Shown here piece after piece: positions 1-64,000 of a DNA stretch of 64,000 nucleotides. The translations under genes were made by a program, and so were the position numbers. Numbering within the stretch: position 1 is the stretch's first letter; the number at the start of each line of letters is the position of its first letter. Origin of the DNA: Mucilaginibacter ginkgonis. GTDB taxonomy: Bacteria; Bacteroidota; Bacteroidia; Sphingobacteriales; Sphingobacteriaceae. The DNA lies in assembly GCF_009754905.2 (NCBI RefSeq), contig NZ_CP066775.1, forward strand, positions 186,001 to 250,000. Direction: 5' to 3'. The notes under the pieces were generated by a model. That model searched no databases, was not told the origin of the DNA, and saw only the letters and a program-made list of their open reading frames with translations.

Positions 1-1
1 A

Positions 2-658
2 GGTGAGCGCACCGTAATTGACCTGGGCATACATGGCCTTCACCCTGAGCTGATCAGAATGGTTGGACGTATGCGCTACCGCTCGTCATATGGTCAAAAC
101 CTGCTGCAGCACTCTCGCGAGGTAGCCAACTTCTGCGCTACTATGGCAGCGGAGCTTGGACTGAACGTAAAATTAGCTAAGCGTGCAGGCTTGTTACATG
201 ACATTGGTAAGGTGCCTGATGATAACCCCGAATTGCCGCACGCTATTCTTGGCATGCAGCTAGCCGAAAAATACAAAGAGAACCCTGAGGTTTGCAACGC
301 CATCGGCGCCCACCACGACGAGATAGAGATGACTTCGATGATCTCGCCTATCATCCAGGCTTGTGATGCTATTTCGGGCGCCCGTCCTGGTGCACGCCGC
401 GAGGTAGTTGAAAGCTATATCAAACGTTTGAAAGAACTCGAAGAATTGGCTTTGTCGTATCCGGGTGTCGAAAAAACATTTGCGATACAGGCAGGTCGCG
501 AGTTACGGGTTGTAGTTGAAAGCGAAAAAATCACCGATGCGCAGTCTGAAGTTTTAGCGGCTGACATCTCGAATCGCATTCAGACAGAGATGACTTATCC
601 GGGTCAGATAAAGGTTACCGTGATCAGGGAGACCAGGTCTGTGGCTTTTGCCAAGTAA
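2..658 (+). CDS. rny: Ribonuclease Y, C-terminal part (gene runs off the left edge)
   Basis: Endoribonuclease Y initiates mRNA decay at the inner membrane. Only the last 218 codons are present; the frame is open from base 2, so the N-terminal membrane anchor, coiled coil and KH domain lie outside the window. The visible part is the HD phosphohydrolase domain: the metal-binding LLHDIGKVP motif sits at about residue 64 of the fragment, followed by AIGAHHDE and [16 protein letters not shown], all typical of this family. The tail ends in [16 protein letters not shown], the usual RNase Y C terminus, so the 3' end is intact. A palindromic repeat follows directly. Confidence 0.95.
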
Positions 659-680
659 GAGGCAAAGTCCTAATCCGCTT

Positions 681-769
681 TGTCATTGCGAGGAACGAAG
701 CAATCCCGTAGCTAACGTCTGTGAATGCGACGAGATTGCCCCGCCATCAAAGATGGCTTGCAATGACAC
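681..769. repeat. Dispersed palindromic repeat, family A, complete copy
   Basis: The left half starts TGTCATTGCGAGGAACGAAG and the right half ends GGCTTGCAATGACA, so the two ends are inverted relative to one another around a GATTGCC core. The same left half recurs at 16080 and 52811, and right-half fragments recur at 54796. The size and position between genes suggest a REP/BIME-like element. Confidence 0.8.
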
Positions 770-781
770 TCAGACATAAAA

Positions 782-1297
782 TTGAAACAACAATCAAAAA
801 TACCTGATAAAACCATCGATGGTGCCCAACGCGCCATTGATGGTAATTTTGAGCGATACGATAATCTGCTTAAAGGCAGCACTATTATTATATTGTTTAG
901 CATCTTAACGGTGCTGTTTTATTTTGGATTAATCGGCTTGTTGTGGACAATACCATTTCCGCATCTCAATTTTCTGCATAACTATAACGGATATTTTAAC
1001 TGGGCGTCATTCGCTATCGCCGCGCTTATATTTTACTGGTACCGGCAATCACCCTTGCTGTCTTACCTACTATTACTCTTAATATTTGGAATCACTTACG
1101 GCGTAACGTTGGTCGAAGCTTCTCATCAACAAGGCGAGCTATCTACCCGCATCATCTACGCAGCCATGCTTTTTACTGGCGGGTTTGGGATCACAAGATT
1201 GCTTACGAAAAGACACTTAAATATTCTAAGCGGCATCTTAAATATCCCGTTATGGCTGGCGCGGTTTGTGATTAAGCCCATGTCTGCAAAATATTAA
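782..1297 (+). CDS. Small multi-pass membrane protein of unknown function
   Basis: 171 residues starting at TTG; an in-frame stop lies just upstream inside the family A repeat and no ATG is available near the N terminus. About four hydrophobic segments are visible (around residues 33-55, 72-88, 90-108 and 124-142). The stretch GLLWTIP followed by NWASFAIAALIFYWYRQSP resembles the membrane part of DUF962/Mpo1-like proteins, but the conserved His and Asn residues usually seen at the N terminus of that family are not evident. That assignment is therefore only a hint and the function is unknown. The gene stands alone between the rny repeat and a TonB-dependent receptor. Confidence 0.6.
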   Translation: MKQQSKIPDKTIDGAQRAIDGNFERYDNLLKGSTIIILFSILTVLFYFGLIGLLWTIPFPHLNFLHNYNGYFNWASFAIAALIFYWYRQSPLLSYLLLLLIFGITYGVTLVEASHQQGELSTRIIYAAMLFTGGFGITRLLTKRHLNILSGILNIPLWLARFVIKPMSAKY

Positions 1298-1435
1298 CTC
1301 TGGCTGAGTTTTTTTGTGAGCAATTAACTTACGCTTAACATTCGGTTAAAACTTATCGGCGTAAATATAATCTGGTGTTAATGGTCAGTTAACACCATCT
1401 CCGAACCTTTGTGGCTAAATCAATCTCACAACTCC

Positions 1436-4400
1436 ATGAAGAAGTTTTACTTTCTCCTATTATCCATTTTTGCTGTTCTGGCCGCTCAAACGGCGAGTGC
1501 GCAGTTAACAACCGCTACCGTTAGCGGTAAGGTTGTCGACGAAAAAGGCATTACCATGCCTGGTGTAACCGTTAATGCCGTTAACACAAGCACCGGCACA
1601 CGTTACGGCACTCAAACAAACGTAGATGGACGTTATAGCATCGCAAATGCTAACCCTGGCGGGCCTTATACCATCACGGTCACTTTTGTAGGCTACAAAA
1701 AAGAAGTACGTGAAGACATCACACTTAGCTTAGGAAACTCTACTTACAATTTCTTATTAAGCCCCGAGGCTACTGCACTTAAAGAAGTAACTGTCCGCGC
1801 AACCGGCGGTGCCACAAAAACAGGTGCCAGCACACGTATAGGTCAAAACGCTATTAAGACTTTGCCATCTATCAACCGCAACTTTCAAGACCTTACCCGT
1901 ACTACCCCGCAAAGTAACAATAACTCTTTCCAGGGTACTAACTATCGTTATAATAACGTAACCTTAGACGGTGCCATCAATAATGACGCGATTGGTTTTA
2001 GCCCTTCTCTTGGTGGCCAAAACAATACATCCGGTCAGGTTGGTAGTAGCACACGTACAAACCCGGTTTCTATAGACGCGATACAAGACATACAGGTTTA
2101 CGTTGCTCCTTACGATATCAAGATCGGTAACGTATTAGGTGGTTCTATTAACGCTGTAACACGCAGTGGTACAAATGATGTAAGCGGCTCATTCTATAGC
2201 TATGGCCGTAATGCTTCATTGGTTGGCCCTAACAATGCCTCTGCACTTGCAGGCGGCGATGGTTCAAGTTTGCCTTCATCGTTTCATGACTACCAGATCG
2301 GTGGCCGTTTAGGTTTCCCTATCATCAAAAACAAATTGTTTTTCTTCACTAACGAAGAAATTAACCGCCGCGTAGACCCTGTAATATCCGGCGCCGGTAC
2401 CGCAGGTTCTGCAAAGATCCTTTCGCTGACAGACGCGCAAAATATTGCTGCAGCGTTCAAGACATATAGCGGGATTGATGCCGGTACTTATGATAATACA
2501 ACCATCTTCTCAAACTCAAACAAATTTTTTAACCGTTTAGACTGGAACATCAATGATGCAAACCAGTTAACGTTAAGAAATAATACCATCACTTCATCAG
2601 CTACCAACTTAGAGCGCGATCAAAGCAACTTCCGTTTTGGTGGTATCGACTATACATCGCATAATAACTCTACATCTACTGTGTTGGAGTTAAAATCAAG
2701 ATTGAGCAATTTTGCCAGCAATAACCTGTTATTAGGTTACTCAAACGTACATGACTATCGCGACCCTAACTCGAACCCTGCTTTACCGCAGATAGAGATC
2801 ACCGGTAACACTCCCGGTACTACCATTTTCTTAGGTACAGACCGTGAGGCTGCCATCTTTGATATGCATCAGAAAACGTTCGAGTTCACAGACAACTTCG
2901 TGTTAACTACAGGCAAGCATACGCTTACATTTGGTACGCACAACGAGTTTTATGACATCACTTACAACTTTGTAAATGCTTGGAACGGCCGTGACGCTTA
3001 TGGTAGCATAGCAGCATTTTTAGCAAACACACCATCACGCGTGCGTACAAACTTTAATTACACCAATAACACACGCGATTATATTTTAGCTAATCCATCA
3101 GCACAATTTAAAGTAAACCTGTTAAGTTTATATGGCCAGGACGAGTTTCAGGTAGCGGATAACTTTAAGTTGAACTACGGTTTGCGTCTGGATTATGCAG
3201 GTGTACCGAACAAACAACCATTGAGCGCAAAAACTACAAATGCTCCGGTTGACCCTAATTATGGCAATACATACACTTATACTCAGCCAAGAAATATCAC
3301 TAACAAATATTTAGATAATGTTGAGTTTAACGGCCGTGTGTCTTTTAATTGGGATCTGTTAGGTGATCAAAGTGTTATTTTGCGCGGTGGTACCGGTACA
3401 TTTACAGGCCGTGTGCCTTTTGCATGGTTTGGTTATGCGTTCTACAACAATGGTAACACTTATGGTGCTTACGACAGAAGAAACACAGCAGGTCCGTTTA
3501 CTGCAGGTACCAACCCTGTGCAAGCGCCTGCTAATGGTGGTTTAGGTTTCGTTAACCAGCAAGTGCCGGCACCTAACACCAGCGCTACAGGCCCCACCCA
3601 GGTTGACTTAATTGACAACAACTTTAAAATGCCGCAGGTTTGGAGAAGCAGCTTAGGTTTAGATTATACCACTCCAGATCAGTGGAAGTTCACTATCGAC
3701 GGTATTTATACCAAGACCATTTACGATCTTAAATTCCAGCACGTAAATTTGGTTGATAATGTAATTTACTATCCATACGATACACAGCACCAACAACCAA
3801 TATTTGTTGCAGGCGCTAACGGTAATGGTGGTACAAGCCAGGCTATAAGCAACCTTTACACCAATGCTTATTTATTATCAAACACAAGCCTTGGTTACCG
3901 TTACAGCATCACCGGCCAAATTGCTAAACTGTTTACATTGTCTCAATTAAGCAATATCAACGCAACGGTTGCCTATACTTACGGTCACTCTAAAGATGTG
4001 ACAAATGGTATCCGTAACTCAATGGAATCTAACTGGCAGTTAAATCAGGCTTTGAATCCAAATAATCCTGGTTTAGCTAATTCAAACTTTGATATCCGTA
4101 ACCGCATTGTGTCTACATTAAACTTCATGACCAATTGGGACGCTGCCAAAAATTATACTGCAAACTTTACGTTTTTCTTAAATGCGCAGAGTGGTAACCC
4201 ATATACATACGGTTTTTATCCTAACCCTATTAATGGTACAGGTCAGCAAGTTAGTTTAGCTTACATTCCAAAAGTAGGCGAGACGATTAATTTCTTCCGT
4301 GATATAGCAGGTGGTGCAACAGCGGCCCAACAGGCAGCAGCTTTTGATAACTTCATTAACACTGATAAATACTTGTCTACACGCCGTGGCGATTTTACAC

Positions 4401-4729
4401 AGCGTAACGCTGCTTTCACACCGTGGAACACCAGCTTAGATTTCCGTTTTGCTCAGGAATTTAAATTTGGTAATGGCAAGAGGAAACAAGCTATCACATT
4501 TACTTATGACATTGTTAACTTAACCAACCTGTTGAACAAGCACTGGGGTCAATACTACTTCTCTCCAAATACTTACAACTCAACATCAAGCATTGGTTTG
4601 ACAACTGCTACAGCAGGTACTGCAACTACAAGCCCTGTTTACAGGTTTGCAGACCCGGGCTTGCCATATTCAGTTGATTATTTCGCATCACGCTGGCAAA
4701 TGCAGTTCGGTGTACGCTACAGCTTCTAA
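1436..4729 (+). CDS. Oar-like TonB-dependent outer-membrane receptor
   Basis: A 1097-residue outer-membrane receptor that should take up a large substrate using TonB/ExbBD energy. The ATG at 1436 is preferred over an upstream TTG because it starts a clean signal peptide, MKKFYFLLLSIFAVLAAQ, ending in SAQ. A carboxypeptidase-regulatory-like beta-sandwich (GKVVDEKGITMPGVTV, about residues 25-110) is followed by a plug domain (about 115-250, with GSINAVTRSGTNDVSGSFY) and a long barrel ending in an aromatic residue (FGVRYSF). No SusD-type lipoprotein follows, so this resembles the stand-alone Oar/Cna-B-type receptors rather than a SusCD polysaccharide pair. A strong terminator follows at 4762. 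The substrate cannot be read from sequence. Confidence 0.9.
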   Translation: MKKFYFLLLSIFAVLAAQTASAQLTTATVSGKVVDEKGITMPGVTVNAVNTSTGTRYGTQTNVDGRYSIANANPGGPYTITVTFVGYKKEVREDITLSLGNSTYNFLLSPEATALKEVTVRATGGATKTGASTRIGQNAIKTLPSINRNFQDLTRTTPQSNNNSFQGTNYRYNNVTLDGAINNDAIGFSPSLGGQNNTSGQVGSSTRTNPVSIDAIQDIQVYVAPYDIKIGNVLGGSINAVTRSGTNDVSGSFYSYGRNASLVGPNNASALAGGDGSSLPSSFHDYQIGGRLGFPIIKNKLFFFTNEEINRRVDPVISGAGTAGSAKILSLTDAQNIAAAFKTYSGIDAGTYDNTTIFSNSNKFFNRLDWNINDANQLTLRNNTITSSATNLERDQSNFRFGGIDYTSHNNSTSTVLELKSRLSNFASNNLLLGYSNVHDYRDPNSNPALPQIEITGNTPGTTIFLGTDREAAIFDMHQKTFEFTDNFVLTTGKHTLTFGTHNEFYDITYNFVNAWNGRDAYGSIAAFLANTPSRVRTNFNYTNNTRDYILANPSAQFKVNLLSLYGQDEFQVADNFKLNYGLRLDYAGVPNKQPLSAKTTNAPVDPNYGNTYTYTQPRNITNKYLDNVEFNGRVSFNWDLLGDQSVILRGGTGTFTGRVPFAWFGYAFYNNGNTYGAYDRRNTAGPFTAGTNPVQAPANGGLGFVNQQVPAPNTSATGPTQVDLIDNNFKMPQVWRSSLGLDYTTPDQWKFTIDGIYTKTIYDLKFQHVNLVDNVIYYPYDTQHQQPIFVAGANGNGGTSQAISNLYTNAYLLSNTSLGYRYSITGQIAKLFTLSQLSNINATVAYTYGHSKDVTNGIRNSMESNWQLNQALNPNNPGLANSNFDIRNRIVSTLNFMTNWDAAKNYTANFTFFLNAQSGNPYTYGFYPNPINGTGQQVSLAYIPKVGETINFFRDIAGGATAAQQAAAFDNFINTDKYLSTRRGDFTQRNAAFTPWNTSLDFRFAQEFKFGNGKRKQAITFTYDIVNLTNLLNKHWGQYYFSPNTYNSTSSIGLTTATAGTATTSPVYRFADPGLPYSVDYFASRWQMQFGVRYSF

Positions 4730-4761
4730 TTTGAGTTAATTACAATAGATCAGTTGATAGA

Positions 4762-4790
4762 ACTCCCGGTGAAAGCCGGGAGTTTTTTTT
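4762..4790 (+). terminator. Rho-independent terminator of the TonB-dependent receptor gene
   Basis: A GC-rich stem (ACTCCCGG paired with CCGGGAGT, loop TGAAAG) is followed by eight T residues, 33 bases after the receptor stop codon. Confidence 0.9.
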
Positions 4791-4811
4791 GTTTGCAGGA
4801 TCTAAAAACAC

Positions 4812-4837
4812 AAAACCCCGTTTGATTCCAAACGGGG
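4812..4837 (-). terminator. Rho-independent terminator of the Tyr/Arg-rich protein gene
   Basis: An 8-bp stem CCCCGTTT / AAACGGGG at 4816-4837 with a 6-base loop is followed on the minus strand by TTTTG. It lies just downstream of the minus-strand gene ending at 4859 and back to back with the receptor terminator. Confidence 0.75.
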
Positions 4838-4858
4838 CTTTCGTATCAATAGGTTAAA

Positions 4859-5146
4859 TTACCATCTTCTGTAACCACGGCCATAATACCTGGTGTGATA
4901 TACAACGGCAGGGCGTGAATAATAGCGTGTTCTTACATAAACAGGGCGCCTGTAGTAACCGCCGTATACGGGGCGATAAGCCGGTTCATAATAAACGGGT
5001 GCCGGTGCTACCACAACCGGGCGGTAGTATGGGCGATGATATACAGGTGTACCGAAGTTTAAACCTACATGCACACCAACTTGTGCTTTTGCTGCGCCTA
5101 CGCTTAATAAAATTGCAGTTAGGGCTAGAAAGGTTATACGTTTCAT
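4859..5146 (-). CDS. Secreted Tyr/Arg/Pro-rich small protein
   Basis: 95 residues. A signal peptide (MKRITFLALTAILLSVGAAKA) is followed by a short GVHVGLNFGTPVY segment. The remainder is dominated by Tyr, Arg, Pro and Val in short imperfect repeats (YYRP, RPVY, RYYSRP). The composition suggests a surface or matrix-associated low-complexity protein; similar short secreted proteins are common in Sphingobacteriaceae, but no function is known to me. It is monocistronic with its own terminator. Confidence 0.7.
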   Translation of the reverse strand: MKRITFLALTAILLSVGAAKAQVGVHVGLNFGTPVYHRPYYRPVVVAPAPVYYEPAYRPVYGGYYRRPVYVRTRYYSRPAVVYHTRYYGRGYRRW

Positions 5147-5323
5147 AATGTGTCTGTTTTAATTTTTACCTGATGCTTTATCAGCATTGTTATATTAATA
5201 CAGACAAGGATTGTGCCATCGCGTTTAACGTTGAGCGTTTTAAAATTGACCTGCAGAGCCTAATCGCTTGTGGCACAAGGTTAAAAAAATCAAATATTTC
5301 TAAAGAAATGGGTGGTGTAAAAG

Positions 5324-7078
5324 TTAAAAGCCCTTGCCGAGTTTGTCCAGCATCTCCTGGGGGACTTTCTGAAGGTCTAATACCAGGAAGCCGTCAAGGC
5401 AATCCTCAAATTTAGGATCTATGTTGAAACAGATGATCTTGGCGTTAAGGGTCATGTATTGGCGAAGCAACACTGGCACCTTCATATTGCGCGATTCCAG
5501 TTCAGATATCAGGTTGTCCAAACCTTTAAAACTGTCTTCTGCCTGCAGTAACAAGTCGGCATCGATACTTGAAAAATCAACCTTAAATTTCTTGCGCGGC
5601 TTAACGTACTCTGCCAGTTCGGGATCAAAATGGTTACGGGTAATATAATCTACTATGAGCGATTTTGAAAAATTAGAAAAGCTGTTGCTGATACTCACCG
5701 GGCCTATAAGATAACGGTACCGCGGGTTCAGCGTAACATACTTGAGGATGCTTTTCCAAAGTAAGAAAAGCGGCAGTGGTTTTGCCTGGTATTCTTTACG
5801 GATCCAGGAGCGCCCTAATTCGAGGCTTCGTTTTAGTATCGATGTAAATTGTGATTTGATCTTAAACAGGCTGGCCGTGTAAAAGCCTTTTTTGCCCATA
5901 CTGTAATAGATCTCGTCGCCAAGGCCAATACGGTAAGCACCTACCAGCATATTTGCTTCAATGTCCCAGATAAATAGGTGATGATAGTAAATATCATATT
6001 CGTCAAGATCGGTGCTTTTGTTAGTGCCTTCGCCAACCTCGCGGAAAGTGATTTCCCTTAACCGGCCGATCTCGCGTATTACATTGGGTATGGCAGAGGT
6101 TGGCGCAACATACACCTCATAGTTTTTTTCTGTTGTGATCAAGTAATTCTCGCGCAGTCCGTCAACCTCTTTTACCATCGTGGCACGGTCTGTTTCGGGC
6201 TCAATCGCTGCCGGGCTTTTTTTGATCTTAAACAGGTTTCGTGGATTAAACAAACGCTTCTCGTCCTCCAATCCTGCGCCCAAGGCATATGTTTTGGCCC
6301 TTAAGAAATTAAGCAGCTTACCAGGGTTATTATGACCCGGAATATCTTCAACTTTAATTGGCTTACCAATACGCAGCTTAATGGTATGGCCCTGTTTATT
6401 GAATAATTCGGATGGCAACTTGGCTGTACGCAAAGTTGGGTGTATCAAGCTCAATAGATTAAAAAGAACGCCATTGTTACCATGAAAATAAATAGGCACA
6501 ACCGGTACTTTGGCCTTGCTGATGATCTTGCCTACTACAGGGTGCCATAGTTTATCGGTAACCTGTTGCTGGTCTATTTTGAATGTGGATACCTCGCCGG
6601 CAGGAAAAATCCCTATAGGTGTGCCGTTTTGCAAAAGCTCAAGTGTGGACTTTATACCGCTGATGCTTGATGAGTGTTCGATATTTTCGAACGGATTAAC
6701 AGCTATAAAGTAGTCGCTTAGGTTTGGTATTTTCTTTAGGAGGAAATTGGCCATTAGCTTAGCATCAGGCCTTACCATGCACAGCATCTTTAACAATACC
6801 ATGCCCTCTATCCCGCCATAAGGGTGGTTGGCTATAGCAATGAAAGCGCCGTCTGCCGGAATGTTTTTAAGATCGGCAGGGTCAAAATCAACGGTAACGC
6901 CACAGCCCGCAAGAATGGCATCGACAAACTCGGGCCCTTGCTTTGGTTGCGCCTGGGCAAAAAGTTCATTTACCTGGTTGATCTTCATCACCTCCATCAG
7001 AAGTGCTGCAAGGCCCGGCATCTTCAACTTAGACAGTCCGGTGGCATCGGCAAACTCCTCTGTGGTGATTATCTTCAT
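5324..7078 (-). CDS. Bifunctional OlsF-like acyltransferase (PlsC domain plus GNAT/hemolysin domain)
   Basis: 584 residues with two catalytic parts. Residues about 60-270 form a PlsC-type acyltransferase: the NHPYGGIEG motif is the HX4D-like block, and FPAGEVSTF and VPIYFHGNNG follow as the later blocks. Residues about 320-500 resemble the OlsB/hemolysin N-acyltransferase fold (LREITFREVGEGT, then LFIWDIEANMLVGAYRIG). This order, O-acyltransferase then N-acyltransferase, matches OlsF of Flavobacterium and Serratia, which makes ornithine or related aminolipids from an amino acid and acyl donors. The product is thus probably an aminolipid of the membrane; which amino acid is used cannot be read here. 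The gene is divergent from the HhH protein gene. Confidence 0.82.
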   Translation of the reverse strand: MKIITTEEFADATGLSKLKMPGLAALLMEVMKINQVNELFAQAQPKQGPEFVDAILAGCGVTVDFDPADLKNIPADGAFIAIANHPYGGIEGMVLLKMLCMVRPDAKLMANFLLKKIPNLSDYFIAVNPFENIEHSSSISGIKSTLELLQNGTPIGIFPAGEVSTFKIDQQQVTDKLWHPVVGKIISKAKVPVVPIYFHGNNGVLFNLLSLIHPTLRTAKLPSELFNKQGHTIKLRIGKPIKVEDIPGHNNPGKLLNFLRAKTYALGAGLEDEKRLFNPRNLFKIKKSPAAIEPETDRATMVKEVDGLRENYLITTEKNYEVYVAPTSAIPNVIREIGRLREITFREVGEGTNKSTDLDEYDIYYHHLFIWDIEANMLVGAYRIGLGDEIYYSMGKKGFYTASLFKIKSQFTSILKRSLELGRSWIRKEYQAKPLPLFLLWKSILKYVTLNPRYRYLIGPVSISNSFSNFSKSLIVDYITRNHFDPELAEYVKPRKKFKVDFSSIDADLLLQAEDSFKGLDNLISELESRNMKVPVLLRQYMTLNAKIICFNIDPKFEDCLDGFLVLDLQKVPQEMLDKLGKGF

Positions 7079-7127
7079 AGGTTAGCTCAAATTTATTTAT
7101 TTTCAACTGCCAAAAGCAAACCAATTG

Positions 7128-7955
7128 ATGAAAAGCGACCTTAAAAATTACCTGTCCATAACAAAGAAGGAGTGGAATGGGGTAATTGTGCTGGTTGTGT
7201 TGATCGTGTTGGTAGTAAGTGCGCCGTACGTGTACAAGGCGTTTCGCAAAGATAAGACAATAAATTTTGCACAGATAGACAGCCTGGTTAAGCTGATGCC
7301 GAAAGTAAAAACGACTGACAGCACAAAATTAAACTTGCCTTCTAAACTAACATTTTTTAACCCAAACCAATTGAGCGATAGCGGCTGGATGAAGCTTGGG
7401 TTGAATGCGCATCAGGCAAAAATGATTAAACATTACGAAGAAAAAGGCGGCACCTTTAAAACTAAACAGGATGTAAAGAAAATATATGCCATTTCTGCTG
7501 AGGACTACAAACGCCTGGAACCTTACATCAACCTTCCGGGTGGCGAAACTGTACCTGCCATTATAGACATCAATCACGCCGACTCGGCAACGGTGACAAC
7601 ATTAAAAGGCGTCGGTCCCGCTTTTGCCATGCGCATTATCCGTTATCGCGACAAATTAGGCGGTTTCCATGCCAAGACCCAATTGAAGGAAGTTTTCGGG
7701 ATAGATGAGGAACATTACCTGCTGATCAAAGACGCTGTAAAAATAAACGCAAACGCAATAAAGAAAACCAATATCAACAAGGCTACTTTCGAAGATCTTC
7801 GGCGTTATCCGTATCTAAGCTACAAACAAATTAATGCCATTATCCAGTACCGCAGCGAGCATGGCGATTATGATAATTTTGACGACCTGAAGGACGTGGC
7901 GATATTGGATGAGGCTACCCTGAAGAAAATAAAGCCTTATTTGGTTTTTAAATAA
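7128..7955 (+). CDS. Membrane-anchored helix-hairpin-helix (ComEA-like) protein
   Basis: 275 residues from the ATG at 7128 (a TTG directly precedes it). A cytoplasmic N terminus leads to one membrane helix (about residues 19-37), then several helix-hairpin-helix units: LGLNAHQAKMIKHYEEKGG, the canonical IDINHADSATVTTLKGVGP / AMRIIRYRDKLGGF pair, and INKATFEDLRRYPYLSYKQ near the C terminus. ComEA-type HhH proteins bind DNA at the envelope, so a role in DNA binding or uptake is possible but unproven. It is separated by 16 bases from a small downstream gene and may be cotranscribed with it. Confidence 0.85.
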   Translation: MKSDLKNYLSITKKEWNGVIVLVVLIVLVVSAPYVYKAFRKDKTINFAQIDSLVKLMPKVKTTDSTKLNLPSKLTFFNPNQLSDSGWMKLGLNAHQAKMIKHYEEKGGTFKTKQDVKKIYAISAEDYKRLEPYINLPGGETVPAIIDINHADSATVTTLKGVGPAFAMRIIRYRDKLGGFHAKTQLKEVFGIDEEHYLLIKDAVKINANAIKKTNINKATFEDLRRYPYLSYKQINAIIQYRSEHGDYDNFDDLKDVAILDEATLKKIKPYLVFK

Positions 7956-7971
7956 AATAATTATCAAAACG

Positions 7972-8217
7972 ATGATTTCGGAAGAAGAACTACAACAAAA
8001 TGAGGTGCTTACAGTCGAAACCCGGTATTTGGAAACCTATATTGAAGGGCGGGATCATGAAAGCGGCGACGATTTTATTATGACTGGGATTGGTTTCGGT
8101 AATGAAGATGATATTAATCTCCAAAATACTTCTAAAGCCGACATCGATTTTATTGCCAATGCAAAGCAAGACATACCAAGATTAATTCAGGAAATTAGGC
8201 GCTTGAAATCTGATTAA
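7972..8217 (+). CDS. Small acidic conserved hypothetical protein
   Basis: 81 residues, starting 16 bases after the HhH gene stop. The segments YIEGRDHESGDDFIMTG and ADIDFIANAKQDIPRLIQEI match a recurrent short hypothetical protein family that I recognise only by pattern. It has no signal peptide or membrane helix. Function unknown. Confidence 0.7.
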   Translation: MISEEELQQNEVLTVETRYLETYIEGRDHESGDDFIMTGIGFGNEDDINLQNTSKADIDFIANAKQDIPRLIQEIRRLKSD

Positions 8218-8248
8218 GATTCTTCGCTATTCCCTGAATAAAAAAAGA

Positions 8249-8312
8249 TGCTTCGACAGGCTCAGCATGACACAACTGATTTAAACCTTAAAAGCCGTCC
8301 CTCCCGGGGAGG
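8249..8312. repeat. Fragments of dispersed repeat families B and C
   Basis: 8249-8273 is a half copy of family B (ATGCTTCGACAGGCTCAGCA and on to TGACA). 8300-8312 is a small palindrome CCTCCC/GGGAGG of the family C type. Both lie in the 225-base gap before guaA, in which I see no gene. Confidence 0.6.
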
Positions 8313-8442
8313 ATTTAAGAGGAGCTTTCTATAAACTTCGTGCGACACAAGGTATTGTGCCGCTACAATTCCACAATTTCATAATTCTAAAAATTCGGGT
8401 TCAGACAATCTCAAATCTCACATCTAAGCGGTATCTTCGCCC

Positions 8443-9972
8443 ATGCAAGAGAAAATCCTCATTCTCGACTTTGGTTCGCAGTTTACCCAGCTTATTGCAC
8501 GCAGGGTTAGGGAGCTAAATATCTATTGCGAGATACATCCTTACAATAATGTTCCGTCGGTTGACGATAGCGTTAAAGGTATAATCCTTTCAGGTAGTCC
8601 TTACTCCGTTCGCCAGGATGATGCACCGCATTTCGATTTTCAAAACCATCATACCAAATTGCCCATACTTGGTGTATGCTATGGTGCGCAGTATGTGGCC
8701 CACTTTAACGGTGGCGAGGTAATGGCCTCTAACACCCGGGAGTATGGCCGTGCCAACTTGCAGTTTATCAATGCAGAAAGTCCGTTGTTGAAACAGATAC
8801 CCGCCAATTCGCAGGTGTGGATGTCGCACGGGGATACGATCAAAAAATTAGGTAAGGATTTTGAAATCATAGCTAGTACAGACAGCGTTGATGTTGCGGC
8901 TTATCATATAAAAGGCACACAAACTTACGGCATCCAGTTCCACCCCGAGGTGACGCATAGCCTCGACGGCAAGCAACTGCTGCAGAACTTTTTGGTAGAC
9001 ATTTGCGGTTGCAAACAAGACTGGACCCCCGATTCATTTATCGAAACCACCATTGCCGCGTTAAAGGATAAGTTAGGTGACGACAAGGTGGTGTTAGGCC
9101 TTTCGGGTGGGGTAGACTCATCTGTTGCCGCTGTGCTACTTCACCATGCCATCGGCAAAAACTTGCATTGCATTTTTGTAGACAACGGCCTGTTGCGTAA
9201 AGACGAATTTGAGTCGGTGCTTGAATCTTACAAGCACATGGGCTTAAACATTAAGGGTGTAGACGCGAAGCAGCGTTTTTATGATGCGCTGCAAGGCCTG
9301 TCAGATCCCGAGAAAAAGCGTAAGGCCATAGGCCGCGTGTTTATAGAGGTATTTGACGATGCCGCTCACGAGGTGCAGGATGTTAAATGGCTGGGCCAGG
9401 GCACCATTTATCCGGATGTGATCGAGTCGGTTTCTATTAAGGGGCCTTCGGCAACGATTAAATCGCACCATAATGTGGGTGGTTTGCCAGACTTTATGAA
9501 ATTGAAGGTGGTAGAACCGTTGAATACTTTGTTTAAGGACGAGGTACGCCGCGTTGGCCGGGCCCTCGAAATAGACGATAACATTTTAGGCCGCCATCCT
9601 TTCCCGGGTCCGGGTTTAGCTATACGTATACTGGGCGAGATAACACCCGAGAAAGTTGCGATTTTGCAAGAAGCCGACGCGATATACATCAACAATTTAC
9701 GCTCGGCCGGTGTTTATGATAAAGTTTGGCAGGCCGGTGCAATTTACCTGCCGGTGCAATCAGTAGGGGTAATGGGTGATGAGCGGACGTATGAAAACGT
9801 CATATGCTTACGCGCGGTGGAATCTTTAGACGGTATGACCGCCGACTGGTGCCATTTGCCTTATGATCTGCTTGCCAAAATATCGAACGAGATCATTAAC
9901 AATGTTAAAGGCATAAACCGGGTAGTATATGACATCAGTTCTAAACCGCCTGCTACAATTGAGTGGGAATAA
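8443..9972 (+). CDS. guaA: GMP synthase (glutamine-hydrolysing)
   Basis: Converts XMP to GMP with glutamine and ATP, the last step of guanine nucleotide synthesis in the cytoplasm. The 509-residue length is normal. The N-terminal class I glutamine amidotransferase has its nucleophile Cys79 in GVCYGAQ and the catalytic His in [11 protein letters not shown]. The ATP pyrophosphatase P-loop [15 protein letters not shown] follows at about residue 220, and the C-terminal dimerisation domain ends in the usual PPATIEWE. The 3' end overlaps the next gene by 44 bases if that gene starts at its first ATG. Confidence 0.97.
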
Positions 9973-11173
9973 ACTGTGGTTAATTGCCGCCGTTGCTGCC
10001 TTTGCATCGTGCTCGCCCAAGGTTAGGCCTGTTGTACAACATCCTGCGCCTGAAGCGCCCATGCCTGTCGAAAAATCAAAACCCGTTGTGGCAAAGCCTG
10101 CCACGCCCCGTTTTTCAACCATCGCCATAATCATGCCGTTCAACCTGGATAACCTTAATCCGGCGGTTGGTTACTCCAAGACAGCACTAAAGCAGGCGAA
10201 CATGGGCATCAGTTATTACCAGGGTTTTAAACTGGCGCTTGATTCGTTAACTGCAGATGGTTACAATTTCCGTATCCAGCTTTTAGACGGTAAAGACAAT
10301 GCTGGCACGGCCTCGGCTTTGGCATCAAATAGCAAAGTCCGTAACGCCGATCTGGTGGTAGGGCCAATTTTTCCTGAAGGGATAAAAGCGTTTGGCACCG
10401 CTTCTATGAAGCGCAAACTAATGTTGTCGCCATTGTCGCCTGTTTCACCGGCTACGTTTAATAACCCCAATTTAATTACCGCGACCCCACCGCTGGATTA
10501 CCATGCAAAACGAATGGCAGGCTACGCGGTTAATACGCTTAAAGCCAAAAAGGTATTTGTATTAAAATCGGGATATAGCGAAGACAATAAATACATCATC
10601 CCTTTTAAAGAAGCGGTTGACAGCCTAAGCAAATTACGTGTTAAGGTAATTCCCTTCGTGGTAACCAGAGGCAATCTTACTTCCTTATTGCCGCAATTGT
10701 CCAAGACAGAAACCAACGTTTTTCTGCTGCCATCTTTAAACCAGGCATTCCTGCAGGTAACGTTACGCTCGCTCGACTCATTGTCGAAAAATTACCCGGT
10801 CGCGTTAATAGGCCACCCCAGTTGGGAAGGCTTTACCTTTTTACGTGCCGAAATGTTACAGCGTTTAAAGACCGTAATATCCTCGTCGGAACATATCAAT
10901 TATAAAAGCGGCGAAACGGTTCAGTTTATCAGGGCTTACCGCAAGGCTTACCATAATGAGCCCGATGCCTACGCAATAAGGGGATTTGATGAGGGTATGT
11001 ACTTTGGCGACTTGCTGGCCGGATCACATGGCAACCCTATCAACGCCGCAGAGCGCGATTATGACGGCTTGAGTAATCATTTTCATTTTGTACGGAAGCC
11101 CGGTTTAGGCTGGATAAACACACATGTATTTGTATTGCGATACACCAACTATGAATTACGTGTAGTAGAATGA
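9929..11173 (+). CDS. Periplasmic-binding-protein-like lipoprotein (PBP1 fold)
   Basis: 414 residues. A lipoprotein signal ([13 protein letters not shown]) places the lipidated Cys near residue 28; a TTG at 9959 would give a shorter, more typical signal peptide and only a 14-base overlap with guaA. The body resembles type 1 periplasmic binding proteins of branched-chain amino-acid ABC systems ([55 protein letters not shown]). No permease or ATPase genes are nearby, so it may be an envelope protein that reuses this fold rather than a transporter component. It overlaps the downstream methyltransferase gene by 4 bases (ATGA), which implies translational coupling. Confidence 0.8.
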
Positions 11174-12390
11174 AAGCCCTGAATCAATTCAAAACTTTTG
11201 AGCGGTTGCTACAAGCTTACCCTGCTAATGTGCCCTTAGGCAAGTTTTTGCCGGGTTTCTTTCGTCAAAATAAACAGATGGGTTCTACCGACCGCAAGGT
11301 GGCCAGCCGTTTGATTTACAACTATTTTCGTTTGGGCCGGGCAGTGCCTGATACTCCTGTAGATGAGCGCCTTTTTATCGCAGAGTTTTTGTGCAATAAC
11401 CAGATCAACTCTTTCATCCAGCATTTCAAACCCGAGTGGGCAACCTGTATAGATTTCGCTGTTGATGAGAAAATAGCCATTATTAAGAAGGCTTTCCCGA
11501 GATTTAATTTAGAAGACGTTTTCGCGTGGGCGAACGAACTATCCCCAGACATTGATAAAGAGGCTTTTTTAAAATCATTATTCGTTCAGCCCGATCTGTA
11601 TATCCGTATACAAAAAGGTAACGAACAGCAGGTAAAAGCCGCGCTAGCAGCGGCAGAAATACCATTCAGGTTAGAAAGCGAAAATTGCCTGGCATTACCA
11701 AACGGCACCAAACTGGATGCAGTTTTTCCTAATCAGCATTTCTTTGAAGTTCAGGACAAATCGTCCCAGCAAACTGCAGCATATTTTCAGCCCAAAAAAT
11801 GGGAAGCGTGGTGGGACGCGTGCGCGGCATCGGGAGGGAAGTCGTTGCTGCTGCATGATCTGGAACCGACTGTAAAACTGGTAGTGTCTGACGTTCGCGA
11901 AAGTATTTTAGCTAACCTTGACGAACGCTTTGAACAAGCGGGTATACTTAAATATCAAAAGAAACTGTTAGACCTGACTACTAATTGCGATGCCGAAATG
12001 CACCATTACGAGTTTGACGGCATCATCTTGGACGCGCCTTGCAGCGGTTCGGGCACTTGGGGCCGCACCCCCGAAATGATCAGCCAGTTCCAGGACCACA
12101 GCATTGCATTCTTTCAGCGACTGCAGAGGGCCATCATACCGAACGTAATTAAATATCTAAAACCCGGTCAGCCTTTGATCTACATTACATGCTCTGCTTT
12201 TGAGGCGGAAAACGAAGCTAACGTCAACTTCATGACCGATCAATTGGGTATGGTTTTAGAAAGCCAGCAGGTATTGAAGGGATACGAACATAAAGCCGAC
12301 ACCATGTTTGTAGCGCGGTTGATCCGGAAAGAGCCCGAACCGATTAAAGAAGAATTACCTGATTGGGATCCGCATATTGAATTGAGTTAG
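11170..12390 (+). CDS. RsmB/NOP2-type RNA (cytosine-5) methyltransferase
   Basis: 406 residues. The SAM-binding DACAASGGKSLLL motif (about residue 216) and the catalytic region LDAPCSGSGTWGRTPEM identify a cytosine-C5 RNA methyltransferase. The second conserved Cys is in ITCSAFEAENEANV. An N-terminal part of about 150 residues resembles the NusB-like extension of RsmB, though it is diverged. The target, rRNA or tRNA, cannot be decided from sequence. The gene is translationally coupled to the upstream lipoprotein gene. Confidence 0.88.
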   Translation: MKALNQFKTFERLLQAYPANVPLGKFLPGFFRQNKQMGSTDRKVASRLIYNYFRLGRAVPDTPVDERLFIAEFLCNNQINSFIQHFKPEWATCIDFAVDEKIAIIKKAFPRFNLEDVFAWANELSPDIDKEAFLKSLFVQPDLYIRIQKGNEQQVKAALAAAEIPFRLESENCLALPNGTKLDAVFPNQHFFEVQDKSSQQTAAYFQPKKWEAWWDACAASGGKSLLLHDLEPTVKLVVSDVRESILANLDERFEQAGILKYQKKLLDLTTNCDAEMHHYEFDGIILDAPCSGSGTWGRTPEMISQFQDHSIAFFQRLQRAIIPNVIKYLKPGQPLIYITCSAFEAENEANVNFMTDQLGMVLESQQVLKGYEHKADTMFVARLIRKEPEPIKEELPDWDPHIELS

Positions 12391-12498
12391 GTGTCGATAG
12401 TAATTCAGAACCGCAAGGCCACGCAAATAATTCAGCTGCTATCTAAATTGAGATTGCTTGGTCACTACGTATCTCGCAAAGACGAGAACGTATACTTA

Positions 12499-12540
12499 AT
12501 TCTCACGTCTTGATTCTTGGCTCTTGATTCTTGTCTCTGA
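12499..12540. repeat. Micro-tandem repeat of a TCTTGATTC/TTGGCTC unit
   Basis: Degenerate tandem copies of a 7-8-base unit (TCTTGAT, TCTTGGC, TCTTGAT, TCTTGTC) sit in the gap between the convergent methyltransferase and MarC genes. A similar run lies at 22166-22200. Confidence 0.6.
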
Positions 12541-12542
12541 GT

Positions 12543-13112
12543 TTAAAGCCCCGTATTACTCCTGAACAACTTTATTGCGATAGCTAAAAGAATAACGCCA
12601 AAAGCTTTGCGCAGTATATTGAGCCCCGTTTTGCCAAAGAGCCGCTCGAGACGCTGTACGTTTTTCAACACTAAGTATACAAATAACGTATTAGCTACTA
12701 TGCCCACAATGATATTTTGCGTAGCGTATTGAGATTTTAAAGATAGCAGCGTAGTCATGGTACCTGCACCGGCGATGAGCGGGAAAGCGATAGGTACGAT
12801 GGATACACTCTCTGGCATTTCTTCTTTGAAGAACTTTATGCCTAATATCATTTCCATGGCAATGATAAAGATCACCAGCGAACCTGCAATGGCAAATGAT
12901 GGAATATCTAAACCAATAATGGCAAGCAGTTCATCGCCCAAGAAGAGAAACGCAACCATCAGCACTAACACCGCAATACTGGCCTTTTCCGACTGGATAT
13001 GTCCTACCCGTTGGCGCATCTCAATGATCACCGGGATGGCCCCCAGGATATCGATGATCGCGAAAAGGATCATCGTTACAGAAACAATTTGCTGCCAGTT
13101 AAAGTAGGTCAT
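12543..13112 (-). CDS. MarC/UPF0056 family inner-membrane protein
   Basis: 189 residues with about six membrane segments. Family signatures are VTMILFAIIDILGAIPVI at the N terminus and SIVPIAFPLIAGAGTMTTL in the middle, the latter being the conserved re-entrant PLxxGPG-like block. The physiological function of MarC proteins is not established despite the historical link to multiple antibiotic resistance. Its ATG overlaps the stop region of the upstream MFS gene by 4 bases, so the two form an operon. Confidence 0.9.
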   Translation of the reverse strand: MTYFNWQQIVSVTMILFAIIDILGAIPVIIEMRQRVGHIQSEKASIAVLVLMVAFLFLGDELLAIIGLDIPSFAIAGSLVIFIIAMEMILGIKFFKEEMPESVSIVPIAFPLIAGAGTMTTLLSLKSQYATQNIIVGIVANTLFVYLVLKNVQRLERLFGKTGLNILRKAFGVILLAIAIKLFRSNTGL

Positions 13113-14287
13113 GTTGCTTTATGCTGATGTTCTTTAGTTTTTAATCTGATGCTAAGCAAAAAGCCAAGCAGGATATAAAACGAAGATAGAAAAAACACGG
13201 CATGCACAGAGACGGCAGAGATCAATCCGGCGCAAACAGGGCCAAGGGTTTGCCCGATAGACGCATATGATTGATTGATGCCTAACACTTCTCCCTGGCG
13301 TCGCTGGTCGTTGTGGTCTGCAATGATGGCGTTTAGCATAGGGTTACGCAAGCCGTTGAAACTCGCGTATATAATAAGGCTTACCGCGAACATCATGAAT
13401 GTATTGGTAAACCCGGTGGCGAACATGGCACCCAGGCATATCAGCGTAGAGAAGAGCAATATAACCGACTTTGACGAAAATACCTTTGTAAACAGCGGCA
13501 CGCACATTTGCATGATAATGCCGGCGATGCCAAACACAGCGTAGAACAAGCCCATCTTAGTCGGGCTGATCTTTAGCACGTCTACACTGAAGGTTTGAAA
13601 GCCAATGATCATGGTAAACTGCGCCATGGTGAGCAAAAAGCCCGTAATCACTGCTGTGCCTATCACGGGCATTTTTATACCTGTTATCAGCGAAGAGAAA
13701 TTAAACTTATTGTCGGCACCCTTCTTACGCATTGATGCGGTATATGTTTCTTTGAGAAGGAAGACTGTTGCTAAAGTTCCCATCAGCGCTATCCCTGCGG
13801 CAAAGAAGAAGGGAAACTGCAGGCCAAATTTGCTGAGCAAGCCACCAAGTGCAGGGCCAAGAACAAACCCAAACCCAAAAGCCGAACTAAGGAAGCCAAA
13901 CTTTTTTGCGCGGTTGTCTGCCGTTGAACTGTCTGATACCATGGCCTGCGCTACAGATATATTGCCGCCGGTAATGCCGTCGAGGATCCGCGCGGCAAAA
14001 AGCATATAAATATTTGTAGCGGTAGCGAATAGTATGAATGAAAGGCACGTACCTGCCAAACTGATGGCAAGAATGGGCTTTCGTCCCCATTTGTCTGACA
14101 ATGCACCTAAAAGCGGTGTTGCAAAAAATTGAGCGATGGAGAATGATGCGGTAAGATAGCCTATGGTTACTTCTGTTACACCGAAGCGCTTACCGTACGC
14201 ATATAGCAAAGGCACGATAATACCAAAGCCCAGCGAATTAACAACGCAGACCCCAATCAGTACCCATAAATTTTTATCACCCTTCAT
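13109..14287 (-). CDS. MFS efflux-type transporter (TetA-like)
   Basis: 392 residues with twelve predicted membrane helices. The loop 2-3 signature GALSDKWGRKPIL, and the arginine- and glycine-rich motifs GFGFVLGPALGG (motif C-like) and GEVLGINQSYASIGQTLGP, place it in the drug:H+ antiporter branch of the major facilitator superfamily. Substrate unknown. It is transcribed ahead of and coupled to marC. Confidence 0.88.
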   Translation of the reverse strand: MKGDKNLWVLIGVCVVNSLGFGIIVPLLYAYGKRFGVTEVTIGYLTASFSIAQFFATPLLGALSDKWGRKPILAISLAGTCLSFILFATATNIYMLFAARILDGITGGNISVAQAMVSDSSTADNRAKKFGFLSSAFGFGFVLGPALGGLLSKFGLQFPFFFAAGIALMGTLATVFLLKETYTASMRKKGADNKFNFSSLITGIKMPVIGTAVITGFLLTMAQFTMIIGFQTFSVDVLKISPTKMGLFYAVFGIAGIIMQMCVPLFTKVFSSKSVILLFSTLICLGAMFATGFTNTFMMFAVSLIIYASFNGLRNPMLNAIIADHNDQRRQGEVLGINQSYASIGQTLGPVCAGLISAVSVHAVFFLSSFYILLGFLLSIRLKTKEHQHKAT

Positions 14288-14334
14288 CAGCTATTGTATC
14301 GTCTTTAAAGTCGTTTCAGCAACACATCATTAAC

Positions 14335-14361
14335 AAAAAAGGTTCTGCGTTTTGCAGAACC
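14335..14361 (-). terminator. Terminator of the APC permease gene
   Basis: An 8-bp stem GGTTCTGC/GCAGAACC (14341-14361) is flanked by six A on the left, which read as a T run on the minus strand, and by TTTT on the right. It could act in both directions, but only the minus-strand permease gene reads into it. Confidence 0.85.
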
Positions 14362-14385
14362 TTTTAATTATCTATCGACTAAAAA

Positions 14386-15912
14386 TTAATCAAATTTTTC
14401 AAAGTCCGACGCGGTTGGCAATGCGTCTGCCGCGCTGGTTCCCAGTTTACTATTGTTTTTGCTATAGCTAAGGTAAATCACTAAGCCAATAGCCATCCAT
14501 GCTAAAGCGCTTAACTGTGTGCTTGCAGGTAAACCATAGATCATGGCACCACAAACCAAAATACCTAAAATTGGTACAAGCGGTACTAAAGGCGTTTTGA
14601 ATGGCCTAACCAGGTTTGGTTCTTTTCTGCGAAGAATGATAACGCCGATACAAACCAGTACAAACGCGAACAACGTACCTACAGAAGTTAGATCGCCTGC
14701 AATACTTTCAGGCAAAAATGCCGCAAATAAACCTACAAAGATGAACAGGATTAGATTGCTCTTGTATGGAGTTTTAAATTTAGGGTGCAGTTCTGAGAAT
14801 ACTTTTGGCAGCAAACCATCAGTAGACATGGTATAGAACACGCGCGACTGGCCTAAAAGCATCACCAGAATTACTGATGAGAAACCTGCCAGGATGGCAA
14901 CAGTAACCAAAGTTGATAGCCATGCATATTGGCCCATGTAATGGCTTATTGCGTAAGCAACTGATGCTTCTTTACCAGATTTCATGAAATCTGTAAACGG
15001 TGCAACACCTGTTAATACCCATGAGAACAGGATGTATAAAATAGTACAAACCACCAGTGAACCTAATATACCGATAGGCATATCGCGTTTTGGATTTTTA
15101 GCTTCCTGTGCTGCAGTAGAAACCGCATCGAAACCAATAAAGGCAAAGAATACGATGCCGGCGCCGGTAAGTACGCCGCCCCAGCCATGATTAAAGGTAG
15201 GCAGGTAGGAGTAGATTTTACCGTCTGGTTGTGTAACATCAGGCTGATTTGCAGGAATTAAATATGGCGTGTGGTTAGCCGGGTTTATAAACTGCCAGCC
15301 AATCGCGATGAACACCAAAACGATAGCCACCTTGATGAACACTATAATAGCGTTTACAGTAGCAGATTCCTGGGTGCCCTTTACTAATAGTAATGATAGT
15401 GCAAGCAAAATAACCAATGCAGGCACGTTCATGATACCGTGATGGGCTACGCCATTGATAATTTCTGACTGGAGTGGCGAATGGCACCACTCAAAGGGTA
15501 TTCGATGCCCCAGGAGGTTATTGGCATATTCGCTCCAACTGATGGATACAGTTGCTGCCCCAAGTGCATATTCAAGTATCAACGCCCAGCCGATTACCCA
15601 GGCAACAATTTCGCCCATGGTGGCATAAGCGTAAGTATAGGCACTACCCGCGATAGGGATAATAGAGGCAAACTCTGCATAGCAAAGGCCCGCGAAAGCA
15701 CAACCGATTGCGGCAATGATAAATGAAATGGTAACGGCAGAACCTGCGTGACCGCCCGCGGCAGCCGCGGTTCTTACGAAAAGGCCCGCGCCTATAATTG
15801 CGCCAATGCCCAGCGCAATAAGATTACCTGCGCCCAGCGTACGCTTCAGGCTACCTTCGCCCTCAGTTGACGCCAGCAGCTGGCTTAATGGTTTCTTAAC
15901 GAATAACTTCAT
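14386..15912 (-). CDS. APC-family (cationic amino-acid transporter type) permease
   Basis: 508 residues with about twelve membrane helices. The N-terminal helix 1 signature LIALGIGAIIGAGLFV is the substrate-binding break of APC permeases. Helix 6 is represented by VFFAFIGFDAVSTAAQEAKNP, the strongly conserved FxGFE-like block followed by NPKRDMP. Overall it resembles YfnA/CAT-type amino-acid transporters. The substrate cannot be named from sequence. It is monocistronic, with its own terminator. Confidence 0.9.
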   Translation of the reverse strand: MKLFVKKPLSQLLASTEGEGSLKRTLGAGNLIALGIGAIIGAGLFVRTAAAAGGHAGSAVTISFIIAAIGCAFAGLCYAEFASIIPIAGSAYTYAYATMGEIVAWVIGWALILEYALGAATVSISWSEYANNLLGHRIPFEWCHSPLQSEIINGVAHHGIMNVPALVILLALSLLLVKGTQESATVNAIIVFIKVAIVLVFIAIGWQFINPANHTPYLIPANQPDVTQPDGKIYSYLPTFNHGWGGVLTGAGIVFFAFIGFDAVSTAAQEAKNPKRDMPIGILGSLVVCTILYILFSWVLTGVAPFTDFMKSGKEASVAYAISHYMGQYAWLSTLVTVAILAGFSSVILVMLLGQSRVFYTMSTDGLLPKVFSELHPKFKTPYKSNLILFIFVGLFAAFLPESIAGDLTSVGTLFAFVLVCIGVIILRRKEPNLVRPFKTPLVPLVPILGILVCGAMIYGLPASTQLSALAWMAIGLVIYLSYSKNNSKLGTSAADALPTASDFEKFD

Positions 15913-16246
15913 GTTGTTAGTTCAGTGTAAAGATTTAATCATGTTTATCTCCAAACCTAATCAATTTATCTGAAAAACAGAATAGCGGCATTTGTAACAA
16001 TAAGAAGGCGGGAAACACCTCACCCAACCCTCTCCAAAGAAGAGGGTTTTATAGAACCAGGTTTAAAAAAATCAACTTTGTCATTGCGAGGAACGAAGCA
16101 ATCCCGTCGCGTTTTATTTAGAGTCCCAAGAACGGGAAAGAATTTTTATGGCGTTCCCTTCGCTTCGCTCAGGTCGGGCCATTCGCTGTATCTGCTGCGC
16201 AGGATGCCGCTCCTGTCCCTAACGCGGAACAGAAAATGAATTTATC
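15913..16246. other. 334-base intergenic region with three repeat fragments
   Basis: There is no coding signal. It holds a family C piece (about 16018-16050, CCCTCTCC/AGAGGG), a family A left half (16080-16106) and the separate GC-rich palindromic element at 16150-16226. The first 100 bases should contain the promoter of the permease gene. Confidence 0.7.
16150..16226. repeat. GC-rich palindromic element with GCGTT/AACGC ends
   Basis: A compact sequence markedly more GC-rich than its surroundings. It begins GGCGTTCCCTTCGCTTCGCT and ends TCCCTAACGC, so its tips form an inverted GCGTT/AACGC pair, with internal short palindromes. I recall similar segments in other Bacteroidota genomes, but that is memory and not a search. 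Confidence 0.5.
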
Positions 16247-16597
16247 TTACAATAACGGATTCTGGCTGATAAGGTCGAAATAGTTATCTATCTCGTTTAG
16301 CAGTACACCGGCAAGGCCAATGTGCGGACTTTCGTACCAGTAGCAAGGCGTTTCGATATCTATTCCTGCTTCGCGGATAAGGGTTACCACGTTACTTTTC
16401 AGTTCTTTTCTGATGTCTTCCCAGCTGCGTGGTTCAGTGGTGGTTTGAGGTACTATTTGCAGTATCTGTTCGGCTTGTTGTTCTGTTAAAAACACTTTGT
16501 CGTTGGTTTTAAAGTCGTATTTTTTTTCGTCAAGAAATGATACCAGTTCATCTTCCTGAAACTCATTGTGAACGTTTACCACTACTGCCATACGCAA
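16247..16597 (-). CDS. Conserved hypothetical protein, 116 residues
   Basis: A soluble acidic protein without signal peptide or membrane helix. It starts MRMAVVVNVHNEFQEDE; an internal Met3 is an alternative start. There is a well-formed C-terminal half (CYWYESPHIGLAGVLLNEID). I do not recognise a family. The repeats at 16018-16226 border its 3' end, and hppA lies upstream on the same strand beyond its own promoter and terminator region. Confidence 0.65.
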   Translation of the reverse strand: MRMAVVVNVHNEFQEDELVSFLDEKKYDFKTNDKVFLTEQQAEQILQIVPQTTTEPRSWEDIRKELKSNVVTLIREAGIDIETPCYWYESPHIGLAGVLLNEIDNYFDLISQNPLL

Positions 16598-16640
16598 AAC
16601 TAACTAATTATGTTTCAATGAAAAATACGAAAATAAAAAA

Positions 16641-16666
16641 AGGAGAAAATGTTTAAATTTTCTCCT
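16641..16666 (-). terminator. Terminator of hppA
   Basis: A 10-bp perfect stem AGGAGAAAAT/ATTTTCTCCT with a 6-base loop is preceded on the plus strand by seven A, which give a T tract on the minus strand 25 bases after the hppA stop. Confidence 0.85.
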
Positions 16667-16691
16667 TTTCATTAATTAAGTATTAAAATAT

Positions 16692-18929
16692 TTAAGCTTT
16701 TCCATCGCTTTTCATATGATAAGTAACCATAGACTGGATCTTAATTTCTTTTTGAATGTGTTTGTTGGTATTCACCTCTTTGTGTAAGTGAGGCGCGATA
16801 ACCAAAGAGACAATCGACATCAGCTTGATCAGGATATTCATAGACGGACCTGATGTATCTTTGAACGGATCGCCCACTGTATCGCCCGTTACAGATGCTT
16901 TGTGCGGTTCTGATTTTTTGTAAAACATCTCGCCATTGATCTCAACACCTTTTTCGAATGATTTTTTTGCATTGTCCCATGCACCACCTGCGTTGCTTTG
17001 GAAGATACCCATCAATACACCCGAAACGGTTACGCCTGCTAAAAGTCCGCCCAATACTTCGGGGCCGAATGCAAATCCGATGATCAGCGGTGTAATTAAA
17101 GCAATAGCGCCGGGGGCAACCATTTCGCGGATTGAGGCGGTGGTTGATATGGCCACGCATTTCTCGTACTCGGGTTTAGCTTTGTATTCCATAATGCCTG
17201 GTATTTCGCGGAACTGGCGGCGGACTTCTTCTACCATGCTCATTGCAGCGCGGCCCACAGCCGATATACAAAGCGATGAGAATATAAAAGGGATCATGCC
17301 GCCTACAAACAAGCCGGCCAAAACATCGGCTTTGTAGATATCGATATGTTCGATACCTGCAACACCCACAAACGCCGCGAATAACGCAAGTGAGGTAAGT
17401 GCCGCAGAGGCGATAGCAAAACCTTTACCTGTTGCAGCAGTGGTGTTACCCACAGCATCAAGGTTGTCTGTACGGTGGCGCACACCTTCGGGCAATTGGT
17501 TCATCTCCGCGATGCCGCCCGCGTTATCAGCAATAGGGCCGAAAGCGTCAATAGCCAGCTGCATTGCAGTTGTAGCCATCATGCCCGCCGCCGCTATGGC
17601 AACACCATAAAGGCCTGCAAAGTAGTAAGCCCCAAAGATACCTGCCGCCAAAACGATGATCGGCAGCACGGTAGATTCCATACCGATAGCCAGACCGCCG
17701 ATAATGTTGGTAGCATGACCGGTAGACGATTGCCTGATGATGCTCATCACCGGGCGTTTGCCCATCGCGGTGTAATATTCGGTAATGATAGACATCAAGG
17801 TACCTACTATCAGACCGACAATGATAGACAAGAACACGCCTGTTTTGGTGAAGATAAGCGCGCCTTCTTTTACATTGTGGCTGGCATCTTCATCGCGGAT
17901 CAGATGCATAGAACCTTCGGGCAGCATCCATCTTACCACGAAGAATGTAGCGATCGCGGTTAATACGATAGAAGTCCAGTTACCTATATTCAAAGCGTTT
18001 TGTACGCTGTCATCTTCATTTTTTATACGGACAAAAGACGCGCTCAGGATAGAGAAAATCAATCCAAGGCCTGCGATAACCATCGGCAATAAAACCGGGG
18101 CTATACCACCAAAGGCATCATTTGAGTGCACTTCGCGGCCTAATACCATGGTAGCAAGCATAGTAGCCACATATGAGCCGAACAAGTCTGCGCCCATACC
18201 GGCAACGTCGCCTACGTTATCGCCTACGTTATCAGCAATGGTAGCGGGGTTACGCACGTCATCTTCAGGGATACCTGCTTCAACTTTACCTACAAGGTCG
18301 GCGCCTACGTCGGCAGCCTTAGTATAAATACCACCGCCAACGCGTGCAAACAATGCTATAGATTCCGCACCAAGCGAAAAGCCTGCTAAAACCTCAAGGG
18401 CTTTTTGCATTTCTTCGCCGTTAACATTGCCATGAGTTTGTACAACGTATATCTGGTAAAAAACAATAAATAACGATCCTAAGCCCAACACGGCCAAACC
18501 TGCAACACCTAGGCCCATAACAGTACCACCTGTAAACGAAACTTTAAGTGCTTGCGCTAAGCTGGTTTTAGCTGCCTGGGTGGTACGCACGTTTGCCTTT
18601 GTTGCAATGCGCATGCCCAGGTAACCGGCAAGCGCCGACAAGAACGCGCCTATGATAAAAGAAACGGCAATAACAGGGCTTGATGTGGTAACCGTTGTGC
18701 CCGACCACGCCAGTAAAATAACCGCTATAACGGCAAAGTAGCTTAGTACTTTCCATTCGGCACGCAGAAAAGCCATTGCGCCATCGGCAATGTAGCCTGC
18801 CAGCTGCGCCATGCCGCCGTCGCCGGCGTCTTGTTTAACAACCCATGCAGATTTTGTGGCCATAAACAACAGGCCGACGAGTCCAAGCACGGGGATACAA
18901 TAAATTAAGTAATTGTTCAGAACATCCAT
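16692..18929 (-). CDS. hppA: Membrane-bound K+-dependent ion-pumping pyrophosphatase
   Basis: Hydrolyses cytoplasmic pyrophosphate and pumps H+ and/or Na+ across the inner membrane. 745 residues and about sixteen membrane helices, the normal size. The catalytic loop signatures are present: [18 protein letters not shown] and [18 protein letters not shown] in the N-terminal half, and the KPEYEKC and [15 protein letters not shown] blocks near the C terminus. At about residue 495 the motif reads [10 protein letters not shown]; an Ala rather than Lys after GNTT is the known mark of the K+-dependent subfamily. The choice between H+ and Na+ is not decided here. It is divergent from an amino-acid permease. 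Confidence 0.95.
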
Positions 18930-19072
18930 ATAAATTGGTTAAAGTAATTGGTAATGAGGTCCCCAATGTTCATAAAATTTTCGGCACTTGCAAATATTTG
19001 AGCCGTAAAATGCGCCAAATTACCACTCATTTAAATATTTTAAATAGTTTAGGGAACCAAACGATAAGCTTA

Positions 19073-20515
19073 ATGGAAAATAGTACGGATAAAAAAGAGA
19101 TGAAGCACGAGCTGGGCTTGCTTGACGGTACCATGCTGGTTGCAGGCTCTATGATAGGCTCAGGGATATTTATTGTAAGTGCCGATATCGTTCGCCATGT
19201 GGGCTCTGCAGGTTGGCTGATCGCCATTTGGTTGCTTACCGGGTTTATGACCCTAACCGCTGCTGTGAGCTATGGCGAACTAAGCGCCATGTTCCCCAAA
19301 GCTGGCGGGCAATATGTGTATTTGAAAGAAGCTTATAACAAGTTTGTTGCCTTTTTATACGGCTGGAGTTTCTTCGCTGTAATACAAACCGGGACGATAG
19401 CTGCCGTAGGTGTTGCCTTTTCTAAGTTTACAGCATATCTGATACCGGCGGTTAGCGAAGACAATATTTTGCTAGCGATAAATACCGGCGGCAGCAAACC
19501 CTTTACTATCAGCGCGGCGCAGTTAGTTTCCATTGTACTTATCATTTTGCTTACATGGATAAATACCCGTGGTGTTAAAAGCGGCAAGATCATACAAACA
19601 ACGTTTACATTAACGAAATTATTAAGTCTCTTCGGGCTGATCATTTTTGGCTTATTAGCCTTTAAAGCTGATGTATGGCATGCCAACTGGAATAACGCCT
19701 GGAACATGCATGCGCTGAATGCTAACGGAACCATCACCGCCCTTACGACTGCTGCAGCAATGGGCGCCATTGCTGCTTCTATGGTAGGATCTATTTTTAG
19801 CAGTGACGCCTGGAACAGCGTGACATTCATCGCGGGAGAAATGAAAAACCCGCAACGCAATATTGGTTTAAGTTTGTTTTTAGGCACGCTTATCGTGACT
19901 GTTATCTACGTTTCTGCCAATGTAATGTACACCGCGGTGCTGCCTATGCATGAAATTGCTACGGCAGAAAAGGATAGGGTGGCAGTAGCCGCGTCGCACG
20001 TTATTTTTGGAAATATAGGAACGATAGTTATCGCGTTGATGATCATGGTATCAACTTTTGGATGCAATAACGGGTTGATACTGGCCGGAGCCAGGGTTTA
20101 CTACACGATGGCGCAAGACGGGCTATTCTTTAAGAGAACCGGTACACTCAACAAAAACGCAGTACCCGAATTTGGTTTATGGATTCAATGCCTGGTAGCA
20201 TCTCTGCTTTGCCTGAGCGGCCGTTACGGCGACCTGCTGGACATGATCTCATTTGTGGTAGTCATCTTTTACATCCTTACCATTGTAGGCATATACATTC
20301 TTCGTAACAAACGCCCTGACGCCCCGCGACCATACAAGGCGTTTGGCTATCCGGTTTTGCCTGCAATTTATATTTTAATGGGTCTGGCGTTCTGCATATT
20401 GTTAATCATCTACAAACCTGAATTTACCTGGCCGGGACTGATAATTGTGCTGATAGGCATACCTATCTATTACATCTCGCAAAGAAACGTGAAGAATGAA
20501 CAAGTTTTGGATTAG
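19073..20515 (+). CDS. APC-family (L-type) amino-acid permease
   Basis: 480 residues from the ATG at 19073, chosen because the 46 in-frame residues upstream lack family similarity and the helix 1 signature MLVAGSMIGSGIFIVSADI then falls at the normal distance from the start. About twelve membrane helices are visible; FSSDAWNSVTFIAGEMKNPQRN is the helix 6-7 block of LAT-like transporters. The substrate is likely a neutral amino acid, but this is unproven. The divergent arrangement with hppA leaves about 143 bases for two promoters. DacB follows after 2 bases (longest frame) or 107 bases (preferred start). Confidence 0.88.
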   Translation: MENSTDKKEMKHELGLLDGTMLVAGSMIGSGIFIVSADIVRHVGSAGWLIAIWLLTGFMTLTAAVSYGELSAMFPKAGGQYVYLKEAYNKFVAFLYGWSFFAVIQTGTIAAVGVAFSKFTAYLIPAVSEDNILLAINTGGSKPFTISAAQLVSIVLIILLTWINTRGVKSGKIIQTTFTLTKLLSLFGLIIFGLLAFKADVWHANWNNAWNMHALNANGTITALTTAAAMGAIAASMVGSIFSSDAWNSVTFIAGEMKNPQRNIGLSLFLGTLIVTVIYVSANVMYTAVLPMHEIATAEKDRVAVAASHVIFGNIGTIVIALMIMVSTFGCNNGLILAGARVYYTMAQDGLFFKRTGTLNKNAVPEFGLWIQCLVASLLCLSGRYGDLLDMISFVVVIFYILTIVGIYILRNKRPDAPRPYKAFGYPVLPAIYILMGLAFCILLIIYKPEFTWPGLIIVLIGIPIYYISQRNVKNEQVLD

Positions 20516-20531
20516 GAATGGCATCGTTTTT

Positions 20532-20644
20532 TAACACACCCCTATCAAAGGCAGTGAAGATTTGCGGTGCCTTAGCTATCCCCTCTCAAGAGGGGAAATG
20601 CAGGCTAGTGCAGTTTGCAGAAATGTTGAAAAAGGGGTGTGTTA
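20532..20644. repeat. 113-base inverted-repeat element (family C variant) overlapping dacB
   Basis: Perfect 12-base terminal inverted repeats TAACACACCCCT (20532-20543) and AGGGGTGTGTTA (20633-20644) enclose an inner palindrome CCCCTCT/AGAGGGG (20580-20595). The inner part matches the family C core seen at 39.2-39.6 kb. The right arm lies inside the dacB coding sequence. Confidence 0.75.
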
Positions 20645-22014
20645 TGGTGGTTATGTTAGCATTTAATTTTGCATCACATGCCCAAACCCTCAACCAAAAA
20701 TTGCAAACAGCATTTACCCGGCTGCAGCAAGACCCGCAGAATACTTACGCATCACTGTCATTAACCGTACTGGATGCCAAAACAGGCGAAGTAGTCTTTG
20801 CGGCTAATCCTAACACGGGCTTGTCAACGGCATCAACACTAAAAACCATTACGACTATCACGGCCATGAACTTGCTCGGACCTGATTATCGTTTTAAAAC
20901 CAGCCTGACCGGGTTTGGTCTACTGCAAAAAGACGGCACATTTGCTGGCAATATTATTATTCATGCAGGCGACGACCCTACATTGGGAAGCTTCCGTTGG
21001 GACCAGACTAATGAAAGCACTGTACTCTTCGAGTTTGTTGACGCGATCAAAAAGGCGGGAATTAAAAAAATATTAGGACAGGTTTACGCCGAAGGTACTA
21101 ACCATGAATTGCCAGGGTGGATCTGGCAGGATATAGGTAATTACTATGGTGCTTTTCCGGCGAACCTTTGCTGGCGAGAAAATTCATATGATATTTTACT
21201 CGAGCCAACAAAACCGGGCCATTCTGTCGAGATGACGGGCACAGTTCCAAAGATGCCTTACCTGCAATTTGATAATCAGTTAAAAACCGGCGCGCCCGGG
21301 TCCGGCGATAATGCCTATGCCACTATACCTGTAAATGGCAATTGGGTGTATCTGCAGGGAACATATGCTACAGACCAGGAGAAGCGAAAAATAAGCGCCG
21401 CCTTACCCGATCCCGCTTATGAAGCGGCACGAAGATTAACAGATACGTTGCGGCAAGCAGGTATAACCGTAGCAGGCAATCCTAAAACCGCGTCGATGCA
21501 TCTGCTTAACGAAGATAACTTCGATCTGGGCAAGGCTTATTTTTTTACTACACATTATTCGCCACCGCTGAGAAAGATCATTTATTGGCTTAACCAAAAA
21601 AGCATAAACCTTTACGCGGAGCAGTTGCTCTTGGCTATGGCAGATTCGCTCAAAACAACCGACCGCCCGTCTGTGATCCGTAATTTTTGGAAAGATAGGG
21701 GCATCGATAAAAATTCATTGAATGTGGCTGATGGCAGCGGCTTGTCGCCCGCCAACCGCGTAACCACTATAACCATGGCCAAGATATTACAGTCGGCTAA
21801 GAAAGAAGCATGGTACCCCGATTTTTTCGCCAGCCTGCCGGTTTATAACAATATGCACATGAAGAGCGGCACCATTGGCGGCACATTGGCCTACGCAGGC
21901 TACCAAACTTACCAGGGCCGCGAACTTTGTTTTTCTATTATTGAAAATAACTTCAGCGGTAAAACATCAGACATCAGGCAAAAGATGTTTAAAGTGCTTG
22001 ATGAGATGAAGTGA
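20623..22014 (+). CDS. dacB: D-alanyl-D-alanine carboxypeptidase/endopeptidase (PBP4 type)
   Basis: Periplasmic peptidase that trims or cleaves peptidoglycan cross-links. The start at 20623 gives 463 residues and a proper signal peptide (MLKKGCVMVVMLAFNFASHAQ). The frame is open back to 20518, but the extra 35 residues are repeat-derived and unlike a signal. The catalytic triads are present: SxxK as STLK in STASTLKTIT, SxN as SIN in KSINLYAEQLL, and KTG as KSG in MKSGTIGG. The large insertion between the first two motifs is typical of DacB/PBP4. The n-region lysines are encoded within the terminal arm of a dispersed repeat. Confidence is high in the function and moderate in the start. Confidence 0.9.
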   Translation: MLKKGCVMVVMLAFNFASHAQTLNQKLQTAFTRLQQDPQNTYASLSLTVLDAKTGEVVFAANPNTGLSTASTLKTITTITAMNLLGPDYRFKTSLTGFGLLQKDGTFAGNIIIHAGDDPTLGSFRWDQTNESTVLFEFVDAIKKAGIKKILGQVYAEGTNHELPGWIWQDIGNYYGAFPANLCWRENSYDILLEPTKPGHSVEMTGTVPKMPYLQFDNQLKTGAPGSGDNAYATIPVNGNWVYLQGTYATDQEKRKISAALPDPAYEAARRLTDTLRQAGITVAGNPKTASMHLLNEDNFDLGKAYFFTTHYSPPLRKIIYWLNQKSINLYAEQLLLAMADSLKTTDRPSVIRNFWKDRGIDKNSLNVADGSGLSPANRVTTITMAKILQSAKKEAWYPDFFASLPVYNNMHMKSGTIGGTLAYAGYQTYQGRELCFSIIENNFSGKTSDIRQKMFKVLDEMK

Positions 22015-22031
22015 TGTTTAGATAAAAGCTC

Positions 22032-22107
22032 TGTCATGCTGAGGCTCTCGAAGCATAAAGAGCTTCATCAGCCCAACGCACCATGCTTCGAGAGCCTCAG
22101 CATGACA
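22032..22107. repeat. Dispersed palindromic repeat, family B, complete copy
   Basis: Two perfect 25-base inverted arms (22032-22056 and 22083-22107, beginning TGTCATGCTGAGGCTCTCGA) enclose a 26-base spacer. Half copies occur at 8249-8273 and 54739-54762. It lies between the convergent dacB and folC genes. Confidence 0.85.
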
Positions 22108-22165
22108 ATCCTTATTTCGTAGCTAACTAGGCTGTTCTGAGATTGCTTTGCAGATTCTTCTTGTC

Positions 22166-22200
22166 ATCTCGACTCCTGATTCTTGATTCTCGATTCTCGC
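22166..22200. repeat. Micro-tandem repeat of a TGATTCTCGATTC unit
   Basis: Degenerate 7-base repetitions (CTGATTCTTGATTCTCGATT) just 3' of folC resemble the run at 12499-12540. Confidence 0.55.
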
Positions 22201-22208
22201 ATCTATGG

Positions 22209-23495
22209 TTACACCACTTCAGCAACCACAAAGGTGCTTCCTCCGATAAATACCAGATCATCCGGGCGGGCGGCAAGTTTAGCCGCGGATACAGCAACGT
22301 TTACGGACTCGTAACTTTCCCCAGTAAGCCCCGCGTTTTTGGCCTGACTTCTTAGAAGATCCTGATCCAGTCCGCGCGGCAGATCGGGCTTGCAGAAATA
22401 GTAAATGGCATCAGCGGGCAGCAGGTTCAATATTTTGCCGATGTCTTTATCGGCAACCATGCCGATCACAAAGTGTAATTGGTTATGCGGCGTAAGGGTA
22501 ATGTTTTTTAGCACTTCTGTAATGCCTTCGGCATTGTGGCCGGTATCGCAAATGGTAAGCGGACTGTAACCCAAAGTTTGCCAACGCCCTTGTAAACCTG
22601 TTAAAGTAACAACATTTCTAAGCGCGTATTCCACATCGGTATCGGCAATTAAAAAGTGCATAGTTCGCAGCAGCACAACCGCCGAGAGTACTGTTTTAAC
22701 GTTTTTGACCTGGTAAATGCCCCGCAGGTCTAACTGGTATTTGTAAAAAGGCCGGGGGTGGTTTTTATTGGTAACAGTAAGGCTCAGATACTCGTCATCT
22801 TCGTCTGTCACAGCGTTCCACACTTCAGAGGCAAAAGTGATCGGGCTTTCCGTCTCGCGGGCTTTCGATAAAAATATGCCGTCAACTTCATCCTGATGTT
22901 CGCCTATCACTACCGGAATTTTTGGTTTGATAATTCCCGCTTTTTCGGTCGCTATTAATGGCAGCGTTCCGCCAAGCATGTTCATATGGTCCCAGCCGAT
23001 ATTAGTGACCACCGAAAGCAGCGGCGTTATAACGTTTGTGGAATCTAGCCTTCCGCCTAAGCCGACCTCAATAATCGCGATATCTACGTTATTGCGGGCA
23101 AAATGATCAAACGCCATAGCCACTGTCATCTCGAAGAATGATGGCGCTATCCGGTCAAAATCGGTCCGGTATTCGGTCACGAAATCAGCTACATTATCTT
23201 CGGGGATCATCACGCCGTTAATGCGGATACGCTCCCTGAAATCTCGAAGGTGAGGAGAGGTATAGAGCCCCGTTTTATACCCGGCTGTCTGCAAAATGGC
23301 AGCCAGCATGTGCGATGTAGAACCTTTGCCATTAGTGCCACCTACATGTACACTTTTAAATTTATGCTGAGGGTTGTCCAGCAAATTGCAAAGCGCAAGG
23401 GTATTGGTCAGGTCTTTTTTAAACGCTGATGCCCCGTCGCGGGTAAACATGGGCAATTGGGTATATAGATAGTCGAGCGCTTCGGGGTAAGTCAT
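22209..23495 (-). CDS. folC: Folylpolyglutamate synthase / dihydrofolate synthase
   Basis: Adds glutamate to dihydropteroate and folates in the cytoplasm. 428 residues, the usual size. The ATP-binding loop VGGTNGKGSTSHML lies at residues 51-64. The downstream Mur-ligase-type motifs TSPHLRDFRERIRI, EVGLGGRLDSTNV and CDTGHNAEGI are all present. The gene ends against the family B/E repeats, and a GIY-YIG gene lies upstream after a family D palindrome. Confidence 0.95.
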   Translation of the reverse strand: MTYPEALDYLYTQLPMFTRDGASAFKKDLTNTLALCNLLDNPQHKFKSVHVGGTNGKGSTSHMLAAILQTAGYKTGLYTSPHLRDFRERIRINGVMIPEDNVADFVTEYRTDFDRIAPSFFEMTVAMAFDHFARNNVDIAIIEVGLGGRLDSTNVITPLLSVVTNIGWDHMNMLGGTLPLIATEKAGIIKPKIPVVIGEHQDEVDGIFLSKARETESPITFASEVWNAVTDEDDEYLSLTVTNKNHPRPFYKYQLDLRGIYQVKNVKTVLSAVVLLRTMHFLIADTDVEYALRNVVTLTGLQGRWQTLGYSPLTICDTGHNAEGITEVLKNITLTPHNQLHFVIGMVADKDIGKILNLLPADAIYYFCKPDLPRGLDQDLLRSQAKNAGLTGESYESVNVAVSAAKLAARPDDLVFIGGSTFVVAEVV

Positions 23496-23509
23496 TATCC
23501 TTTAAGAAC

Positions 23510-23535
23510 GTCATCCCGAACTTGTTTCGGGATCT
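23510..23535. repeat. Dispersed palindrome, family D, copy 1
   Basis: GTCATCCCGAACTTGTTTCG followed by GGATCT: arms ATCCCGAA and TTCGGGAT around a CTTG loop. A related copy lies on the other side of the GIY-YIG gene. Confidence 0.65.
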
Positions 23536-23540
23536 CACAT

Positions 23541-23840
23541 TTATTTTTCAAATAGGTGATTTTTCAAATCCTTCATTTCACGATTGATTGATTGAACGAG
23601 ATTTACTTTCCAATCGTGATGCTAATTTTTTAATTGCTTTTCCCGAGCAATCGCATGAGTAATGTCATGGAAATGCTCGTAATAAACTAAATCAAACAAT
23701 CGATAGCTTCTTACGAATTTTGATCCTCCCTTATTATTATGTTGCCAAACTCTGGTTCGCAAATCACTCGTAACACCAATATAAAATGTAGTACGATATT
23801 CATTACTCATGATATAAATATATCCTTGCTTAAAGAGCAT
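23541..23840 (-). pseudogene. GIY-YIG nuclease family gene interrupted by an amber codon
   Basis: The frame from 23840 encodes a single-domain URI-type GIY-YIG protein. It contains YIYIMSN, the core FYIGVTSDLRTRVWQHN and the end of the domain HAIAREKQLKN. It then meets TAG at residue 73, leaving 72 residues. Reading through in the same frame continues for 26 more codons (HHDWKVNL, VQSINREMKDL) to TAA at 23541-23543, which is the normal family C terminus. The family usually has Trp (TGG) at the position now occupied by TAG, so one G-to-A change explains the truncation. A 99-residue protein is normal for the family. The truncated product may still fold partly, so it could be called a short CDS of 23622-23840. 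Confidence 0.75.
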
Positions 23841-23857
23841 ATAGTTTATGTCTGATG

Positions 23858-23884
23858 GGATGCCGAAACAAGTTCGGCATGACG
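23858..23884. repeat. Dispersed palindrome, family D, copy 2
   Basis: ATGCCGAAACAAGTTCGGCA followed by TGACG: arms TGCCGAA and TTCGGCA. It sits immediately upstream of the GIY-YIG frame, so that gene is bracketed by two family D copies. Confidence 0.6.
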
Positions 23885-23906
23885 AATTATTGGTGATAAA
23901 ATATTA

Positions 23907-24728
23907 TTACTGCACCCTAAACACAAACACTACAGTACCCTGCTGCAAATCGGGGGCGGTATCAAGGGCGTTTAGTTTAGCAGATTTTACAGCATCTTCG
24001 CATTTTTGAAGCAAGTCTGCATCTGTTATGGTTGTACCGCGTGCTCCGGCGCGTGCGTAAACCACGTTGCCGTTTTTATCAACACGCAGATCTACTACAA
24101 TTTTACCTGTACGGCGGTTGCCATCGCTTACACCGGGTTTGCTGATGAAATTGCGCTGAGGCATGCCGGTAAGGTTACCACCATTGCCGGAGCCTGTGCC
24201 GTTGTAGTTGTTGGTAAGCGTGGTACCTGTGGTTTTTCCCTGGTTGCCGGGCGTGTTGCCGGTGCCGTCGCCTTCGCCTGTGCCGTTGTTTGTCTTGCCT
24301 TTATATAACGCGTTCTGGTTGACCACAGGAGCGGGTTTTGCCTTACTGACTTCCTCTTTTGCTTTCACCGTAGTTGCGGTTTTTGTAGCGGCATTAACTT
24401 CAGGAGCATCCTCGGTATTTTGGGTCACAACTTCTTTGGTAGCATTGTCAGTCGGCGTGGGTTGATCTGTCGGCGGGGCAGGGGTAACCTTGTCAGGCTT
24501 CACATTATTGGCATGCTCCGCGACCGAGGGCTCTTCGGTGCTCATATAATCACTGCCCATGCCTTCGTCAACGGTACCATAGTTGACCAATATTCCACCC
24601 GTGCCATCTTCCTGTTTAGGCGGCATTGAGAATACAATGAAATAACACACAGCGATCACCACCGCCAGGATAAGACCTGTCGCCAAAAAAGCTTTTGGGT
24701 AATTATTTTCTTCGCTGCGGTAATCCAT
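23907..24728 (-). CDS. TonB-family energy transducer
   Basis: 273 residues from the ATG at 24728 (a TTG two codons earlier is less likely). A cytoplasmic N terminus leads to one membrane helix (about residues 14-34), then a long periplasmic linker rich in Pro, Thr, Glu and Ala and further on in Gly and Asn (residues about 60-195). The C-terminal domain (IVVDLRVDKNGNVVYARAGARG and onward to the final residues FVFRVQ) has the TonB fold of the gram-negative energy transducers. It follows exbD by 6 bases, so it is the last gene of the minus-strand operon. It should carry proton-motive-force energy from ExbB/ExbD to the outer membrane. Confidence 0.85.
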   Translation of the reverse strand: MDYRSEENNYPKAFLATGLILAVVIAVCYFIVFSMPPKQEDGTGGILVNYGTVDEGMGSDYMSTEEPSVAEHANNVKPDKVTPAPPTDQPTPTDNATKEVVTQNTEDAPEVNAATKTATTVKAKEEVSKAKPAPVVNQNALYKGKTNNGTGEGDGTGNTPGNQGKTTGTTLTNNYNGTGSGNGGNLTGMPQRNFISKPGVSDGNRRTGKIVVDLRVDKNGNVVYARAGARGTTITDADLLQKCEDAVKSAKLNALDTAPDLQQGTVVFVFRVQ

Positions 24729-24734
24729 TAACAA

Positions 24735-25136
24735 TTAACCTTTAGGCTCTGTAGCCAGCACAAGTTTGATGTTTAGTTTCTGGGCCGTATCCATCACCTG
24801 CACTACATTTTGGATAGCGACGGTACGATCAACGTAAAGCACGATGGTGAGTTCTGTGGCCAGTTTTTTGTATTCGCCAAGGGCTGTCGGCAGATCGGCT
24901 TCCTGCACCTCTTTCTTGTCTACAAAATATTTAAGGTCTTTAGTGACTGAAACCGTAATGGTTTTCTTTGATACCGATTGCCCTGATGATGATTTAGGCA
25001 GCATCAATTTGATCACGTTGGGGTTGGTTACTGTAGACGCGATCAAAAAGAAAAGCAGCAAAAAGAACATGATATCGTTCATTGCCGATGTATGCACCTC
25101 TGCCGACGCGCGACCGCTTCTTTTTCTCAGGTTCAT
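24735..25136 (-). CDS. ExbD/TolR biopolymer transport protein
   Basis: 133 residues with one membrane helix (IMFFLLLFFLIASTVTNPNV, about residues 21-40) preceded by the conserved acidic position in SAMNDIMFF. The periplasmic domain ends with VVQVMDTAQKLNIKLVLAT. It forms the proton channel with the ExbB-like protein. Its start overlaps the end of exbB by 4 bases. Confidence 0.92.
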   Translation of the reverse strand: MNLRKRSGRASAEVHTSAMNDIMFFLLLFFLIASTVTNPNVIKLMLPKSSSGQSVSKKTITVSVTKDLKYFVDKKEVQEADLPTALGEYKKLATELTIVLYVDRTVAIQNVVQVMDTAQKLNIKLVLATEPKG

Positions 25137-25843
25137 TTGCTTGGCTCTTCTAACAGGTCAATAAACTCAATGGCATCTGTTTCCAGTTTCAGGATCACTT
25201 TATCGACCATCATGTTTAAAATATGATAGCATACATAAGCCACAATACCCACGAACAAGCCCGCTGCAGATGTTACCATCTTAACGTACAGACCGCCGGA
25301 TATCACACCCATGCTGATATTGTCTGTCTTTGAGATATCGTAAAAGATCTTGATCACACCGGCAATGGTACCCAGGAAACCAAACATGGGCGCTATACCT
25401 GCCACAATGCCAATGATGCCGATGTTCTTTTCCAGCTTTGATACTTCAATTTTGCCCACGTTCTCTATAGCGCCCTCAATGTCCTTTATCGGCCGGCCAA
25501 TGCGCAGCAATCCTTTTTGCAGCATGCGCCCCAATGGCGTGTTGCTGTTTTTGCAGATGGCCATTGCCGAATCCAGATTACCGCGGTGAATATTATCGCG
25601 CACCTGCGACATTAACTGCGACTCATTCCTTGATGCTTTGCGAATGGTAAAATATCTTTCAAAGAATATCACCAGCCCAAGCACAGCCAGTATCCCGATA
25701 GGCACCATTACCCACCCACCTTTTACCAATAAATCGCCAAAGCGCAGGTCTTCTTGTTTTGGCGCCGCAGTGGTTTGGGCAATGTGTGTAGCAGTGTCTG
25801 TCACCGAGGTGACCGTATCTTGTAAAAGGGTTAAAAGAGTCAT
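25133..25843 (-). CDS. MotA/TolQ/ExbB proton channel family protein
   Basis: 236 residues, three membrane helices. The N-terminal helix is at about 36-58 (GWVMVPIGILAVLGLVIFF). The conserved C-terminal pair begins IGIIGIVAGIAPMFGFLGTI, where the family motif around the Pro and Gly residues is intact, and continues through SGGLYVKMVTSAAGLFVGIV. It works with ExbD as the motor of a TonB- or Tol-type system. The gene overlaps the upstream SPOR gene by one base (TAATG) and exbD by four. Confidence 0.92.
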   Translation of the reverse strand: MTLLTLLQDTVTSVTDTATHIAQTTAAPKQEDLRFGDLLVKGGWVMVPIGILAVLGLVIFFERYFTIRKASRNESQLMSQVRDNIHRGNLDSAMAICKNSNTPLGRMLQKGLLRIGRPIKDIEGAIENVGKIEVSKLEKNIGIIGIVAGIAPMFGFLGTIAGVIKIFYDISKTDNISMGVISGGLYVKMVTSAAGLFVGIVAYVCYHILNMMVDKVILKLETDAIEFIDLLEEPSK

Positions 25844-27102
25844 TATTTATATTTTTGTACAGTTAGGGCCTGCGGCCTTATTTTCTTTTCTTCTAAAATA
25901 GTTTTACGTTCAGCATTAGCCTGTGCAGCGGTGCTGTAATGCCCAAATATGGTTTTGTAAACAAAGTAGTTGTCTTTTTTTACCGAGTCTAGCAAGCGCG
26001 CTTCGGCGTAACCCATACCGCGGTATTTAGCTACCAATTTTACGGCCGAACCGTAGTTATTATTCTGCCCACCTACAATGAGCCAACTACCTTTTGGTAT
26101 GTCGCCGGTTGTGGATGCAGTTTTCGCATCATTCGTAGTATTTGGCGTTGAACCTAATGGGCTTTCTACCCCCGAGGTGTCAACTGTAGTCGGCAACGTC
26201 GAAGGCGCTGTGGCTGCATTTTTAATAGCGCTGTCAGCTTTCGCTTGTGCTGTGTTTGCAATGGTATCTGCTGTTACTTTTTTGCTTAATATCTGATTGC
26301 TCACGTCACCGCTTGCTTGGGGGTCGCCGGCAGGGGTAAGGTAGTTTTGGGTAACGTAATAGATACCTGCCAGTACAACCAAACCTACAAGAGCAGCCAG
26401 TATCCAAAACTGGTAACGGTTTGATTCTTCAGCTTTTTGGGGACGGCCTTTTAATACTAAAACGCGATCGTCTGTAAAAAAGTTATTCGGGTCGTAACGG
26501 CGGGTTGGCTCTGCTTCACCTTGTGGCTCTTGCGTTTCTAAAGGCGCTTCTTCCGCGTTTTGAGTGACCGGTTCATCACTAACGGGTTCGGTCGCTAAGT
26601 TTGAAGAAGATGTCTCCGGCACTGCTGCCTGCTGTATAAAACTTTCAACCGGCTTCTCGGCTACATCGTCGCTGTAATTGACAGCAGAAAGTTTGTTTAA
26701 CGATACAGGCGCAAGTCCGTAAAGGGCGCCATCATAATCGTGGCTTAACTCGCTGCCTGTAAAGTTTATCTGTCCATCGGCCCCGGCAGATAACGTCCCG
26801 AGGCTGCCAAAGGTAACCTCTCGTTCACGAAGCTGTGCTTTGATATTATCAGAAAACTTATCGACAAAATATTTGGCAGAGCCCTGCGACAGGTTCTTTG
26901 TTTTAGAAAAGTAGGCTACAAACGCTTCATCGGTGTTCTCTAAATTCTCTTCAAAACTGCCAACGTAGCGGGGCGGGTAAAATGTTTGTGTATCCGGATC
27001 GTAATAGCTGCTCTTACGCACTTTTGAGAAGTAACCCAGCCCAGGCACCCAAAGGCTGCCCTGCTCGTTAAATAGTTCCTGTGCGTAATCAAATAGATCC
27101 AT
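25843..27102 (-). CDS. HU-CCDC81-like/SPOR two-domain inner-membrane protein
   Basis: 419 residues. The N terminus (about 1-130: QGSLWVPGLGYFSKV, VTFGSLGTLSAGADGQINF) resembles the bacterial HU-CCDC81 domains found in Bacteroidota SPOR proteins. Then comes an acidic linker, one membrane helix at about 228-248 (FWILAALVGLVVLAGIYYV), a Thr/Ser/Ala-rich periplasmic linker, and a SPOR domain at the C terminus (KGSWLIVGG, YFVYKTIFGHYSTAAQANAERKT), which in other proteins binds denuded peptidoglycan. The N-terminal domain faces the cytoplasm. The one-base overlap with exbB indicates that it belongs to the same machine. Confidence 0.85.
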   Translation of the reverse strand: MDLFDYAQELFNEQGSLWVPGLGYFSKVRKSSYYDPDTQTFYPPRYVGSFEENLENTDEAFVAYFSKTKNLSQGSAKYFVDKFSDNIKAQLREREVTFGSLGTLSAGADGQINFTGSELSHDYDGALYGLAPVSLNKLSAVNYSDDVAEKPVESFIQQAAVPETSSSNLATEPVSDEPVTQNAEEAPLETQEPQGEAEPTRRYDPNNFFTDDRVLVLKGRPQKAEESNRYQFWILAALVGLVVLAGIYYVTQNYLTPAGDPQASGDVSNQILSKKVTADTIANTAQAKADSAIKNAATAPSTLPTTVDTSGVESPLGSTPNTTNDAKTASTTGDIPKGSWLIVGGQNNNYGSAVKLVAKYRGMGYAEARLLDSVKKDNYFVYKTIFGHYSTAAQANAERKTILEEKKIRPQALTVQKYK

Positions 27103-27131
27103 AATTAACCGGTGTTTGGCTTATAGTTTAG

Positions 27132-28994
27132 TTAAAAACCAAAGCCAACGCCCCCAAATATATTAAATCCGTAGTTACGATAGTACAACCACTGCCTGTA
27201 ATTGCTGTTTAACAGGTTGTTTGCCTGCACAAATACAGACACTTTGCTTGTAACTTTATAAGACACTCCGGCATTTACATCTGTAAAAGACGGGATGACA
27301 GATGGTGTTACAGTTTGCTGTACACTTAGCGGACTAAGCGCCATTGGATACCCAATGTCCTTTGTATCGCCGCGGAGCAGCAGTGACGCGTTTACGTCTA
27401 CCTTATCTGTGATATGCAAAACCGCACCTGCTGTTAGTTTAAAGTTGGGAAGGTTCCATGCGGCTAACTGGTTAGCCATTTTGTAATCTATGTATTCGCC
27501 TTTGCCAAATATGTCAACTTCAGACGACGCCTTGTAATCCAACTCGGCGCGAAACCCGCTTAGGGTAGCGTAGCCATCATCATAAACCACAGCAAACTGG
27601 TTATTAAAAGTGGTGGTGTTTAGGTTGCTCACAAATAACGGCAAATTCTTTACCCTGTTACGGAAAACCAGTGCCTTAAAGCCAAGCCCCGCGGTAATAG
27701 TCCCTTTGATGCCTGCAGTTAGGTCGAGCTGATCTTCTGTATTGGCAATGGCAATGTTCTGGCCAATGAATGGATTCTCATCAGCAAAATTCCTTAAAGA
27801 TGCACGGTTGACATCGCCTTTGGCCTCTACAAACAAACGAACATAATCGGGCACAACCTGAACCTCTGCCTTTGCTGCAGGATATATTGAAACTTTTGAG
27901 TTATTGCCGAACTGGGTAACAATGTTTACACCCGCGTCTATCTTGTAGCTATCGCCCTGAAATTTAAGGTAAGGGTTAGCACGGAAGATGTTATTGTTGA
28001 TGCTGTAAGCCGCGTCTTTTTGAGATGCCAAATCGAGCGTGCCGCTCAAGCCCGCATAAAACTGTTTAACAGTTTGGTTGATAAAGCCGTTGATCACCAA
28101 ATTATTTTCACGCATTTGGTTGGCATTGCTAAATACATAGCCCTTAGCTTTTAACGCGTAGTCGAACACACGGTCGGTATCAACAAAGTTTTTTACTAAT
28201 TCGGCTTCGGCACCAATGGTGTTATAGGTTTGCGAAGCCGGGTTTGGTGTTGTAGCAAGTGTAAAAGCGGTCGGGGAAAATCCGTAATAATAATTCTGCT
28301 CACGGTTATAAGTGATGCGGCCGCTAACGGTATTCTCACCATTTATAGATTTGGCGAAGATACCTGCCTCCTGGCGATTTTTCGTTTGCTTATACGCGTC
28401 GTTGCCAGATTGGCCAAGGTGTTTGGCCCATCCGCCTACCTGCAATGCAGCGTCGCGGCCATTATCTACGTATAATTCTGCAAAGGTGGTCTTCAAATTA
28501 CCCGCGCCCACTTTTACGTAGTTATTGTTGGGTATCGAATCCTTTGGCGCAGGTAGCTTCATGGCCTCCAGTTGTTTTATGTCTGTGTTGCGTTCAAGAC
28601 GTTTGTCAATGCTGGTGTATGACAGCGGCGCCTTATAGGGCGTTTTGTCCTCCAGATCAGGGTTGCGGCGAATCTTAACCGCGTCTGCCAGTACCGGCTT
28701 ATAGCTGGTAGTTACGATGATCTCTTCTGACAGGCTGCCGCCATTTTTGTTGTCAGCGGCATTATTAGCGCCGCTCTTTTTAGTGGTATCGGCCAAAGGA
28801 ATCTTCGCTGCAACATCGCCTAATTTTTTGGCTGCTGCTTTTTGCTTAGCCGATGCCGGCGTTGGTTTTTTAACGGCTACCGTTTTCTTTGCAGGCGCGG
28901 CAGTTTTGGGCTTTGCTTTCTGCGTTTGTGCAGACGCGGTTAACCCGAATGCCAATAAGAAAATTATTAAACCGGTTTTATATGTAGATATCAT
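27132..28994 (-). CDS. Outer-membrane beta-barrel protein (TonB-dependent-receptor-like)
   Basis: 620 residues. The signal peptide MISTYKTGLIIFLLAFGLT ends at SAQ. A Lys/Ala/Pro-rich linker (about 25-75) follows, then the TonB-box-like stretch LSEEIIVTTSYKP (about 88-100) and a barrel with alternating strands to a C-terminal FGGVGFGF. The region between linker and barrel is much shorter than a standard plug domain, so it may not be a gated receptor; it could be an outer-membrane partner of the ExbBD/TonB machine. It is followed after 29 bases by the SPOR gene and preceded by the TPR gene. Confidence 0.8.
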   Translation of the reverse strand: MISTYKTGLIIFLLAFGLTASAQTQKAKPKTAAPAKKTVAVKKPTPASAKQKAAAKKLGDVAAKIPLADTTKKSGANNAADNKNGGSLSEEIIVTTSYKPVLADAVKIRRNPDLEDKTPYKAPLSYTSIDKRLERNTDIKQLEAMKLPAPKDSIPNNNYVKVGAGNLKTTFAELYVDNGRDAALQVGGWAKHLGQSGNDAYKQTKNRQEAGIFAKSINGENTVSGRITYNREQNYYYGFSPTAFTLATTPNPASQTYNTIGAEAELVKNFVDTDRVFDYALKAKGYVFSNANQMRENNLVINGFINQTVKQFYAGLSGTLDLASQKDAAYSINNNIFRANPYLKFQGDSYKIDAGVNIVTQFGNNSKVSIYPAAKAEVQVVPDYVRLFVEAKGDVNRASLRNFADENPFIGQNIAIANTEDQLDLTAGIKGTITAGLGFKALVFRNRVKNLPLFVSNLNTTTFNNQFAVVYDDGYATLSGFRAELDYKASSEVDIFGKGEYIDYKMANQLAAWNLPNFKLTAGAVLHITDKVDVNASLLLRGDTKDIGYPMALSPLSVQQTVTPSVIPSFTDVNAGVSYKVTSKVSVFVQANNLLNSNYRQWLYYRNYGFNIFGGVGFGF

Positions 28995-29009
28995 TTGTTG
29001 TCGCGCTTA

Positions 29010-32000
29010 TTAGTTTTTACCCGGTTTTTTTGTCTCTGGTGTAATTGCTGTGCTATCTGTCGCCGCTTTGTCGGCCGCTTTAGCCGGCGACAGTTTATCC
29101 AGCCTGGCATGAGCTTCTGGCAAAATATCGTCATCGCCTTTGTAATTATCTATCACGCTTTGCAGCGTTGCCTTTGCCTGGAAATTGTCTTTCAGCCTCA
29201 CATAATCATCCGCCAATAGAATGAAGCTTTTAGCTACCCAGTAATCGTAGTTCGGCATCTTGTTCACCAGGTCGAAACATGTTTTCTGCGAAGCCTCATA
29301 ACTGCCGCGCTCGTATTCAACTAAAGCAATGTTGTATTTCGCTTCCGCAGCGCTGATAGTTTTTGTAGAAGCAACGGTGTAAGCCAATTCTTTTAGTGCA
29401 GCAGCTGTATCGGCGTTTAACAAATAAGCTTTGCCAGCGTATAACCCGGTTTTATACTTATCCTCGTCTGATGATTTTTCATTTGCCCTGATGAGTTTTA
29501 CATATTTAAGTACATCATCCGGCATCTCCATTTTGGAATAACACAATATCAGGTTGTTGATGGCGTAAGTATAGTCGGCTTTATATTCTGAGTTGGTCTC
29601 CAAACGTTTTAAGAAAACCACAGCCTCATTGTATTTCTTCTGTTTAAGATAGTAGTTAGCCATGCTGATGAGCGACTTCTCTGTGTAAGGGCTCGTCCAA
29701 TCGTTTAGGATGGTATTGTAATCAACCACCGCCTCGTCGCCGCGGTTCAGGTTTACCAAGCTTTGCGCCCTTATAAAGCGCATCTGCTTATCATAAATAG
29801 GTTTGCTGAATTTATCATAGTAAGCATTCACTGCCGATACCGTTCCCTGCCAGTCGCCGCGCAAATAAAGATTATTGGCAGCAGTAGACATGATGCTTTC
29901 CTGCTCGGCAGCCGAATAGTTGCCGATAGGCGTAGTCGTAGCATAGCTTATAAATGTTTGCGCGTCGCCTTTGTCTGTGTAGATCTTTTCTATTTGTTTA
30001 AGCGCTTGCTTAGCTTCGTCTGTCTGCGGATAAGATTGTATTACCTGCTTGAATGAGACGATCGCTTCGTCATCCCGGTCGGCGTTGTAGTCTATGAGGC
30101 CGATGGTCGCCAACGCACGCGGCACATAGCTGCTGTTAGGATATTTTTTGATCATGGCCTGCAACTGAGTCTTAGCCTCGTCGCCATTGCTCTTTAAAAA
30201 GTAGGTGTAAGCGATCTCGAAAGCCGCGTCATCCGCGAAATCCGAATTTGGAAAACGGTTTAGGACGTCGTTCAGCGTAGCTATTTTTGTATCCGGCGAA
30301 CCTTGCAATCCCTGGATCATGCCACGCTGAAACAAGGCGTAATCCTGTCCCTGGCTATGCTGGTCTATGATGCGGTTATAATAATCCAAAGCCCGGCCGT
30401 AACTTTTCATTACGAAGTAGCTATCGCCCAGGCGGGTTATGGCATCTGTAGCGGTGTTTTTATCTTTTTCATCGCCTGCTAAAAAGCGTTCAAAATACGT
30501 TGCAGCCTTTTTATACTTCTCGTCATTAAAAGCAGCGTATGCGAGGGCATAGTTCGCATAATTGTAAACATCAGTCTGGCGGGCAGCAGGTAAGTCTAAA
30601 AAGTCCTCGAACTTTAAAACCGATTCGGCATATTTGCGCACCTCGTACATCGCTTCGGCTTGCCAATAGGTGGTAAGCGCCGTAATGTGGTCGTCTTGCG
30701 GGTATTTAAGCGAACGGATAAATATGCCGATGGCATTTTCAAAAGCACGCTCATTAATAAACTCTAAACCGCGGTAATAGGTCACTTTTTGATAGGCTAC
30801 CTTAGCCGGCTGCGAGGTATTCACTATCGGCTCCAGTATCTCAACAGCTTCGCGGTAGTTGCGCGAGTTTAAAAGTTCTTCGCCAAGCAAGGTTTTCACT
30901 TCATCTGTACGGCGGCTTCTCGGATAATTTTTAAGGTATAAACGTGTGGCTTCTAAAGCCTGGGTGTTAAAATCAAGTTCGTAAGAAAGTTTGGCATATT
31001 GATACAGGCCATCTTCCTGCAATTGCTTGTCAAAGTCTAGCTTAGAAGCTACCTGGTACGCGTTGCGGGCGCCTTGTTTGTTGTTCAGTTTCAGGAAAAC
31101 ATCACCCAAAATATAATTACCATTTTGCGCGTAAACGTCATTTCCATCTACCAGTTTTTCGAGCTCACGGGCGGCGTTCTTATAATCTTTAGTTTCATAA
31201 TAAGCATAACCCATCTGGTAGCTATCCTGCGTATTTTGGGTTTTGCCCATATCCTGACTGCGGAAACGCGAGTAGTATTTAACCGAGTTTGGATAATCGG
31301 CTTTGGCGAAATAAGATGCAGCCACTATACGCAGCATTTCGGTCTCATTTTGCTGATGCGTGCTATTGAGAATTGGAATGGCATAGCTGATCACATCGTC
31401 ATATCGCTTGTCTAAAAAGTAAACCGCGGTAATGTAATAAGGGTAGCTGTTCTCGTATTTTTTTGAGTTTTTAAGCTTCTCAAAGTTGACCAGCGCAACG
31501 TGGTAGTCTTTGTTCAGATACGCGATGTAGGCATAGTAATAAGTCGCGTCTAAGGCGTAAGATGAATGTGTGTTACGCACTTCACCAAACAGTTGCTGAG
31601 CATTCCTATAGTCGGCAACAGAAAAATAGGTATAGCCTTTTCTAAACTTATATTCTACGTTTTCGCGGCCGCTCAGATCGCCGGCTTTTACCTTATCAAA
31701 CCAACGGATGGCATCAGTATACAGCGCCCGCTTGAAATAAGAACTGCCTATCTGGAAGAAGGCTAATTTGGTAAGCGGGTTCTCCGGATACTTTTTAATG
31801 AAGCTTAAAAAAAGGCTTTCAGCATCATCGTTGCCTAGCTCAAGCGCGCAAAGGGCTTCGTAGTAGTACGCATTTTCTTTAAGCAACGTAAGTTCCGACT
31901 CGAATTGCGGCTGGTTACGGGTTTTGTTCTCCATTTTTTCTACCTGCCTGAACTGCTCTGCCGCCGCAACGTATTGTCCCCTGTCAAGCAACTCTTTAGC

Positions 32001-32105
32001 AGCGTTATAACTGCGATGATAGAGAAAGGATGGGTTTTGCTGCGCCGAAGCCGATGTGATGAAGAAGAGTCCGGTGAGTAGAGATAGATATATCGTTTTA
32101 GTCAT
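29010..32105 (-). CDS. Secreted tetratricopeptide-repeat protein, first gene of the envelope operon
   Basis: 1031 residues: a signal peptide (MTKTIYLSLLTGLFFITSAS, then AQQ) followed by about twenty TPR-type helical hairpins through most of the length (for example YFKRALYTDAIRWFDKVKAG, YALAYAAFNDEKYKKAATYF, AFEIAYTYFLKSNGDEAKTQ). A short Lys/Thr-rich tail follows (KAADKAATDSTAITPETKKP). It is a periplasmic or outer-membrane-associated scaffold; similar proteins in Bacteroidota are annotated only as TPR proteins. The barrel gene starts 15 bases after its stop, and the operon continues to exbB, exbD and tonB. The exact partner is unknown. Confidence 0.85.
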   Translation of the reverse strand: MTKTIYLSLLTGLFFITSASAQQNPSFLYHRSYNAAKELLDRGQYVAAAEQFRQVEKMENKTRNQPQFESELTLLKENAYYYEALCALELGNDDAESLFLSFIKKYPENPLTKLAFFQIGSSYFKRALYTDAIRWFDKVKAGDLSGRENVEYKFRKGYTYFSVADYRNAQQLFGEVRNTHSSYALDATYYYAYIAYLNKDYHVALVNFEKLKNSKKYENSYPYYITAVYFLDKRYDDVISYAIPILNSTHQQNETEMLRIVAASYFAKADYPNSVKYYSRFRSQDMGKTQNTQDSYQMGYAYYETKDYKNAARELEKLVDGNDVYAQNGNYILGDVFLKLNNKQGARNAYQVASKLDFDKQLQEDGLYQYAKLSYELDFNTQALEATRLYLKNYPRSRRTDEVKTLLGEELLNSRNYREAVEILEPIVNTSQPAKVAYQKVTYYRGLEFINERAFENAIGIFIRSLKYPQDDHITALTTYWQAEAMYEVRKYAESVLKFEDFLDLPAARQTDVYNYANYALAYAAFNDEKYKKAATYFERFLAGDEKDKNTATDAITRLGDSYFVMKSYGRALDYYNRIIDQHSQGQDYALFQRGMIQGLQGSPDTKIATLNDVLNRFPNSDFADDAAFEIAYTYFLKSNGDEAKTQLQAMIKKYPNSSYVPRALATIGLIDYNADRDDEAIVSFKQVIQSYPQTDEAKQALKQIEKIYTDKGDAQTFISYATTTPIGNYSAAEQESIMSTAANNLYLRGDWQGTVSAVNAYYDKFSKPIYDKQMRFIRAQSLVNLNRGDEAVVDYNTILNDWTSPYTEKSLISMANYYLKQKKYNEAVVFLKRLETNSEYKADYTYAINNLILCYSKMEMPDDVLKYVKLIRANEKSSDEDKYKTGLYAGKAYLLNADTAAALKELAYTVASTKTISAAEAKYNIALVEYERGSYEASQKTCFDLVNKMPNYDYWVAKSFILLADDYVRLKDNFQAKATLQSVIDNYKGDDDILPEAHARLDKLSPAKAADKAATDSTAITPETKKPGKN

Positions 32106-32424
32106 ACAAGGTGCTATAAGGGCGAAAGGCAGCCTGATTACACGGCGGCAAATATCAAAAAATGCAATAAAATACCTTTATAACGAAGGTAAAAAATTGA
32201 TGTTATCGCCGGGACAAAAAAATAAGCGCCATTTGGATTGTAAAGTTTATAATAAGCGTAAAAACCTTACGTTTGAGTACACCAGCGCAGATTGATGCAA
32301 AACCAATTTATTATCAACATTATACGGCTTCTCAACATTTTGCTTTTTTGTTAGCATAGCTCTACCGGTTTTTGCAGGTCAGCCACGAAATACCAGCCCG
32401 ACACAACTTGCCTTAAAAAATGAA

Positions 32425-33414
32425 TTGGTAAAGACACGGCTCAACGGTTTTCAAATAACAGAGCTGACCGATGCCACGCCGAAAGTTGCCAAGCCGGGAA
32501 GCATCTTATTGCCACGCACCAACCAGGTCAGTCAGTTGTCTTTTGCCAATGGTGTGGCCGGGGCGGTTAAAAAGTACATTGATGATAATACTGTTGTAGC
32601 CGGTAAAGCCAAACCGGTGCGGATTTCTATAAAGAAACTTCTCTTGAACGAAACCACCATTAACGGCAAGTCTGTCGATGGCGAATTACAGATACAATTT
32701 GGTTTCGACCTGGTTATAGGCGATGACCTCTATACTCATCTAATAGATTATAAAGGAGCGGTACGGTATTCGCGCTTGCCTAATCAAACCGGCGCGGCTG
32801 ATATTTATATTCGCATGGGTATCCAAAACAGCCTTAAGTTTTTTAATGACTGGCTTGACCAGCATAAAAATAACGATGCCGCCCTGGCTAACAATGTGAG
32901 ATTAGTCTTTAAAGATTATACGGAGAAAGAAGAAAGCGACACCATATACTATTCGCCGAAGCGTCCTTTGACGTGGGATGACTTTCAGGATAAGGTAAGC
33001 GCGCGCGGCGGCTACGCCGCGGAAGTTATTCCGGGTTTAGGATTTACTGAAAGTAATGAGGTTAAAAGCGGCGAGTTAATAGTTGAGATGCGCCTGAAGG
33101 TTTTCCTTCCTAAGAGCGCAGCATACGTTGAGCCGGGCCAGAAAAATGATGTTAACTTAAACCATGAGCAGCGGCATTTCGATATTGTAAAGATCATCAG
33201 CAATCGGTTCAAGAAGGGGTTGCTGGCACAACAGCTGCCTGTGCATAATTACGATGGCGATATTAACGTAGCCTATTTTGACGCATTAAGGCAAATAACC
33301 GCCATGCAAAAGCAATATGATACAGAAACCCGCCACGGCATGAACCTTGGGCAGCAAGAAGTTTGGAACAAAAAGATAGATACGGAGTTAAAAGCCGCCG
33401 GATCAGGCCGCTAA
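32425..33414 (+). CDS. DUF922-like secreted protein; signal peptide lies upstream in a shifted frame
   Basis: The 329-residue open part starts at a TTG, but the same frame is open back to 32296 and there encodes the end of a signal peptide (ALPVFAGQPRN). An ATG at 32295 in the other frame encodes MQNQFIINIIRLLNILLF; removing one T from the six-T run at 32344-32349 joins the two into a perfect signal peptide. Near the C terminus the protein has LTWDDFQDK (about residue 176) and NLNHEQRHFDIVK, a DUF922-like HExxHxD block that may bind a metal. The 5' end is thus disrupted in this sequence. The 3' end overlaps the convergent response-regulator gene by 12 bases. Confidence 0.7.
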   Translation: MVKTRLNGFQITELTDATPKVAKPGSILLPRTNQVSQLSFANGVAGAVKKYIDDNTVVAGKAKPVRISIKKLLLNETTINGKSVDGELQIQFGFDLVIGDDLYTHLIDYKGAVRYSRLPNQTGAADIYIRMGIQNSLKFFNDWLDQHKNNDAALANNVRLVFKDYTEKEESDTIYYSPKRPLTWDDFQDKVSARGGYAAEVIPGLGFTESNEVKSGELIVEMRLKVFLPKSAAYVEPGQKNDVNLNHEQRHFDIVKIISNRFKKGLLAQQLPVHNYDGDINVAYFDALRQITAMQKQYDTETRHGMNLGQQEVWNKKIDTELKAAGSGR

Positions 33415-33765
33415 CTGTTTGTTGATCTTATTAAGCAATACGGATATGTCGAAAGGCTTTGGCAAAAAGTCGTCAGGTGCGCATTCTTGACGCAGAACAT
33501 CGTTAAGGCTATGGCTTGCCGAGATCATGATCACCGGTATGCGGCGGGTACTATCGGCAGATTTAATGTTCTTGCAAAGTTCCCGTCCGTCTGTATTGCC
33601 CAGCATAATGTCCAGTAATATCAGATCGGGGTAGTGTTCGTCTATTTTTTCGAACAATTTTTTTCCGTCAGAAAGGGTATCAACGGTATAACCGGAGTCT
33701 TCTAGTATGAATTGTAATACCTCAAGGATATCTTTATCGTCGTCTACAGCTAATATGCGGCTCAT
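33403..33765 (-). CDS. Single-domain response regulator (CheY-like)
   Basis: 120 residues containing only a receiver domain: acidic pair in AVDDDKDI, phosphoacceptor Asp in LILLDIMLG (about residue 52), the conserved Ser in VIMISASH and Lys in DFLPKPFD. There is no output domain and no histidine kinase in the neighbourhood, so it probably relays a phosphate to or from an unlinked kinase. A second regulator of the same kind lies at 35265. Confidence 0.92.
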   Translation of the reverse strand: MSRILAVDDDKDILEVLQFILEDSGYTVDTLSDGKKLFEKIDEHYPDLILLDIMLGNTDGRELCKNIKSADSTRRIPVIMISASHSLNDVLRQECAPDDFLPKPFDISVLLNKINKQLAA

Positions 33766-33980
33766 CTTTATCGTCTCTTAAATACTCGTTAAACTTTAAC
33801 ATCGTTACAGGTTCTGCTGGGATTTTGCTTTAGGCCGAATATTTTTTTATCTGTCTGATACTTAGCAATACTTATGCCATTGATTTATTGTTACAAACAA
33901 TTGTGTATAATGAACACCGTGACAAACGTTACAACTCATCATTCCGATTTTAATTTTTAAGCATTTAATTTGCATTTACT

Positions 33981-35213
33981 ATGAAAAAGATCATCACTAC
34001 AGCGTGCCTGCTGCTTTTAGTTGTGTTTGCCATGGCGCAAATGCCGTCGTCCTCAAATGCGAAATTTATCACTACAAGGGGTAAACAAATTATAGGCGCT
34101 AACGGCAAACCGTTCTTGATAAAAGGTACAAACCTGGGCAACTGGCTGGTACCCGAGGGTTACATGTTTAAATTTAAGGACGTTAGCTCGCCACGGCTGA
34201 TCAGCCAGGCGGTAAGTGAGGTTTTAGGCCCGGATGAAGCGCGGTTGTTCTGGCGTGCGTACTTAAACAATTACATCACCGCGGCAGATATACATTATTT
34301 GAAAAGCATTGGCTGTAACTCTATTCGGGTGCCGTTCAATTACCGCTTGTTCGCCAACGAAACTTACTTAAATGATACCGACCCTAACCGCGGGTTTAAA
34401 CTCTTAGACCGCCTGATCGGCTGGTGCAAAAAGGAAAACTTGTACGTGATACTGGATATGCACTGCGCACCGGGCGGCCAAACGGGTGACAACATAGATG
34501 ATGGCGACGGTTATCCGTTTTTGTTTACCAGTCCGCAGGCAAGGCAGCTTACAGTATCTATCTGGACAAAAATTGCCGCGAGGTACAAAAATGAGCCGAT
34601 AGTGATGGGTTATGACCTGCTGAATGAGCCCATCGCACATTATTTCGATGTCGACAAGATAAACCCATACCTGGAGCCACTGTACAAAGAAATTACTGCC
34701 GCTATTCGTAAGGTTGATAAAAATCATATGGTGTTTTTAGGCGGCGCACAATGGGACAGCAACTTTAAGGTGTTCGGCAAGCCCTTCGATAGCAAGGCCG
34801 TATACACCTTTCACAAATACTGGACAGAGACCACCCAGGATGTGATCAAAGATTACGTGGACTACAGCAACAAATACCAGGTGCCCATCTATTGCGGCGA
34901 GACCGGTGAAAATAAGACGGACTGGATAGTAAATTTCAGAAAACTGCTGGAAGCGAATAACATTGGCTGGCACTTTTGGCCCTATAAAAAAATGGATAGC
35001 GAAAGCAGTTTCGTGACGTTTAACAAGCCCGAAGGTTATGACGAATTAATCGACTACACCCAAAAGAAACGCGACACATTTGAGCAGATACGCAAAGCAG
35101 CGCCGGCAGACCGTGCAAAAATTAAAAAAGCGTTATATCAAATGTTAGAGAACAGTAAATTCAGCAACGCGCGCGTTAACCGCGATTATGTAAATGCTTT
35201 GGGATTGAAATAA
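33981..35213 (+). CDS. Secreted glycoside hydrolase family 5 enzyme
   Basis: 410 residues. A signal peptide (MKKIITTACLLLLVVFAMAQ) is followed by a GH5 (beta/alpha)8 domain: GTNLGNWLVPEGYMF near residue 50, NSIRVPFNYRLF, YVILDMHCAPGG, the acid/base Glu in YDLLNEPIAHYF at about residue 216, the nucleophile Glu in YCGETGENK at about residue 307 and WHFWPYKK. GH5 covers cellulases, exoglucanases and others; the NLGNWL opening is like the exo-beta-1,3-glucanase-type subgroup, but the substrate is not certain. There is no T9SS C-terminal targeting domain. It is flanked by two response-regulator genes. Confidence 0.9.
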   Translation: MKKIITTACLLLLVVFAMAQMPSSSNAKFITTRGKQIIGANGKPFLIKGTNLGNWLVPEGYMFKFKDVSSPRLISQAVSEVLGPDEARLFWRAYLNNYITAADIHYLKSIGCNSIRVPFNYRLFANETYLNDTDPNRGFKLLDRLIGWCKKENLYVILDMHCAPGGQTGDNIDDGDGYPFLFTSPQARQLTVSIWTKIAARYKNEPIVMGYDLLNEPIAHYFDVDKINPYLEPLYKEITAAIRKVDKNHMVFLGGAQWDSNFKVFGKPFDSKAVYTFHKYWTETTQDVIKDYVDYSNKYQVPIYCGETGENKTDWIVNFRKLLEANNIGWHFWPYKKMDSESSFVTFNKPEGYDELIDYTQKKRDTFEQIRKAAPADRAKIKKALYQMLENSKFSNARVNRDYVNALGLK

Positions 35214-35225
35214 AGGATCTTTACA

Positions 35226-35258
35226 ACTCCCTCTCCTTTGGAGAGGGCTAGGGTGATG
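35226..35258. repeat. Dispersed palindrome, family C
   Basis: CCCTCTCC TTT GGAGAGGG stem followed by CTAGGGTGATG, in the short gap between convergent genes. Same family as the array at 39.2-39.6 kb. Confidence 0.7.
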
Positions 35259-35264
35259 CCTGTT

Positions 35265-35636
35265 TTAGGCCGTTTGCGGATACACAAGGCCGTTAACCTT
35301 GTCTATTAATTCGGTAAGGTCAAACGGTTTGTCAATGGTGGCGTCGCAGCCGTATTTAAACAGGTCGTCTTTGCGGTTGATGTAAGCCGAAAAGATAATA
35401 ACCGGAAGGTTGGCGTATTGAGGGGTGGCTTTTACCTGCTGACAGATCTCACCGCCGGTGATATTGCCCAGGCGGAAGTCAAGGATGAGCAGATCGGGAT
35501 TGAATTCATCGATCACGGTCATGTAGTCCTTTGCATCATTACGGGCAATTACCTCGAAGTTCTCATAGGTAAGCGTTTCCTGCACAATGTCCAGGATGTC
35601 GTTATTGTCGTCAATGATCAGTATCCTTTTTGACAT
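35265..35636 (-). CDS. Single-domain response regulator (CheY-like)
   Basis: 123 residues, a receiver domain alone: IIDDNNDI, phosphoacceptor Asp in LLILDFRLGN (about residue 53), VIIFSAY and TIDKPFD with the conserved Lys. It is similar in layout to the regulator at 33403; the pair brackets the GH5 gene. No kinase is encoded nearby. Confidence 0.92.
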   Translation of the reverse strand: MSKRILIIDDNNDILDIVQETLTYENFEVIARNDAKDYMTVIDEFNPDLLILDFRLGNITGGEICQQVKATPQYANLPVIIFSAYINRKDDLFKYGCDATIDKPFDLTELIDKVNGLVYPQTA

Positions 35637-35863
35637 ATTAAATTAGGGGTAGTACAAATTTAGCGGATAACCTTAAGTTTCAAATACCAAATGCGATCGA
35701 TCCTTTGCACTTAAAATTAAGAAATATTCCGTTTAATAGTTCAGCAAAATTAGCGAATTTCCATCCGCTGCAAATCATGGCAATGTTAAAGTTAGTTAAA
35801 TGAAATGCACTGCCTTATTTTACGAAAACCGGTACAATGATGTTACAGAAAACTGAAGAAATT

Positions 35864-36883
35864 ATGAAGCGTTGCCTGATTGTCTTACTCTTAATATGGG
35901 TATGCAGTACTTCCTTTGCTAAAACCATACAGATAGCATCCATAGGTAACTTTAAAACAACAGGCGGTAGCGAAATAACGGACTGTAAGGTTGGTTATCA
36001 AATGTTTGGCAAACTCAACGCAGCTAAAAATAACGCGGTATTATTCCCAACCTGGTTTACGGGTACCACAAATGGTTTGGTAATGTATACCAAGCCGTGG
36101 CAGTTTATTGATACCACTAAATATTGTTTGATACTGGTTGACGCCTTGGGCGACGGGGTGTCATCATCGCCAAGTAACAGCCCAACGCAGCACGGCAACA
36201 AATTTCCGGCAATAACTATTGAAGATATGGTGAACAGCCAACATGCTATGCTTACAAAGACCCTCGGCATAAACCACCTGTATGCCATATTTGGTATATC
36301 GATGGGCGGTTTCCAGGTTTATCAATGGGTGGTAAGCTATCCGGATTTTGTGGACCGCGCTTTGCCCATAGTAGGCAGTCCGCGTTTAAGCAGCTACGAT
36401 TTGTTTGTAACCAATATCTTAAAACGATTAATAGAGCAGAATATAAACTTCAATCACGGCAACTATACCGCTAACCCTGCAATTCCGCTTGCCGCAATGT
36501 ATGCCGATATGAACCTCACCACACCACTTAATATCGCCAGAAATGTAAAACGCGAAGACGCCGCACAACGCATGGCTTCGTTTGAAAAACCGCAGGCTTT
36601 CGACTGGAATAATTTTTATACACAGTTAACCGCCCTTATGGGTCAAGATGTTAGTAATAAGTATGGCGGATCTATGGAAGAAACGGCAAAGCACATTAAA
36701 GCCAAAATGGTGATCGTAAATGCCAGGAACGACCATAGCGTAAATCCACTGCCGGCCTCGGAACTTGCCGCTTTATTAAAGGCAAAATTCTGGCTGGTAG
36801 ACAACGAGAAGGGACATAACGGCGTAGATTTTAGCAGCGTCGAATTTAAAACCCTCGCAGCGGATCTGCTCAACAGTAGATAA
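35864..36883 (+). CDS. Secreted alpha/beta hydrolase of the MetX (homoserine acyltransferase-like) family
   Basis: 339 residues from the ATG at 35864, chosen because it starts a signal peptide (MKRCLIVLLLIWVCSTSFA); an ATG at 35837 would add nine residues. The fold signatures are the nucleophile elbow GISMGGFQVY (Ser), an Asp in VNARNDHSVNP and the final His in NEKGHNGVD. The family includes homoserine O-acetyltransferases, but the presence of a signal peptide argues against methionine biosynthesis and for a periplasmic esterase or acyltransferase. A bidirectionally placed hairpin follows at 36898. Confidence 0.85.
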   Translation: MKRCLIVLLLIWVCSTSFAKTIQIASIGNFKTTGGSEITDCKVGYQMFGKLNAAKNNAVLFPTWFTGTTNGLVMYTKPWQFIDTTKYCLILVDALGDGVSSSPSNSPTQHGNKFPAITIEDMVNSQHAMLTKTLGINHLYAIFGISMGGFQVYQWVVSYPDFVDRALPIVGSPRLSSYDLFVTNILKRLIEQNINFNHGNYTANPAIPLAAMYADMNLTTPLNIARNVKREDAAQRMASFEKPQAFDWNNFYTQLTALMGQDVSNKYGGSMEETAKHIKAKMVIVNARNDHSVNPLPASELAALLKAKFWLVDNEKGHNGVDFSSVEFKTLAADLLNSR

Positions 36884-36891
36884 CCGATAAC

Positions 36892-36920
36892 AAAAAAGCC
36901 CTTCTGAATATCAGAAGGGC
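36892..36920 (-). terminator. Terminator of the glycine-zipper protein gene
   Basis: A 10-bp stem GCCCTTCTGA/TCAGAAGGGC (36898-36920, loop ATA) with six A on the plus-strand left side, giving a T run for the minus strand. It also lies just after the MetX-like gene on the plus strand, but no T run follows in that direction. Confidence 0.85.
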
Positions 36921-36945
36921 CTGGTAATATCAGTCCTGATTTTAT

Positions 36946-37257
36946 TTACGGCACATATTTATATTTAGCCTTGCGCACCAATACGTGGTGTGCACGCCAG
37001 TTTTCGCGGCGTTTTTTCACTTTATGTTTGCGTATTTCGTTACCAACTACGTAACCGCCGCCGGCACCAATGGCGCCACCAATCAAGGCGCCGCCAACGC
37101 TATGACCTATTAACCCGCCGGCTATGGCACCGCCTGCGCCGCCAATTATTGCTCCCTTGCCTTGCGAGCTTATTTTTTTGTGCTGCGCCTGCACTTGAGT
37201 GGTAAAGGCAAGCATTACCGACATGATCAAGCTAAGGCAAAAAAGTTTCTGTTTCAT
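36946..37257 (-). CDS. Secreted glycine-zipper protein
   Basis: 103 residues from the ATG at 37257, chosen because it begins a signal peptide (MKQKLFCLSLIMSVMLAF, ending VQAQ); the longer frame upstream adds unconvincing residues. The core is a glycine zipper (GAIIGGAGGAIAGGLIGHSVGG, continuing AIGAGGGYVVGN), as in 17 kDa surface-antigen-like and YMGG proteins, followed by a basic tail (RKHKVKKRRENWRAHH). It is probably inserted in, or associated with, the outer membrane. Confidence 0.8.
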   Translation of the reverse strand: MKQKLFCLSLIMSVMLAFTTQVQAQHKKISSQGKGAIIGGAGGAIAGGLIGHSVGGALIGGAIGAGGGYVVGNEIRKHKVKKRRENWRAHHVLVRKAKYKYVP

Positions 37258-37333
37258 AAGTATGTCCTTTAATGTAATACTATGAACACAGGTTACAGCA
37301 AATGGTTTAATTGTACAACAAATTGTTTGTCTG

Positions 37334-38296
37334 CTATTCTTGCGCCGGCTGTTCGTACCCGCCAACTTTGCCAAAATGCCTTTCATAACGGATGTGGTCA
37401 TCTGGGCCGAACGGGTGACCGCCGAAACCGTTACGCATCATGGCGACAGCCTTTGGAGCCACATTTTTATCATCGCGCGAAGCGATCAACTGCATAACCG
37501 ATTGCGCAATGACCGGGATAGGCACTTCCATGTGCATGGCATCTGTAACAAGCCAGTTAACCTCGCCGGTATCTTCCACATATTTTGGTACGTTAAAACC
37601 CTGCTTCTCATCGTAAAGCTTTTTCATCAGCTCTATCAGCCATGATCGTATCACAGAGCCATTATTCCACGTCAGTAAAATATCGCTGATGTCTAGCTCT
37701 TCGCGGTAATTGGCCAGCAGGTCCATACCTTCGCCAATGGCTTGCAGCATGCCAAATTCGATCCCATTATGCACCAGTTTAACAAAATGGCCTGAACCCG
37801 AGTTGCCGGTATAACTGTAGCCGTTAGGCACTGCCAGATCGCGCAGTAAGCCTTCGATAGAAGTCACAGCATCTTTATCGCCGCCAACCATAAAACAAGC
37901 ACCATTGCGCGCGCCGCTTACGCCGCCGCTGGTACCGCAGTCTATCAGGTGGATGCCCTTATCATCTTTAAGCTGCCTTGCACGGCGTATGCTGTCGCCC
38001 CAGTAAGAGTTGCCGCCATCTATAATAATATCGCCCCCGGTAAGCAGCGGCGATAGTTGTCCTATTACAGTATCAACGGCAACGCCTGCCGGTATGTACA
38101 AGAATATTTTTCGGGGTGTCTGGAGTTTGTTTACCAGGTCTTCGAGGTCTGCTGCCAAAACCAGGTTTGTTTCTGACAAGCCCGGTGGCGGATACATGTC
38201 ATATCCTACAATTTCGTAGCCCTTTTCTACAGCCTGCAGCGCCAGGTTGCTGCCCATTTTACCCAAGCCTATAACGCCATATTGTTTATTTTCCAT
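37334..38296 (-). CDS. gnd: 6-phosphogluconate dehydrogenase (decarboxylating), short YqeC/GndA-like type
   Basis: Oxidises 6-phosphogluconate to ribulose 5-phosphate, NAD(P)H and CO2. 320 residues, the shorter form compared with the roughly 470-residue E. coli Gnd. The N-terminal Rossmann motif is GLGKMGSNLALQAVEKG. The substrate and catalytic region is DCGTSGGVSGARNG at about residue 118, and KLVHNGIEFGMLQAIGEG contains the conserved Lys and Asn. The gluconate permease gene lies 1.3 kb downstream on the same strand, suggesting gluconate use, but no gluconate kinase is present in the window. Confidence 0.92.
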   Translation of the reverse strand: MENKQYGVIGLGKMGSNLALQAVEKGYEIVGYDMYPPPGLSETNLVLAADLEDLVNKLQTPRKIFLYIPAGVAVDTVIGQLSPLLTGGDIIIDGGNSYWGDSIRRARQLKDDKGIHLIDCGTSGGVSGARNGACFMVGGDKDAVTSIEGLLRDLAVPNGYSYTGNSGSGHFVKLVHNGIEFGMLQAIGEGMDLLANYREELDISDILLTWNNGSVIRSWLIELMKKLYDEKQGFNVPKYVEDTGEVNWLVTDAMHMEVPIPVIAQSVMQLIASRDDKNVAPKAVAMMRNGFGGHPFGPDDHIRYERHFGKVGGYEQPAQE

Positions 38297-38434
38297 AGGC
38301 AGGCAATTTAGCGAATAAAAAAAGCAGGATGAGTAAGGCTCTGCTATTTAGACGAGAGAAAAATGTCTAAAAAATTCTTCTTCGGCTTAAACCTTTTTTA
38401 TTTTCATACGTCAAAGCAAAATATCCCTATTGCC

Positions 38435-39208
38435 ATGGAAAAAATTCTACGTTTTGCAGCTTTTTCTTTAATTGTTGCAGCCTTTGCGGGTTGTACAAAA
38501 GACCGTTATTACCGCAACGGCGGTGGCTACTATTATAACAACCAGCCAGGCAACGCGGCGAGTAATGTGGGCACCACTTTAGCTAATGATGCCGATGGGA
38601 TAGTAAACCTGGTAGGCCAGGTAACGCTTAGCGCACAAAACATGGTGAATGCAAATTCGGCTTGTGGCACTATCCGGTCTGACAGTACCGTACAGCAAAA
38701 TCCGGCGGGCGCAACTACTACCTATAAGTACATCAATAAAAATAAGCTGGTGGTGTTGTGTAAAAACAGCACACAGGCCGACAGCGCGGTTAACACTTCT
38801 TCCTATACAGGTACTTTCAGTAACACAAACGTCGTATCGTCCAATTCGGGTAGCTCCTTATTCAATATCGGCGGAATTTTGGCTACCGCGACTTACTACA
38901 CTGTTGATGGCACTTATGTACGCCAGGGGAATTATCAATACAACAACACCAGCCAGACTGCAACAACCAGCAATATCAATATCACACTTAAAAAGCTGCT
39001 TGTAAGTAAGCCGAACCGCTACATTGTTGGCGGCACCGCAACATTCACCATTACCGGAACGGATACTAACGCCGGCGTAGCAGCAGCATCAGGCAATTAC
39101 AGCTATACAGGTACCCTCACTTTTAACACCACCAACCTGGCTAACCTGACGCTGAATGGTGTGAATTATACCGTGAACCTGACTAACGGGGCGGTTAATA
39201 AAGTTTAA
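38435..39208 (+). CDS. Hypothetical lipoprotein, Asn/Thr/Gly/Tyr-rich
   Basis: 257 residues from the ATG at 38435, which starts a lipoprotein signal (LIVAAFAGC, lipidated Cys near residue 20). The 24 in-frame residues upstream look unlike a signal. The N terminus after the Cys is Tyr/Gly/Asn-rich; the rest consists of alternating short polar strands (GTATFTITGTD, GNYSYTGTLTFN, NLTLNGVNYTVN), suggesting a beta-rich surface protein. I do not recognise a family. It is divergent from gnd. Confidence 0.7.
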   Translation: MEKILRFAAFSLIVAAFAGCTKDRYYRNGGGYYYNNQPGNAASNVGTTLANDADGIVNLVGQVTLSAQNMVNANSACGTIRSDSTVQQNPAGATTTYKYINKNKLVVLCKNSTQADSAVNTSSYTGTFSNTNVVSSNSGSSLFNIGGILATATYYTVDGTYVRQGNYQYNNTSQTATTSNINITLKKLLVSKPNRYIVGGTATFTITGTDTNAGVAAASGNYSYTGTLTFNTTNLANLTLNGVNYTVNLTNGAVNKV

Positions 39209-39614
39209 AAGAGAGTTAAGAATCGACTTTTTACCTCTCCCCAACCCCTCTCCGAAACAGAGGGGCTTGAAGATCTGAGTTTAACAAAGCTTAAGGTTTA
39301 CTTCTCCCCAAAAGATTCGATTTCAAACAAATCTAAAGGTTTGACCTCTCCCCAAACCCCTCTCCGAAGGAGAGGGGTTTACAGTTTTATACGTCGATAG
39401 ATATAAGGTTGAAAGCCCTCTAATTAGAAGAAAAAGCCCTCTCCTTTGGAGAGGGTTTGGGTGAGGCCACACAGAGGAGAGGATCAAAAAGATCCTACAC
39501 CACGATAGTCACAAAGATGGCATAAAGCCCTCTCCTTTGGAGAGGGGTTTGGGGTGAGGCAATAACAGGAGACGGTTGGGTGAGACAATCATAACGAGTA
39601 TTTGACTGAGGCCC
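39209..39614. other. 406-base intergenic region filled with family C repeats
   Basis: No coding signal is apparent. It lies between the convergent lipoprotein and permease genes and is dominated by four palindromic copies plus fragments of family C; see the separate repeat entry. Confidence 0.7.
39232..39560. repeat. Cluster of four family C palindromes in both orientations
   Basis: Copies at about 39233-39265 and 39343-39380 read CCTCTCCCCAA(A)CCCCTCTCCG and onward to AGGGG. Copies at 39435-39466 and 39526-39560 read the opposite way, AGCCCTCTCC TTT GGAGAGGG TTTGGGGTGAGG. A fragment lies at 39301-39312 and another at 39413-39420. Spacing is about 90-110 bases but the spacers are unrelated, so this is not a CRISPR array. 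Confidence 0.8.
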
Positions 39615-40928
39615 TTACACCACCAAATTCAACAGCAGTACACCCCCTAAACCGCAAATGGCAACCAGCGTTTCCATGGCGCTCCACGAGCGGAACGTGT
39701 CTTTAATACTCAGATTGAAATATTCTTTATAGAGCCAAAAGCCCGAATCATTTACGTGCGATAACACCAAACTGCCTGCGCCGATGGACAGCACCATGAG
39801 GTTTGGGTTTACATGATATTGAATAACCGTGGGTGCTACAATGGCGGCTGCGGTTAGTCCGGCCACGGTGCTCGACCCCAGGCTAATGCGGATTATGGCT
39901 GCTATAAGCCAGCCCATGATTAGCGGCGGAATGTTGAGGCTTTGAATCTGCCCGGCTATCTGAGTGCTTATACCGCTGTCAACCAAAACTTGTTTAAATG
40001 CGCCCGAGCCGGCAATGATAAGCAGTATAACGGCGATGTCTTTTAATGCGTCAACATAGATGGCGCTTAGGTCTGCCATTTTCTTACCCATACTGATGCC
40101 GACTGTAAATGTGGCGGTGATGAGCGAGATAAGCATTACCGTAGACCCGTCTGTTATGAAAGCTGCAACCCTGTTCAACATTGCGTTTTGGACGTGCAGG
40201 AATGGATACGCCGTACCGGCCATCAGCAAGATTACCGGCAGCAGTGCCGAGAAGAAACTGATGAACGTACCCGGCAGTTGATTTTGAGGTATTTGCGGGG
40301 CACGAAATGTTTTGAGCGGCTGCGGATTAATATGCTTAAGCGTGCGGGCGTAAAGCGGACCTGCCAGAATGATGGTAGGCACGGCAATAATGAAACCGTA
40401 GATAAATGTCAATCCCAAGTCGGCATGAAACTGTTTAACCAGTGCGGTAGGAGATGGGTGGGGTGGCAAAAATCCATGCGTAACCGACAAGGCCGAAAGC
40501 ATAGGTAGACCAATATAGACTGCGTTGATCTTGTATTTGTAGGCGATTGAAAATATAAGCGGGACCACTAACACAAAACCGATTCCGTAAAAAAGCGGAA
40601 TGCCTACAATGATGCCTGCCACTACCAGCGCCCATTGAATGTTTTTTTCGCCCCCGGCCTGCACCAGCACATCGGCTATTTTTTGCGCTGCACCGCTTGT
40701 AGCGATCAGTTTACCAAGCATAGCGCCAAGGCAAATAATAATGATCAGCGAACCCATGGTGTCGCCCATACCCTTTTGCACCGAGGCGATGACCTTATCG
40801 GGCCCGATGCCCAATGCTAAACCGGCGCCAATAGACACGATTAAAAACGCCAGAAACGGATTAACCTTTGCCCAGCTAACCAGCAATACAAGCGCAACGA
40901 TGGCAAGAAAAATAACGAGCAGGGACAT
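39615..40928 (-). CDS. GntP-family gluconate:H+ symporter
   Basis: 437 residues, about twelve membrane helices. GntP signatures are visible: LGAMLGKLIATSGAAQKIAD, FYGIGFVLVVPLIFSIAYK, HGFLPPHPSPTALVKQF (the conserved PPHP block) and VLSHVNDSGFWLYKEYF near the C terminus. Gluconate or a related sugar acid is the likely substrate. It probably supplies the 6-phosphogluconate route through gnd, although a kinase is not seen here. Confidence 0.92.
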   Translation of the reverse strand: MSLLVIFLAIVALVLLVSWAKVNPFLAFLIVSIGAGLALGIGPDKVIASVQKGMGDTMGSLIIIICLGAMLGKLIATSGAAQKIADVLVQAGGEKNIQWALVVAGIIVGIPLFYGIGFVLVVPLIFSIAYKYKINAVYIGLPMLSALSVTHGFLPPHPSPTALVKQFHADLGLTFIYGFIIAVPTIILAGPLYARTLKHINPQPLKTFRAPQIPQNQLPGTFISFFSALLPVILLMAGTAYPFLHVQNAMLNRVAAFITDGSTVMLISLITATFTVGISMGKKMADLSAIYVDALKDIAVILLIIAGSGAFKQVLVDSGISTQIAGQIQSLNIPPLIMGWLIAAIIRISLGSSTVAGLTAAAIVAPTVIQYHVNPNLMVLSIGAGSLVLSHVNDSGFWLYKEYFNLSIKDTFRSWSAMETLVAICGLGGVLLLNLVV

Positions 40929-41021
40929 TGGTTGGCTAAATGTAAGTATTTGTTTGGTTAGTGTATGGCGTATCCTTAATAATGCCTTTGGTTAGGTTTC
41001 GCTCATTCGCCGCTGGGCTTG
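40929..41021. other. Upstream region of the GntP gene
   Basis: About 90 bases that should contain the minus-strand promoter of the permease gene. No recognisable signal is seen. It runs into the hairpin-bounded element at 41022 and is part of the 1.4 kb gene-poor stretch from 40929 to 42328. Confidence 0.5.
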
Positions 41022-41405
41022 TTACTTTCTTTGACCGTCAAAGAAAGTGACCAAAGAAACTCGCGGCTGCACCCTGCGCTTCAATGTTTCTGCAAGTTTC
41101 AAGGCCTGTGATTAGTGCACAGACTGATGCCGCATTCATTCGGTATTGTCAATTCGGTGCCAACATTTACCCGTTTTCAAACGTCAGCGCACAGCTTCGG
41201 GTGAAGACAGGCAAAACGATGGTGGCTTGCGCGGGGGGAGGGGCATTGGAGATTTTTGCATGCAATCCTCTCGAACTTTTTATTTCGTCCGGCAGAAATA
41301 TCCCGACCCGTAGTTTTGTCTGGCTTGCAGGGGAGGGCCTGTGCGGCAAGGAAGCCTTGTGCTGACTTGGCATTTTTGGTTCTTTTGTTGCTAAGACAAA
41401 AGAAC
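41022..41405. repeat. Hairpin-bounded element of about 384 bases
   Basis: The left edge is a 13-bp hairpin TTACTTTCTTTGA CCG TCAAAGAAAGTGA (41022-41050, one wobble pair). The right edge is a 10-bp perfect hairpin GTTCTTTTGT/ACAAAAGAAC (41379-41405, loop 41389-41395). The interior has short open frames on both strands (41084-41365 plus, 41167-41373 minus) but no convincing protein. Copy number in the genome cannot be tested here; I recall similar AAAGAAAGTRACCAAAGAAA edges in other genomes, but only from memory. Confidence 0.5.
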
Positions 41406-41444
41406 GAAGAAGGGATGTTGAATTAACGATCGAAAAGCGAGCTA

Positions 41445-41700
41445 TTACTTTACCGCTGTCACGCCCGATTCGCCTGTTCCAACGGTTTCAAAACTGATGG
41501 ATTTAGCCGATAGATCTGACACATAAAACTGAAATTGGGGTGCGTGCCTTTACCCGGATCCTCGTTTACCTCGAAATTCCAACCGCTAACGGCGTACGTG
41601 CCATGCAAAAGTGTCTACCGCCCCTGATAACAGAAAGTTATTATCGGCTTTAAATTTAATGGTGTATAAACTCTCCTCTACCCGGCAATGGGGTGGCGAT
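41445..41700 (-). pseudogene. Decayed copy 1 of the lipocalin-like gene C-terminal half
   Basis: The minus strand encodes recognisable pieces of the neighbouring gene (TIKFKADNNF, GTYAVSGWNFEVNEDPGKG, QFQFYVSDLSAKSISFETVG, VTAVK then stop) in three different frames, so at least two indels are present, and the first frame ends early at TAG. The N-terminal part with the signal peptide is missing. The copy breaks at the same 5' junction as copy 2. Confidence 0.8.
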
Positions 41701-42315
41701 GCTATGGCGATAGCATGGCGATGATAGTTATTTGATGACTAAAAACCCGGGTGGAATCACACGAATACCGGGCTTACTTAACAATAATGATTGATAATCA
41801 GTAAATTATAAAAAGTGGGTAGGGGGTTTATTAGGTATTTTAGCGTGCCCCCCTGGCCGTCGCCACCCCACCCAACATGTCACTGCTTTTTAACTGCCGT
41901 CACCCTTGATCCGCCTGCTCCAACAGTTTCGAAAGTAATAGACTTTGCCGACAGATCTGACACATAAAACTGAAAATCGCGGTGCTTGCCGCTACCCAGA
42001 TCTTCATTGATCTTCAAATTTTTACCACTGATAGTGTACCTACCGCGGGATAGTATCTTAGCACCCCAGGTAATGTTAAAGTTATTGTCGGCTTTAAATT
42101 TAATGGTGTATAAACTCTCCTCTACGTGGCAATGGGGTGGCGATGCTATGGCGATAGCATGGCGATGATAGTTATTTGATGACTAAAAACCCGCATGGCG
42201 GCCACTCAAATACCAGGCTTACTTAATATTAATTATTGATAATCAGTAAATTATAAAATTCTGAATTGGGATTGTATGGAATATTTTAGCGTGCCCCCCT
42301 GGCCGTCGCCACCCG
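41684..42315. repeat. Tandem duplication of a roughly 445-base unit
   Basis: Two direct copies of the linker GGCAATGGGGTGGCGATGCT and onward (41684 and 42128) and two copies of TAGCGTGCCCCCCTGGCCGT (41841 and 42287) show that the C-terminal coding part plus its downstream flank were duplicated in tandem. The linker contains a small palindrome GCTATGGCGATAGC. Confidence 0.85.
41880..42140 (-). pseudogene. Truncated copy 2 of the lipocalin-like gene C-terminal half
   Basis: In one open frame the minus strand reads TIKFKADNNFNITWGAKI, GRYTISGKNLKINEDLGSG, FQFYVSDLSAKSITFETVG and GGSRVTAVKKQ to a TGA at 41880-41882. It is therefore closer to the intact gene than copy 1, but no start codon or signal peptide is available upstream. 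The unit to unit distance is about 445 bases (landmarks at 41684/42128 and 41841/42287). Confidence 0.8.
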
Positions 42316-42328
42316 AACCAACGTGTCA

Positions 42329-42730
42329 TTAGTTTTTAATTGCCGTCACCCTAGATCCGCCTGCTCCAACAGTTTCGAAAGTGATAGACTTTGCTGTTAG
42401 ATCTGACACATAAAACTGAAAATCGCGGTGCTTGCCGTTACCCAGATCTTCGTTGATCTTTAAATTTTTACCACTGATAGCATACCTACCGTGCGATAGT
42501 GTTTTGCCACCCCAGGTGATGGTAAAATTGTTATCAGCTTTGAATTCAATGTAGGGTTTGTTCTCCTCCAACTCGGCACGGGTAACGGTATCCGGCGGAC
42601 TGCTATTCGGCACACCAACTTTTACATAATTCCATTTTCCCGTTAAAGTGGCTTGGTTTATGCCTCCAGTGCAGCTTTGCAAAGTTCCGACTAAAACCAG
42701 AAATGTGAATATGTGCAGGTATTTGCGCAT
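42329..42730 (-). CDS. Lipocalin-like lipoprotein
   Basis: 133 residues. A lipoprotein signal (FTFLVLVGTLQSC) places the lipidated Cys at about residue 20; then a lipocalin-type small beta-barrel: LTGKWNYVKVG at the first strand, IEFKADNNFTITWGGKTLSHG, GRYAISGKNLKI, DFQFYVSDLTAKSITFET. Such Bacteroidota lipoproteins are usually of unknown function. It begins 4 bases after the JmjC-like gene on the same strand, so the two are cotranscribed. Two decayed partial copies lie directly downstream. Confidence 0.8.
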   Translation of the reverse strand: MRKYLHIFTFLVLVGTLQSCTGGINQATLTGKWNYVKVGVPNSSPPDTVTRAELEENKPYIEFKADNNFTITWGGKTLSHGRYAISGKNLKINEDLGNGKHRDFQFYVSDLTAKSITFETVGAGGSRVTAIKN

Positions 42731-42734
42731 GGTA

Positions 42735-43616
42735 TTACCGGGGTTCGTTATTTGCTAAAGCGCTGTTTGCGCGTTTTACGGCCAATTCCTCTTTCCAATC
42801 CATGTACTTCTTCTTGAAATTCTTTTTCATAAAATTATCAAAAGTCCGCTGGACGGTTAGGTTGTACAAGCTATGTGCTTTTACTGCTAACGATTTATCC
42901 CATGCTCGCAGTGAAATAGAAAATGACCCATCGAGGTATTTCATCCAATGCCAAAAACCGGTTGGCATGAATAGGGTGTCGCCGTGTTCTAAAATGGCTT
43001 CCTGCCCCTCAATACCGTCAAGCGCCGGGAATTTAGAAAAGTCGGGGTGTTCGATATCGTAGTCCTCCAAAGCATAAGTAGCAAACGGAATGCAGTACAA
43101 ACGTTCGCGCCATTTATAGTCGAACAGCATCACGTGCTTGCGGCCGTTAAAATGGGTATGGAAAATATGCGCCAGGTCTATATCATAATGCAAAAACGTA
43201 ACAGACCCCGCCCCGCCGAAAAACATATTGGGATACTTATCTAAAAAGCCACCTATTAGGTCGGTAGGCGAACGGTAGTCATCCAGCAACTTAGGCGCAT
43301 GTTTTATCGGGTCAAAAAGAAAAATGCGAAGGTCTGTCGGTTCGCGCTGAATAAGATCTATATAATCGGCAAACTTCATTTCTGATGCTGCCGCGTTAAT
43401 AGGTTTAGTTGGGTCAGCCTTTGAGCTGTCATACAGCGGCACCATCTGGTCACCAACAGCTTCCTTTAAATATTCAAACGTCCATTTTTGTAAAGCCGGC
43501 CAGGTTTCGGTTGCCTTAGAAATTACCAAAGGCTTACGCGGTATAAGGTAATTGTTTATGAAATCTTCTCTAGTGATATGTTCAACCCGGTCAATAGGGG
43601 ATAGAATCAACGCCAT
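42735..43616 (-). CDS. Cupin-like/JmjC-domain protein (FIH-type dioxygenase fold)
   Basis: 293 residues, cytoplasmic. The pattern RKPLVISKATETWPALQKWT at the N terminus and the metal-binding HxD in FLHYDIDLAHIFHTHFNG (about residue 143) with the distal region GDTLFMPTGFWHWMKYLDGS match cupin_8/JmjC proteins related to factor-inhibiting HIF. Such enzymes are Fe(II)/2-oxoglutarate hydroxylases; the substrate here is unknown. It is the first gene of a two-gene operon with the lipocalin-like lipoprotein. Confidence 0.88.
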   Translation of the reverse strand: MALILSPIDRVEHITREDFINNYLIPRKPLVISKATETWPALQKWTFEYLKEAVGDQMVPLYDSSKADPTKPINAAASEMKFADYIDLIQREPTDLRIFLFDPIKHAPKLLDDYRSPTDLIGGFLDKYPNMFFGGAGSVTFLHYDIDLAHIFHTHFNGRKHVMLFDYKWRERLYCIPFATYALEDYDIEHPDFSKFPALDGIEGQEAILEHGDTLFMPTGFWHWMKYLDGSFSISLRAWDKSLAVKAHSLYNLTVQRTFDNFMKKNFKKKYMDWKEELAVKRANSALANNEPR

Positions 43617-43697
43617 GTTTACAAATAATTAACTTTCAAAGTTAAAAAAACTGTGATGATGCGTCGCCTCAAAAATGTTTCATTACTAAAAGATAAC

Positions 43698-43728
43698 AAA
43701 AAAGCCATGCCGCATATTGCGGCATGGC
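43698..43728 (-). terminator. Terminator of the fasciclin gene
   Basis: An 11-bp perfect stem GCCATGCCGCA/TGCGGCATGGC (43704-43728, loop TAT) with six A on its left, which form a T run on the minus strand, 23 bases downstream of the fasciclin stop. Confidence 0.9.
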
Positions 43729-43751
43729 TCAAAGAGTTCCTAGGGGAAAGA

Positions 43752-44300
43752 TTAGTTCGGCATCAATACGGTATTGATCACGTGGATCACACCATTGCTT
43801 TGAAACACGTCTGCAATAGTTATCCATGATTTACCACCTTTGGCGTCAACCAGGTATAGCTTTTTACCTTCTTGCATAACGGTCAGGTTTTCGCCTTGTA
43901 CTGTAGTTAATTCTGCTTTGCCCATGCCCGCTTTAACTTTTGCCATCAGGTCGGCAGCGCTTAAGCGGCCGGCAACCACGTGATAGGTAAGAATTTTGGT
44001 CAACGTAGCCTTATTCTCCGGCTTCACAAGGGTAGACACCGTACCTGCAGGCAGCTTGTCAAAAGCCGCATTGGTTGGCGCAAACACCGTAAACGGACCT
44101 GTGCCTTCAAGTGTTTCTACTAATCCGGCAGCCTTAACGGCAGCTACCAAAGTAGTATGGTCTTTAGAGTTTACCGCGTTCTCTACAATGTTTTTGGTCG
44201 GATACATGGCAGCACCGCCAACCATTTTGGTTTGCGCGTAAGTGTTGGGAGCAATTGCGATAGCTACTAAAGCAACTGCTGCAAAAAATAATTTCTTCAT
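43752..44300 (-). CDS. Secreted fasciclin-domain protein
   Basis: 182 residues from the ATG at 44300 (an ATG at 44309 is an alternative). A signal peptide (MKKLFFAAVALVAIAIAPNT, cut near YAQ) precedes one complete FAS1 domain: TLVAAVKAAGLVETLEGTGP, FTVFAPTNAAFDKLP, KILTYHVVAGRLSAADL and GVIHVINTVLMP. FAS1 domains mediate adhesion in the extracellular matrix or at the cell surface. It is monocistronic with its own terminator. Confidence 0.92.
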   Translation of the reverse strand: MKKLFFAAVALVAIAIAPNTYAQTKMVGGAAMYPTKNIVENAVNSKDHTTLVAAVKAAGLVETLEGTGPFTVFAPTNAAFDKLPAGTVSTLVKPENKATLTKILTYHVVAGRLSAADLMAKVKAGMGKAELTTVQGENLTVMQEGKKLYLVDAKGGKSWITIADVFQSNGVIHVINTVLMPN

Positions 44301-44408
44301 GTTTTTCATTTGGTTGTTATACAGCAAGATACGGCGTAACTAAATAGGCAGATTTTTACTAATTCACTCTTAAAAAGTGTGCGGTTAATCAACGCGAATA
44401 AAATGGGA

Positions 44409-45530
44409 TCAGAAAAACAAGTCGGCGGCTATAGCGTCGGCGTACAGTTTGCCTTCGGGCGAGAGGTATAATTTGTCTTCAAAATTTGTTACCCAACCTT
44501 TCTCTATATAAGGGGCTGCTTCTTTAAGCAGAGGCAATGATGCGCCGGCTGCAATTGAATTGAGGCGCTGCAGATCAAGCCCCCACATGGTACGCAGCGA
44601 GGTCATGATGTATTCGTTTAGCTTATCGGTTTCGGTTAACACTTCCTGTTCGGCCGGTAAAGTGTTATTGCTGATATCAGCCATATATTTGGCATTATTG
44701 GCAATATTCCATTGGCGGGTATCACAATTGTATGAATGCGCGGACGGGCCGACACCGAGGTAACTTACACCGCGCCAATAATTGGTGTTGTGTTTAGAAT
44801 AGTGCCCCGGTTTGGAGTAATTGGATATTTCGTAATGCTCGAAACCGTTTCGGGATAGCGTTTCAGAGAGTAAAGAAAACTGCGACGCACTTTGCGCCTC
44901 ATTCATTGGTGGGTATATCTTTTTATTGATAAATGAGGCAAGCGCCGTTTTCGGTTCTACAGTCATAGAATAAGCAGAAATGTGCGGAATGCCTAGTTCA
45001 AGCATTTTATAGATATTCTGCTGCCACTTGGCATTAGTCAATAGTGGATAGCCAAAGATCAGATCGGCGGTAATGTTTTCAAACCCGGCGTCTTGGGCAC
45101 GTTTCACGGACGCTTCGCCCTCGGCTGCCCGGTGCGCACGGTTCATCCATAAAAGGTCTTCATCAAAAAAAGATTGTATACCGATGCTGAAGCGGTTGAT
45201 TGGCGTTTGGCGCAAGGCTTTTACTTTTTCATTATTCAGGTCATCAGGGTTAGCTTCAAGTGTGATCTCCGCATCGGTAGAAATACTAAAATACGTGCCG
45301 ACAGTCTCGATAATTTGGTTTACCTCGTCACCCGTCAATAAAGAAGGCGTACCTCCGCCAAAATAAATGGTCTCAATGGTTTGGCCGGTTAGATAACCTT
45401 TCTGCATAGCTATCTCTTTCAAAATGGCCAGCACCATTTCTTCCTTATACTTTAGGGAAGTGCTGAAATGGAAATCGCAGTAATGGCAGGCTTGTTTACA
45501 AAAAGGGATGTGGATATAAATGCCTGCCAT
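44409..45530 (-). CDS. hemW: HemW-like radical SAM heme chaperone / coproporphyrinogen dehydrogenase family
   Basis: 373 residues. The N-terminal radical SAM cluster motif is YIHIPFCKQACHYCDFHF with Cys residues spaced CxxxCxxC. YFGGGTPSLLTGDEV and ANPDDLNNEKVKALRQTPIN, RFSIGIQSFFDEDL follow, and GVGPSAHSYN is the HemW-specific C-terminal block. HemW inserts heme into target enzymes in other bacteria rather than oxidising coproporphyrinogen. The hemD-like gene lies 1.5 kb away on the opposite strand. Confidence 0.92.
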   Translation of the reverse strand: MAGIYIHIPFCKQACHYCDFHFSTSLKYKEEMVLAILKEIAMQKGYLTGQTIETIYFGGGTPSLLTGDEVNQIIETVGTYFSISTDAEITLEANPDDLNNEKVKALRQTPINRFSIGIQSFFDEDLLWMNRAHRAAEGEASVKRAQDAGFENITADLIFGYPLLTNAKWQQNIYKMLELGIPHISAYSMTVEPKTALASFINKKIYPPMNEAQSASQFSLLSETLSRNGFEHYEISNYSKPGHYSKHNTNYWRGVSYLGVGPSAHSYNCDTRQWNIANNAKYMADISNNTLPAEQEVLTETDKLNEYIMTSLRTMWGLDLQRLNSIAAGASLPLLKEAAPYIEKGWVTNFEDKLYLSPEGKLYADAIAADLFF

Positions 45531-45560
45531 AGAAATGGCAAAGGTAGTAAACTATAAAGC

Positions 45561-45935
45561 TTAAGAAGCTTTCAACAGTCTCTCAATGGTAGATAAACGA
45601 TTTTCTAATTGATTCTCCCGCTCTTCTAAAGCCTTAAAACGGGCATCCACATCACCAAAATTTACAACGGTCTGCTTTATCTCTTTGAGTTCGGAAAGCA
45701 TTGCTTTGCTTACAGATTGTTGCTCGTCCAACTGTTTCAAAAACTTTTCGTTAAAATTATTCTGCTGTTTGAAACCTGTCGCAAACTGCTCGTTAAAATT
45801 TTGTTGTTGGTCAAATTGCTTAATACTGTGATCCATAAACTGACCAAGAGTGGTATTAATTTTTTTTATTTGTTCGGTATTCTCGTCTTGCTTTACCAGC
45901 ATCTCTGCGAGCAACAATGCAATTTCCTTATCCAT
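45561..45935 (-). CDS. Small coiled-coil hypothetical protein
   Basis: 124 residues, highly charged and Gln/Asn-rich. It forms heptad-like helices throughout (residues about 15-120: EQIKKINTTLGQFMDHSI, FNEQFATGFKQQNNFNEKFL, LEERENQLENRLSTIERLL), so it should form a parallel or antiparallel coiled coil. No membrane segment or signal. I recognise no family. It is transcribed 30 bases upstream of hemW on the same strand. Confidence 0.6.
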   Translation of the reverse strand: MDKEIALLLAEMLVKQDENTEQIKKINTTLGQFMDHSIKQFDQQQNFNEQFATGFKQQNNFNEKFLKQLDEQQSVSKAMLSELKEIKQTVVNFGDVDARFKALEERENQLENRLSTIERLLKAS

Positions 45936-46016
45936 AGCAGCATTTGGTAATCAAATATAACAATTTGTAAACCGTAGCAAATCAATATTTAAGTTAGATT
46001 TGCAGCTAAATTACAC

Positions 46017-46994
46017 ATGCGGTTCCTGTTAATTTTATTGATGTTGGTATGCGCTTGCGGGGCTTGCTTTGCCCAGGGAGATAGCGTGCTATCAACGCGT
46101 GATTCGGTGTACCGCAGGCCGGCACCAACGGCTGCCCAGTTACTGCTCGATTCTGTCGCTAATGCAGAAAACGCCCGTCAGCAATTCATTGCAGACTCTA
46201 TTGCCATGCAATACATCAATAAGGGCGACAGCTTGCGAACCAACCAGTTTGTAGTGATGATGCTGCGCGACAGTACTTATCATGGCTACGGTTTTTTGGA
46301 AATGCCAAAAAATAAGCAAAGCGCAGTTCGCGAAGGCCATACCCGCCATACCCGCGACAGGGGCATTATCCTGATCATCATCGGCCTGGTTACCTACGGC
46401 GCGTTGCTAAACCGCATTGTAAGCAAAGACATCCTCAATGTTATGCAGTCGTTTTACAGCCAGCGCATTTTGGCGCAGGTAAGTAAAGAAGATGGGTTGA
46501 TCAGTTCCTGGGCGTTTATAGGCCTGTTCGTTCTGTTCGGGCTTACGTTTGGCCTGTTTTTATACCAGATATCTTCTTATTACGAAATTTTTTATCGTAT
46601 AAGTGGCATTCAGCTTTTCTTCGCTTTATCTATTCTGATCATCGTACTGTTTGCCATAAAATTCCTCATTCTGAAGATCATAGGGTTTATTTTCGACATT
46701 GGCAAAGTGGTGTCTGAATATGCTACAACGCTATTTCTAACCTACTTCAACATCACATTTGTATTTCTACCGGTAACACTGTGTTTTAGCTTGCTTGCTG
46801 CCAAATACATTCAGCCCGTACTTATTTCGGCATTGATTATTTCGGCAGTGATTTTTATCTGGCAATACCTGCGCAGCAGCTTAAATATTATTTCAACGTT
46901 TAGATTTCCAAAACTTTATTTATTTATCTATCTTTGTGCCCTCGAAATTTGCCCCATTTTAGTATTGATTAAGGCACTGAATATTAAGACATAA
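46017..46994 (+). CDS. DUF4271 integral membrane protein
   Basis: 325 residues. A signal-like N terminus (MRFLLILLMLVCACGACFAQG) is followed by a periplasmic region rich in Asp and Arg up to about residue 115. Then about seven membrane helices follow (IILIIIGLVTYGALLNRIV, FIGLFVLFGLTFGLFLYQI, FFALSILIIVLFAIKFLIL and others). DUF4271 proteins commonly lie upstream of hemD in Bacteroidota, as here; their role is not known. The hemD start is 20 bases after its stop. Confidence 0.85.
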   Translation: MRFLLILLMLVCACGACFAQGDSVLSTRDSVYRRPAPTAAQLLLDSVANAENARQQFIADSIAMQYINKGDSLRTNQFVVMMLRDSTYHGYGFLEMPKNKQSAVREGHTRHTRDRGIILIIIGLVTYGALLNRIVSKDILNVMQSFYSQRILAQVSKEDGLISSWAFIGLFVLFGLTFGLFLYQISSYYEIFYRISGIQLFFALSILIIVLFAIKFLILKIIGFIFDIGKVVSEYATTLFLTYFNITFVFLPVTLCFSLLAAKYIQPVLISALIISAVIFIWQYLRSSLNIISTFRFPKLYLFIYLCALEICPILVLIKALNIKT

Positions 46995-47014
46995 GTTAGT
47001 AAGAAGGATCAAAA

Positions 47015-47773
47015 TTGGAAGAGAGAAAGAAAAAGGTTAAGAGCATTTTGGTGACATTGCCCAAGCCCGAAAACGATAAAAACCCTTACGCCGAGCTTGC
47101 TAAAAAGTACAACCTGAAGATAGATTTCAGATCTTTTATTCACGTTGAAGGGGTGCCTGCCAAAGATTTCAGGAAAGAGAAGATAAACCTGGCCGATTTT
47201 ACAGCCGTTATTTTTACCAGCCGTAACTCTGCCGATCATTTTTTCCGCATTTGCGAAGAAATGCGTTTCGAGGTTCCGGTAGAAATGAAATATTTCTGTC
47301 TGTCAGAAACCATTGCACTTTACCTGCAGAAATATATTCAATACCGTAAACGTAAAATATTCTTCGGCAAGCAAACAGCTTCTGACCTGGCCGAGGTGCT
47401 TAAAAAGCATTCGTCAGAAAAATTCTTATACCCATGCTCTGACGTAGCTGCAGAAGAAACGCAAAAGTTTTTGCTAGATAACGGCTACAACTTTACACCT
47501 GCAGTGCTGTTTAGAACAGTCTGCAGTGACCTTTCTGACCTTCGAGAGGTGTTTTATGACATCATCGCTTTCTTTAGCCCATCAACCGTACTTTCACTTT
47601 ATAAAAATTTCCCCGACTTCAAACAAAATAATACCCGCCTTGCAGCGTTTGGTGCTACAACACATAAGGCAATTCTTGAAGCCGGACTTATTCTTGACAT
47701 ACCAGCGCCAACGCCAAGTGCACCATCAATGACCATGGCAATAGAGCAGTATGTTAAGCAGGTGAACAAGTAA
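47015..47773 (+). CDS. hemD: Uroporphyrinogen-III synthase
   Basis: Closes and inverts ring D of hydroxymethylbilane to give uroporphyrinogen III. 252 residues. The two-domain HemD fold is seen as VKSILVTLPKP at the N terminus, TAVIFTSRNSADHFF in domain 1, and IIAFFSPSTVLSLYKNFP and AAFGATTHKAILEAGL in domain 2. The start is TTG, preceded by a purine-rich stretch (AAGAAGGATC); no ATG is available near the N terminus. It is likely cotranscribed with the DUF4271 gene. Confidence 0.88.
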   Translation: MEERKKKVKSILVTLPKPENDKNPYAELAKKYNLKIDFRSFIHVEGVPAKDFRKEKINLADFTAVIFTSRNSADHFFRICEEMRFEVPVEMKYFCLSETIALYLQKYIQYRKRKIFFGKQTASDLAEVLKKHSSEKFLYPCSDVAAEETQKFLLDNGYNFTPAVLFRTVCSDLSDLREVFYDIIAFFSPSTVLSLYKNFPDFKQNNTRLAAFGATTHKAILEAGLILDIPAPTPSAPSMTMAIEQYVKQVNK

Positions 47774-47810
47774 CCGCCTGTGTTAGGGAGTTTTAACTAA
47801 TTAATTTTTA

Positions 47811-47828
47811 TTGTTCTGAACAGAACAA
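47811..47828. promoter_or_regulatory. 18-base dyad in the hemD-gldK gap
   Basis: TTGTTCTG AA CAGAACAA is a perfect 8+8 inverted repeat in the 211-base gap, 157 bases before gldK. It could be an operator or a weak hairpin for the end of hemD; the sequence alone does not decide. Confidence 0.35.
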
Positions 47829-47896
47829 ATTTGTTTTTCGCCCGTCTATTGTGAGGCACATTTTTATCGGTTGATATTGGATGTTAATCGGTGAAA

Positions 47897-47928
47897 TTGG
47901 TTGGGTTTAAAACTTTTTTGTAATTTAG
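47897..47928 (+). promoter_or_regulatory. Candidate Bacteroidota-type promoter of gldKLMN
   Basis: TTGG at 47897-47900, a 20-base spacer and TAATTTAG at 47921-47928, which approximates the TAnnTTTG -7 box of the Bacteroidota sigma factor with one mismatch. The 57 bases that follow to the gldK ATG give a plausible leader. The match is imperfect. Confidence 0.35.
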
Positions 47929-47984
47929 GTACCGAATTTAGGCCTTATAACGGCCCGATTGATTAGACTTAGCTGATAAAAAGG

Positions 47985-49304
47985 ATGAAGAGAATATACT
48001 ATTTGTATGTTTTGATGGCGGCCACTGTGATAAGCAGCTGTGGCAAAAAGGGTGATCCGAGGGGAGAGATTGTTGGTGCCAAACATGCAGCCTTTCATAA
48101 AGAAATACCTTACGGCATGGTGTACATTCCGGGTGGTTCGTTCCTGATGGGGCAAACAGACCAGGATATTACTTTCTCGCAAATCGCTCAGGATAAGCAG
48201 GTTACTATCGCTCCGTTCTTTATGGACCAGACAGAACTAACAAACAGCCAGTACCGCCAGTTTGTGGAATGGGTGCGCGACTCTATCGCTGTCACCAAAT
48301 ATCTTAATGATGACAAATACTACATTAAGCAGGCCACAGGTGCTAACGCGCCGGCTAACGGCCGCAGGATAATCAATTGGGATTATGTGCGCCAGCACCC
48401 TGTTTTTGCGGGTGGCAAAACTAAAGAAGCCGCAGCAAATTCTCAGAAACTGCAAAGCATGTACTACCAGGGCGACGACCGCGTGTTCGATCGTAACGAG
48501 CTCGATGTACGCCTGTTAAAATACAACTTTGCCGATCTTAACTATCGCGAAGCTGCTAACCACCATATGGATAAAACCAAAAAGCGTTCTGATTTTATCA
48601 TGCGCGATACGGTTGCCATTTACCCCGATACTTTAGTATGGCTTGAAGACTTTGCCTACGCTGCCAATGAGCCTTATGTTAACGGTTATTTCTCGCACGC
48701 TGCATTTGCAGATTATCCTGTTGTAGGTGTTACCTGGCGCCAGGCCCGTGCATTTGCTGTATGGCGCCAGCGTTTTAACGATTCTTACAAAGACTCTCGC
48801 GGCTTACCACACCGTTTGCCTTACCGCCTGCCTACAGAGGCAGAATTTGAGTATGCTGCCCGCGGCGGCCGTATGGGTACAGACTATCCATGGGGTGGCC
48901 CTTATATCAAAAACGCAAAAGGCTGTTTGTTAGCTAACTTTAAACCGGGCCGCGGTAATTATACCGACGACGGTGCGGCTTACACCGTAAAAGCAAGGTC
49001 ATTCTTCCCTAATGATTACGGCTTATATAACATGGCCGGTAACGTTGCAGAATGGACCGCGTCTGCTTATGACGAGTCGGCTTCGACATTCGTGCATGAC
49101 ATGAACCCAACATTTACTTACGAGGCTAAAGCAACCGACCCCGAGACAATGAAACGTAAGGTGGTTAAAGGCGGCTCGTGGAAAGATATAGGTTACTTCC
49201 TGCAAAATTCTACACGTACATTTGAATATCAGGATACCGCTAAATCATACATCGGTTTCCGTTGTGTAACTGCATTTATGGGCCGCGATATTCGCGATAA
49301 ATAG
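47985..49304 (+). CDS. gldK: Type IX secretion/gliding lipoprotein GldK
   Basis: 439 residues. The signal peptide ends at the lipobox ISSC, with the lipidated Cys19. The FGE-sulfatase (formylglycine-generating enzyme-like) fold spans most of the protein: GMVYIPGGSFLMGQ, MDQTELTNSQYRQFVEW, VGVTWRQARAFAVW, LPTEAEFEYAARGG and MAGNVAEWTASAYD. In T9SS, GldK (PorK) forms a ring with GldN at the inner face of the outer membrane. It is the first gene of gldKLMN. Confidence 0.95.
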   Translation: MKRIYYLYVLMAATVISSCGKKGDPRGEIVGAKHAAFHKEIPYGMVYIPGGSFLMGQTDQDITFSQIAQDKQVTIAPFFMDQTELTNSQYRQFVEWVRDSIAVTKYLNDDKYYIKQATGANAPANGRRIINWDYVRQHPVFAGGKTKEAAANSQKLQSMYYQGDDRVFDRNELDVRLLKYNFADLNYREAANHHMDKTKKRSDFIMRDTVAIYPDTLVWLEDFAYAANEPYVNGYFSHAAFADYPVVGVTWRQARAFAVWRQRFNDSYKDSRGLPHRLPYRLPTEAEFEYAARGGRMGTDYPWGGPYIKNAKGCLLANFKPGRGNYTDDGAAYTVKARSFFPNDYGLYNMAGNVAEWTASAYDESASTFVHDMNPTFTYEAKATDPETMKRKVVKGGSWKDIGYFLQNSTRTFEYQDTAKSYIGFRCVTAFMGRDIRDK

Positions 49305-49355
49305 CAGCTTTTCTTATCAAATAATAAACTAAAATTATACTCCACAACATTATTT

Positions 49356-50156
49356 ATGGCTGGCAAAAAAAAATCAAAGTTCGGTGTTGGTAACTTCGTA
49401 TCATTCGGAGCGGTTGTTGTAATCATCGGGTTACTCTTCAAAATTCAGCACTGGGAATATGCTTCAACCTTTATCACTATCGGTTTAGGAACTGAAGCGT
49501 TATTGTTCTTTGTACTGGGCTTACAGCCCGAAGCTGTTGAGATCGATTGGGCGAAAGCTTATCCCGAACTGGCAGATGATTATGATGGCGAGCCGGTAAA
49601 ACGCGTTGCCCCTCCGGTTGCGGCTACCGGCAATACCGCAGCTTTAGACAAAATGCTGTCTGACGCTAAAATCGGTCCCGAGTTGATCTCGAGCTTAGGC
49701 GATGGCCTTCGCACTTTTGGCGATAAGGTGGCGAATATTTCTAAAGTTGCCGACGCGGGAGAAGCAACCAATGACTTTGCTACAAAAATTAAGGCTGCAG
49801 GAAATAGCTACGATAGATTAGGCGCCGCTTTTGAAAAAGCTACAGCTAATATTAATGAGTTAGCCAGCACAGATACAGACTCTAAAGCGTACCACGAGCA
49901 GGTGAACAACATGGCTAAAAACTTAGCTGCCTTAAATGCTGTGTATGAATTAGAGTTGCAGGATTCAAGCGCGCATTTGAAAGCCATGAACAAGTTTTAC
50001 TCTAGCCTGGCATCAACAATGCAAAACTTTAACGAGTCGTTAGATGATAGCCGCCAGTTTAAAGATGAAGTGGGTAAACTATCTAAAAACTTGGCTTCAT
50101 TGAACGCTATTTATGGCAACATGTTAACGGCCATGAACCAGCCGCGCGTTAGTTAA
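49356..50156 (+). CDS. gldL: Type IX secretion/gliding motor protein GldL
   Basis: 266 residues with two N-terminal membrane helices (about residues 11-28 and 33-56, including VVVIIGLLFKIQHWEYA with the conserved Lys and Glu). A cytoplasmic helical C-terminal region follows (LDKMLSDAKIGPELISSL to the end). GldL with GldM forms the proton-driven motor of T9SS and gliding. Confidence 0.95.
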   Translation: MAGKKKSKFGVGNFVSFGAVVVIIGLLFKIQHWEYASTFITIGLGTEALLFFVLGLQPEAVEIDWAKAYPELADDYDGEPVKRVAPPVAATGNTAALDKMLSDAKIGPELISSLGDGLRTFGDKVANISKVADAGEATNDFATKIKAAGNSYDRLGAAFEKATANINELASTDTDSKAYHEQVNNMAKNLAALNAVYELELQDSSAHLKAMNKFYSSLASTMQNFNESLDDSRQFKDEVGKLSKNLASLNAIYGNMLTAMNQPRVS

Positions 50157-50192
50157 TTAAGCTTTACTTATTTAATACATAGAAGATAAAAC

Positions 50193-51728
50193 ATGGCTGG
50201 AGGTAAAGAAACCCCAAGGCAGCGGATGATAGGCATACTTTACCTGGTGCTTTTGGGCCTTGTTGCCCTTAACGTACCGGATAGTTTGCTTAACGCGTTC
50301 AAGAATATCAGCGATAGCCTTAATGCATCAAAAACAAATGTATCTACCGGTATTGCTAACACCTTTGATGCTTTTGAAAAGACTAAATTAAAGGAGCAGC
50401 CTGAAAGGGCTAAACCTTTTTATGACAAAGCAAAAGAAGCAAGCAAAGTTGCAGAAGATCTTAACGCCTATGTTGAGACGTTGAAGAAGCAATTGATTGA
50501 CGCGAGCGGCGGCTTCGACGAAAACATAAATGACTACAAAGGCCGTGATAACTTGGATGTATCATCAAACCTGATGATCAACCATGGTAAAGGCGAAGAA
50601 TTAAGGAAAAAGATTGAAGAGACCCGCGCGAAGCTGATCAGTTTATTAAACCCCGAAGACCGTGCGACCTCTAACCTGGCTTTAGAAGCAAAAGCGCCTT
50701 CTACTAAAAAAGGTGTTGCCAGCGCCTCATGGGAGCAAGCTTATTTCGGCGATGGTATCCCAATGGGCGCCGCTATTACTTCGTTGACCAAAGTTCAAGC
50801 TGATGCGGAAAATGCCGAGTCTGAAGTGGTTAAAAAGATATTAGGTAAAGTTGACCAGGCTGTAGTGAACCTTGATAAGTTCAGCGCGGTTGCAGTAGCG
50901 CCAAGCAGTTATGTGATCGCAGGCCAGCCTTACAGTGCCGATGTATTCCTGACCGCGTCTGACTCAAAATCAAACCCCGATATTACTGTAAATGGTTCAC
51001 GTTTACAAGTATCTGAAGGCCGTGGTAAATACCAGGTTGGTACTGGCAAAGAAGGCGTATACACCTGGGTGGGTACTATCCGCGTAAAGCAAAACGACGG
51101 TACATTTAAAGAATATAAAACAGCACCACAAACTTACCAGGTTGCTAAGCCATCAGCGGTAGTTTCTCCGGATAAGATGAACGTGTTGTACATAGGCGTG
51201 CCAAATCCAATCTCGGTTTCAGCGCCGGGTATCGCGAAAGAGAAATTGAAAGTTAGCATTAGCGATGGCTCTGTAAGCGGTTCTGCCGGTCATTATACCG
51301 CTAATGTGAAGACTATCGGCACTGTTAAAGTAAATGTGATAGGCGAGGCTGCCCCGGGCAAATCAACCGTATTAGGCAGCAGCGAGTTCAGGGTTAAACG
51401 TATTCCCGATCCTAAAGCACAGTTTGCAGGCAAAAGCAGTGGTTCTGTAGCATCAGGGAACTTAAAAGCGCAAGACCGCGTTTTCGCACGTTTAGAAAAC
51501 TTCGAGTTTGATGCCAAATTTAGTGTTACACGTTTTACCATGTGGGTGTTTAAACCACGCCAGGAAGCTATTCAACTTACAACATCAGGCGCCGATCTAA
51601 GCGGCGCCATGAAGAGTGCTTTAGCTACCGTAAGCCCGGGTACCAAGGTGTTTTTCACAAATATTATAGCAGTTGGCCCTGACGGTACCCAACGCGGATT
51701 GGATGATATTGTACTAAGCGCAAATTAA
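50193..51728 (+). CDS. gldM: Type IX secretion/gliding motor protein GldM
   Basis: 511 residues, the normal length. One membrane helix near the N terminus (IGILYLVLLGLVALNVPDSL) anchors a long periplasmic part of helical then immunoglobulin-like domains (FLTASDSKSNPDITVNG, VSPDKMNVLYIGVPNPISVS, FRVKRIPDPKAQFAG). It reaches from the inner membrane towards GldK/GldN. It starts 36 bases after gldL. Confidence 0.95.
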   Translation: MAGGKETPRQRMIGILYLVLLGLVALNVPDSLLNAFKNISDSLNASKTNVSTGIANTFDAFEKTKLKEQPERAKPFYDKAKEASKVAEDLNAYVETLKKQLIDASGGFDENINDYKGRDNLDVSSNLMINHGKGEELRKKIEETRAKLISLLNPEDRATSNLALEAKAPSTKKGVASASWEQAYFGDGIPMGAAITSLTKVQADAENAESEVVKKILGKVDQAVVNLDKFSAVAVAPSSYVIAGQPYSADVFLTASDSKSNPDITVNGSRLQVSEGRGKYQVGTGKEGVYTWVGTIRVKQNDGTFKEYKTAPQTYQVAKPSAVVSPDKMNVLYIGVPNPISVSAPGIAKEKLKVSISDGSVSGSAGHYTANVKTIGTVKVNVIGEAAPGKSTVLGSSEFRVKRIPDPKAQFAGKSSGSVASGNLKAQDRVFARLENFEFDAKFSVTRFTMWVFKPRQEAIQLTTSGADLSGAMKSALATVSPGTKVFFTNIIAVGPDGTQRGLDDIVLSAN

Positions 51729-51735
51729 AGCAGAT

Positions 51736-52734
51736 ATGAAAAAGATTATTGTTGTTGCACTTTGCTTTTTGTGTGTTGGCGTGTTTGCCCAAAAGAAAAG
51801 AACTACCACACGTAAGCGTACCACTACTACGCGTACTGCCGCTCCTGCACGCAGGAATGCAGGCTCAAAAGTTCCGGTGGTGTCGCCAAGTAACACTATG
51901 GGTACGGCCCCGGTTAGTGCAGATACGAGCGTAAAACGAAACGCTTCTGCAAGGCCTTTTGAACGCCCGCTTGATGGGTACTACAAAAAGAACGATTTGA
52001 TAAACGCTAAGGTTACACCTTATGCCTACCTGCGCGAAGCAGATGTAATGTTTGCTAAACGTGTATGGCGGGAACTGGATACCCGCGAAAAGATGAACCA
52101 TTATATGGCTTCGCCAAAATCGCAGTTGATCACAATTTTAGTTGAAGCGATTGCCAACGGCGAGCTTACCGCTTATGATCCTACCCCATCTAAGGAAGAT
52201 CCTAATGGCGACATGTTTACCAAACCGCTAACACCGGGACAAGCGAAAAACCGATTGGCAGACAGCGTGGCTACAGATCAGTTCGATAAAAATACAGGTG
52301 ACAAGATAGGCTCTAAGCTGGTTGCAGGCGAATTTAATCCTGATAGTATAGTTAAGTTCCGCATAAAGGAAGACTGGGTTTTTGATAAGCAGCGTTCTAT
52401 TTTTGAACCACGCATTATCGGCATAGCGCCCCTTATGAAACCTAAAGTAGCAGGCGTAGAAGCAGCAGATTATATTCCGGTGTTCTGGGTTTATTTCCCT
52501 GAAGCACGGCAGGTTTTGGCTACCAAAGAGGCTATCAGCAGCAGGAATGACGCAACCGGCCTAAGCTATGACGACGCGTTTATGAAGCGCTTGTTTGCCA
52601 GCTATGTGGTAAAAGTATCGAACGAAAAAGATGAACGTATTAAAGATTATGCACAAGGTATTGACCGCTTGTACGAGTCTGACAGGGTGAAGAAAAGCCT
52701 GCAAGATTATGAGCTGGGCCTATGGCAATACTAA
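51736..52734 (+). CDS. gldN: Type IX secretion/gliding protein GldN
   Basis: 332 residues with a signal peptide (MKKIIVVALCFLCVGVFA) followed by a short basic Thr/Arg-rich stretch (TTRKRTTTTRTAAPARR), then the GldN domain: FERPLDGYYKKNDLINAK, VTPYAYLREADVMFAKRVW, RIIGIAPLMKPK and VFWVYFPEARQVLATKEA. It forms the outer ring with GldK. It follows gldM by 7 bases; a strong terminator closes the operon. Confidence 0.95.
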   Translation: MKKIIVVALCFLCVGVFAQKKRTTTRKRTTTTRTAAPARRNAGSKVPVVSPSNTMGTAPVSADTSVKRNASARPFERPLDGYYKKNDLINAKVTPYAYLREADVMFAKRVWRELDTREKMNHYMASPKSQLITILVEAIANGELTAYDPTPSKEDPNGDMFTKPLTPGQAKNRLADSVATDQFDKNTGDKIGSKLVAGEFNPDSIVKFRIKEDWVFDKQRSIFEPRIIGIAPLMKPKVAGVEAADYIPVFWVYFPEARQVLATKEAISSRNDATGLSYDDAFMKRLFASYVVKVSNEKDERIKDYAQGIDRLYESDRVKKSLQDYELGLWQY

Positions 52735-52755
52735 TCTGAAAGCGGTGATATTTGG

Positions 52756-52789
52756 AATCCCCGCAGCTGAAGGCTTCGGGGATTTTTTT
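52756..52789 (+). terminator. Rho-independent terminator of gldKLMN
   Basis: Stem AATCCCCG/CGGGGATT (52756-52784) with a 13-base loop and a run of seven T (52783-52789), 22 bases after the gldN stop. Confidence 0.9.
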
Positions 52790-52810
52790 GTAGTATAACA
52801 ATCGTAAATA

Positions 52811-52892
52811 TGTCATTGCGAGGAACGAAGCAATCCCGTCGGTTGATTTTATGCAAGGATTGCCGCGCTTTCTGCTAACGCTCGTAGTGACG
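52811..52892. repeat. Dispersed palindromic repeat, family A, complete copy
   Basis: Left half TGTCATTGCGAGGAACGAAG, core GATTGCC, right part GCTAACGCTCGTAGTGACGA. It lies between the convergent gldN and uvrC genes. Confidence 0.8.
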
Positions 52893-52908
52893 AAAAGGCG
52901 AACAACTA

Positions 52909-54717
52909 TTACGCGTCCTTCGCCGCAAAATAAGCCAGTATCGCTTTGGTTTGCTTTGTGTTTGCCACTTCCATTAACTCAGCTTCACTGGCTTCGCGGA
53001 TCTTCTTAACCGATTTAAAGTATTTCAGAAGTTTTTGAGCGGTGGTGCTGCCTATTCCGCCTATAAGCTCCAGTTCGGTGGCAAGCGTGCTTTTGTCGCG
53101 TTTCTTACGGTGAGCGGTGATGCCAAACCGGTGCGCTTCGTCGCGAAGTTGCTGGATGATCTTCAGCGTCTCCGACTTCTTATCCAGGTACAGCGGATAT
53201 TGGTCGCCGGGGTAATACAACTCTTCGAGGCGCTTAGCGATACCAATAACGGTAACTTGCTTATCTATACCCAGCAGCCTTAAACTTTTTAAAGCCGAAG
53301 ACAGCTGTCCCTTGCCGCCATCAATAATGATGAGTTGAGGCAGGTCGCCGCCTTCATCAAGCATTCGGCGGTACCGGCGGTGTACAGCCTCTTCCATTGT
53401 AGCAAAGTCGTTTGGCCCCTCAACCGTTTTTACGTTAAAGAAACGGTAATCTTTCTTAGAGGGTTTGGCGTCCCTGAACACGACTATTGCCGATATAGGA
53501 TATTTGCCCTGGAAGTTTGAGTTATCGAAACACTCGATGTGGCGGGGTAGCTGGTTCATGCGCAGATCCGTCATCATTTTAGTGAGCAAACGATCTGTAC
53601 GCACGTCCGGATTAAGCTTCTCATACTGCTCCATCTTTTCTGTCTTAAAGAACATTACATTCTTGGCAGAAAGGTCGAGCAGTTTCTTCTTTTCGCCCAG
53701 TTTAGGAATGGTGAATTTGATTGCGGAGGCGTCTTCCAGGTCGATAGCAAACGGTACAATGATTTCTTTTGATGTGCTGCCATAGCGCAGCCTGAACTCT
53801 GAAATAGCGAGTGTAAGCAGTTCTTCGTCACTTTCATCCAGGCGTTTCTTCAACTCTATTGTCTGCGTTTGGATGATTGTGCCGTGCATCACTTTCAGGT
53901 AGTTTACAAAGGCATACTTTTCTTCTGATGCAATGTTGAACACATCAACTTCGGTAATGGATGAGTTAACCACTGTCGACTTATGCTGATAGTTATCCAG
54001 CAGGTCGAATTTGCGTTTTAGCTTATGCGCTGTTTCAAAGTCAAGTTCTTTAACTGCTCTGTCAATAACAGCCCGCAGGTTCTTAATAATATCGCCGGTC
54101 TTGCCGTTGAGGATGTCCTTTATTTCCTCGATACTTTGATTGTAATCTTCAAGCGTTTGCAGGTTTTGGCAAGGGCCTTTGCAGTTGCCCAATTGGTATT
54201 CCAGGCACACTTTATACTTACCCGCGTCTATCTTTTCCTTGCTCAGGTCGAGGTTGCAAGTGCGCAGGGGATAAGCCTCGCGTACTACGTTCAAAATGGT
54301 GTGCATCATACTTACAGACGCGTACGGGCCTAAATATTTTGAACCGTCTTTAATTAGCCGGCGTGTCCAATATATACGAGGGAAAGGTTCGTTTTTGATG
54401 ATGATCCATGGGTAGGTCTTGTCATCCTTAAGCATCACGTTGTAACGCGGCTGATGCTTTTTGATCATGCTGTTCTCTAACAGCCATGCATCAACTTCGG
54501 TATCAACAATGGTAAACGTGATCTTGCGGATCTTTGATACCAGCACACGTGTTTTGGCATTGATGCCGTAATCCTTTATAAAATAGGAACCTACGCGGTT
54601 GCGCAAGTCTTTAGCCTTACCGATGTATATCAGTTCATTTTCGCTGTCCCAATACTGGTATACACCCGGCTTGTGCGGTATTTTCTTTAATTCTTCGCGG
54701 TAATCGAAACCACTCAT
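52909..54717 (-). CDS. uvrC: Excinuclease ABC subunit C
   Basis: Makes the dual incisions of nucleotide excision repair together with UvrAB. 602 residues. The N-terminal GIY-YIG nuclease (PGVYQYWDSENELIYIGKAK), the UvrB-binding UVR motif (LDFETAHKLKRKFDLLD), the C-terminal endonuclease block (CFDNSNFQGKYPISAIVVF and LIIIDGGKGQLSSALKSL), and the final helix-hairpin-helix (ELIGGIGSTTAQKLLKYFKS) are all present. No sign of damage. Confidence 0.97.
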   Translation of the reverse strand: MSGFDYREELKKIPHKPGVYQYWDSENELIYIGKAKDLRNRVGSYFIKDYGINAKTRVLVSKIRKITFTIVDTEVDAWLLENSMIKKHQPRYNVMLKDDKTYPWIIIKNEPFPRIYWTRRLIKDGSKYLGPYASVSMMHTILNVVREAYPLRTCNLDLSKEKIDAGKYKVCLEYQLGNCKGPCQNLQTLEDYNQSIEEIKDILNGKTGDIIKNLRAVIDRAVKELDFETAHKLKRKFDLLDNYQHKSTVVNSSITEVDVFNIASEEKYAFVNYLKVMHGTIIQTQTIELKKRLDESDEELLTLAISEFRLRYGSTSKEIIVPFAIDLEDASAIKFTIPKLGEKKKLLDLSAKNVMFFKTEKMEQYEKLNPDVRTDRLLTKMMTDLRMNQLPRHIECFDNSNFQGKYPISAIVVFRDAKPSKKDYRFFNVKTVEGPNDFATMEEAVHRRYRRMLDEGGDLPQLIIIDGGKGQLSSALKSLRLLGIDKQVTVIGIAKRLEELYYPGDQYPLYLDKKSETLKIIQQLRDEAHRFGITAHRKKRDKSTLATELELIGGIGSTTAQKLLKYFKSVKKIREASEAELMEVANTKQTKAILAYFAAKDA

Positions 54718-54738
54718 TTACATATTTTTAAAAAGCGC

Positions 54739-54826
54739 GTCATGCTGAGGCTCTCGAAGCATAGCGCGTTGCCTTTTACCAATTATTATTTTATGCCAGG
54801 ATTGCCGCGCTTCGCTCGCAATGACA
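54739..54826. repeat. Fragments of repeat families B and A side by side
   Basis: 54739-54762 matches a family B arm (GTCATGCTGAGGCTCTCGAA followed by GCAT). 54796-54826 matches the right half of family A (CCAGGATTGCCGCGCTTCGC followed by TCGCAATGACA). Both lie in the uvrC/PBP1A gap. Confidence 0.7.
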
Positions 54827-54849
54827 TACTGGGAAGCTTCTTTTAGGGA

Positions 54850-57093
54850 TTAAAATCCCAACTTCTTGTCCACCTCGTCTGTGCCTTGCTGCTGGTTATT
54901 GTACTGCCCGCAGTCTATAACAATGTTTAGGCCGTTTTTGGGTGCGTCAAAGTCCACATTTTTTTTTATGCCCAGCGACGAATTTGCGTAAACCTGCTTC
55001 ATGTACATGGCAAACACAGGCAATGCGGTATTGGCCCCCTCGCCAAGCCGCGTGCTGCGGAAGTGAATGTCCCGGTCTTCGCAGCCAGTCCATACACCGG
55101 TAACCAGTTGCGGGGTTATGCCTATAAACCAACCGTCGGAGTTGTCATTTGTGGTGCCGGTTTTGCCGCCTATCGGGTTATTTAGCCCGTATTTGTAACC
55201 CATACGTGCGCCTGTACCTTCTGTAACCACGGCCTTAAGCATATAAGTCATAACATAAGCGGTTTGCTCATTCATGGCCTGCACTACACGTGGTTTATTC
55301 TCGTAAAGTATGTTCCCGTTTTTATCCTCAACCCTAAGCAAATAGGTAGGTTCTGTCCACAAACCGTGGTTGGCAAATACAGAGTATGCACCCGTCATGT
55401 CATAAACAGAAGCGTCAAAAGTGCCTAAACATATGGAAGGATAAGCAGGTACAGCACTGGTGATACCCATTTTTTTGATGAGCGTCATTACCGGGGTGGG
55501 GGTCACCTCCTTCATTACGTGGGCCGTAACCCAGTTCTGCGAATTAGCTAAAGCTTTCTTCAAGGTAATAACACCCGGGATAGTTTCGCTTGGACTTGAG
55601 CGAGGGCACCAGGGCACACCGTAACCGGAGATAGTATCAGGGACGTTGTTCACTTGCAGGCACGGCGAGAACCCGTTATCTACGGCCACAGCATAGGTAA
55701 ATGGCTTAGCGGTCGACCCTACCTGGCGTGTGCCCATTTGCACCTGGTCATATTTATAGTGCTTAAAGTCTATGCCGCCTACCCACGCTTTTACAAAGCC
55801 TGTTGTTGGGTCCATGCTCATCATGGCGTTACGTAAGGTAAACTTGCTGTAGATGATAGAGTCGATCGGGCGCATGGTGGTATCTATGTCGCCGTGCCAA
55901 GTAAAGATGTTCATCTCTGCCGGCTGGCGGAAGTTTTCCTTAATCTCATCGTCAGTTTTGCCATCAGCTTTTAGCTCGCGATAACGGTCGCTGCGGCGCA
56001 TGCCCTGGTCTATCAGCAGGTCATAATTGTTTATCTCTTTATGAACGTTGTGGCCTTTCCAATGGTCGTTGAACTGAGCCTGCAACTCGCGCATATATTT
56101 TTTCTGCGCAGCCTCGGCATATTCCTGCATATCGTAGTTCAACGTTGTATATATCTTCAGGCCGTCGCGGTCAAGGTCGTAAGGGGTGCCATCGGGTTTG
56201 TTGATAGACTTTTCTTCAAATATCTTTTGGATGTCTTTCTTCAATACCTGCCTGAAATAAGTGCCCAAACCTTCGTTATGATCTATCGGGTGGTAATTTA
56301 TACCTAAAGGTTTTGCCTTGAACTCCTGGTATTGGCCATCGGTCAGGAAGTTCTCCTGGCTCATACGGTACAAAACAAAGTTGCGGCCGGTAAGCGCGTT
56401 GTCCGGGTGACGAATAGGGTTATAAAGCGTGGGCGCGTTTACCATACGCACCAGCAGTGCTGCCTGATCGGGCGTCAACTTATCCGGCGTGGTATTAAAA
56501 TATGTCGCCGATGCTGATGAGATCCCAAACGTATTATGCGCACCAAAATCAACGGTATTCAAATACATTGTCAGAATTTCCTCTTTAGTATAATTACGCT
56601 CGATGCGTACGGCGATGATCCACTCCTGAAGTTTTTGAATAATCCGCACAAACGGATTATGTGAGCGTTCCCTGCCCGAGAAGAGTATCAAGGCCAGCTG
56701 CTGCGTAATGGTACTGCCGCCTTGTTTGTGGCCGATAAGATTGTATGCGATAATTGTAAACGTACGTCCAAAATCTATACCAGAGTGTTTGTAAAAGCGG
56801 TTATCTTCCGTAGCGATCAACGCGTTGATCACATTTGGCGATATCTGTTTAAAGGTGACGTTAGAGCGGTTTTGTACAAAGTATTTGCCCAGCACTTGTT
56901 TGTCTTCGGTAATTACTTCAGATGCCAGGTTGTTCTTTGGGTTTTCTATAGTACGCAAAGACGGCAGGGCACCAAACAGCCCGAAATTTATAGCCAGCAG
57001 CATGAGCAGCAAGAAGCCGAAACACCCTATCACAAAACCCCAAAGCCTGCGGTTGTAACGCTGTATTTCTTCGGGTTTTAATTTGACGATCAT
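54850..57093 (-). CDS. Class A penicillin-binding protein (PBP1A-type transglycosylase/transpeptidase)
   Basis: 747 residues. One N-terminal membrane helix (GFVIGCFGFLLLMLLAINFG, about 19-40) precedes the GT51 glycosyltransferase (ALIATEDNRFYKHSGIDFGR with catalytic Glu, GGSTITQQLALILFSG, RIERNYTKEEILTMYLNTV). The transpeptidase has SxxK in GSTAKPFTYAVAVD, SxN in LANSQNWVTAHVM and KTG in GGKTGTTNDNSDGWF. It polymerises and cross-links peptidoglycan. It starts 3 bases after the stop of the PorW-like gene, so the two are cotranscribed. Confidence 0.95.
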   Translation of the reverse strand: MIVKLKPEEIQRYNRRLWGFVIGCFGFLLLMLLAINFGLFGALPSLRTIENPKNNLASEVITEDKQVLGKYFVQNRSNVTFKQISPNVINALIATEDNRFYKHSGIDFGRTFTIIAYNLIGHKQGGSTITQQLALILFSGRERSHNPFVRIIQKLQEWIIAVRIERNYTKEEILTMYLNTVDFGAHNTFGISSASATYFNTTPDKLTPDQAALLVRMVNAPTLYNPIRHPDNALTGRNFVLYRMSQENFLTDGQYQEFKAKPLGINYHPIDHNEGLGTYFRQVLKKDIQKIFEEKSINKPDGTPYDLDRDGLKIYTTLNYDMQEYAEAAQKKYMRELQAQFNDHWKGHNVHKEINNYDLLIDQGMRRSDRYRELKADGKTDDEIKENFRQPAEMNIFTWHGDIDTTMRPIDSIIYSKFTLRNAMMSMDPTTGFVKAWVGGIDFKHYKYDQVQMGTRQVGSTAKPFTYAVAVDNGFSPCLQVNNVPDTISGYGVPWCPRSSPSETIPGVITLKKALANSQNWVTAHVMKEVTPTPVMTLIKKMGITSAVPAYPSICLGTFDASVYDMTGAYSVFANHGLWTEPTYLLRVEDKNGNILYENKPRVVQAMNEQTAYVMTYMLKAVVTEGTGARMGYKYGLNNPIGGKTGTTNDNSDGWFIGITPQLVTGVWTGCEDRDIHFRSTRLGEGANTALPVFAMYMKQVYANSSLGIKKNVDFDAPKNGLNIVIDCGQYNNQQQGTDEVDKKLGF

Positions 57094-57096
57094 TCT

Positions 57097-59886
57097 TTAA
57101 TAATTTTTTTGGTAAAAGTCTACGTAAGTATCCAGTAGTTTCTTGTCGGCTAATTTATCCAGATTTTCTTTGGTAATGATGAAAAAGCTGTACTTGTCTG
57201 CCGGCACCTTCATTATCTGGGGCAGCAAAGGTATAATAGCACGGGCATAATCTTTAACCTCTGTAAGGCTGTTAAAATTGCCTACAAATATTAACTGGTT
57301 GTCAGGACCGGCAGTAGTCAACTGGTGACTGATGCCTCGTTGCTGATCGAAATTAGCACGGTTAAATTGCCCAAAGCCAAAACGCGACGACGACAAATTA
57401 GTTGTACCGCTGGCTACATTCACTACAAAATAATAATGTGTGCTGTCGCGAAGCGAGAAAATACTCGGCGGCGTTTTAGGTGCTGTCGTTACAACAGGTG
57501 CTTTCTGTTGAACAGGTGGTTCAGTTGGTTTTACTTTAGGCTTTTCTGCAGCAGGCGTTGCCTTTTGCGCGACAGGCTGTTTAACCGGTTGCTGCACCAC
57601 GGCATAAGTTGGCGTAACAGAAGTCGGCACAAAGCCGGCATCTGTAAAGTCGTTATCAACCAAAACCACAGGGCGGGCAGCCAATTCAGCTTCGTTCGCC
57701 GCTATGAAGGAGAGGTGCTGGTTAACCAGCGGACTGATCAATTGGTCATCCGGGTAGGTTTTGATCAGCGCCAGCAGATCGGCTTTAAATGGCGTGAGTT
57801 TTTCATTATGCCCTGCGGCAATGGCACGCAGGTACGCTATTTGTGCCGCAAATTTAGCTTTAGGATATTGCAATAATAGCGCGTCTGCCCGGGCTATTAC
57901 ATCAATATATTTTTTATTAGCATACAGATCATACAATTGGTCGTAAACCGTATTGAATTCTGCATCTATATCATTCATCTTGCGGCTATACTCGGGGTCG
58001 AGGATTATCTTCGCGAAGGTGGTCTCGGGATAATTTTTTAACAGCAGGTTTTTGTAATAATCAGACTTTGCGATATCTATGTTGCTGTATAAGCGGTACA
58101 GGTTGTAATAGATGGCCGGCTTGTCATTATTGTCTGGAAAACGGCTTAGCAAAATTTCGAAAGACGCGATCGACTCTTTGGGGTCTTCCAGCACATCGCG
58201 GTAAAAATTAGCCAGAAGAAAGTATGCCGCATAGACCCTCGAGTTAGATTGCGCCAATAACTCGGGCGTGAGCGGGAGGTTCTGCAGCAGTTGTTTTTTA
58301 TAATTGCTGCTTAGAAGGTCATCCGTACTGCGTTCATCTTTTTTAACCACGACCGAAGGATCTACCTGTGCTGCCAGGTTTTGCGTATTAGCCGTAATAT
58401 CTGATGACGTACGCAGACTACGGCGCCAGTTGTCTTCTAATTTACGGTTGCCCCAAACCCTTTTAAATGCCGTAAAACCCTGGCTAACCGAATTAACATT
58501 ATAAAAGTAAAACGTAGCATTGCCGGGGACAGTGGCTGTAGTTACAGTTGAGTTGGGTGAGTTGGCGTTAGTAAAAGCGGAATTAGTTGCTGCCAACGCT
58601 GCTGCCTTTTGTTGTGCAACAGCTTTTCTTGCATATTCGTTCAGCAAGTCGGCACGGTCTTTTTCGTTTAGCTTTGCCAAACGTTGCAAAGTATCTTCAC
58701 GTGCGATAATGCCCAGCTGTTCGCCCAGCACAGTAAGGTTGTTTGCCCGTAACTGTATAGTACGATAACCGGGATAGGTTGGCAGCATATTCATTAAAGT
58801 GCTGTCATACAATTTTTTAGCACCGTTATAATCACCCCTGTTTTTAAAGGCGATGTCTGCCAACCGCAGATAGGTTATGGCCTTTTGGTTCTGGTTACGC
58901 GTGCTGTACTTTAGTGCCAGCCGGTAGTTTTTAATCGCGGCATCTATATTGTTCTCGGCATAATACTGATCGCCTATCTGGAAGTAGATCTGGTCTAACA
59001 GATCGGCGTTGTTGTCATTCTTAATTAGTCCCTGTAAACGCTGCAGGTGGGTAAGCTTACGGCCGTTTTGGGTATCCTCTATGCGGATACGGTTCAGTTC
59101 GGCGTTAAACGCCATCTCGAAAGACGCGTTACTTTTTACCACTTTGCTGTAGCTAGCGTACGCGTCAGCAGGTTTTTTATTGGCTTCCTGCAGTTGGGCT
59201 AAAATAAAAGTGAGCCGGTAACGCATACGGCTATTCGCTGCATCCTTAATGGCTTTCTTAGCCATTTCTTCGGCTTCTTTATAATCGCCGGCATCGAGGT
59301 CATATTGCAGCCGCGCTGCATACACACCACCAGGGTCGGCTGTTTTCTTCGTTTCGTTAAGGCCAAGCAGAGCAGTGTCTGACACCAGTTTCGCCTGGGG
59401 TAATTGTCCTAAATTCAAAAGCGAGCGTACGCGCCAGTTGCGTGCCTGCTGTACCAGATTAACATTCTGCGGATAGTTGCGGATCACGTAAGCACTAAAT
59501 TCGTCGGCTAAAAAATACTGGCCATACAGGTAGTTGGCTTTTGACTGCAACAGGTAGGCATCACCTATGTAATGGCTTTGCTCTTTAACCGCAATAATGG
59601 TGTTTGCACGGGCTATAACGCCATCCAGTTCCTTGTCTATGGCACCCTGGGCGCGGCCGGTTGTGTCCTGATAAACACGCAAAAAATCTGTGTAGTTGTC
59701 TACAAAAGACGTGGCGTAGATCTCCTGCTTTTGGCGCAGCAATTCATTAGCGTTAAAAATAATGTTGTAGTGTGCCGTTAAGTTTTGAAGCGCCCTGTTT
59801 ACGGCAGTTTTTTTCTCAAGGCTGCATGCCGCCACCAGGGTAATAAAAGCCGGGAAAAAAAGTATAGCAACGCGGTTATGCCTCAA
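57097..59886 (-). CDS. porW: T9SS-associated TPR lipoprotein PorW/SprE
   Basis: 929 residues. A lipoprotein signal (FPAFITLVAAC) is followed by NRALQNLTAHYNIIFNANE, the typical PorW/SprE N terminus, then many TPR hairpins (VYAARLQYDLDAGDYKEAEE, YLRLADIAFKNRGDYNGAKK, YNLYRLYSNIDIAKSDYYKN). A variable Pro/Lys/Ala-rich linker (about residues 765-812) precedes a conserved C-terminal domain (HYYFVVNVASG to YVDFYQKNY). In Flavobacterium and Porphyromonas the homologue is needed for T9SS and gliding. It is not next to gldKLMN but is followed by PBP1A on the same transcript. Confidence 0.85.
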   Translation of the reverse strand: MRHNRVAILFFPAFITLVAACSLEKKTAVNRALQNLTAHYNIIFNANELLRQKQEIYATSFVDNYTDFLRVYQDTTGRAQGAIDKELDGVIARANTIIAVKEQSHYIGDAYLLQSKANYLYGQYFLADEFSAYVIRNYPQNVNLVQQARNWRVRSLLNLGQLPQAKLVSDTALLGLNETKKTADPGGVYAARLQYDLDAGDYKEAEEMAKKAIKDAANSRMRYRLTFILAQLQEANKKPADAYASYSKVVKSNASFEMAFNAELNRIRIEDTQNGRKLTHLQRLQGLIKNDNNADLLDQIYFQIGDQYYAENNIDAAIKNYRLALKYSTRNQNQKAITYLRLADIAFKNRGDYNGAKKLYDSTLMNMLPTYPGYRTIQLRANNLTVLGEQLGIIAREDTLQRLAKLNEKDRADLLNEYARKAVAQQKAAALAATNSAFTNANSPNSTVTTATVPGNATFYFYNVNSVSQGFTAFKRVWGNRKLEDNWRRSLRTSSDITANTQNLAAQVDPSVVVKKDERSTDDLLSSNYKKQLLQNLPLTPELLAQSNSRVYAAYFLLANFYRDVLEDPKESIASFEILLSRFPDNNDKPAIYYNLYRLYSNIDIAKSDYYKNLLLKNYPETTFAKIILDPEYSRKMNDIDAEFNTVYDQLYDLYANKKYIDVIARADALLLQYPKAKFAAQIAYLRAIAAGHNEKLTPFKADLLALIKTYPDDQLISPLVNQHLSFIAANEAELAARPVVLVDNDFTDAGFVPTSVTPTYAVVQQPVKQPVAQKATPAAEKPKVKPTEPPVQQKAPVVTTAPKTPPSIFSLRDSTHYYFVVNVASGTTNLSSSRFGFGQFNRANFDQQRGISHQLTTAGPDNQLIFVGNFNSLTEVKDYARAIIPLLPQIMKVPADKYSFFIITKENLDKLADKKLLDTYVDFYQKNY

Positions 59887-59953
59887 AGTTTAGTATATTT
59901 TAAAAAGCTTGCCAATTTAACAAATTGTAGCAACATGATTAATAGATTTGCGC

Positions 59954-60184
59954 ATGGCTGATGCACAACAAAATAACGATGATAATAACGGTAAACAAGC
60001 CAATAATTATATAAAGTTTACCGGGCTGGCGTTTCAAATGATCGCTATCATTGGCATAATGACCTTCATAGGCTACCGCATAGATGTCTCCTCAGGGCAT
60101 CAAACCAAATGGGTAACCGCGGCATTCGCGTTGTTCGGTGTGTTCAGTTCTCTTGTACTTGTTTTTAGGGGAATTAAAGAGTGA
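59954..60184 (+). CDS. AtpZ/AtpI-like F-ATPase-associated small membrane protein
   Basis: 76 residues from the ATG at 59954. After an Asn/Gln/Asp-rich N terminus there are two membrane helices (FQMIAIIGIMTFIGYRIDV and KWVTAAFALFGVFSSLVLVF) in the AtpZ/AtpI arrangement. These proteins help assemble the c-ring or supply Mg2+ or Ca2+ to the ATPase. The stop overlaps the GTG start of the next gene. Confidence 0.82.
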   Translation: MADAQQNNDDNNGKQANNYIKFTGLAFQMIAIIGIMTFIGYRIDVSSGHQTKWVTAAFALFGVFSSLVLVFRGIKE

Positions 60185-60567
60185 AGGTTTCGGCTACCAT
60201 ATACCGCTATCTGTTTTTTCTGTTGCTGATGACCATAGGCCCTGTAGTTTTGACGGCCACAGGAGATACTTTTTTGCTGATTCCAAAGTTTTGGCTGCTG
60301 TTCGGATTTATATCTGCATTGACACTAATGACCATTATTTTAATATTGGTGGTGCAACAAATAAACAGGGATTTATATGCTCAGGCCTTTCTTGCGGCAA
60401 CAACGGTAAAGATTTTGGTCTGCTTATTTTTTGTACTCTTTTTCCTGCGGAAAACGCCTGTAAACAGGCATGTTTTCGCATTAGATTTCTGTTACGTTTA
60501 TTTCTTAAATACAGCCTTTGAAGTTTATGGTTTGTTGCGTAACTTGCGCAACCAAAATTTACGGTAG
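60181..60567 (+). CDS. Hypothetical membrane protein, probably ATP synthase subunit I-like
   Basis: 128 residues starting at GTG 60181, overlapping the previous stop by 4 bases. Four membrane helices (YRYLFFLLLMTIGPVVLTAT, KFWLLFGFISALTLMTIILI, AFLAATTVKILVCLFFVLFF, DFCYVYFLNTAFEVYGLL) match the general layout of AtpI/Uncharacterised F-ATPase gene 1 proteins. Its place between the AtpZ-like gene and atpB supports that role, though sequence similarity is weak. Confidence 0.75.
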   Translation: MKVSATIYRYLFFLLLMTIGPVVLTATGDTFLLIPKFWLLFGFISALTLMTIILILVVQQINRDLYAQAFLAATTVKILVCLFFVLFFLRKTPVNRHVFALDFCYVYFLNTAFEVYGLLRNLRNQNLR

Positions 60568-60580
60568 AAACTTCATTTAA

Positions 60581-61690
60581 ATGAACAACGGCTTAGTTTT
60601 GAACAAAAAAAATTTCACAAAATTCTTCATTTCCTGCGTTATTTTAATGCTGAGTGTATTACCAACACTTAGTTTTGCCCAGGAAAAAAGTGAGAATAAG
60701 GCCGCTGAGCCCGCAAAAGCGTTTAACCCTAAGGATATCATTTTTGAACACATCAGCGACTCGCATTCATGGCCGGTTGCCTTGCCTTTGGTTAAAGAGA
60801 TATTTCTGCCGTTGCCAATAATATTATATACCGATAAAGGCCTTGAAATATTCTCGTCAGAAAAGATCCGCGAGACGGAAGAAAACGGTGTAGTTCAACA
60901 TCCTGTTTATACCGGCAATTATAACAGCTACGTAATGGAAGGTAACCATGTTAAGGTTGCCGATGCAAACGGTAAAGTTGACGAGGCCGCGTCTAAGAAG
61001 GTGATCGATTTTTCTATTACCCGCAACGTGGCCAGCATGTGGATGGCAATGCTTATCCTGATAATTGTTTTCTTGTCTGTTGCATCAGCATATAAAAAAC
61101 GCGAAGGCAAAGCGCCTAAGGGTTTGCAATCTTTCTTAGAGCCGGTTGTACTGTTCGTGCGCGATGACGTTGCTATCCCGAATATTGGTATTAAGGCGGC
61201 ACGTTATATGCCTTTGCTGTTGACGATTTTCTTTTTCATCCTGATCAATAACCTTTTAGGTTTGATCCCGATATTTCCTGCCGCGTATAACCTTACAGGT
61301 AACATCGCGGTAACGCTAACACTCGCTGCCATCATTTTAGTAGTGGTTAACGTTAGCGGTAACAAATATTATTGGAAACACATTTTTGCACCAGATATTC
61401 CATGGTGGTTATACATTATCATGGTGCCTGTTGAGTTGATCGGCGTTATTTCAAGGCCCTTCGCGTTGATGATACGTTTGTTTGCAAACATCACCGCAGG
61501 CCACATCATCGTACTAAGTTTGATATCGCTGATATTTATCTTCAATACCATTTGGATGTCGCCGGTTTCAGTTGTGTTTGTAGTGTTTATGGATTGCATA
61601 GAGTTGTTGGTAGCGTTCCTACAGGCGTTTATCTTCACCATGCTATCTGCACTGTTCATTGGTATGGCTGTTGAAGAGCATCACCATTAA
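60581..61690 (+). CDS. atpB: ATP synthase F0 subunit a
   Basis: 369 residues, long at the N terminus compared with E. coli. A cleavable-looking signal (FISCVILMLSVLPTLSFAQ) and a roughly 130-residue extracytoplasmic domain precede the five or six membrane helices, as is usual in Bacteroidota. The essential Arg is in FALMIRLFANITAGH at about residue 300. The protein ends in a His-rich tail (AVEEHHH). It forms the proton half-channels with the c-ring. Confidence 0.95.
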   Translation: MNNGLVLNKKNFTKFFISCVILMLSVLPTLSFAQEKSENKAAEPAKAFNPKDIIFEHISDSHSWPVALPLVKEIFLPLPIILYTDKGLEIFSSEKIRETEENGVVQHPVYTGNYNSYVMEGNHVKVADANGKVDEAASKKVIDFSITRNVASMWMAMLILIIVFLSVASAYKKREGKAPKGLQSFLEPVVLFVRDDVAIPNIGIKAARYMPLLLTIFFFILINNLLGLIPIFPAAYNLTGNIAVTLTLAAIILVVVNVSGNKYYWKHIFAPDIPWWLYIIMVPVELIGVISRPFALMIRLFANITAGHIIVLSLISLIFIFNTIWMSPVSVVFVVFMDCIELLVAFLQAFIFTMLSALFIGMAVEEHHH

Positions 61691-61693
61691 TAA

Positions 61694-61987
<294 letters not shown>

Positions 61988-62010
61988 TTTCAAGCAGGCA
62001 AAAAACAAAG

Positions 62011-62047
62011 CACAGGCCCGGCGCGGTTGGCACCGGACTGTGTTTTT
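62011..62047 (+). terminator. Hairpin plus T run between atpE and atpF
   Basis: A two-step stem CACAG/CTGTG (62011-62015 and 62038-62042) and CCGG/CCGG (62018-62021 and 62033-62036) ends in five T. It lies within the operon, so partial termination or 3' end protection of the atpE message is more likely than full termination. Confidence 0.65.
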
Positions 62048-62083
62048 AAGAAAGACACTTACTTAGAATAAATAGATAAGAAT

Positions 62084-62578
62084 ATGGAATTGGTAACCCC
62101 AAGTATAGGATTGGTTTTCTGGACACTGCTATCATTTGTGATCCTTTTGATCATCCTGCGCAAATTTGCCTGGAAACCTATTTTAGGCGCGGTAACAGAG
62201 CGTGAGCGTACTATTGAGACTGCTTTATTACAGGCAGAATCTGCTAAAGAAGAGATGGCCCGTTTAACTAACGAGAACGAGCAATTAATAAAAGAAGCAC
62301 GCGCGGAACGCGACCTTATTTTGAAGGAAGCCCGCCAGATCAAAGACCAGATCATTAATGATGCAAAAGGTGCTGCCGAAGCAGAGGGCGCACGCATGAT
62401 CGAGAAAGCGCGCCTGGAAATCAACAATGAAAAAGCTATTGCGTTGGCGTCTGTTAAAACACAGGTAGCACAATTGTCTATAGACATTGCTGAGAAAGTG
62501 CTTCGCAAAGAATTTGAAGATAAACAAGAGCAGGACGCTTTAGTAGCCGACTTGCTGAAAGAAGTTATTGTAAAATAG
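62084..62578 (+). CDS. atpF: ATP synthase F0 subunit b
   Basis: 164 residues. One N-terminal membrane helix (GLVFWTLLSFVILLIILRKF, about 8-27) leads to a long charged helix (TERERTIETALLQAESAKEE and so on) that forms the peripheral stalk dimer; the end (SIDIAEKVLRKEFED) contacts the delta subunit. Confidence 0.95.
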   Translation: MELVTPSIGLVFWTLLSFVILLIILRKFAWKPILGAVTERERTIETALLQAESAKEEMARLTNENEQLIKEARAERDLILKEARQIKDQIINDAKGAAEAEGARMIEKARLEINNEKAIALASVKTQVAQLSIDIAEKVLRKEFEDKQEQDALVADLLKEVIVK

Positions 62579-62605
62579 GTTCCGGTTATTAGTTGTCTGT
62601 TTTCA

Positions 62606-62640
62606 ATAACGCACAACTCACAACTTACAACTCACAACTT
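62606..62640. repeat. Micro-tandem ACTCACAACTTACA repeat before atpH
   Basis: CACAACTCACAACTTACAAC, a degenerate repetition of an 8-base unit, directly precedes the atpH start. It is similar in style to the runs at 12499 and 22166 but with a different unit. Confidence 0.5.
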
Positions 62641-62646
62641 TAAGAA

Positions 62647-63198
62647 ATGTCTGAAATAACAGTTGCATCAAGATATGCCAAATCACTGATAGACCTGGCG
62701 AAGGAACAAAACTCGCTGGAGGCTGTGCGTGGCGATATGGGTCTTTTTGCGCAAACTTTAAGGGCAAATTCAGAACTGCAGGCAGTGCTGCGTAACCCCA
62801 TCATTTCGCACGATAAGAAGAAAAAGATCCTCGACGCCATTTTTACCGGTAAGGTAAACAAAGCGACTATCGGTTTCTTTCATATCATGATCAACAAAAG
62901 CCGCAGCGAGCTGCTTTATCCAACATCTTTAGAGTTTGTAAATCAGTATGATGTGATCAAAAATATTGTTCGTGCTACGGTAGTTTCGGCAGTGCCGCTT
63001 TCGCCTGAGAATAGACAGCAGGTTGTGGCAGAGGTTAACCACATTACTAATGGCCAGGTTGAACTGGTTGAGAAAGTTGACCCAAGCCTTATTGGCGGTT
63101 TTATTTTAACCGTAGGCGACAGGCAGATAGATGCCAGCGTATCGGGCAGTTTAGCAAGATTGAAAAAAGATTTTACCCAAGAGGTAGTTAATAATTAA
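62647..63198 (+). CDS. atpH: ATP synthase F1 subunit delta
   Basis: 183 residues. The N-terminal six-helix domain (SRYAKSLIDLAKEQNSLEAV, RNPIISHDKKKKILDAIF) is followed by the C-terminal part with the conserved DPSLIGGFILTVGDRQIDASV block. It joins F1 to the b-subunit stalk. Confidence 0.95.
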   Translation: MSEITVASRYAKSLIDLAKEQNSLEAVRGDMGLFAQTLRANSELQAVLRNPIISHDKKKKILDAIFTGKVNKATIGFFHIMINKSRSELLYPTSLEFVNQYDVIKNIVRATVVSAVPLSPENRQQVVAEVNHITNGQVELVEKVDPSLIGGFILTVGDRQIDASVSGSLARLKKDFTQEVVNN

Positions 63199-63225
63199 GT
63201 ATAAGCAAAGCTAAAATATAATCAA

Positions 63226-64000
63226 ATGGCAGAGGTAAGACCAGACGAAGTATCAGCAATTTTGCGTCAGCAATTGTCGGGCTTCAAGTCAGAAACTGAA
63301 TTAGAAGAAGTTGGTACCGTACTACAAGTGGGCGATGGTATTGCGCGCGTGTATGGTTTAACACAAGTACAATCGGGCGAGTTAGTTGAATTTGCTAACG
63401 GTTTGCAAGGTATAGTACTTAACCTTGAAGAAGACAACGTTGGTGTGGTTTTACTTGGCCAGTCTGAAGGTGTTAAAGAAGGTGATACCATTAAACGTAC
63501 CAAAAAGATCGCTTCCCTTAACGTAGGCGAGGGCATGCTTGGCCGTGTGGTCAACACACTGGGCGAGCCTATCGATGGTAAAGGCCCTATCAGCGGACAA
63601 ACCTATGAGATGCCTTTAGAGCGTAAAGCACCCGGTGTTATTTACCGCCAGCCGGTTAATGAGCCTTTGCAAACAGGTATCAAAGCCATAGACGCGATGA
63701 TCCCAATCGGCCGTGGCCAGCGTGAGTTGGTTATCGGTGACCGCCAGATCGGCAAGACAGCAGTTTGTATCGATACTATCATCAATCAAAAAGAATTTTA
63801 TGATGCCGGCCAGCCGGTAATCTGTATATATGTTGCCTGCGGTCAAAAAGCATCAACAGTAGCGAACATTGTACGCACGCTTGAAGAAAAAGGCGCCATG
63901 CCATATTCTATCGTTGTTGCGGCAAACGCTTCTGACCCGGCACCAATGCAGTTCTTCGCGCCTTTCGCAGGTGCTGCCATCGGTGAATATTTCCGCGATA
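63226..64000 (+). CDS. atpA: ATP synthase F1 subunit alpha, N-terminal part (runs off the right edge)
   Basis: The first 258 codons from ATG 63226 are present and the frame remains open to the end of the window. The beta-barrel domain ([17 protein letters not shown]) is followed by the Walker A loop GDRQIGKTA at about residues 171-179 and [18 protein letters not shown]. The alpha subunit binds nucleotide without catalysis and forms the F1 hexamer with beta. The usual Thr in GDRQTGKT is Ile here, a common variation in this phylum. Confidence 0.97.

Follow-up and report, generated by a model that had tools for sequence, protein, structure and literature searches.

A dispersed palindromic repeat apparently inserted in frame into the dacB signal peptide of seven Mucilaginibacter species, and its possible spread by DUF559 nucleases

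The 5' end of dacB of Mucilaginibacter ginkgonis is overlapped by a palindromic element. This raises the question of whether the repeat provided the gene with its translation start and secretion signal, or was inserted into a signal peptide that already existed. The locus was studied in a window of 64,000 nucleotides, meaning the whole stretch of DNA that was analysed, and in related genomes. The initial annotation had described a 113-base element with perfect 12-base inverted arms and an inner palindrome within the part of a PBP4-type gene that codes for the signal peptide. This description is accurate: the arms TAACACACCCCT and AGGGGTGTGTTA are perfect 12-nt inverted repeats, and the gene product matches PF02113 (Peptidase_S13, PBP4/DacB) with an E-value of 1.5e-60. 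Its codon arithmetic is also right, in that the ATG at 20623 is followed by two lysines, the right arm lies in codons 4-8 counted from this ATG, and the next in-frame ATG is at 20644. What it overlooked is that the whole element is open in the dacB frame from an ATG at 20518 (Table 1). Judging from the gene arrangement, translation of dacB and of the upstream permease gene may be coupled. The right arm encodes K-G-C directly before the hydrophobic core.

Table 1. Positions of the dacB-associated features in the window.
Feature	Position	Strand	Remark
dacB (D-Ala-D-Ala carboxypeptidase, Peptidase_S13)	20518..22014	+	upstream ATG favoured by comparison; element corresponds to codons 6-42
Upstream amino-acid permease	18935..20515	+	stop 2 nt before ATG 20518
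Alternative internal ATG in element (start of the initial annotation)	20623..20625	+	
Palindromic element, family B copy	20532..20644	+	113 nt including outermost T/A pair
AACAC...TGTT core, 111 nt	20533-20643		in register with the copies of relatives
Left terminal arm (tip) TAACACACCCCT	20532..20543	+	read N-T-P-L from 20533
Right terminal arm AGGGGTGTGTTA	20633..20644	+	read (K)-G-C-V
Central hairpin CCCCTCTCAAGAGGGG	20580..20595	+	

The proposal that the repeat is dispersed was borne out by a genome search: the 3,697,784-base genome of M. ginkgonis contains 13 copies of the tip AACACACCCCT, compared with 0 occurrences of a reversed control pattern. The double-armed architecture, searched as an exact pattern, is found at 2 places in this genome, and a family model whose training set includes the dacB copies retrieved the dacB place alone among the 25 of 974 candidates that were scored. 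The strong fold predicted at the gene start was confirmed as well, as the RNA of 20525-20650 folds with -51.8 kcal/mol (z -4.97) and none of 200 shuffled sequences folds as well. An Rfam search of 20300-20900 gave no match up to E 1, and a distant-mode search of phage records gave no match. By eye, another long palindrome, tgtcatgctgaggctctcgaagcat...atgcttcgagagcctcagcatgaca, is seen just 3' of dacB (window positions 22032-22107). Beside the dacB stop of other Mucilaginibacter (for example L062, L070 and L074), frames of the reverse strand contain words like PPLGGWGA or PLQGVRG, which resemble additional hairpin repeats.

A protein search with DacB produced matches in 142 of 149 genomes of the genus, and the dacB starts were inspected in 38 of these 142. 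The element is present at the same place of dacB in seven Mucilaginibacter species, M. ginkgonis (G000) and six others (G015, G177, G186, G060, G128 and G167), whose DacB proteins are 70-72% identical to that of G000. Shared 40-mers at the dacB locus relate G015 to M. agri, G186 to M. straminoryzae and G128 to M. polytrichastri. The nearest outgroup, G046 (DacB 63%), lacks the element and reads MQKNRLQNLLILSFLLLGGFARAQ. Together with 28 and another two relatives it makes up a set of 31 without the element, which have plain short starts such as MKRLLIVSFLLIGGSVAAQ. An MLKKGC start devoid of repeat arms was looked for in these 31 repeat-free relatives and is absent, in line with the initial annotation, and KGC or LGC forms are always accompanied by the repeat in the relatives inspected. 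In other carriers an upstream start and a basic n-region precede the element (which begins after the first hyphen): G015 reads MKVRFKEGLK-NTPLMKD...FNKGC-IILMMCLLFVNNLYAQ, G167 reads MKVRYKVNLT-NTPQFKV...KRKLGC-VIGVFALLFSLGSQAQ, and a third form is MRHLLSEVL-DTPL.... The nearest upstream ORF of at least 100 aa ends 203-370 nt before the element in three of the seven species, and tight coupling to the upstream gene is therefore not general.

Several properties of the dacB copies are consistent with translation across the element. Frame 0 is open in all seven, compared with none for frame +1 and one for frame +2; one antisense frame is likewise open in five of the seven. When only the spacers were shuffled, frame 0 stayed open with a probability of 0.10-0.23 per species, but the seven open frames are not independent because of their shared ancestry, which weakens any product of these probabilities. 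Among 37 copies located outside dacB, 24 of the 74 strand readings are open in this register. The length of the dacB copy is 111 nt in six species, and in G186 it is 114 nt as cut (three extra bases) or 111 nt as matched by the model; it is a multiple of three in all seven. The 37 other copies are 105-110 nt long, and 11 of them have a length divisible by three. Two species, G167 and G186, have one base more to the left of the hairpin and one fewer to its right, such that the dacB phase is kept and the hairpin is read in a second frame (NPLSRG or SLSRG versus PSREG). In G177, G060 and G128, no ATG, GTG or TTG occurs from the start of the element to the hydrophobic core, and translation in these species must therefore begin upstream and cross the repeat; internal ATGs are present in G000 and G015, and internal TTGs in G167 and G186. 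The inserted peptide seems weakly constrained: within the closest trio, G177, G060 and G128, its pN is 0.12-0.14 versus 0.04-0.07 for mature DacB, and with pS values of 0.07-0.29 the pN/pS of the element is ambiguous. This trio alone was used, as the ungapped mature-protein comparison looks misaligned for pairs that include G000 or G015. For these analyses of frame and context, and for those of flanks and tip types below, coordinates were transferred by hand from earlier tables.

From these comparisons we infer that the element is translated as part of dacB, from the upstream ATG. The idea that the repeat created both the start site and the n-region is not supported by the relatives, which start upstream with a basic n-region, and three of the seven species have no internal start. 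A part of it survives for M. ginkgonis, where the start at 20518 reads MASFFNTPL... and all basic residues are supplied by the repeat, whereas the n-region of the relatives precedes the element. In the other six species no ATG stands at the codon that starts at 20623 here; in G015 an ATG lies three codons upstream of it. The ATG at 20623 could at most be a local, species-specific alternative start.

We then compared the parts of the element between five divergent species (G000, G015, G186, G128 and G167). Arms plus hairpin show 325 of 360 pairwise identities (90%), versus 321 of 724 (44%) for the spacers; divided by part, the values are 165/180 for the outer stem, 160/180 for the hairpin with its loop, and 157/361 and 164/363 for the two spacers. 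As the dacB copies were found via DacB and not via the repeat, they were not selected by the repeat's own sequence. Stem cells are paired in 95.5%, and none of the 16 pairs in the two stems of the dacB copies is changed on both sides. We conclude that the letters themselves are kept, and RNA pairing is not claimed as the selected trait. The fold z-scores of the seven dacB regions are -5.2, -1.4, -4.1, -2.4, -5.2, -4.1 and -6.3, the poorly folding region (-1.4) being that of G015, and those of eight dacB regions without the element range from -2.5 to +0.1. Applied to all 24 full copies, RNAalifold supports the outer stem and the central hairpin plus a single further pair, and it found one pair changed on both sides. 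With the dacB copies of the seven species, a weak 3-pair helix is added that has both-sided changes and many breaks. Side hairpins formed by the spacers, which produce a cloverleaf-like shape, appear in single-sequence folds of some copies; a cloverleaf common to the family is not claimed, since RNAalifold supports mainly the outer stem and central hairpin.

The family to which the element belongs, which we named family B, has the layout tip ACACACCCC, spacer, CCCCTCTCnnGAGAGGGG hairpin, spacer and mirrored tip, with a length of 105-111 nt. Exact double-armed patterns, which include two-hairpin relatives of the element, were detected in 25 of the 149 genomes. A covariance model built from the 24 aligned full copies has matches in 20 of the 149 genomes; copy numbers derived from it are rough, with at most 25 candidates scored per genome, matches often listed for both strands and 24 copies matching by construction. 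The context was examined for 37 copies outside dacB: 31 are clear of any ORF of at least 100 aa, and three extend 2-15 nt into the edge of such an ORF. Two others lie in ORFs of 111-112 aa in G167, which are taken as spurious, and one lies on the upstream extension of surE in G015. The latter was considered as a second coding copy, because its frame overlaps the element, but the sequence that we take to be the usual surE start, MKKSKPVILVVNDDG, follows the element, and this copy was therefore counted as intergenic. Among the copies examined, the dacB copy appears to be the only convincing coding one.

No target-site duplication was visible by eye in 23 copies, and no clean empty site was found at base level. 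For the copy at locus L257, the corresponding flanks in G128 (81% and 79% alike) are separated by 106 nt instead of 352; the gap also holds another repeat, and this is therefore a case of presence or absence and not a clean empty site. An abundant third repeat beside the L257 copy, the GTCATGCTGAAC palindrome, does not have the family tips and was rejected as a family member. This palindrome, GTCATGCTGAAC...GGGATGACG (L257:1671-1781), has 60 matches in the M. ginkgonis genome, counting both strands. A 909-base query that contains it gave 147 matches in M. polytrichastri (G128), and most of those listed are at that repeat.

How family B might have spread is suggested by shorter units that share its tip and hairpin (AACACACCCCTnnCCCCTCT), which are present in 30 of 100 genomes, including that of M. 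ginkgonis. In at least 14 of these 30 genomes, a DUF559 (PF04480) gene is located within 1 kb of a unit, as judged by comparing tables by eye, and in clear cases such as G028 and G042 the tips face the DUF559 gene from both sides. We analysed 40 small DUF559 genes, 38 of the genus and two of other families, with the flanks of dacB at 73 loci as controls (of 80 named loci, seven short ones were dropped). The inverted flanks of 33 of the 40 score above all 73 controls; by mode of choice, this applies to 22 of 27 genes taken blind to their flanks and to 11 of 13 chosen for an adjoining tip site. The control maximum is also exceeded by 13 of 20 small DUF559 genes taken from further families of the class.

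Three unit types, defined by the tips ACACACCCC, ACCCCTCCCT and ACTCACCC, label 18, 11 and 8 of the DUF559 genes and none fits the other 3; the motifs were defined after the flanks had been seen, and in 6 of the 37 labelled genes one of the two flanks lacks the motif. Placed on the DUF559 tree, whose bootstrap had not settled, the four labels need 3 changes, the minimum possible, versus 19.1 on shuffling. The type-1 tip is found on at least one side of 18 of the 40 genes, all within the 29-row half of the tree, and type 2 forms a single clade nested in the same half. Family B has the same tip and hairpin as the units flanking one DUF559 group, and its link to DUF559 is drawn mainly from this shared tip and hairpin. 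Full or near copies of family B adjoin DUF559 genes in G043, G033 and G060, in the last with a different tip and hairpin; an HMM scan of the family-B loci (37 contexts plus overlapping loci) detected a DUF559 gene in one only, G043. The M. ginkgonis genome has a DUF559 remnant with a stop at 2112368-2112640, which lies between units that are type 1 by eye.

A DUF559 protein compared with known structures matches 3hrl (E 6.5e-12) and weakly 3r3p (E 0.066), which was deposited as a mobile intron protein and which we take to be an EDxHD homing enzyme. A RAYT was also considered as mobiliser and rejected: by eye, no listed PF01797 match lies within 1 kb of a tip site, and the best match in M. ginkgonis has an E-value of 7.4e-7. 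The association suggests that the DUF559 nuclease moves the units. At or near the C-terminus of several DUF559 proteins (L274, L275, L280, L281, L284 and L285) the motif HTPxPSQEG is found, which is a flanking unit read as gene end, so that in these genes, too, the unit is coding. Three tandem family-B-like elements directly precede a DUF559 gene of another subfamily (L287 upstream, G060:C1:29291-29656); their side arms are similar to those of family B and their tip and central hairpin are different (CCCCTAAATTAGGGG), as if exchanged on a common scaffold.

The element has features of several known systems. Rickettsia palindromic elements (RPEs) of about 150 bp are found inserted in frame inside genes (PMC10969869), and the dacB element resembles them as a palindromic element in frame within an ORF, open and in phase in all seven dacB copies. 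The likeness is one of architecture, and it concerns another phylum; unlike RPEs, one coding copy in dacB stands among intergenic-looking ones, and this element is common to seven species with arms kept and spacers diverged. In REP/RAYT systems (REPtrons), as outlined in PMC3733652, hairpin units occur singly or as inverted pairs, the gene is flanked by cognate units, and some units lie in ORFs. Here too, short hairpin units are dispersed singly and as inverted pairs and flank a gene, but the unit AACACACCCCTnnCCCCTCTCAAGAGGGG has no GTAG/CGTC tag (by eye) and the flanked gene encodes a DUF559 nuclease instead of a tyrosine transposase. In several of the genomes that carry the repeat, Y1_Tnp is missing or gives a weak match. 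Like the MITEs RUP, NEMIS and ERIC, as treated in the same paper (PMC3733652), the element is small, has terminal inverted repeats and secondary structure, and lies next to genes. It falls within 70-300 bp and is dispersed, and one family copy is absent from the matching site of a relative. Its 12-nt arms are shorter than the 15-30 bp given for MITEs there (PMC3733652), and in contrast to MITEs no classical transposase was identified and no target-site duplication was seen by eye in the copies mentioned above.

PMC12907096 assigns the DUF559 domain to the PD-(D/E)XK type, describes it as frequent in Vsr-like proteins and treats a DUF559 protein as a Vsr-like repair nuclease. Unlike Vsr-fold or homing-type nucleases, the DUF559 proteins analysed here are linked to flanking palindromes of matching subfamily. 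Searches of the open-licence literature found no paper joining DUF559 with repetitive extragenic palindromic or inverted repeats, no title on these units among works on Bacteroidetes palindromes, RAYTs or in-frame palindromic elements, and, among the best matches listed for MITEs and inverted repeats, no mention of Mucilaginibacter.

These data bear on several ways in which the locus could be explained. Use of the ATG at 20623, within the repeat, as the start (product MLKKGCVMVVMLAFNFASHA-Q, upstream frame unused), as the initial annotation had it, would yield a 20-residue signal peptide of the usual shape; MASFF contains no basic residue before the repeat, and in G015, too, the right half contains an ATG (MALTFNKGC). 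We nevertheless regard it as improbable, as such a start is impossible in G177, G060 and G128 and the upstream frame is open and in phase in all seven species. Even less likely is a non-coding regulatory 5' leader acting as thermometer, protein-binding site or attenuator. Conserved stems beside unconserved spacers and the strong folds in most of the seven regions would suit such a leader, but the constant open frame with its compensating indels, the three species without a downstream start codon and the negative Rfam search argue against it. That the inverted repeat arose by chance and belongs to no family is virtually out of the question: apart from the shortness of the arms nothing favours it, and it is at odds with the 13 tips against 0 in the control, the family-model matches in 20 of 149 genomes and the same position in seven species.

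A rival that we consider unlikely, though less so than the preceding ones, is that of a neutral fossil, i.e., a tolerated insertion whose arms look conserved through gene conversion or palindrome correction during replication. It would agree with stems that are conserved as sequence without covariation. Moreover, the hairpin loop CAAG of the M. ginkgonis dacB copy is that of most dispersed units in this genome, where a 22-nt stretch identical to the element is present at 180091-180112, and the other six species have CGAG. Against it, no second full family-B copy that could act as donor came up in G000 or G186 among the best 25 candidates scored per genome, and the other copies vary in length.

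We favour as probable a joint reading in which an old in-frame insertion of family B in the dacB signal peptide is translated through, has kept its stems and belongs to a family spread by DUF559. Judged by comparison of the genomes, the dacB element is a real, old, in-frame repeat insertion in the signal peptide, and the simplest reading of the alignments is an insertion between n-region and core with the start at 20518. According to this joint reading, a full copy of the dispersed, REP/MITE-like family B would have been inserted once, in an ancestor of at least seven Mucilaginibacter species, splitting the signal peptide and adding 37 residues between n-region and hydrophobic core. With translation from the upstream ATG through the element, the signal peptide would then be about 55 residues long. 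Arms and hairpin may be kept by either message control, protein recognition or homogenisation: the fold over codons 6-42 could limit initiation, a protein might recognise their sequence, and the arms could also be preserved through homogenisation, whether by gene conversion or by palindrome correction. A small DUF559 nuclease, with a cognate unit of the same tip and hairpin, would have spread family B itself; as the DUF559 gene is a broken remnant in M. ginkgonis, the dacB copy would be a fossil that was kept.

A more general proposal, to which we give even chances, is that small stand-alone DUF559 (Vsr-fold) nucleases are dedicated to spreading a whole class of REP-like palindromes in Bacteroidia, every subfamily having a tip and hairpin of its own, and that the dacB unit was domesticated in two roles, as a translated part of the signal peptide and as a conserved fold or binding site through which a cell-wall enzyme is controlled. 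If true, the DUF559/palindrome pair would be a counterpart of RAYT/REP based on an unrelated enzyme. Coding palindromic insertions are best known from Rickettsia, and the one described here would be a case from another phylum, located in a signal peptide and fixed over a deep clade, in which the constraint on the nucleic acid can be told apart from that on the protein, as the stems are conserved and the spacers have diverged. The apparent enzyme partner of a common repeat type of Bacteroidia would make the spread of these palindromes directly testable.
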